From NCBI GenBank assembly GCA_016188575.1, contig JACPHN010000235.1:1-28666 (forward strand): DNA of 28,666 nt, read 5' to 3'. Within the stretch, counting starts at the first letter, position 1, and every line of letters begins with the position of its first letter. Shown piece after piece: positions 1 to 28,666 of this stretch. Below the pieces are notes generated by a model. It was not told where the DNA came from and did not search any database. It worked only from the letters and a program-made list of their open reading frames with translations. The position numbers and the translations under genes are program-made. The stretch is from Candidatus Schekmanbacteria bacterium (GTDB lineage Bacteria > CSSED10-310 > JACPHN01).

Positions 1-2
1 AC

Positions 3-305
3 GCCGTCGGCATCGACGACCACCAGCCCACCGCCTCCTGCCCGGTCCCCCTGACCTGCGACGCGGTGCCGGTGGCGTCGCGCCGCCGGGCCGAGCTCGG
101 GCAGGGCGAGATGTGCCTGCTCTGGGGGAAAGCCAGCGGCGATCCGTGTATCCAGCGGGACGTGGTGCTGCACTTCTACTGCGCCTACCAGCGAAACCCC
201 AGTCTGCCCAACTACACCAACGCCATGAGTTTCATCACCGACAACCTCGTCTGCAACTCGGCGCAGGACCACTGTCGCGACGAGATCGACATCAGGAGCT
301 GGTAG
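3..305 (+). CDS. C-terminal part of a Cys-rich protein, unknown function (5' end outside window)
   Basis: The frame is open from the left edge to the TAG at 303-305, so this is the last 100 codons of a gene that begins outside the window. A GTG at 66 could act as a start, but coding character continues upstream of it and no good ribosome binding site precedes it. The visible part has seven cysteines spread through about 100 residues, which suggests a disulfide-bonded, exported protein. I recognise no family. The stop is one base before the ATG of the next gene, which is exported, so the two are probably co-transcribed. Confidence 0.6.
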   Translation, partial: AVGIDDHQPTASCPVPLTCDAVPVASRRRAELGQGEMCLLWGKASGDPCIQRDVVLHFYCAYQRNPSLPNYTNAMSFITDNLVCNSAQDHCRDEIDIRSW

Positions 306-306
306 C

Positions 307-1203
307 ATGAGCTGGCGCCAGAGAACGATATCCACCGTGATCGCGGCCATCATCATCTACTCGTCCGTCGCCGCAGCCGGCCCCCGCCCCCCCGAGCCCA
401 TCCGGGGACTGAGCTTTGGGATGGGTGCCGTCGCTGTGGCCGACGACATCGCGGGCTACACCAACTGGAAGAATAATCCGTATGCCGACATCTACGTGCG
501 GGGCGGGCCTTTGGGCTTCGGGGTCGGTCTGTTGGGCTGGACCCCCGGCCGCGTGTCCGGAGACTGGATCCGCGGCATCCAGTGCCGGATCGTCGGCCCG
601 GCCGGCGAGACCGTGCCTCTCGGGGAGTGGTTTCGCTGGACGACGCCGGCGGTGGCGGAGTCCTACCAGATGCCACCCGACAAGCCGCACTTCTGGGGAT
701 TGGTTCCACTCGACATCCTGCGGCAGCTTCCTGCCGGCCGTCTCGAGGTGATCTGTACCGCGGAATGGGATGGCCGCGAGGTCACGGACTTGCCGGAGAG
801 CGCACACTTCGCCCGACTGGTGGAGCCGGACACGCCGGTGCATCGTGCCATCTACTATTACCAGTGGGCATACATTGTTAATGGACAGGCCACGGACGCG
901 GAGCGCCCGAAAGCCAAGGAAGAAGCCTGGCGCCTGATGCAGGGCGCCATTCGGGAAAACGTGTCGCTCCCTTGCATCTGGGAGTGGGCAGCCGCCATGG
1001 CGCGCGACACCGGACGCAACCGGCGGGCGGCCGCGCTGTTCACCCGGTATCACCACGAGCTCACCGCCGCCGTCGATCGCCAGGATCCCGGCTATCGCCC
1101 CGAGGACACCACCAGCGTCGACCCCCGCGAGCGGCTGAAAGAGGCCCGCGCCGACATCATGAAGCAAATCGCGCACCTGCGGTCTCTTCCGGACGAGGAT
1201 TAG
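307..1203 (+). CDS. Exported protein of unknown function, 298 aa
   Basis: The ATG at 307 follows an AGGAG at 294-298 and lies one base after the upstream stop, which fixes the start and implies an operon. Residues 1-24 form a signal peptide: a basic SWRQR start, a hydrophobic ISTVIAAIIIYSSV core, and small residues ending in AAA before GPRPPEP. The mature part is mixed alpha/beta. A middle section (about 85-180) is rich in W, P and charged residues. A helical C-terminal third (about 190-298) has W/Y/R-rich helices and could be TPR-like, but I see no convincing repeat. I recognise no catalytic motif or family. It probably works in the periplasm or outside the cell with the Cys-rich product upstream. 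Confidence 0.7.
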   Translation: MSWRQRTISTVIAAIIIYSSVAAAGPRPPEPIRGLSFGMGAVAVADDIAGYTNWKNNPYADIYVRGGPLGFGVGLLGWTPGRVSGDWIRGIQCRIVGPAGETVPLGEWFRWTTPAVAESYQMPPDKPHFWGLVPLDILRQLPAGRLEVICTAEWDGREVTDLPESAHFARLVEPDTPVHRAIYYYQWAYIVNGQATDAERPKAKEEAWRLMQGAIRENVSLPCIWEWAAAMARDTGRNRRAAALFTRYHHELTAAVDRQDPGYRPEDTTSVDPRERLKEARADIMKQIAHLRSLPDED

Positions 1204-1521
1204 TCTCGATGCGGGGCGATTGAGAACCTATCCCAGTAGTCCAGTGGCCCGCCAGGCAATTAGCCCCAGCGCGAATCGACCCGCGGATTGTGACCCCCGA
1301 GCGGATGCGGTTTGCGTGGAGGCGGATGCTGGTTTCCATTCCGGTATGGCCGTCGAGCTAATGTTGGAGAGCAGGACGCGCAAGTGTCGGGCTCCGTGCG
1401 CGGCGGGACTGTTCCGCAGCAAGCGGCGGCGGTCGATGGCGCTCGGCGTTCCCAGGATAGAACGTTGGCGCCATCGTACCGCCCTTGCGCTGGGCGCAGC
1501 AACCCCAAGCGCGCCGTGGCC
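1204..1521. other. Non-coding gap between convergent genes
   Basis: These 318 bases separate the 3' ends of two converging genes. Short frames exist on both strands, but none has a ribosome binding site together with recognisable protein content. I see no clear terminator hairpin with a T-run, no tRNA and no long repeat. The segment at 1219-1240 looks vaguely like an insertion-sequence end, but I found no partner copy. Confidence 0.4.
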
Positions 1522-3981
1522 TCACTTCGGCGTCACGGTCACGTCATCCAGGCGCAGGTAGGTGCTGCTGGGCGGCGTGTTGAACCCGACCTTGACGGCT
1601 ACCGAGTAGCGATTTCCGGAATTGAGCTCCAGGCTGATCTCCGTGTAGCTTGACAGAGCACCGAACGTGGTTTGTGCCAGGAAGGTATCCGAGTATCGGT
1701 CGGAAGTGATGCCGATGGTCCCGGTGTTTGTGAAGGTGCTTTGCGTTTTTACGCGCGCCTTGAGAACATACGTAGTGTTCGGTTCAACCGTGATTGTCTG
1801 GAATATCTCGTTCCAGTCAGTATTTCCGCCTTCAGTCGTTATATACGCGTTATTTTGCCCTGAATGCGCGAGGCCCTTATTTCTGTCGATACCTCCGTTT
1901 GATGTGGATGATCCGGAAAATCCCCATGGGAAGTCAATATCATCTGATTGCTGCATCTCGAAATTGCCGTCCTCGACGGAGTCAATTGCATATAGGTAAA
2001 CGTCATCCAGACGCATATACGCTTGCCCATTTGCCTCATATCCAACGTACACGTTAACTACGTCGCTGTCGCCACTATCAAACTGCAGCGTATAGTTTGC
2101 GTACTCTGATGATTTTGGGAAAGTCATGTTTTCTATGATGGTGTTATCAAATTCTCTGGCACCTATATATCCCGTTCCGAAAGAACTGGAAGTCTTGATC
2201 CACAGCGATATTTCGTAGCGCCGATACGGTTCGACGCGGGCCGACTGGTAGATGTAGTTCCAGCCCGTGCTGCCGCTCTTGGTGACGATGTAGGCATTCT
2301 TGGCGTCGGAGTGCGCGAGCCCTTTCCCGATGTCCGTCCCCACCGAGGCTGTGGTTCCCCACTTCCCCCACGGTGACTGAAGCGCATCAGCGACCGTCTG
2401 GTATTCGAAGCCCCGATCCTGGATCGGGCGTACCGCGGAAAGGCCCCAGATTCCGAAAATGGTTTCTTTCGTGATCCACTTGTCCTGGCTTTCCGACTCG
2501 TTCCAGTTGGGATGAATCCACAAGTAGGCGTCGCCTTCCCAGTCTGAGCTGTCCTCCGCGATGCCGAATGCGGTCGTGTAGTGCCAGTCCTCATAGTAAC
2601 CGACTGTTACGGGGAGCTGCTTGTCAATCAGGTAGGACCGGGCGACTTCATAGACCCAATTTTCGTCCGTGTCGAACCAGTCCTGCCGATACGAGCCGCT
2701 TGGGTCGTGATCGAGGCGGTCGCGGATGAAGGAGTATCCGAGCTCCATGTCCGCAGGCCACAAGAAGCCGGCGTCCCAGTCGAACGGTGCCATGGCAACG
2801 CCGAGGTATTCACTCAGCTCCACTGTCATGTCATTGATGTAGCTGTCGTCTGGGCTGATGTTTTGCTCGTGTGCGCCCGTCAGGATGCCAGGCTTCCAGT
2901 GGAGATCGTACCAACCGATGAGGTTCATCCAGGAGGTTGCGCTGCATCCGGAATAGTAACTGTTTGGATTTGGATCGTGATCACCCGGAAGTTGTTTGAA
3001 GTAGGTGTGGTTTTGCTTTTGTGTTTCCTCGCTGATTGCCTTGTCGTAGTCGTAGTCCTGGGCAAAGTAATAATCAAAGCTCGCGGCTGGCGTCGAGGCG
3101 GTGGCTGCGACGGTTGCCGCGTTTCTGAGTCGGCTGGTGGGAGTCGTTGCTGCGGCGCGTGCAAAGGCTTGCTCGGCGAGCTGCCAGCGCGCGGCGAGCC
3201 GGCGCTCTCGATGCTGCCCTCCGCGGCGGTAGCGCTCGTCATATGCGTCGGCCAGCGCTGCGAACGAAGAATCATCGGAGGCGGCGGGGCGCGTTCGGCC
3301 AACAGATGATGAGCCCCCCGATTGGCTGTGGACATCCCGTCCCTCACCGACTCGGCCCTCCGAGCGGGAATGAACCCGCAGCTCCCCGGGAAGCACCTGA
3401 GGTCGCTGTCCGAGCTCGCCGCGGAGATTGCCGGCGGCGTCGATTGCCGCCGAGTAGCCGGGAGAGAAGTACACGAGGTAGAGGTCAGGCCTTCCGAGCC
3501 GCTCCTGAAGCTGCTCGCGCCTGCTCTTGCCGCGCGGTGCAAACTCGACGATCGGCGCATCACGTCGTGTCGCGCTCAGAACGATGGACCCGGCGGCTTC
3601 CGCATCGTCGGTCGCGAGATCGGCCTCGAAATACATCACCTGCCGAGTACGCGGATGCACGAGAGGCGTGAGGTGGCTGATGCGGCGGTTCTCGAAGCCA
3701 CGGAAGCTGCCGATGTGGCGCTCGGCAAGAAACCGCGCGAGCGCGGCGGAGACGCTGTCCCTACCGGTGGCGGTGGGTGCTGCGTGGGCGGCCACCGCGC
3801 CGCTCAGGAGGAGCAGCATCGCGCTCGCCAGCGCCAGCGCGCCGCGGACCGGCCGCGCCGGGGGGGTGCGGGCGGCGGTTGTTATCGGGCGGCGCCGGGT
3901 GCGGCCAGTGCGCATCTCGGCTTTGCAGGGCGGGCGGCCGTGGAAGGAAGCCAGGTTGTCGAGAATCGCCTTGACTTGCAT
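1522..3981 (-). CDS. Exported papain-like (C39/C10-like) cysteine peptidase candidate with two tandem CBM-like domains, 819 aa
   Basis: The start is the ATG at 3979-3981, preceded on the minus strand by AGGGG with a six-base spacer. The frame is open upstream to 4389 but that stretch is low-complexity. A start at residue 23 (3915) is also possible. Residues 47-68 are a signal peptide ending AHAA. Residues 70-300 are an uncharacterised N-terminal region. The segment around 341-500 looks like a papain-fold peptidase: YYSGCSATSWMN places a candidate nucleophile at Cys346, DWHYTTAFGI a candidate His467, and a WIHPNWNE strand follows. Two repeats (about 523-665 and 668-819) share NKGLAHS..NAYI, W..I.Q...VEP...Y and a closing YxRLDDV motif, as in galactose-binding-like CBM4/9/22 sandwiches. 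The likely role is an extracellular hydrolase that binds polysaccharide. Peptidase activity is inferred from motifs only. Confidence 0.7.
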   Translation of the reverse strand: MQVKAILDNLASFHGRPPCKAEMRTGRTRRRPITTAARTPPARPVRGALALASAMLLLLSGAVAAHAAPTATGRDSVSAALARFLAERHIGSFRGFENRRISHLTPLVHPRTRQVMYFEADLATDDAEAAGSIVLSATRRDAPIVEFAPRGKSRREQLQERLGRPDLYLVYFSPGYSAAIDAAGNLRGELGQRPQVLPGELRVHSRSEGRVGEGRDVHSQSGGSSSVGRTRPAASDDSSFAALADAYDERYRRGGQHRERRLAARWQLAEQAFARAAATTPTSRLRNAATVAATASTPAASFDYYFAQDYDYDKAISEETQKQNHTYFKQLPGDHDPNPNSYYSGCSATSWMNLIGWYDLHWKPGILTGAHEQNISPDDSYINDMTVELSEYLGVAMAPFDWDAGFLWPADMELGYSFIRDRLDHDPSGSYRQDWFDTDENWVYEVARSYLIDKQLPVTVGYYEDWHYTTAFGIAEDSSDWEGDAYLWIHPNWNESESQDKWITKETIFGIWGLSAVRPIQDRGFEYQTVADALQSPWGKWGTTASVGTDIGKGLAHSDAKNAYIVTKSGSTGWNYIYQSARVEPYRRYEISLWIKTSSSFGTGYIGAREFDNTIIENMTFPKSSEYANYTLQFDSGDSDVVNVYVGYEANGQAYMRLDDVYLYAIDSVEDGNFEMQQSDDIDFPWGFSGSSTSNGGIDRNKGLAHSGQNNAYITTEGGNTDWNEIFQTITVEPNTTYVLKARVKTQSTFTNTGTIGITSDRYSDTFLAQTTFGALSSYTEISLELNSGNRYSVAVKVGFNTPPSSTYLRLDDVTVTPK

Positions 3982-4593
3982 GGTTGTCCCCTGACTGGAG
4001 GTGGTTGTCGCCGGACTCGGCGAAATCGTTTTGCCCGGGGGAGCTGCAACTGACGTGCCGCGGTGGAACGGGTTGTACGGCGGGCCGGCCGGAGTCGCAA
4101 GCGATGCGAAGGGCAGCGGTGGAGCGGCAGGTGAAGCCCGGTCGAGAGGCCCACCGGCCTGTGACTTGGCGACACCGTGGTGCGGTTGCCGCGTGCCAGC
4201 GACACGACCCGTGCGCGCCGTTGTGTCGACTGCACGATCACCGCGTGACAGCGCGGGGCGCAGCGCCGGCTGCGCGGTTCGCGGGGCTTCCGCGCGGGGA
4301 ACGATCATCTGGCACGCTGGCGGCGCCTGGACGCGACCGGGAAAGCCCGGCTCGCTGGGGTAACGCCGGTTTTGGATGCCGTGTACCAAGATGGCCGTGG
4401 CGCTTACGGGAAGTCAGCGCGGAGACCGGTGATCCGGCGCCGGCGATACCGGCCGCGCCTCGATCGGACGGGTGATCCGGGTGCCCGCGACCGTCCCTTG
4501 CACGACCCGCTCTTTTGCGGTACGACATGCGCTGCCGGAATGCTCGATTCCCGGTGTACCGATTCCGCGTGATCGCTCTCTGGAGGTAGGCCG
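3982..4593. promoter_or_regulatory. Long divergent intergenic region, probably holding promoters of both flanking genes
   Basis: These 612 bases lie between the minus-strand peptidase gene and the plus-strand TonB receptor gene, so both promoters should be here. No convincing -35/-10 pair stands out in the GC-rich sequence. Small perfect hairpins occur, for example CCGGG/CCCGG near 4338-4351. The stretch 4412-4430 resembles the 3' box of cobalamin riboswitches but with extra bases (see findings). The receptor's ribosome binding site, GGAGGT, is at 4581-4586. Confidence 0.4.
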
Positions 4594-6789
4594 ATGTTGG
4601 ACAACGGGTGCACGAGGCGGCGTTTTTCACCGCCCGACTTCGCGTTCGCTGACCTGAGCTTCGCATGCTGCGCGGTCGCCGCGCTGGCCTTTCTCGGCGC
4701 AGGCGCCGCGACGCCGCGCGCGTCTGCCGCCGATAGCGACGCTGCGGTCGCGGCGGAAGAGCTCATCGACTTTACCGGCCGCGAGATCCTCGAGGATCTT
4801 GTCGTCACTACAGCGAGCAAGCGCGAGCAGAAGTCCCGCCAGGCTCCCGCCGTCATCTTCGTGATTACCCGCGAGCGGATCGAGCGCCGCGGTTATCGCA
4901 CCGTCCTCGAAGCGCTGCGCGACGTCGTCGGATTTGACATCAACGATTCCGGAAACTGGGCCGACATGGGATTTCGCGGGCTGAACGAAGGTGTGACCTA
5001 CGGAAAGCACATTCAGTTTCTCGTCGACGGTCACGATATGAGCATGAAGCAGTTCTACCGAAACCTGATCGCACCCGATTGGGTTGCGATTGACGATATT
5101 GACCGCATCGAGATCATTCGCGGCCCTGGCTCGGCCGTCTGGGGAGCCAACGCGATGCTCGGCGTCGTCAATATCATCACGACCAAGCCGGGCGGAAAGG
5201 AGCACGCGGAGCTCGCCGGGACCGGCGGCAGCTACCAGACCGGCGTGCTCGGGTTACGGGGCGGCCACTCGTGGGACGGCGGCTACGTTCTCGCGTCCTC
5301 GTCCTACTACACCGATGACACGTCGGACTTTCGCAAGATCAAGGAATGGTCCGATACCTCCGGCAAGGAAATTTTCGTCGACAACGACAAGGAGTCGGAC
5401 TGGAACGTCCGCCTCAAGGCCGGATTCAAGGACTTCGAGGTGCTCGGACACGTCTCCGAGGCGAATCGATATGCGCCGATCTCGACCTTCTCGGTCGGCG
5501 GCACGCAGACACGGTTCGATACCGAACGGAAAATCCTGCAGCTCGCCTGGAACCCGAGCTTCGGAGACGCCACGCTGCGCGCGGAAGCCAGCTACGACGA
5601 CTACGCCTACGCCGACTCCGCCCAATACGAAGACAACCCGTATAACGGCACCCCGGTGACGCTGCCGCCGACATCCTCCACCGACCACTTCATCCGCCCC
5701 ATGGCCGCTGCCGACAAGGTCTGGAGCCTCAACGCGCATCTCACCGCGCCCGTTGGTCCCGTCGTCGCCTCCCTCGGCGTGGAGCACATGAACCAGAGCT
5801 CCGAACGGTGGAATTTCCCCGACGTGCTGGCCTCCGACAACCTCCCCGTCCCCGAGTTCGACGTCAAGAACACCGCCGGGTACTTCATGGCCGATTACGC
5901 CCTCAAGGACCAGCTCACGCTGAACGCCGGTCTCCGCTACGACTACAACTCCGAGTTCGGCGGAGTCGCAAACGGCCGCCTGGGTACCACGTATGGCTTG
6001 CCCATGGGGCTCTATTTTAAGCTTCTCGTCGGCCAGGGCTACAAGGCTCCCTCGCTCCACGAGCTGTTCTACTATCGCAAGAACGCCTTCTACGGAAACC
6101 CGGACCTCGAACCGGAAAAATCGACGACCGGCGAGGTTCTCGTGGGCTACCAGCGCGAAAAGAAATTCTCCCTTTCCGCCAACTACTTCTACAGCGTGGT
6201 CAATGGTGTCATCGGGTATCAGGCCAAGCCGGCAGGCACTCCTCTCGACGGCGCGGATTCCTTCCCGGAGTCGCAGCTCCCCGATCCCAACCGCACCTAT
6301 AACCAGCAGGAGAACATCGGCGACTACCGCCTGAGCGGCACGGAGCTCGAGGCGGCGATTTACCTGGTCGACAACCTCTCCATCACGCTGGGGGGGACGG
6401 CGCGTTCCGCGGAGAACAAGGACACGGGAAAGCGCCTCGATTTTACCTATGACAAGAGCTTTCACTATTCCGTGTCGTACTTCGCGGCCGATTTCGTGAA
6501 CATCGAGCTGTGGGGGCGGTACGTGGGTGATCGCCCGGTGCCATTCCGGGCGTTTTCGGAGCCCGGGAATCCTGACAACCCGCCGAGCGGGTCCGATGCG
6601 ACCCTGCAAGCAGATGCGAGCTTCGTGCACGATCTATCCGTACACGTGCCGCGGCTGTTGGCCGATCATCTCTCCCTGACCTTCAAGGTGGCGAACATCC
6701 TCGACGAGGAATGGTACGACGCGGGTCAGGAAGTGCTGTATGCGCAGAACGGCAGGAGCTATTTTGCGTCGCTCGGGGTACGATATTGA
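4594..6789 (+). CDS. TonB-dependent outer-membrane receptor, 731 aa
   Basis: The ATG at 4594 follows a strong GGAGGT. Residues 1-46 look like a signal peptide with a long basic front, ending near PRASA. A TonB-box-like stretch (EDLVVTTASK, about 67-76) is followed by the plug domain (about 80-190), with the typical segments RIEIIRGPGSAVWGANAMLGVVNIITT and FLVDGHDM. The remainder is a 22-strand-type barrel with aromatic-rich alternating strands. It contains GYKAPSLHELFY and NPDLEPEKSTTGE, which are conserved in siderophore and cobalamin receptors, and it ends in a terminal Tyr as outer-membrane barrels do. Length is normal for the family. The substrate cannot be read from sequence. The downstream neighbour is a B12-type radical SAM enzyme, which makes cobalamin one candidate, alongside iron chelates. 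Confidence 0.93.
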   Translation: MLDNGCTRRRFSPPDFAFADLSFACCAVAALAFLGAGAATPRASAADSDAAVAAEELIDFTGREILEDLVVTTASKREQKSRQAPAVIFVITRERIERRGYRTVLEALRDVVGFDINDSGNWADMGFRGLNEGVTYGKHIQFLVDGHDMSMKQFYRNLIAPDWVAIDDIDRIEIIRGPGSAVWGANAMLGVVNIITTKPGGKEHAELAGTGGSYQTGVLGLRGGHSWDGGYVLASSSYYTDDTSDFRKIKEWSDTSGKEIFVDNDKESDWNVRLKAGFKDFEVLGHVSEANRYAPISTFSVGGTQTRFDTERKILQLAWNPSFGDATLRAEASYDDYAYADSAQYEDNPYNGTPVTLPPTSSTDHFIRPMAAADKVWSLNAHLTAPVGPVVASLGVEHMNQSSERWNFPDVLASDNLPVPEFDVKNTAGYFMADYALKDQLTLNAGLRYDYNSEFGGVANGRLGTTYGLPMGLYFKLLVGQGYKAPSLHELFYYRKNAFYGNPDLEPEKSTTGEVLVGYQREKKFSLSANYFYSVVNGVIGYQAKPAGTPLDGADSFPESQLPDPNRTYNQQENIGDYRLSGTELEAAIYLVDNLSITLGGTARSAENKDTGKRLDFTYDKSFHYSVSYFAADFVNIELWGRYVGDRPVPFRAFSEPGNPDNPPSGSDATLQADASFVHDLSVHVPRLLADHLSLTFKVANILDEEWYDAGQEVLYAQNGRSYFASLGVRY

Positions 6790-6845
6790 GCGGACTGCGG
6801 CGACGCGGCGTAGCCTTCCGCTCTTTGCGACAGGAGTCTTCACTC

Positions 6846-8951
6846 ATGATCGTGTCGAATAAGAACCTCAGGATATTGCTCGTGTACCCCGAGCATCCGC
6901 GCACGACGTACTGGAGCTTCAGCCAGGTGCTTTCGCTGACCGGAAAGCGCTCGGCGATGCCGCCTCTCGGATTGGTGACGGTAGCGGCGCTGCTACCGGA
7001 GAAGTACGAGCTTCGGCTCGTCGACATGAACGTCGAGCCGTTGACGGACGAAGATATACTGTGGGCGGACGCCGTTTTCACGTCGACGATGATCGTTCAG
7101 GAGAAATCGCTCGACGAGGTAATCGCGCGCGCGCATCGGCTCAGGGTTCCCGTAGTCGCGGGGGGACCACACCCCACGGCGTGCCATGATCGCATCGATG
7201 GGGTCTCGCACCTGGTTCTCGGCGAGGCCGAGGACGTCATGGAGCGCTTTCTCGAGGATTTTGAGCACGGCTGCGCCGCGCCCGTGTACCGGGCGCAGGG
7301 CATGCCGGACGTAACGCGCACGCCGCAGCCGCGGTTCGATCTGCTGCGGCGCGACGCATACGCCTCAATGGCAGTTCAGTATTCCCGGGGCTGCCCGTAT
7401 CACTGCGAGTTCTGCGACATCTGGAAGCTCTACGGCAATCGGCCACGCGTGAAGCAGCCGGAGCAGGTCGTCGCCGAGCTCGACGCGCTCTACGAGCTCG
7501 GGTGGCGCGGTGCCGTGTTCTTCGTCGACGACAACTTCATCGGCAACAAGAAGCTCGTCAAACAACTGCTTCCTCACATTGGATCGTGGCAGGCCGCGAA
7601 GGGCTATCCATTCTCCTTGTTCACCGAGGCTTCGGTCAACCTGGCGGGGGATGAGGAGCTGCTTATCGCGATGCGCGACGCCGGCTTCAGCATGGTCTTC
7701 CTGGGGATCGAGACCCCGTCTTCCGCAGCGCTCTCCGAAACCAAGAAGATGCAGAATATGCGCATGGACTTGCTCGCGAGCGTGCACGCGATCCAGGCAG
7801 CGGGCATGGAGGTGTCGGCGGGCTTCATCGTCGGGTTCGACAGCGACGAAGAAGATATCTTCGATCGGCAGATCGCCTTTATCGAGAAGGCCAGGATTCC
7901 CATGGCAATGGTCGGCGTGCTGACGGCGTTGCCAGGCACCGAGCTGTATGCGCGCCTGGCCGCGGAGGGCCGGCTCACGGGGGAAAGCGAAGGCAACAAT
8001 ACCCACACGATGGTGACGAACTTCAAGACGCGGCTGGAGCAGCAGGTGCTGGCCGACGGCTATGAACGGATCATCGCGACGCTCTACGACCTACCGTTGC
8101 GCAACTACTTCCGGAGATGCCGCGCGTTCCTGTCGGGTCTCGGGCCCAATCCTCATTTTGGCCGGCGGACCGATCGCAAGGACGTGAGGGCTCTGGGGCT
8201 GGCCTTGGTACGCGCGCCATGGACCCGGCACGGGCGGGCGTTCTTGCGCTTCCTGGCGTGGAGTCTCCTGGTGAACCGCCGCGGATTCCCGGAGGCGGCC
8301 CGCCTCGGCATCGTCGGGTTTCACTTTCGCGAGATCACGCGCGGCGCGGTCGGGTTGCGGGCCCTTGACGGTTTCTTACGCGAGAAGCTGGATGCCATGC
8401 GCGCGCTGCTGGCGCGAGCGGGACAGGGTAGCGGAGCGTCGAATCGGCTCGCCCACCTCGTGGTCAGAAAAACCCTGGCGCTGACGCGAAGTCATATCTC
8501 GCGCGAGGTTCGGCGGCGTTTGCGGAGCCTGCCGAGAGACTACCGGCCGCTGGCGGCGAGCTCGTTCGAGGCGTTTCTCGTTGCCGCGGACGCGCTTGTG
8601 ATCGGCCGACACGAGGCGCCGTTTCCGGATCTGGAATGGGCGGCCCGACGCCTGCAGTTCCTGCGGACGTATCTGACCGCCGAGGCTGACACGTTCCTGC
8701 AGCACGTCGACGAGCTCAGGGACGCGGTGCAGCGGGGCTTCAGCGACCTCGATTCCACGGTCCGGCTGCTGCTGCGCGCGCGCCGGGCGTCGTTGCGGGA
8801 GGCGCGGCGCCGGATCAGGTTGTTGCCGGCGGAATATCGCTTGGTGGCGCGCTCGGAGTATCGGCGGTTTGCTTTGAGGATGGCGGAGCTCGGGCGGGAG
8901 CTGCAGGCGCTGGGGGCCTGGGAGCAACGCCCACGGGAATCGGGGGCATAA
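6846..8951 (+). CDS. Cobalamin-binding radical SAM enzyme (HpnP/DUF4070-like) with an unusual C-terminal extension, 701 aa
   Basis: The ATG at 6846 follows AGGAG by nine bases and lies 56 bases after the receptor stop. The frame is open further upstream but would overlap that gene. Residues 6-150 form a Rossmann-like B12-binding domain (ILLVYPEHPRTTYWSF, SAMPPLGLVTVAALLP, VVAGGPHP, LGEAED). The radical SAM core (about 175-375) has the Fe-S ligands Cys183, Cys187 and Cys190 in RGCPYHCEFC, followed by FVDDNFIGNKK and FLGIETP. The section to about residue 500 resembles DUF4070. Related enzymes methylate unactivated carbons, for example hopanoids in HpnP; the substrate here is unknown. Residues 505-701 are a basic helical tail containing two copies of an RRRxRxLPxxYR module (about 553-590 and 651-690), which I do not recognise from the family. 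Confidence 0.88.
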   Translation: MIVSNKNLRILLVYPEHPRTTYWSFSQVLSLTGKRSAMPPLGLVTVAALLPEKYELRLVDMNVEPLTDEDILWADAVFTSTMIVQEKSLDEVIARAHRLRVPVVAGGPHPTACHDRIDGVSHLVLGEAEDVMERFLEDFEHGCAAPVYRAQGMPDVTRTPQPRFDLLRRDAYASMAVQYSRGCPYHCEFCDIWKLYGNRPRVKQPEQVVAELDALYELGWRGAVFFVDDNFIGNKKLVKQLLPHIGSWQAAKGYPFSLFTEASVNLAGDEELLIAMRDAGFSMVFLGIETPSSAALSETKKMQNMRMDLLASVHAIQAAGMEVSAGFIVGFDSDEEDIFDRQIAFIEKARIPMAMVGVLTALPGTELYARLAAEGRLTGESEGNNTHTMVTNFKTRLEQQVLADGYERIIATLYDLPLRNYFRRCRAFLSGLGPNPHFGRRTDRKDVRALGLALVRAPWTRHGRAFLRFLAWSLLVNRRGFPEAARLGIVGFHFREITRGAVGLRALDGFLREKLDAMRALLARAGQGSGASNRLAHLVVRKTLALTRSHISREVRRRLRSLPRDYRPLAASSFEAFLVAADALVIGRHEAPFPDLEWAARRLQFLRTYLTAEADTFLQHVDELRDAVQRGFSDLDSTVRLLLRARRASLREARRRIRLLPAEYRLVARSEYRRFALRMAELGRELQALGAWEQRPRESGA

Positions 8952-9001
8952 GCCCGGGGCATGGAGACCACTGCCGTCGCTACTGAGATCGCAAGAGCGC
9001 C

Positions 9002-10255
9002 GTGATCAAGAGCTCGCTGCGCGCGTTCGTCCAGACGTTTGGGTGCGCGGCGGCGGTGTTGTTGGCCGCGTGGACGAGCCTGAGCTACCTGCGTGGCGCC
9101 GCGCACTGGTCAGCGGCGGGGTACGCTGCCCAGATCGTGGCGATGACGGCTGCGGCGGCGCTCGGAACCGCGTTCGGCCGCTTTCGCGTCGCCCTCGCGG
9201 CCGCGCTGGTCGCTCTCGCCGACGCGATTTTCGTGCGCGACATTCTGGAGATCGGGGCCTCCACCGACGCCTACACGGTGCTTCTCGGGGCTTCGCTGCT
9301 GCTACCGCTGTCGCTGGCGGTGCTGGCGGTCGTCGGCGAGCGCAGCGCCCGGAGCGCCTCGGGGATGCTCCGCCTGGCCGCGGTCGCCCTGTTTCCGGGG
9401 GTGGCCTGGGCGCAGCGCGAGCGCTACCTCGTCTGGGACTTCGGTAACGCCGCCGGGCTGCTCGGCGACAGTGCGGCCGTCCTGCCGTTCGGCACGCTGA
9501 CGCCCGCGGCGCTGATCGCCTTCGCCGCGGCGATCGCCGCCGCGCTCATCGTGGCGGTGCGCCGCCGATCCGCGGTCGCCGGCGGGTTCTCTGGCGCGTT
9601 GATCGCGGTGCTGGCCGCCCTGGCCGAGCTCCCCGGAAATCGCGCCGCGGCTGCCGCATGGTTCGCGGCGGCGGTACTTTCTCTGGGCGTGTCGGTGCTT
9701 CAAGAGTCGTACGGCATGGCCTATCTCGACGAGCTGACGCGCCTGCCCGGTCGCCGCGCCTTGAACGAGACGATTGCCCGCCTCGGGCGCCGCTACGCGA
9801 TCGCGATGCTCGACGTCGACCATTTCAAGAAGTTCAACGACACCTACGGGCACGATGTCGGCGATCAGCTCCTACGGTTCCTGGCCGTGCGGCTCCGCAC
9901 CGTTGGCGGTGGTGGCCGGGCGTTTCGCTACGGTGGGGAAGAGTTCACGGTCCTGTTTTTCGGAAAGACCGCCGATGAGGCGCGAGCGCCGCTGGAGTCT
10001 CTACGGCAGCACGTCGAGAGCTCGCGCATGACGGTGCGGTCAGCCTCTCGCCCGCGGCACCGGCCCGGAGGCAGCGCGCCGCGGCGTGGGGGCGGAGACC
10101 GTCAGGTGGCGGTCACGATTTCGATCGGCGTCGCCGATCGACGACCCGAGCGGCGGCGCGCGGCGCAGGTGATGGAAGCGGCCGACAAGGCGTTGTATAA
10201 GGCGAAGAAAGAAGGTCGAAATCGAGTTGTCTCGGCGGGGTCGGGGAGTCGCTAG
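9002..10255 (+). CDS. Membrane-bound diguanylate cyclase (GGDEF), 417 aa
   Basis: The start is GTG at 9002, 50 bases after the preceding stop, with only a weak purine-rich site upstream, so the exact start is uncertain. Residues 10-235 contain about seven or eight hydrophobic segments separated by short charged loops and form an uncharacterised membrane sensor. The GGDEF domain covers about 240-412: YLDELTRLPGRRAL, the metal-binding MLDVDHFKKFND (Asp271), and an intact catalytic GGEEF at 311-315. The product-inhibition RxxD site that usually sits just upstream is absent (TVGG in its place), so feedback by c-di-GMP through that site is not expected. A proline/arginine-rich insert at about 350-367 lies before VTISIGVA. 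It should make c-di-GMP from two GTP at the inner membrane. Confidence 0.9.
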   Translation: MIKSSLRAFVQTFGCAAAVLLAAWTSLSYLRGAAHWSAAGYAAQIVAMTAAAALGTAFGRFRVALAAALVALADAIFVRDILEIGASTDAYTVLLGASLLLPLSLAVLAVVGERSARSASGMLRLAAVALFPGVAWAQRERYLVWDFGNAAGLLGDSAAVLPFGTLTPAALIAFAAAIAAALIVAVRRRSAVAGGFSGALIAVLAALAELPGNRAAAAAWFAAAVLSLGVSVLQESYGMAYLDELTRLPGRRALNETIARLGRRYAIAMLDVDHFKKFNDTYGHDVGDQLLRFLAVRLRTVGGGGRAFRYGGEEFTVLFFGKTADEARAPLESLRQHVESSRMTVRSASRPRHRPGGSAPRRGGGDRQVAVTISIGVADRRPERRRAAQVMEAADKALYKAKKEGRNRVVSAGSGSR

Positions 10256-10315
10256 ACAGGAGCTCAGGTTGTCCCGCGTGCTCCTCGTTGCCGAGGCGGC
10301 CTGTGGGAGCGTACG

Positions 10316-10640
10316 GTCAACTACCCCGGCCTGAAGGCCGGAGCTTGCTCCGGAGGAAGGTCGCAAGTCGCAAGGCTTGCATGTTGGCCAGACCAAGTTG
10401 TTGAGATTGGCAATCGTTGAAACAGATGCGTTGGACAGAAAGCAAAAGTAACACTCCGAGGTACTTCCTCAGCCTCGGACTCTGTAAGTGCGCGTTGCAG
10501 ACAAGCCGTAGGGTCGGCACGAAACGGTGTGCACAGAGGGCTGCTGTTCAACATGGTCGAGGGGAGACCGCCGAGCAAGCCAGCTTGGCGGCGTCACAAG
10601 CCCTTTACTGGGACCTCTTCGGAGGCATTGGAGGTAAGCC
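10316..10640 (+). ncRNA. Predicted omega-RNA scaffold region upstream of iscB
   Basis: About 325 bases directly 5' of iscB hold no gene but are rich in strong hairpins, as expected for the guide RNA of IscB, whose scaffold is encoded just upstream of the nuclease. Visible stems are CCGGCCT/AGGCCGG (10326-10341), GGAG/CTCC (10340-10351), TCCGAGG/CCTCGGA (10455-10479) and a nine-pair stem CCGCCGAGC/GCTTGGCGG (10568-10591). In known systems the guide is the 5' extension of the transcript reading out of the element end, so roughly 10296-10315 would be the native guide. Both transcript ends are inferred. The iscB ribosome binding site (GGAGGT, 10630-10635) lies at the 3' end of this stretch. Confidence 0.72.
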
Positions 10641-11981
10641 ATGGTTTTCGTCTTAGACAAGCGTAAACGGCCGCTGATGCCGTGCACGGAGAAGCGAGCG
10701 CGCAAGCTGCTCGCGGCGGGCCGGGCAAGGGTGCATCGCCTGTACCCGTTCACGATCCGCTTGGTCGATCGTGTCCTCGAGCACCGCGTGGTCGCACCGC
10801 TGCGCCTGAAGCTGGATCCGGGGTCCAGGACGACGGGTGTCGCGATCGTCCGCGAGGATGGTCCGGCGCAACATGTTCTGCACCTGGCCGAGATTGAACA
10901 TCGGGGCGAGACCGTGCGCAAGCACCTCGAGCAGCGGAGGAACTACCGTCGACGTCGTCGATCGACCAACCTTCGCTACCGAGCACCCCGGTTCGCCAAT
11001 CGGCGACGGCGCGAGGGATGGTTGCCGCCAAGTCTTCGTTGCCGGCTCGACAACGTGCTCGCTTGGGTTGGCCGCTATCGAAAACTCTGCCCGATCGGCG
11101 CCGTGTCCGTCGAGACCGTGCGGTTCGATACCCAGGCGATGCAGAACCCCGAGATCGCTGGTATCGAGTACCAGCAGGGCGCGCTCGCGGGCTACGAGCT
11201 GCGTGAGTACCTGCTTGAGAAGTGGGGCCGACGTTGTGCCTACTGCGACGCCGAGAATGTGCCGCTAAAAATCGAGCACATCGTGCCCAAGGCGCGCGGG
11301 GGCAGCGATCGGGCGAGCAACCTCACGCTTGCCTGCCGGTCGTGTAACGAACGCAAAGGCAGTCGCGAGGTACGGGAGTTTCTTGGGCGCGACAGCAAGC
11401 GACTGGCTCATGTTCTGGCGGCCGCGACAGCGCCGCTGGCGGCCACGGCCGCAGTCAACGTCACCCGCCGAGTCCTCTGGCAAGCGCTCGAAAACACGGG
11501 TCTGGACCTCGAAGTCAGTAGCGGCGGTCGAACCAAGTGGAACCGCTCGCGGTTCGGCATTCCGAAGGCCCATGCCCTCGATGCCGTCTGCGTAGGGGCG
11601 GTCGAACACGTGTCAGGCTGGCAGAAGCCCGTGCTTGCCATCAAAGCCTGTGGCCGTGGCAGCTACCAACGGACGCGGGTCGACAAGTTCGGCTTCGCGC
11701 GCGGCTATTTGATGCGGCAGAAGCGTGTACACGGCTTTGCAACCGGCGACCTGGTGCAAGCCGTAGTAACGCAAGGCAAGAAGATCGGCACGTACACAGG
11801 GCGCGTTGCGATACGTGTTACGGGCAGCTTCAACATCCAGACGGCGGCTGGCACCGTCGAAGGCATTTCGTACAAATACTGCCGTCTGCTTCAGCGGGTG
11901 GATGGTTACACCTACAACCAAAGAAAGAGGCACTTCCTCCCCGTCCTAAAGGACGAGGTTTCCCTGCCGAGAGCCGGATGA
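10641..11981 (+). CDS. iscB: IscB, RNA-guided HNH/RuvC endonuclease, 446 aa
   Basis: The ATG at 10641 follows GGAGGT with a short spacer. The IscB domain order is complete. There is a PLMP domain at the N terminus (KRPLMPCTEKRARKLL, about 9-25), RuvC-I with Asp59 (LKLDPGSRTTG), and an Arg-rich bridge helix (about 88-127). RuvC-II has Glu158 (VSVETVRFD). The HNH domain has zinc-type pairs C199/C202 and C232/C235, catalytic His213 (IEHIVPKARGG) and N227. RuvC-III has His311 and Asp314 (KAHALDAV). A C-terminal region of about 115 residues probably binds RNA and the target-adjacent motif. No catalytic residue is missing, so the enzyme should be active. In this family the omega-RNA guides double-strand cleavage of matching DNA. 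The last codons run through the element's right-end hairpin and the stop overlaps the rhomboid ATG. Confidence 0.95.
   Translation: MVFVLDKRKRPLMPCTEKRARKLLAAGRARVHRLYPFTIRLVDRVLEHRVVAPLRLKLDPGSRTTGVAIVREDGPAQHVLHLAEIEHRGETVRKHLEQRRNYRRRRRSTNLRYRAPRFANRRRREGWLPPSLRCRLDNVLAWVGRYRKLCPIGAVSVETVRFDTQAMQNPEIAGIEYQQGALAGYELREYLLEKWGRRCAYCDAENVPLKIEHIVPKARGGSDRASNLTLACRSCNERKGSREVREFLGRDSKRLAHVLAAATAPLAATAAVNVTRRVLWQALENTGLDLEVSSGGRTKWNRSRFGIPKAHALDAVCVGAVEHVSGWQKPVLAIKACGRGSYQRTRVDKFGFARGYLMRQKRVHGFATGDLVQAVVTQGKKIGTYTGRVAIRVTGSFNIQTAAGTVEGISYKYCRLLQRVDGYTYNQRKRHFLPVLKDEVSLPRAG
11939..11958 (+). repeat. Right-end hairpin of the IscB element
   Basis: The stem CGTCCT/AGGACG with an AA loop is extended outward by two C-G pairs across one mismatch. 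It mirrors the left-end hairpin at 10326-10341 in size and in its loop-proximal CCTRAAGG. It lies inside the iscB reading frame, as is common for iscB and tnpB genes that run to the element end. Confidence 0.7.
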
Positions 11982-13831
11982 TTCTGATCCCAATCGGTCT
12001 GGACAACGCGTCGGTGCGACGCATGCCGTGGGTGACGATCGCGCTGATGTCGCTCAACGTCCTCGCATTCGTCGTGCTGGCGGCGATGCGCAGCGGCGTC
12101 GAGCGAGGTTTGCTGAGCCAGCAACGGGAAATCGTGGCCTACTGGCAGCGTCATCCCGAGGTCGAGCTCCCGGACGACGTCGCTCGCTACCTGCCGCGCG
12201 GCGCATTCGCCAACGCCCCATCCCGGAGCGCCGCCGCGCCGTCCGCGGGCTCGGCACAGGGTACCGCCGGCGACGAGCGCGTGCTGGCGGAAATGATCCG
12301 AAACTACAGGGACAAGCTGAGCCGCCATCCTTTTCAGCACCTCGGATTCGTGCCCGCGCGCCCGTCACCGATGGCGATCATTACCTCCATGTTTGTGCAC
12401 GGAGGCCTGTTGCATCTGCTCGGGAATCTGCTGTTTTTCTACATCACCGCGCCCTTCCTCGAGGACGCGTACGGGCGCGCCGCGTTTGCGGTGCTGTATG
12501 GCACGGCCGGCATCGGCGGCCTGCTGCTGCACTGGCTCGCGTACGCTGACTCGGAGATTCCTCTGGTGGGCGCTTCGGGCGCCATCGCGGGTCTCATGGG
12601 GGCATTTGCGGTGCGCTTCGCCCGGCGTCGCCTCAAGATGCTGTACTGGATCTTCTTGTTCTTTCGCGGCACATTTTTTGCGCCCGCGTGGATCGTCTTC
12701 CCGGTCTGGGGGGTGTTGGAGCTGTTGAGCGCGCTGCTGATCGGGACGCAGAGCGGCGTCGGCCACCTGGTGCACGTCGGCGGTTTCGCCGTCGGCCTTG
12801 GCGGCGCGTATGCATTGCAGGCGACGAAGTTCGAGGAGAAGTATGTGGCGCCGGTCGCCATCGCGGCCGCGGACTGGCAGGTCAATCCTGTGGTGACCGA
12901 GGCCCGCTTCTTGCTTGAAAGCGGCCGGCCCGATCGCGCGCGTCAGATCTTGAACGCCGCGCTCGCCGTAACGCCCGCCGACCTTGACGTACATCACGCC
13001 CTGTGGGATGCGTACGTGCGACTCGGCGAGGCGAATGACGGCGCCAAGCATCTACAAAAAGTCATCGAACATGAGCTTTCCAGCGGATCGATCGATGTCG
13101 CGGTCGAGCTGTGGCGCGAGCTGTCCGCGGCGACGGGAAACGACGGCCCGCCCGTACTGCGGTGGCGCCTGGCCTCCGCGCTGCTCGAGTCGGCACCGAC
13201 CTTTTCCCGGGACTTGCTCCGCCGCCTCGCCGCCGATTCCGAGGCCGGCCCGCTCGCCGCGAAGGCCGCGGGCAAGCTCGCTGCTCTCGCCGCCGACGAG
13301 GGCGAGCGCGCGCACTGGTCCCGAGTCGCCGAGGACGCGCGCGGCGATCCGGTGATCGCCGCCCTGCCGCCGTCTGAAGCGGTGAGCGGCCCGCCGCCGT
13401 TCCCACGTGAGATCAAGGAGCTCACGGTGTCGGCTGTCAGGCCCGACGGCCTTGTCATTCTCGACGAGTCCGGGGCTTCGGGCTTGCTGCGGTACGCTCG
13501 CGTCGAGGCCGTTGCTGGCGGCATCGTGACCGATGCCGCGCCACCCAGAGTGGTCGTCGACCTCGTGCTGAACTGGAGGGAGCGGCACATCGGAAGAGCG
13601 CTGCGCATCGTGCGCCTCGATGGCTGTCGCATCAACGCGCGGGCGTTGCTCGACCGGCTCGATTTGACGCCCTTGCAGGCATTCCGCGCGCTCGTCGAGC
13701 AGGTCGCGAGCCAGGCGGATGCGGTCGTGCTGCCGCGGGCGTTGGATGGCGAGGGCGGCTTGCCGATGTATGAGGATGTCGGGGAGCTGGAAGGCGACGC
13801 CTATGTGGACCGCCCAGCCGGAAGCGCATAG
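11978..13831 (+). CDS. Rhomboid-family intramembrane serine protease with long cytoplasmic C-terminal region, 617 aa
   Basis: The ATG at 11978 overlaps the iscB stop (ATGA). The frame extends upstream but there it is only iscB out of frame. The first transmembrane helix (17-36) is followed by a soluble insert (about 40-130), then the rhomboid core. The core has H146 and N150 in HGGLLHLLGN, the nucleophile Ser200 in VGASGAIAGLMG, and the catalytic-position His266 in HVGGFAVG. Both dyad residues are present, so it should cleave transmembrane substrates. From about 290 the protein is soluble: an alpha-helical TPR-like section (about 290-450) and then a conserved-looking alpha/beta domain (about 465-605) that I cannot name. 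The length is about twice that of a minimal rhomboid. Its 3' end overlaps dinB by 29 bases. Confidence 0.88.
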   Translation: MILIPIGLDNASVRRMPWVTIALMSLNVLAFVVLAAMRSGVERGLLSQQREIVAYWQRHPEVELPDDVARYLPRGAFANAPSRSAAAPSAGSAQGTAGDERVLAEMIRNYRDKLSRHPFQHLGFVPARPSPMAIITSMFVHGGLLHLLGNLLFFYITAPFLEDAYGRAAFAVLYGTAGIGGLLLHWLAYADSEIPLVGASGAIAGLMGAFAVRFARRRLKMLYWIFLFFRGTFFAPAWIVFPVWGVLELLSALLIGTQSGVGHLVHVGGFAVGLGGAYALQATKFEEKYVAPVAIAAADWQVNPVVTEARFLLESGRPDRARQILNAALAVTPADLDVHHALWDAYVRLGEANDGAKHLQKVIEHELSSGSIDVAVELWRELSAATGNDGPPVLRWRLASALLESAPTFSRDLLRRLAADSEAGPLAAKAAGKLAALAADEGERAHWSRVAEDARGDPVIAALPPSEAVSGPPPFPREIKELTVSAVRPDGLVILDESGASGLLRYARVEAVAGGIVTDAAPPRVVVDLVLNWRERHIGRALRIVRLDGCRINARALLDRLDLTPLQAFRALVEQVASQADAVVLPRALDGEGGLPMYEDVGELEGDAYVDRPAGSA

Positions 13832-15014
13832 CGACGTTCCGCAGCGCCGCATCTTGCACTGTGACATGGACTGCTACTACGCGGCTGTGCACATGCGGGA
13901 CCGGCCCGATCTGCGGGGCCGGCCGGTGGTCGTCGGTGGCAGCCCTGCCAGTCGCGCCGTGGTCTGCTCCGCCAGCTACGAAGCGCGAGCGCACGGCGTG
14001 CGCTCGGCCATGCCGTGCGCCCAGGCACTCCGTCGCTGTCCGCAGGCCGTTTTCCTGGCTCCCGATTTCCCGCGCTACAAGCAGGAATCCGCTCTCATCT
14101 TCGCGATCTATCGGACGTTTACCCCGATCGTCGAAACGGTCTCGCTGGACGAGGCCTACCTTGACGTGACCAACCACCTCGCCGCGCACGGCAGCGCCAG
14201 CGCGGTAGCCGCCGCCATCAAGCAGCGGGTGAAGAGCGAGCGCGGCCTCACCGTCAGCGTCGGCGTGGGACCCAGTCCGCTCGTCGCCAAGATCGCTTCG
14301 GACTACGGCAAGCCGGACGGGCTCACCATTGTCCCCCCGGCGCGGGTCGCCTCATTCCTGTCACCGCTGCCGGTGCGCCGCCTCCCTGGCATTGGCCCGG
14401 CCACGGAGCGCCGGCTGCGGGACCTCGGCCTCGACCGCATAGGCGAGCTGGCGGCGGCCGCGCCGGAGCTCTTGTTCGCACGCCTGGGCCGCTACGGCCT
14501 GGTCTTGAAGGAGCTCGCCGCCGGCGTCGACGACCGCGCGCTGACGACGCATTGGGAGGTGAAGAGTCTCAGCGCCGAAACGACGTTCGACCGCGACCTT
14601 CGCGACCCCCGCCGCCTCCGCGCGGAGCTCGCCGAGCTTTGCCACGAGGTGTGCCGGCGGTTGACGGCGAACCGCGTCCGGGCTTGCGGGGTAACCGTGA
14701 AAATTCGCTACGGTGATTTCGAAACGATCACGCGGTCCTGCACGTTCGCTTCGCCCACCCGGTTACCCGCGCGGCTGATCTGGGCGACGGCGGACCTCCT
14801 GCGCGGGACCGAAGCAGGGGCACGTCCTGTGCGTCTGCTCGGCGTCGGCGCCCAGCGCCTCTCGAGAAGCGGAATCGCGCAACGCGAGCTCTTTGCAGAG
14901 GCCTTTCGGATGGCGGGTGGCTCACCTTCACCCGGCGCGCCCGACGGCGTCGTCGCGGCGACGGCCGACCTCACGAGCGCTCTCGACCTCCCGCAGACCG
15001 TAGATGCCCAATAG
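13803..15014 (+). CDS. dinB: DNA polymerase IV (Y-family translesion polymerase), 403 aa
   Basis: The chosen ATG (13803) gives a normal 14-residue lead into RILHCDMDCYYAAV, with GGAAGG upstream. An earlier in-frame ATG would add rhomboid-overlap sequence. Catalytic metal ligands Asp21 and Asp116/Glu117 (SLDEAYLD) are present. The steric-gate position is Tyr26, and VCSASYEARAHGVRSAM is typical of the fingers/palm. A helix-hairpin-helix (RRLPGIGPATERRL) lies at about 191-205, followed by the little-finger domain (about 255-355). QRELF at 360-364 is a beta-clamp binding motif of the QxxLF type. About 35 further residues follow and are not conserved in the family. The gene would copy damaged DNA with low fidelity. 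I see no LexA box upstream, and coupling to the rhomboid gene suggests co-transcription. Confidence 0.93.
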   Translation: MWTAQPEAHSDVPQRRILHCDMDCYYAAVHMRDRPDLRGRPVVVGGSPASRAVVCSASYEARAHGVRSAMPCAQALRRCPQAVFLAPDFPRYKQESALIFAIYRTFTPIVETVSLDEAYLDVTNHLAAHGSASAVAAAIKQRVKSERGLTVSVGVGPSPLVAKIASDYGKPDGLTIVPPARVASFLSPLPVRRLPGIGPATERRLRDLGLDRIGELAAAAPELLFARLGRYGLVLKELAAGVDDRALTTHWEVKSLSAETTFDRDLRDPRRLRAELAELCHEVCRRLTANRVRACGVTVKIRYGDFETITRSCTFASPTRLPARLIWATADLLRGTEAGARPVRLLGVGAQRLSRSGIAQRELFAEAFRMAGGSPSPGAPDGVVAATADLTSALDLPQTVDAQ

Positions 15015-16683
15015 CCCGTCCAGTCGCTACCCGACTGAGCCGAACCAGGATAACGGCGCCAAGCAGGATGGCCAAGGGGGCCAGCGCCCCGCCGCCGCCC
15101 AGTAGCGGCACCGGACCCAGCGGCGTCATTGTTGCCGTCGGCGGGGGAGTCTCCGTGGGCGTCGGCGTGGCGAGCCTCACGGTTTGCAGCGCATTGAAGG
15201 AAAACCAGGAGCGCCCGGCATCGTACGACGTGCCCGTGTACAGGTTGGTCCCCGCGAGAATCACCCGTTTCACCTGCTCCCACTCGGGAATCTCCAGGGT
15301 CCCATACCACGCCGCGTCGAGCGGCACCGCGCGTGCCTCATAGCGGTTTTCGCCAAAGTCCAGAATCGCCGTGGCGCCCCACCGCACGAGCCTGGCGCTC
15401 GTCGTCGTGTCTCGCTCGTAGCCATCGAAGGTCAGCGTGAGCGAATCCCATCCCTGGTCGGAGACGAAGACGATATAGGTGGTCCCGCCAGCGCGCGTCA
15501 GCGGGTGGCTGCCCGAGCTCGACTCTCCGCCCAGCGGGTAGACTTCATCCGGATCGTCGCCCAGGATTTGCTCGAGCTTGATGTGGCTGCCCGTTACCAC
15601 CTGGCTCCACGCGGCGCCGTCCGAGTAGTGGGCGCCGTCGTCGTACTCTCCGGCGATGAGATTCCAGGCCGCCCAGACGGGCAGCTCCTTGTCGAGCGTG
15701 GTCGCCAGCTCCTGCTGGAGGACCGCATCGATGGCGCTGAAGGAGTTTCCGCCGGCCACGTCGCCGCACTTCTCCCAGATCTTCTTGAGGACGTTGACCT
15801 GCCCCGTGTGCCCTTCGACGAGAAACATGGGAAAGGTGACGTGACCGTATTCGATGTCGGGCGCATTGGAACCGACATATCCGAGCGGGTAATGAGGTCT
15901 CTGAAAGAAGGTATCGAGGTCTCCAAAGTAGGCGTTGACATCGTCCGCGACATTGTCGGACATCCAGGTCGCGGAGCTGTATATCCACCAGGGATCTTCG
16001 AGATAGTCGTAGGCCGCCTGGACGAGAAAGAAGATCGTCATCCCGAGCGCGGCGCGCACGGGGTAGGAAGCGTCGGGATACGTGGAGGGGACGCTGAACT
16101 GGTAGTCGTTGTCCAGGCCGATGTAGCCGGCAGCTCGTTGCGGGTACTCTGGGTCCGGAATGCACTCGACTCCGGCGTAGCCGGAGACACTTGCTTCAAC
16201 GTGCAAGAGGTAGATGTCTATCTTGGGCTCGGCCTCCTCCGGAGAAAGGTCAGCGCACGGCGTATCGGAGAGCGGCGCTGGATAGCCGAGATCCGTGATG
16301 ATCCCGTCGTATGTCGCCTCGGCCTGGCTTGCGACCATTTCGACGTAGTCCGGCACGCTGTTTTCGTTCGTGTCGGTGGCCGGGACAGTGTCGGTCGTCG
16401 ACGTGACGTAGAAAACGCGAAACCGCGTCGAGGCGAAACTGAATACCTGCGCGCCGGCGTCATAGGAATGCCCGGGGCTGGTCTCACCGGGTTGTGTCGG
16501 GCGGCAAGTAGGGCAATCCTGAGTCGGTCGCTGCGCATTCAGCGCTCGCATCGCCCGCGCGGCATGGCCGACTTCCGGCGTCACGAGCACCAGGGCCATG
16601 GCCAGAACAAGACCGGCGGATGCGCCGCGGCGGCGCACCACCAGGGAGCTCGCGCCGGCTGATTGGGAACGCAGAAACGTCAT
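14971..16683 (-). CDS. Exported MXAN_6640-like metalloprotease homologue lacking zinc ligands, C-terminal membrane anchor, 570 aa
   Basis: A signal peptide occupies about 17-42 (GHAARA). DTNENSVPDYVEMV (104-117) is a calcium-loop-like stretch typical of these secreted proteins. The region 150-265 has the layout I associate with MXAN_6640-type putative metalloproteases. However, where those have HExxH followed by AVQFAYD, this protein reads GMTIFFLVQAAYD (214-226), and the later glutamate position reads SSATWMSD. The zinc ligands appear lost. Beta-rich domains follow (about 395-500), then a Pro/Thr linker (507-521), a Gly-rich turn, one hydrophobic helix (about 533-549) and a basic tail, a tripartite surface-anchor layout. 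The gene's 3' end overlaps that of dinB by 44 bases in a convergent arrangement. The start is ATG at 16683 with a poor ribosome binding site. The family assignment is from memory of its motifs. Confidence 0.72.
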   Translation of the reverse strand: MTFLRSQSAGASSLVVRRRGASAGLVLAMALVLVTPEVGHAARAMRALNAQRPTQDCPTCRPTQPGETSPGHSYDAGAQVFSFASTRFRVFYVTSTTDTVPATDTNENSVPDYVEMVASQAEATYDGIITDLGYPAPLSDTPCADLSPEEAEPKIDIYLLHVEASVSGYAGVECIPDPEYPQRAAGYIGLDNDYQFSVPSTYPDASYPVRAALGMTIFFLVQAAYDYLEDPWWIYSSATWMSDNVADDVNAYFGDLDTFFQRPHYPLGYVGSNAPDIEYGHVTFPMFLVEGHTGQVNVLKKIWEKCGDVAGGNSFSAIDAVLQQELATTLDKELPVWAAWNLIAGEYDDGAHYSDGAAWSQVVTGSHIKLEQILGDDPDEVYPLGGESSSGSHPLTRAGGTTYIVFVSDQGWDSLTLTFDGYERDTTTSARLVRWGATAILDFGENRYEARAVPLDAAWYGTLEIPEWEQVKRVILAGTNLYTGTSYDAGRSWFSFNALQTVRLATPTPTETPPPTATMTPLGPVPLLGGGGALAPLAILLGAVILVRLSRVATGRAIGHLRSAGGRERS

Positions 16684-16777
16684 GGCGGGAATCCCGGAAG
16701 GTTGTGATAGCGGTGGCGCCGCCGTCAGGTGACAGCGCCATCATAGTCGTCGCCCCCAGGTTTCTCAACGTCCGCTG

Positions 16778-16801
16778 CCGCCCCCCGCGCGCGGGGGGCG
16801 G
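16778..16801 (-). terminator. Perfect GC-rich palindrome after the dockerin-like gene, possible terminator
   Basis: A 12-base-pair perfect inverted repeat, CCGCCCCCCGCG/CGCGGGGGGCGG with no spacer, begins 14 bases past the stop of the minus-strand gene at 16816. It could end that transcript before the metalloprotease-like gene starts at 16683. No T-run follows on the minus strand, so Rho-independent termination is not assured. Confidence 0.4.
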
Positions 16802-16815
16802 GCGAAGGCATTCGT

Positions 16816-17199
16816 CTAAGACTCGAAGACCGCGTTGCAGGCGTCGTGCACGCCGTCCTGGTCGGCATCGATTTCCGCGGGCAGTTTGCCTTCCAGCGCC
16901 AGGCGGTACTCGATGATCATGTCGATGAAGCTTAGCTCGTTGTCGCAGTTCAGATCGGCGTCTGCTCGCGGCCCGGCCAGGCACGTTGGCGGAGGAACGT
17001 CGGCGAGACTCGCGTGCCAGAGGACGACCAGGTTGAGGCACTGCACATCAACGACGTTGACCTTGCCATCGTATCCGAGATCGCCGTAGAAGGTAGAGGA
17101 AGCGGCGGCGCAAAAGTCCGTGGCGGAAAAAGCGAGCAGTAGCGCGAGGGTGGCGGGGATAATGGCCTGGAAACAGGGTCTTGATGCGAGCGATGTCAT
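16816..17199 (-). CDS. Small exported dockerin-like calcium-binding protein, 127 aa
   Basis: The ATG at 17197-17199 follows AAGGAG on the minus strand. The open frame continues upstream, but only as the antisense of the regulator gene. Residues 1-32 are a signal peptide. The mature protein consists almost entirely of two dockerin/EF-hand-like units, GDLGYDGKVNVVDVQCLNLV (39-58) and ADLNCDNELSFIDMIIEYRL (81-100), then a thrombospondin type-3-like loop, DADQDGVHDACN (111-122). Four cysteines could form disulfides. Such units normally sit at the end of larger secreted enzymes and bind calcium or cohesins; here they stand alone. The neighbour on the same strand is the metalloprotease-like surface protein. 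No cohesin is visible in the window. Confidence 0.8.
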   Translation of the reverse strand: MTSLASRPCFQAIIPATLALLLAFSATDFCAAASSTFYGDLGYDGKVNVVDVQCLNLVVLWHASLADVPPPTCLAGPRADADLNCDNELSFIDMIIEYRLALEGKLPAEIDADQDGVHDACNAVFES

Positions 17200-17364
17200 G
17201 GGGGTCTCCTTATGGAGTGAGGGGGTGATCTTGCTTCGACAGACTGAGGTGCAGGGTATGTGCCAACGGTCGGAGTGCGTAGTTGATCGCAGGGTGCAGC
17301 GGTTTGCGGGCGGGGAAGCGCGGTGGAGGGGGGGAGTCGAGGCCGGCTGGCCGCATGCGCTCGT

Positions 17365-17382
17365 GTGCGCACGCATGCGCAC
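17365..17382 (+). promoter_or_regulatory. Inverted repeat upstream of the regulator gene, possible operator
   Basis: GTGCGCA and TGCGCAC are separated by four bases, 34 bases before the regulator ATG, in the divergent gap shared with the dockerin-like gene. GCATGCGC also occurs as a direct repeat at 17353 and 17373, exactly 20 bases apart. The arrangement would suit a dimeric DNA-binding protein, possibly the regulator itself. Confidence 0.3.
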
Positions 17383-17415
17383 GAACCGGCCGCCCCTCCC
17401 CGCGAGGTGCAACGC

Positions 17416-19074
17416 ATGAGCCTGAGCTGGAACGATCTGCAAGACCTGCAGCGACTGGAGACCTCCGAACGGCACCTGCGCGCCATCCAGCGCTTGCTCC
17501 GCTGCGACTACCTCAACCACGCCGAGTGGGCCAGCGCCGCCCGCGACGTCGCTGCCATGGTTGCCGACGCCCTCAACGCGCCGCTCGCTCTCCTCGCTCT
17601 CTACCGGCAACCCGCCAACTCCTGGACGGCGTGCCTGAGCTCCGGCATCTGGCTCGCGGACGATGAGATCAGCGCCCACGCCTCCCGCTCCGCGCTCGAG
17701 CTCGTCCGCTGCCGCCGCGAACCGCTGCTCAACACCGCCGAGATGCCCCTCGAGATATCGTCTGACAGTATCGTCAGACATCGCGTGCGCAGCATCCTCG
17801 CGGTGCCCTTCTACGGGCTCAGGAGCACTCCCCGTCCCGGCGAGGAACGCCCGTTTGCGGGCTGTCTATACGCCCACCGTGACGGGGACGATGCTCCCTT
17901 TACCGACGCCGACGTGGCGCTGGTTCTGGACATCACAGAAATCGCCCAGCGAACGCTGAATGCCCTCCGCGCGCTCGAACAGACAGAGCAGGATCTCGCG
18001 GAGGTTCGGCAGGAGGTCGCGGAGCTGCGCCGCGTCACCGCCGGCGAATACTCGCTTGGGAACCTGACGAGCCGCGACCGCTGGTTTGACGATGCCGTGC
18101 TTGCGCCGCTGCGCCGCGCCGCGCGTGCCGATCGGGTCAACGTGCTCATCACCGGTCCCACGGGCGCAGGAAAGACACATCTGGCGCGGGCGTACCACTA
18201 CGCCTGCCCGCGCCGCGAAGGGCCATTCGTGGTGCTCGACTGCGCTCAGGTTACCTCCAGCGAGACACTTGCCGCCGAGCTGTTCGGCTATGCGCCCCAC
18301 TCGGGATTTGCGAACGCCCCTGCGAGAGGTCGCGCCGGGGCCGCGCGGTGTGCCCACGGTGGCACGCTCTTTATCGACGAGGTCGGTGCCCTGCCCGCGC
18401 CGCTGCAGCAGCGCCTCCTTCAGCTCATTCAGACAGGTTGTTTCTGCGCGCTCGGCGATAGCACGCCCATCGAGGTGGACATGCAGATACTCGCGGCGAC
18501 CAACGAGGACCTCCCGGCGAGGATCGCCGCCGGCACCTTCCGCGAGGATCTGTACTGGCGCCTGAGCGAAATCGTGGTGAGGATGCCATCGCTCAGCAGC
18601 CGCCCGGCGGACATCGAGCCCCTGGCGACCGGCTTCGCTGCCGCCGCCTGTGCGCGCTTCAATCGCCGGCCGGCCGTGCGGCTGGACGCCTCGGCGATTC
18701 GCCGCTTGACGCTCGTGAACTGGTCCGTCGCGGGCAACCTCCGCGGGCTCATGCACACGATCAATCGCTCGGTTCTGCTCGCCCCTCCCGAGTCCTCTGC
18801 GCTCTCGGCAGAGGATCTTCACTTCGAGGAGGTGATTCCGCGGCCCGAACCCCCTGCGGCACCGTCGCTTGTCGTCGAGCCGCAACGACCCAGGGTGCAG
18901 GGCCGGCGCCCGCGAAGAACCCTACCCGACCTCCAAGCGATTGTCGCGGCCATCCGCGCGTGCGGGTCGGGAACGGATGCGGCGCAAAAACTGGGCATTT
19001 CACGGGATTGCCTGATCTGGCAACTGCGCAAATCGCAACTGACGATCGCCGGTGTGCTACGGCAGGAGGAGTGA
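17416..19074 (+). CDS. GAF / AAA+ / Fis-type transcriptional regulator with altered GAFTGA loop, 552 aa
   Basis: The ATG at 17416 follows GAGGTG by seven bases; the frame upstream of it is low-complexity. Residues 30-180 form a GAF-like sensor domain and about 185-205 a short coiled coil. The AAA+ domain (about 218-455) has Walker A GPTGAGKT (247-254), Walker B GGTLFIDEV (315-323), and the FREDLYWRL and NWSVAGNLRGL segments of sigma-54 activators. A C-terminal Fis-like helix-turn-helix (about 505-545) contains TDAAQKLGISRDCLIWQL. The sigma-54 contact loop, normally GAFTGA, reads HSGFANA (295-301), lacking the key Thr. The protein is therefore bacterial-enhancer-binding-like, but may not remodel sigma-54 in the usual way. 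The stop is one base before the TTG of the kinase gene, so the pair is translationally coupled. Confidence 0.88.
   Translation: MSLSWNDLQDLQRLETSERHLRAIQRLLRCDYLNHAEWASAARDVAAMVADALNAPLALLALYRQPANSWTACLSSGIWLADDEISAHASRSALELVRCRREPLLNTAEMPLEISSDSIVRHRVRSILAVPFYGLRSTPRPGEERPFAGCLYAHRDGDDAPFTDADVALVLDITEIAQRTLNALRALEQTEQDLAEVRQEVAELRRVTAGEYSLGNLTSRDRWFDDAVLAPLRRAARADRVNVLITGPTGAGKTHLARAYHYACPRREGPFVVLDCAQVTSSETLAAELFGYAPHSGFANAPARGRAGAARCAHGGTLFIDEVGALPAPLQQRLLQLIQTGCFCALGDSTPIEVDMQILAATNEDLPARIAAGTFREDLYWRLSEIVVRMPSLSSRPADIEPLATGFAAAACARFNRRPAVRLDASAIRRLTLVNWSVAGNLRGLMHTINRSVLLAPPESSALSAEDLHFEEVIPRPEPPAAPSLVVEPQRPRVQGRRPRRTLPDLQAIVAAIRACGSGTDAAQKLGISRDCLIWQLRKSQLTIAGVLRQEE
19064..19069 (+). 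promoter_or_regulatory. Shine-Dalgarno AGGAGG that fixes a TTG start
   Basis: A perfect AGGAGG lies inside the last codons of the regulator gene, six bases before TTG at 19076. The upstream GTG at 19052 has no such site. This supports TTG initiation and coupled translation of the kinase gene. Confidence 0.75.
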
Positions 19075-19075
19075 T

Positions 19076-22000
19076 TTGCGGGCGCAGGCTGCGGACTCCG
19101 AAGGCCCTTGCCGCGACTTCGGCCCGTACCGGGTCGAGAGGGCGCTTGGCCGAGGTGGCCTCGGCACTGTCCAGCTCGCAACCCATCGCACGTCCGGCGC
19201 CCAGGTCGCGCTGAAAATCGTCAACGCCCCGGCGACGATCGTCGCGACCGACTGTCTGCGCCGGGAGATCCGCGCGCTTTTCCGCCTTCGGCACCCGGGG
19301 ATCGTTTCCCTCGTTGATCACGACCTCGAGCACTCCCCCCCGTGGTACGCCATGACCCTCCTGCGCGGTCCCGCGCTGTCTCACTGGGCTCAACCGCAGC
19401 CAAGCTTGGCCGCGGCCTTGCCGGCACTGCGCCACGTGCTCCGCCTCTGTGACACGCTGGCATACCTGCACGGTGAGGGGTTCGTGCACTGTGACCTGAA
19501 ACCGCTCAACGTGATCGTCAGTGACGGAGACCCCATCCTCGTCGACTTCGGGCTGCAGGCCAAGGTTGGCGGGGATTCCGATCGCACGAGCGGATGGAGC
19601 AGGGAAACCGTCGAGCAAGGCAATGCGGTCGGGGGCACGGTCCTGTACATGGCGCCGGAGCAGATTCTGAACGAAGCGATCGACGCACGCGTCGACTTGT
19701 ACGCGCTCGGCGGCCTCCTTTTTGAGCTGCTGACAGGCCTCCCGCCGTACGCGGGAACCAGCGCGGACGTCATGGCGGCCCACCTGCGCGCTCCGGTGCC
19801 ACGCCTGTCGCTGCTTGCCCCGTCGTTGCCGAGCGAGCTTGACGAGCTCATCCAGTGCCTGATGGCCAAGGACCCGCGCGACCGCCTCGGACATGCGGGC
19901 TGCGCTGCTGCCGTCTTGCGAGGTCTCGGTGTGGACGCCGCTCCCTGGCCCGGGAGCGCGGCGCCGCGGAGCTATGTGTATCGGTCTCCTTACTGCGGGC
20001 GCGACGAGCTCCTCGACGAGCTCACCGGCCGGGTGCGCCGGCTCACCGCGGGCGGGGGCGGGATCGTGTTTGTTCGCGGGCCGAGTGGAAGCGGAAAGAC
20101 ACGTCTTCTCCTCGAGCTGCAGCGCCGGCTTTCCGCGCGGGGCATCCCCTGGACAGCCGGCGAGTGCGGCCCCACGGACGTCTTCGCTGCAGAGACCACC
20201 CCATTGCCCGCCGTGCCTCTGGCGCCCTTGCGACCGTTTCTCACGCGCGTCGTCGATCTGTGCCGCGCGGCGAGCACGACGCAGCGTGGCAGTCTGCTCG
20301 GTGACAGGGCCGGTGTCCTGGCGACGATCGACTCGCGCTTCGCGGCATTCGCGGGAGCCGCTGAGGGCACCACCGCGCCGGCCCGCGCGGCGCCAGATGG
20401 CCGGGCCCGTTTGTTGGTCGCTCTGGTGCGCACGCTCGCGGGTTGCGCGGCCCGCTCCCGTCTGGTCGTGATGATCGATGACCTGCAATGGGCCGACGAC
20501 CTGACGCTCGCATTCGTCGATTTCTTGCTGGACGTTACGCGGCTTGATTGCTCCGGGATCCTCCTGATCGCTGCGGTTCGCTCGGAGGAGGCCGGTTACG
20601 AGCACCGCCGCCTGTGGTCTCACCCGTCGGCGACGCTCGCGGAGCTTCACCCCCTCACGCGCGCGGAAGTGTCCGAGATCACCGCCCACATGCTCTCGGT
20701 GACGCAGCTTCCGCAGACCTTTGTCGGCTTTCTGGCCCGCTACTCTGCAGGCAACCCGTTTTTCGTCGCGGAATACCTTCGGGGCGCCGTCGCGGAGGGC
20801 ATCCTCCAGCGTGATGGGCACGGGAGGTGGCTGCTCTTGCCGCACCTGGCGGAGCGTGAGGCCAGGCCGCTGGATTGGCTCGAGCTCGAGGCACAACCGG
20901 CGGAGCTGTTTGCATCCGTGCCGCTACCGAGCTCCTTGCAAGCCTTGCTGGCTCGCCGGCTGGCCGGGCTCTCGGTGCCCGCCAGGGCGCTCGCCGAAGC
21001 CGCCGCTGTCCACGTCAGGGCAGTGGCCTCCTCGCTGCTCTCGGCCGCCACCGGGCTCGATGGCGCGGCGCTGCACGAGGGAATCGATGAGCTCCTGAGG
21101 CGCGAGGTTCTGGTCGACCTCGGCGAAAGCGGCCTGTGCCTCGTTCACGAAAAGCTCGGCGGAGCGGTCGTCGCCGGCCTGGACGCCGCGTCGCGCGTGG
21201 CTCTCCACGAGCGGTGGGCACGGTTACTGGAGTCGCAGCCGACGCCCGCGCGGCACGCGGCGGACATCGCGCGCCACTGGCGCGGTGCCGGCCGCGCCGA
21301 CAGGGCCGCGCCTCAGGCGCTCCTCGCCGCGCGCCAGGCGTTGGCCGTATATGCGGCGCGAGACGCGCGTGCGGCTCTGGATCAGGCGATTTCGTTCCTC
21401 GATGCCGCGGATCGACCCGACGCCTGGCTTGCCGAGCTCCACGCGCAGGCGCTGGACCTGCGGTACCAGGCCCTCAGCCAGCTCGGCGACCTGCGCGAAG
21501 CGGAAGCGGACGCGAGCCGGCTCATGGCGTTGGCCAGCGAGATCGGCGATCGGGAAGCCCACGTGCGGGCGCTGCGCTACCTCGGTGAATGCCAATTCCA
21601 TGGCGGAAACCTGGACGACGCTTCGCGCCTGTTTGCTGCGGCGCTGCACCTTGGACAATCCCTGTCGGCTCCCGAGCATGTCTGCGAGATCGGCCACAAG
21701 CTCGGCTGGATCCTGGCCTGCCAGGGCAAGTATGAAGAAGCCCACCGGCACTTCCAGAGCGCTCTGGGAATCCCCGGTCTGCCGGACGGGTGCGCGCGGT
21801 GGGGTGCGGAGCTGCATCTCGGCGAAACCTTTTTCTTGCAGGGCAAGCTCGCGGACGCGCTCGCGGTGCTGCATCACCTCGCGGAGGCGCCGGCGCTTGA
21901 AGCTGATCCCATTTTCATGGCCCGCGTGCAGGCGGCGCTCGCGGCAGTCCATCACAGCCTGGCCGATCGGCGCCAGGCGCTCGTTCTCTATGGTCGAGCG

Positions 22001-23086
22001 CTCGCCACGTTTCGCCATTATCGCCTCGCCCAGGACGCCTTGCTCGCCGAAAACAATCAGGCGGTGATTCTGATGGAAGACGGCGAATTTGCGGAGGCGG
22101 CGGCAACCTTCGCAGCCGTCCAACGGCACGCCGGCCGGATCGGCGACGAGCAATTATCCGCATTGGGGACGGTGCAGCTCGCTTCGTGTCTCCTTCGCCA
22201 GGCGCGCTTCAGCGAGGGGCGCCGGCTCGCGGCGATGGCGGAGGAGCAGTTTCGGAGCTTGCATGACCATCGCTGGCTGCTCGAGGCGCTCCGGTTCCGC
22301 GGGACAGCGGAGGCGGCGCTGGGCGACCACGACGCGGCTACGCGTTGTTTCGCGCAAGCGCGCGTGATCGCGCTCGCATCGGAGGTGCCTTTCGACCGAT
22401 TCGCCGCCGCTGCTTCCGAGCTCATGGCGCTTGGCGGACCGCTGGGTCTGAGAATGGCCGATCGGCTGTGGGATCCGCTTATCGCGGCGCTGTCGTCGGC
22501 GGCGACGAGCATGGACGGCCCGGAATACGCCTTTGCGGTTCATTGTCTCGTGGCGGCCAGGGGCTTTGCGGCTGCAACCTGGGCGGAAAACGCATCACGA
22601 AGAACCCCCTCCTCACCTCCCCCCGCAAGCGTGGGGAGGGACGGAGAGGGGTGCTGTCCCGTCGACGTCGAACCGGCGGTGGGTTCAGCAAATCGCTTCG
22701 CCGAGCTTGCGGCGAGCCCCTCCTGGGAGGTCCATGCCAGCTCATCCCTCGCGGTCCGCGAGCTGCTTCAGTGGACCGCTCTCGCCGAGGTGGAAGCGGC
22801 ACTCGTTTCCGAGAAGCCCCAAGACGCGGCGCGTGCAGCCGACCTGGGAATGTTGTTGTCCGCCTACCGCCGCATTGCCAGCGAGCATCACCTTGCCCAT
22901 GAGCTCTGGGCCTGCTGCCTCTGCTGCCGGCTCGAAACCGCGGAACAAGGCAGTGCGTCCGGCGCCCATCGTGCGCTCGCCGGCGCGCTGAGTGGGTGGC
23001 GCCAGCGGCTCGCGGGGGACGAGGAACAGCGGCTCCAGGCGAGCCCGCTGATCCAGCGCGCCCTCGGACTGCTTAGCGGCTCTTGA
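19076..23086 (+). CDS. Ser/Thr protein kinase - STAND-type ATPase - TPR fusion (PknK-like), 1336 aa
   Basis: Starts at TTG (19076). Residues 17-285 are a Hanks-type kinase: glycine loop GRGGLG, Lys47 in VALKIV, HCDLKPLN (138-145), DFG (157-159) and APE (193-195). The catalytic-loop Arg of HRD is Cys139, so this is a non-RD kinase. An AAA/STAND ATPase follows (about 305-700), with Walker A GPSGSGKT (335-342) and Walker B VVMIDDLQWAD (464-474). The rest is a long helical TPR-like region (about 740-1330) with repeats such as YLGECQFHGGNLDDASRLF. At about residue 1170-1192 a palindromic DNA repeat has been read through in frame (PPPASVGR). The layout matches PknK-like and myxobacterial kinases that sense ligands through the ATPase/TPR part. 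The obvious partner is the regulator encoded immediately upstream. Confidence 0.92.
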   Translation: MRAQAADSEGPCRDFGPYRVERALGRGGLGTVQLATHRTSGAQVALKIVNAPATIVATDCLRREIRALFRLRHPGIVSLVDHDLEHSPPWYAMTLLRGPALSHWAQPQPSLAAALPALRHVLRLCDTLAYLHGEGFVHCDLKPLNVIVSDGDPILVDFGLQAKVGGDSDRTSGWSRETVEQGNAVGGTVLYMAPEQILNEAIDARVDLYALGGLLFELLTGLPPYAGTSADVMAAHLRAPVPRLSLLAPSLPSELDELIQCLMAKDPRDRLGHAGCAAAVLRGLGVDAAPWPGSAAPRSYVYRSPYCGRDELLDELTGRVRRLTAGGGGIVFVRGPSGSGKTRLLLELQRRLSARGIPWTAGECGPTDVFAAETTPLPAVPLAPLRPFLTRVVDLCRAASTTQRGSLLGDRAGVLATIDSRFAAFAGAAEGTTAPARAAPDGRARLLVALVRTLAGCAARSRLVVMIDDLQWADDLTLAFVDFLLDVTRLDCSGILLIAAVRSEEAGYEHRRLWSHPSATLAELHPLTRAEVSEITAHMLSVTQLPQTFVGFLARYSAGNPFFVAEYLRGAVAEGILQRDGHGRWLLLPHLAEREARPLDWLELEAQPAELFASVPLPSSLQALLARRLAGLSVPARALAEAAAVHVRAVASSLLSAATGLDGAALHEGIDELLRREVLVDLGESGLCLVHEKLGGAVVAGLDAASRVALHERWARLLESQPTPARHAADIARHWRGAGRADRAAPQALLAARQALAVYAARDARAALDQAISFLDAADRPDAWLAELHAQALDLRYQALSQLGDLREAEADASRLMALASEIGDREAHVRALRYLGECQFHGGNLDDASRLFAAALHLGQSLSAPEHVCEIGHKLGWILACQGKYEEAHRHFQSALGIPGLPDGCARWGAELHLGETFFLQGKLADALAVLHHLAEAPALEADPIFMARVQAALAAVHHSLADRRQALVLYGRALATFRHYRLAQDALLAENNQAVILMEDGEFAEAAATFAAVQRHAGRIGDEQLSALGTVQLASCLLRQARFSEGRRLAAMAEEQFRSLHDHRWLLEALRFRGTAEAALGDHDAATRCFAQARVIALASEVPFDRFAAAASELMALGGPLGLRMADRLWDPLIAALSSAATSMDGPEYAFAVHCLVAARGFAAATWAENASRRTPSSPPPASVGRDGEGCCPVDVEPAVGSANRFAELAASPSWEVHASSSLAVRELLQWTALAEVEAALVSEKPQDAARAADLGMLLSAYRRIASEHHLAHELWACCLCCRLETAEQGSASGAHRALAGALSGWRQRLAGDEEQRLQASPLIQRALGLLSGS
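22587..22654 (+). repeat. Dispersed GC-rich palindromic repeat, copy 1 (inside kinase gene)
   Basis: The core CCTCCCC...GGGGAGG hairpin around CCGCAAGCGT is preceded by GAAAACGCATCACGAAGAAC, which recurs nearly unchanged in copy 2 (24171-24234, opposite strand). It is read in frame within the kinase gene as a Ser/Pro/Gly-rich peptide that breaks a helical TPR-like region, so it is probably a later insertion. Confidence 0.75.
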
Positions 23087-23888
23087 TGGCAACCCCGTAG
23101 AAGGGGTCGAACAGGTCGTAGTGGATGCGGAAATCGTCGCCGTGTTTGGCAACGAAGGTCTCGCCGTCGAGCTGGATGCACCCGTGGTCGAGCATGCGAC
23201 CGGTCGTGATTGCCGCCAGCCGCTCCTTGACGCGCGACAGGTAGGTTGCGACCGCGGTTTCGCTGGCATTGATGGCTCGGCGGTCGAGTCCGCTATGCCA
23301 GGCACCGACATTGGCGAGCACCCCGGCGGGGTCCGCAGGGCATGTGAAGTAGAGCTGCAGACTGATGCTGTCGCTGAGCGCATAGGGCGGCTCGGTATCT
23401 TTCCACACTGTCCCGAGGCGCGCTCCTCGCGCATCGATCAGCGTCCAGAGCTCGCCATCGAGCGGCTCGCTGTCCTCGACTCCGCTTGCTTTCTCAAATG
23501 CTTCCGCGGTGTCGGGGCAAATTCCCACGACGTACTGCGCACGATGCTCTTCGGCCGAGCGGTAGCCGCGGACGAGCTCTTCCAGTGGAGCCTCGTCTGC
23601 CGCGTAGACGACCAGCGGCACCGAGTCCACGGCGGCGTCGAGCACGTAATAGTACGCGTGAGCATCACAGGTGATGACCTCGTCGGCGCGCGCCGAGACG
23701 GCAGCGGCGAGCGTGATCGCGGTGACCACGGCCGTGGCGAGCCGCAGTCGGGGCGCATGACCCGGCGTGCGCTCGCGGTTCCTGAGGCGCGGTGCCGGAG
23801 TCGTGACATCGAGAAGGGTGCGCGCCGCGGCGGGGCATGGGGTGTCATCGACGCGGAGACGGGGTGAGGCTTTCGTCGTTGGTTTCAT
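23073..23888 (-). CDS. Exported protein of unknown function, 271 aa
   Basis: The ATG at 23886-23888 follows AGAGGT closely on the minus strand. The N terminus is unusual: about 46 polar residues precede a hydrophobic stretch (about 47-66, LRLATAVVTAITLAAAVSARA) that ends like a signal-peptidase site before DEVITC. The start may therefore be further in, or the long front may be real. The mature part (about 200 residues) has three to four cysteines and alternating strands, with EDSEPLDGELWTLIDARG and a closing DGETFVAKHGDDFRIHYDLF. I recognise no family or catalytic motif. Its 3' end overlaps the kinase gene's end by 14 bases, convergently. Confidence 0.65.
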   Translation of the reverse strand: MKPTTKASPRLRVDDTPCPAAARTLLDVTTPAPRLRNRERTPGHAPRLRLATAVVTAITLAAAVSARADEVITCDAHAYYYVLDAAVDSVPLVVYAADEAPLEELVRGYRSAEEHRAQYVVGICPDTAEAFEKASGVEDSEPLDGELWTLIDARGARLGTVWKDTEPPYALSDSISLQLYFTCPADPAGVLANVGAWHSGLDRRAINASETAVATYLSRVKERLAAITTGRMLDHGCIQLDGETFVAKHGDDFRIHYDLFDPFYGVAIKSR

Positions 23889-24170
23889 GCTGACCTCTGG
23901 GTTGTCGCTGTTTCACGCTCCTCTAGTTGCAAAGTCCGGACCATGATTAGAGCAGGCGCGAGTCTGAACGACTTCCGCATGGTAGCGCCACGCGGCACGA
24001 AAAAACGGGTGTCGCCCGACCTCGTGGCGCCAACTGAAGTTGCGCAGTGCCAACGTCGGTTGCTGCCATCGAGAGCCCGTTCGAATCTCTGCGAAAACCT
24101 CGCAGCCACGCGTTTGCGGGCGGATATGGTGCCAGCGTCTCGCACGCCGGCCGTGAGGCCACCACGTGTT

Positions 24171-24234
24171 CGCCTCCGTCCCTCCTCCGGCAAGCAGGGG
24201 GAGGCGAGGTGGGGGGTCTTCTTGATGCGCTTTT
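24171..24234 (-). repeat. Dispersed GC-rich palindromic repeat, copy 2 (intergenic)
   Basis: Read on the minus strand, it begins GAAAAGCGCATCAAGAAGAC and continues through CCTCGCCTCCCCC, a short loop and GGAGGAGGGACGGAG. It aligns with copy 1 along its whole length with scattered changes, which shows the repeat unit is larger than the hairpin alone. Confidence 0.75.
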
Positions 24235-24283
24235 CAGTCAGCTCGCAGTCGGACATGGGCTGGATTCAGGGTGCCGTTCGGGC

Positions 24284-24312
24284 TTGACAGGCGCGACTTG
24301 TATGGCTATACG
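24284..24312 (+). promoter_or_regulatory. Sigma-70-type promoter upstream of the long propeller gene
   Basis: A perfect TTGACA (24284-24289), a 17-base spacer and TATACG (24307-24312, four of six consensus bases) lie about 50 bases before the ATG at 24359. This is the clearest promoter in the window and stands out against the GC-rich background. Confidence 0.65.
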
Positions 24313-24358
24313 GGGCGAGCGACAGGCGACTGACCCTGACGCGCGGGAGGTCCGAGAC

Positions 24359-24422
24359 ATGGCAAGGCGAATGACCGGCACGGCGATGGCCGTGGGAGCG
24401 ATGGTGGCCGCGGGTCTATTCG
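24359..24422 (+). pseudogene. Signal-peptide start of the long propeller gene, in a different frame from the rest
   Basis: The ATG at 24359 has GGGAGG eight bases upstream and a promoter before that. It encodes a typical signal peptide, MARRMTGTAMAVGAMVAAGL. In this frame the protein degenerates to Arg/Gly-rich sequence and stops at 24515-24517. The following long frame opens one base over, with SPDAAVAGAP from 24426. Removing one base near 24423 would join them smoothly. The gene is therefore either mutated, affected by a sequence error, or uses a shift; no known slippery heptamer is visible. Confidence 0.6.
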
Positions 24423-27400
24423 GTGAGCCCGGACGCTGCCGTGGCCGGCGCGCCCCAGGGCGCGCCGGCGGACGAGCTCCCGGCGGCGGTGGCGCCGGCA
24501 GCCGCACCGCGCGGTGACGAAGCGCCGCGCGTGGCACTGCTACCCGAAGCATCCGGCATGGCGATCGCGCTGGCGGGAGCGGACGCAGGAGAGGCGGAGA
24601 GGGCGCCGGTGCGGTTTTCCAGTCGGGTGACGCGGCTGTCGATTGGCGGCGAGGTGATGCTGGGAGCCCGGCGCGGCGCGTTGACGTGGCGGCCGGTCGC
24701 GGGCGGGCTCGCGGCCGAGCATGGGCGCGGCGTGAGCGAGCGCTACGTGGTGGACGGCGGTCGCGTCGAGCAGGTCTTCGCGCTGGCCGAGCTGCCGGCT
24801 GTGGCCGGCGACGGCGAGCTGTCGCTCGCGCTGGACACCGAGACCAGCATGGCAGGGCCGGTGGTCCGGCGCCAGCGCGGGCGGGGCGGGTGGCACGAGA
24901 TGCGCGGGCACTCGGATGCGCTGCTGTTCGCGGATCGCGGTGGGCGCGGCACGATCGCCTATTACGGAGCGCGCGCGGTAGACGCCGCGGGGCGCGTCGA
25001 GGAGATCGCACCCGAGTGGCACGCCGGGACCATCGTCCTGCGGGTTTCCGCGGCCTTCATGGCGACCGCGCGATTTCCGCTGGTGATCGATCCGTGGATC
25101 GAGCTCGCCGGATCGGCGCCGCGCGAGGCCGGCGTTAGCCACGGGTCCGGGGCGACGGATCAGCCGGTGGTCGCGCTGGACGCGAGCGACCGGCCGCTCG
25201 TCGCCTGGAGGCAGTACACGAGCGGCGCGGACCAGATTTTCCTGAAAGCGTGGAGCGGTGAGGACTGGAGCGAGCTCGGCGGGTCGGCGACCGGCGGTCT
25301 CGCCGGCGGCGAGGCCGACCAGGCGGAGGATCCGGCGATCGCGGTCGACAGCCGCGGATACCCCGTCGTCGCCTGGTCGGAGACCGACCTCGGCGCGGGG
25401 CGGATTCAGGTGCGCCGCTGGGATGGCGCCGCCTGGGAGGATCTCGGCAGCTCGCCCTCGTGGGGCGCGCGGGCGATCATCGCGATGTCGCTGACCCCGG
25501 CTGTGGCCGTCGATGGCGAGGATCGGCCGCTCGTCGCCTGGTCCGAGGACGCCGGCGGCAACAGGGAGATTTACGTGCGCCGCTGGAACGGCGCTGCCTG
25601 GGAAGAGCTCGGCGGCTCCGCGACAAGCGGCGGCATCAGCAATACCGCCGGCAGCTCCACGGCGCCGGCGATCGCGGTCGACGCCGATGGCGCGATCTCC
25701 GTGAGCTGGGACGAGAGCGACGACGGCGGCGGTCACGTCTACCTGAAAAGGTGGAACGGCGAGAGCTGGGAGGAGCTCGCGGGGTCGGCGTCCGGCGCCG
25801 GGGTTGGGCTCGGCTCCGCCGCGGCGTACCAGTCGACGACCTCCCGCGACGCTTCGGGAGCTCCGGTGGTCGCGTGGGTCGACTATGGCGCGGGTGCGGG
25901 GCAGGCGTACCTGTTGCGCTACAACGGCGCGAGCTGGGAGGAGCTCGCGGGCTCGGCGAGCGGCGGTGGAGTCTCAGGGGCGCCGTGGGGAGTCGACGAC
26001 ATGGCGATGACCGCGGGCAGCGGGGCGGGCGGGCCGACGGTGGCGTGGAGCGAGGACGTGGACGGCACGGAGCAGATTCACGCGCGGCAATGGGACGGGA
26101 CGACCTGGCAGGAGCTCGGCGGCTCGGCCACAGGCGGCGGCATCAGCGACACGACCGAAGGTTCCTACGCGCCGGCGGTGGCTCACGATCGCGCGGGTCG
26201 CCCCGTGGTGGCGTGGACGACGCAGTGGGGACGCTACACGCGCACGTTTCTGGCGCGGTGGAACGGGGCGGCGTGGCAGGCGCTGGGCTCGTCGCAGCCG
26301 GGGCAGGGGATTTCGGCCGGGCTCGGGTCTCGCGAGGGCGCGATGGCGGTGGCCGCGGGCGACAGGCCGTTCGTGGCCTGGCGCACGGAGGCAGGCGGCT
26401 TCTTCAGCGTCTACCTGCGGCAATGGGACGGGGTCGAGTGGGCGGAGGTCGCGGGTTCGGCGAGCGGCGGTGGGATCAGCGGCGGCGCGAGCGCCGCGTA
26501 CGCGCCCGCGGTGGCCGCGACGCGCGCCGGAGACCCGGTGGTCGCCTGGCAGGACACGCCTGGAGGCGTCGGGCAAATCTACCTGAAGGCGTTCATCGGC
26601 GGCGCGTGGGCGGAGCTCGGGGGCTCCGCGAGCGGCGGCGGGGTCAGCGCCACGGCGGGTGAAAGTTACGCGGCCGCGCTGGCGCTGGACGGCAGCGACC
26701 GGCCATGGGTCGCCTGGGAAGACCTGAGCTCCGGAAACGCTGAAATCTACCTCAAGATGTGGACGGGCGCGGCGTGGGCGGAGGTCGGCGGCTCGGCCAC
26801 GGGCGGCGGCGTGAGCGACACCGCGGACAGCTCGACGGCGCCCGCAGTGGCGGTCGACGCGAGCGGCCAGGCGGTCGTGGCCTGGCAGGAAACTGTCTCC
26901 GGTGCCGGCGAGATCCACGTGCGCCGCTGGAACGGGACGAGCTGGGAGGAGCTCGCGGGCTCGGCGAGCGGCGGCGGGATCAGCGCGACGGCGGCGGAGT
27001 CGGCGGCGCCCGCGGTGGCGGTCGACGCGGCAGGGCAGGTCTTCGTCGCGTGGACGGAGACTGTGGGCGGCGACGAGGAGATCTACCTGCGCTCCTGGAA
27101 CGGGGCGTCGTGGGCGGAGCTCGGCGGTTCCGCGAGCGCGGGAGGGATCAGCGCGGCGGCGGGATGGTCGGGCGAGGCGTCGCTGGCGCTCGATGGCGAG
27201 GGCCGCCCCGTAGTTTCGTGGTCGCAGTCGTGGCTGAACGATGGCGCGGCCGAGCTCGACATCTACTTGCGGCGCTGGAACGGCGCGACCTGGGTCGAGC
27301 TCGACGGCTCGGCGACGGGAGGCGGGGTGAGCGCGACCTATTCGCGCGACCCGAGCGTCGGCGATGGTCAATCGTACGGTTCGACCGTGGCGCTGCTCGC

Positions 27401-28666
27401 CGACGGCAGCCCCGCGGTGGCGTGGATGGACGAGATGTCGATGTCGTCGGGAGCAGCGGTCTACTTCCGCGCCCACCACAACCCGCCTGACGCGCACCGC
27501 GCGCTCGCGCAGCTCGAGGCGGACGGCGTGACCGTCATCCCCGCCGGCGGCGCGACGCGGAGCCCGAGCATCGTCTTCAAAGGCGCTTACGAGGCGGTGT
27601 CCTCGGGCGGCGACGATGGTGTGCGCATGGAGGTCGAGGTAGCCACGGTGGACGGGGCTTTCCTCGGAGCGGCGTCGGCCGCGTCACCGGCAGGTAGCGA
27701 GGGCGTGCCCGTCGCCGCGGCGGTGTCGGGGCTCGGCGAGGGCGGCTATCGGTGGCAGGCCCGCGCCGTGGACGCGCTCGGGTCGAGCAGCGCCTGGACG
27801 ACGTTCGGAACGGATGCCGGGAGTGGCAGCGAGGAAGCGCACTTCGTAGTGGACGTGACCGCGCCGCCGGGTGTCGTGTTGGCGGCGCCCGCGGACGGCA
27901 CCGCAACGCGCGACGCGACTCCGGGGCTGCGCTGCGAGGCGGCCACGGATGTGAACGGCGTGCTACTCTATGGATTTCAGCTCGCCGTGGCGGCGGACTC
28001 GGGCTTCGCGTCGCCGCTTCTGGACGCGTGGTCCACGTCGGCGACCTTTGTGCCGCCGAGCGCGCTCCCCGATGGGGCGTACCGGTGGCGGGCGCGCGCG
28101 GTCGACACCGCCGGGAATGCCGGGGACTGGAGTGCGGCCTGGACCGTCAGCGTGGACACGTCGGTGCCGGCGGCGGTGAGCCTGCTGGCCCCGGCGGACG
28201 GCGCCGTGACGAATGACCCGGCGCCCGCGCTCGAGTGGAGCGCCGAAAGTGCGAAATCCAGCTCCTCCCGCCACCTCAACCCGCCCCCCGCAAGCTGGGG
28301 GAGGGGGGAGGTCCGCGCGCCAGTGACGCTGACTCCGCGAGCGGAGGGAGTCAGCGAAACGGGAAATCGGCTCTATCGGGTGCAGCTCGCGAGCGACGCC
28401 GCGTTTGCGGTTCCGGTGGATTTCTACACCTCGGCCGCGAGCTTTGTCCCGGCCGAGCCGCTGAGTGACGGCACGTGGTACTGGCGGGTGGCCGCGGAAA
28501 GCGACGCCGGTCCGTGGAGCGAGTGGAGCGCGGCGTGGCGGTTTTTGGTCGACACGACTCCGCCCGAGGCGCGGCTCATCGAGCCCGCGGATGGGGCGAG
28601 CCGGCCCGCGGGCGGCACGGTCACGTTTGCCTGGGACGCGGCGGGGCACGACGCCGAGCGCTACGA
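24423..28666 (+). CDS. Giant secreted/surface protein: propeller-type repeats then Ig/FN3-like domains (3' end outside window), at least 1414 aa
   Basis: The frame is open without a stop from 24375 to the right edge; the nominal start is GTG at 24423, but the true start is probably the frame-shifted ATG at 24359. An Ala/Pro linker is followed by a beta-rich domain (about 24580-25110) ending FPLVIDPWIELAG, common in large surface proteins of this type of bacterium. Next come about fourteen units of roughly 56 residues with AVDxxGxPVVAW, IYLRRWNGxxWxELGGSA and GGGIS motifs (25160-27440). Ig/FN3-like units follow (from about 27490), with YRWRARAVDTAGN, YYWRVA-type strands and DTTPP junctions. 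A palindromic repeat interrupts one Ig-like unit in frame (28262-28312). The likely role is adhesion or binding outside the cell; no catalytic motif is seen. Confidence 0.85.
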   Translation, partial: MSPDAAVAGAPQGAPADELPAAVAPAAAPRGDEAPRVALLPEASGMAIALAGADAGEAERAPVRFSSRVTRLSIGGEVMLGARRGALTWRPVAGGLAAEHGRGVSERYVVDGGRVEQVFALAELPAVAGDGELSLALDTETSMAGPVVRRQRGRGGWHEMRGHSDALLFADRGGRGTIAYYGARAVDAAGRVEEIAPEWHAGTIVLRVSAAFMATARFPLVIDPWIELAGSAPREAGVSHGSGATDQPVVALDASDRPLVAWRQYTSGADQIFLKAWSGEDWSELGGSATGGLAGGEADQAEDPAIAVDSRGYPVVAWSETDLGAGRIQVRRWDGAAWEDLGSSPSWGARAIIAMSLTPAVAVDGEDRPLVAWSEDAGGNREIYVRRWNGAAWEELGGSATSGGISNTAGSSTAPAIAVDADGAISVSWDESDDGGGHVYLKRWNGESWEELAGSASGAGVGLGSAAAYQSTTSRDASGAPVVAWVDYGAGAGQAYLLRYNGASWEELAGSASGGGVSGAPWGVDDMAMTAGSGAGGPTVAWSEDVDGTEQIHARQWDGTTWQELGGSATGGGISDTTEGSYAPAVAHDRAGRPVVAWTTQWGRYTRTFLARWNGAAWQALGSSQPGQGISAGLGSREGAMAVAAGDRPFVAWRTEAGGFFSVYLRQWDGVEWAEVAGSASGGGISGGASAAYAPAVAATRAGDPVVAWQDTPGGVGQIYLKAFIGGAWAELGGSASGGGVSATAGESYAAALALDGSDRPWVAWEDLSSGNAEIYLKMWTGAAWAEVGGSATGGGVSDTADSSTAPAVAVDASGQAVVAWQETVSGAGEIHVRRWNGTSWEELAGSASGGGISATAAESAAPAVAVDAAGQVFVAWTETVGGDEEIYLRSWNGASWAELGGSASAGGISAAAGWSGEASLALDGEGRPVVSWSQSWLNDGAAELDIYLRRWNGATWVELDGSATGGGVSATYSRDPSVGDGQSYGSTVALLADGSPAVAWMDEMSMSSGAAVYFRAHHNPPDAHRALAQLEADGVTVIPAGGATRSPSIVFKGAYEAVSSGGDDGVRMEVEVATVDGAFLGAASAASPAGSEGVPVAAAVSGLGEGGYRWQARAVDALGSSSAWTTFGTDAGSGSEEAHFVVDVTAPPGVVLAAPADGTATRDATPGLRCEAATDVNGVLLYGFQLAVAADSGFASPLLDAWSTSATFVPPSALPDGAYRWRARAVDTAGNAGDWSAAWTVSVDTSVPAAVSLLAPADGAVTNDPAPALEWSAESAKSSSSRHLNPPPASWGRGEVRAPVTLTPRAEGVSETGNRLYRVQLASDAAFAVPVDFYTSAASFVPAEPLSDGTWYWRVAAESDAGPWSEWSAAWRFLVDTTPPEARLIEPADGASRPAGGTVTFAWDAAGHDAERY
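25160..27440 (+). repeat. Tandem coding repeat, about 14 units of about 168 bp
   Basis: Successive units begin near PAVAVDASGQ-type sequence and end GGSASGGGIS. The spacing between the units at 26841 and 27009 is exactly 168 bases. Units 1-13 keep the VAW and W-NG-W-EL core. Unit 14 (about 27388-27470) keeps only the first half. Each unit is the size of one beta-propeller blade. Confidence 0.8.
28262..28312 (+). repeat. Dispersed GC-rich palindromic repeat, copy 3 (inside propeller gene)
   Basis: It shares the CCCCCCGCAAGC loop region and flanking CCTC/GGGGAGG arms with copy 1, but its outer parts have diverged. It is read in the same frame as copy 1 (PPPASWGR against PPPASVGR). It splits an Ig-like unit between LEWSA and LYRVQLASD. 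A second palindrome, CTGACTCC/GGAGTCAG, follows at about 28328-28353. Confidence 0.65.

Follow-up and report, generated by a model that had tools for sequence, protein, structure and literature searches.

A MITE family with some in-frame intragenic copies in a genome of Candidatus Schekmanbacteria

Main finding

Of three related palindromic sequences within the window, i.e. the whole analysed stretch of 28,666 nucleotides of Candidatus Schekmanbacteria contig JACPHN010000235.1, two (copies 1 and 2) represent a family of non-autonomous DNA transposons (miniature inverted-repeat transposable elements, MITEs) of about 140 bp. Our reading of the family as a whole, to which we assign a probability of about 0.88, is that its members have been mobilised by a transposase of the IS1380 family, as we infer from their ends, and that the copies found within genes are the readable survivors of selection. 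A first-pass annotation had taken the three sequences for a single small mobile unit. The mobile element is borne out by terminal inverted repeats, target duplications and hundreds of copies, but the unity of the three is not, as copy 3 shares only the core.

The element and its copies in the window

Alignment of the best copies gave a consensus with the layout CCTGAATCCACCGCCTGTTCG...(core)...CGAACAGGCGGTGGATTCAGG, in which 21-bp terminal inverted repeats at both ends enclose a GC-rich hairpin core in the middle of the element; the copies within the genome have length modes of 138-140 bp. RNA folding of the consensus yields a single long hairpin (-99.8 kcal/mol, z -9.9). The element carries no transposase gene, its size lies within the 30-300 bp used as a criterion for MITEs, and every other MITE property that was tested (terminal inverted repeats, a target site duplication and a high, dispersed copy number) was found as well. 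At Rfam gathering thresholds the element in the window matches no family.

Copy 1 (22564-22689, plus strand; nhmmer model positions 14-138, E 3.6e-28) lacks the left terminal repeat, and its hairpin core corresponds to the stretch that pairs in the RNA fold (22605-22654, plus strand). Copy 2 is intergenic and lies on the minus strand at about 24150-24270 (model positions 1-102, E 2.7e-18); its left terminal repeat is intact (CCTGAATCCA at 24270), whereas its right end is degraded and it has suffered an internal deletion. The sites had thus been located correctly beforehand, although the extents given for both copies were too narrow, and the 20 or so bases that they were said to share beyond the hairpin turned out to be a considerable underestimate: aligned with the family consensus they score 200 and 128, against 99th percentiles of 80 and 64, respectively, for shuffled flanks.

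In copy 3 the similarity is restricted to the hairpin core (28267-28310, plus strand), to which the best match outside the window is confined as well. Its flanks align no better than shuffled sequence (left p 0.18, right p 0.82), and an nhmmer search with the family model did not report it. The gene that contains copy 3 (24423-28666, plus strand, running off the window) encodes a protein with BNR-type repeats and Ig-like domains according to Pfam, and has a paralogue at C162:3557-10846 (68% identity over 1390 aligned positions). Exactly at copy 3 the protein has 34 extra residues, encoded by 28245-28346 (plus strand; the ends are uncertain by a few codons), that are absent both from this paralogue and from the preceding module (module 2) of the protein. 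Copy 3 is thus a shorter hairpin with the MITE core that has been inserted cleanly, and represents either a decayed MITE or another repeat that shares the core. That it is a fully decayed MITE rather than a distinct hairpin is conceivable though somewhat doubtful: its core (CCACCTCAACCCGCCCCCCGCAAGC) resembles that of the MITE and the inserted segment of 102 nt has a MITE-like length, but apart from the unremarkable flanks, a second hairpin next to it (28327-28356) has no other occurrence in the sampled DNA, and about 50 of the 142 core sites in a first sample of 2.03 Mb lie outside MITE copies. The latter number implies that the core is common to several repeats of this genome.

Other repeat families with a CCCCCCGCAAGCGGGGGG core do occur elsewhere in the genome (e.g. 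C119:4164-4238, C160:52758 and C239:3648); examples of their tails are GTGAACAGATAC and GTTGTTGCGCCATTCCTGATC, and one of these families forms a short tandem array.

Abundance and distribution

The genome comprises 9.2 Mb in 275 contigs, and a sample of 2.38 Mb (about a quarter) was searched with a profile built from MITE copies, the same DNA in reversed order serving as control. The search for further copies, which had been proposed as a check of the initial observation, recovered 167 copies versus none in the control, and extrapolation yields some 650 copies for the complete genome. Simpler patterns agree: in the genome the terminal repeat was matched 543 times (3 in the control), and a 24-base stretch of the core, with at most 3 mismatches and on both strands, 349 times (0 for the reversed pattern). 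This 24-base core is nearly absent from 192 other genomes, and the full element was not found in 40 other genomes, 7 of which are from the same phylum. The family is best read as new and restricted to its lineage; the in-frame behaviour of its intragenic copies is already known from other bacteria. Among GTDB contigs, a collection in which the records of the present genome may have been omitted, a 20-mer of the terminal repeat was matched once, in a Rokubacteria MAG and without a partner, which was taken as chance.

According to the ORF calls of a home-made codon-usage caller, 130 of the 167 copies (~78%) are intergenic, although non-coding DNA makes up 13% of the sample (87% being coding), and 17 (~10%) are internal to called ORFs. 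The genome also holds derivatives of 31-49 bp that consist of nearly just the two terminal repeats (C250:26252, C66:90738 and C265:23807).

Target duplications and the probable link to IS1380

Among the 41 copies with both ends preserved, 12 are flanked by a perfect 4-bp target duplication where 0.23 would be expected, and the signal is sharp in the sense that no other length gives a comparable one. Few of the gene-internal copies show such a duplication because these copies are mostly partial.

Remnants of transposase genes of the IS1380 family (PF13701) are present in the same genome at C174, C143 and C269. Similarity among these three remnants breaks off at CCTAAATCCACCGGCCC (or a slightly different version of it), give or take a few bases, and up to 13 of 15 bases are identical between the MITE end and the remnant end, at one end of the three remnants. 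The motif common to both can be written as CCT(A/G)AATCCACCG(G/C)C, and further IS1380-like ends were found at C143:109037 and C37:484. The duplications made by IS1380 elements are short (5 bp in the case of ISEcp1; PMC2887853). Because the remnant ends are nearly identical to those of the MITE, and because IS1380 duplications are short, a DDE transposase of the IS1380 family is the best candidate, and comparison of the ends thus suggests that the MITE was probably mobilised by such an enzyme. An intact transposase gene with matching ends on both sides was not found, nor did the first sample of 2.03 Mb contain a convincing pair of MITE terminal repeats 0.5-4 kb apart that could delimit a full autonomous IS. 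A literature search returned no description of IS1380-derived MITEs.

Alternatively, the family could be of the REP/REPIN type and be moved by a RAYT, i.e. a Y1 tyrosine transposase. The genome has eight Y1_Tnp matches, and two of the corresponding genes, in C154 (L031) and C265 (L036), are preceded by a MITE copy at a distance of about 200 bp, which may be chance. However, the 21-bp terminal repeats, the 4-bp duplications and the IS1380-like ends fit a DDE transposase, and the consensus, which starts with CCTGAATCC and stops with GGATTCAGG, lacks the GTAG or CGTC tags that adjoin the hairpins of REPs. We therefore hold a RAYT-driven origin to be very improbable.

Copies within genes

Copy 1 resides in a gene (19076-23086, plus strand) for a protein in which Pfam recognizes a Ser/Thr kinase domain, AAA_16 and TPRs. 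It is read in frame F1 and adds about 40 residues (...SRRTPSSPPPASVGRDGEG...) to the C-terminal tail, outside the kinase domain, and among the listed homologues of the protein no match extends across it. The initial claim that copies 1 and 3 interrupt regular domains holds for copy 3, on the basis of the alignments with the paralogue and between modules, but may not hold for copy 1. The predicted structures of the two host regions are of low confidence (mean pLDDT 52.7 for copy 1 and 39.2 for copy 3), and both inserts are among the least confident stretches. As had been noticed at the outset, both copies lie in long open reading frames, are read in the same frame and encode PPPAS-V/W-GR; they have PPPAS in common because the same core is read in the stop-free frame F1.

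Clean insertions in frame can be recognized elsewhere too. In the kinases of C194 and C158 the MITE occupies a loop whose length varies among the paralogues within the genome, and which comprises 4 residues in the solved structure of PknB as compared to 84 in the C194 protein. Two positions that neighbour each other in the solved structure 6yv7 are separated by 49 added residues in a family 2 glycosyltransferase (GT2, C128), a number close to the 48 codons that correspond to the 140 bp of the element plus a 4-bp duplication. The kinase loop and the glycosyltransferase insert provide examples of how MITEs lengthen proteins.

On the basis of such insertions one might suppose that the family codes for protein in the manner of the Rickettsia palindromic elements, to which the first-pass annotation compared it, and that it is maintained through in-frame insertion and a particular peptide. 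In-frame intragenic copies do exist, the insertions in the copy 3 gene (relative to its paralogue) and in the C128 gene are clean, and F1 is the commonest frame among the 17 internal copies (9, versus 5 for F2, 2 for R1 and 1 for F3). Yet internal copies account for only ~10% of the family, as compared to 78% located between genes, the element is read in three or more frames, including ones on the opposite strand, and the F1 excess is weak; two of the nine F1 calls are a pair at a single gene junction in C162 that was first counted as internal, and others near ORF ends may be similar. Several of the 17, moreover, are not internal to a domain. In-frame insertion thus occurs but does not characterize the family, a single conserved peptide is not its hallmark, and we give the notion of a maintained coding element very little credence. 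Out-of-frame intragenic copies that would be as frequent as in-frame ones, named at the time as a refuting observation, were not seen: no clearly split gene was found among the MITE copies in the sample.

The pair in C162 lies at the 3' end of the propeller-gene paralogue mentioned above (L161). No stop codon is left there, and the pair joins the paralogue in frame to the next gene, the start of which is signal-peptide-like; the junction is possibly a gene fusion or a case of read-through.

The best reading of the intragenic copies is that they survive because most of the MITE frames are without stops. The element would insert widely across the genome, and an insert of 140 bp together with a duplication of 4 bp would amount to 48 codons. 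As four of the six frames of the consensus are free of stops and the length is a whole number of codons, some insertions into permissive loops would leave the host protein readable, whereas the other intragenic insertions would be removed by selection, so that those in frame and tolerated remain. Selection for readable insertions would hence suffice to account for the bias towards in-frame copies, with no need to invoke a coding role. A bolder version holds that selection has acted on the element itself, favouring the combined size of insert and duplication (144 bp, 48 codons) as well as the four stop-free frames so that insertion in genes is tolerated. We deem this highly unlikely, but if true the element would be a transposon adapted to hide in coding sequence, where it supplies kinases and further multidomain proteins with disordered proline-/glycine-rich loops.

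Comparison with known elements

The family adds an abundant MITE to an uncultured, GC-rich lineage. It resembles the bacterial MITEs ERIC, Correia/NEMIS, RUP and Nezha (reviewed in PMC10969869) in being small and transposase-less, with terminal inverted repeats, a target duplication and hundreds of copies, as well as in its mainly intergenic location, its fold into one long hairpin and its occasional in-frame fusion to ORFs; in-frame MITE ORFs, including those of ERIC and of the Rickettsia palindromic elements (RPEs), have been reviewed as well (PMC10969869). It is set apart from the named families, by description, in that its ends are related to IS1380, and it was not found in the other genomes searched. 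With the IS1380 family itself (e.g. ISEcp1) it shares a short target duplication, and its ends resemble those of the IS1380 remnants in its own genome, but it lacks a transposase gene and its duplication is 4 bp instead of the 5 bp of ISEcp1.

The likeness to RPEs that was pointed out initially concerns behaviour only. Both are palindromic, measure ~100-150 bp and in part sit in frame within genes that are unrelated to one another, but the present MITE is mainly extragenic, shows target duplications and is read in several frames; neither a large share of copies in frame within genes (17 of 167 are internal) nor a family peptide conserved in one frame (four frames are used) was found. Nor is such behaviour outside Rickettsia a novelty, as in-frame palindromes have been described in unrelated lineages (PMC3733652, PMC10969869), and in-frame intragenic GTAG/CGTC REPs in Opitutus terrae, Thioalkalivibrio, Thauera and R. 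conorii (PMC3733652). These, too, are palindromes that decorate mutually unrelated proteins, and GC-rich lineages are among their hosts. Those REPs, however, are 20-40 bp long, carry GTAG/CGTC tags and often occur as dimers, whereas the MITE is one unit of 140 bp with transposon ends. Some caution is warranted in annotation: recurrent PPPAS-type peptides in the predicted proteins of this lineage represent transposon sequence and not conserved domains.

Other features of the window

Elsewhere in the window, a HEARO RNA (RF02033, 90.4 bits) is located at 10316-10572 (plus strand), directly 5' of a gene (10641-11981, plus strand) for a protein of 446 residues with RRXRR and HNH domains (Pfam). 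By these profile matches, the pair at 10316-11981 is a predicted IscB-type nuclease with its guide RNA.
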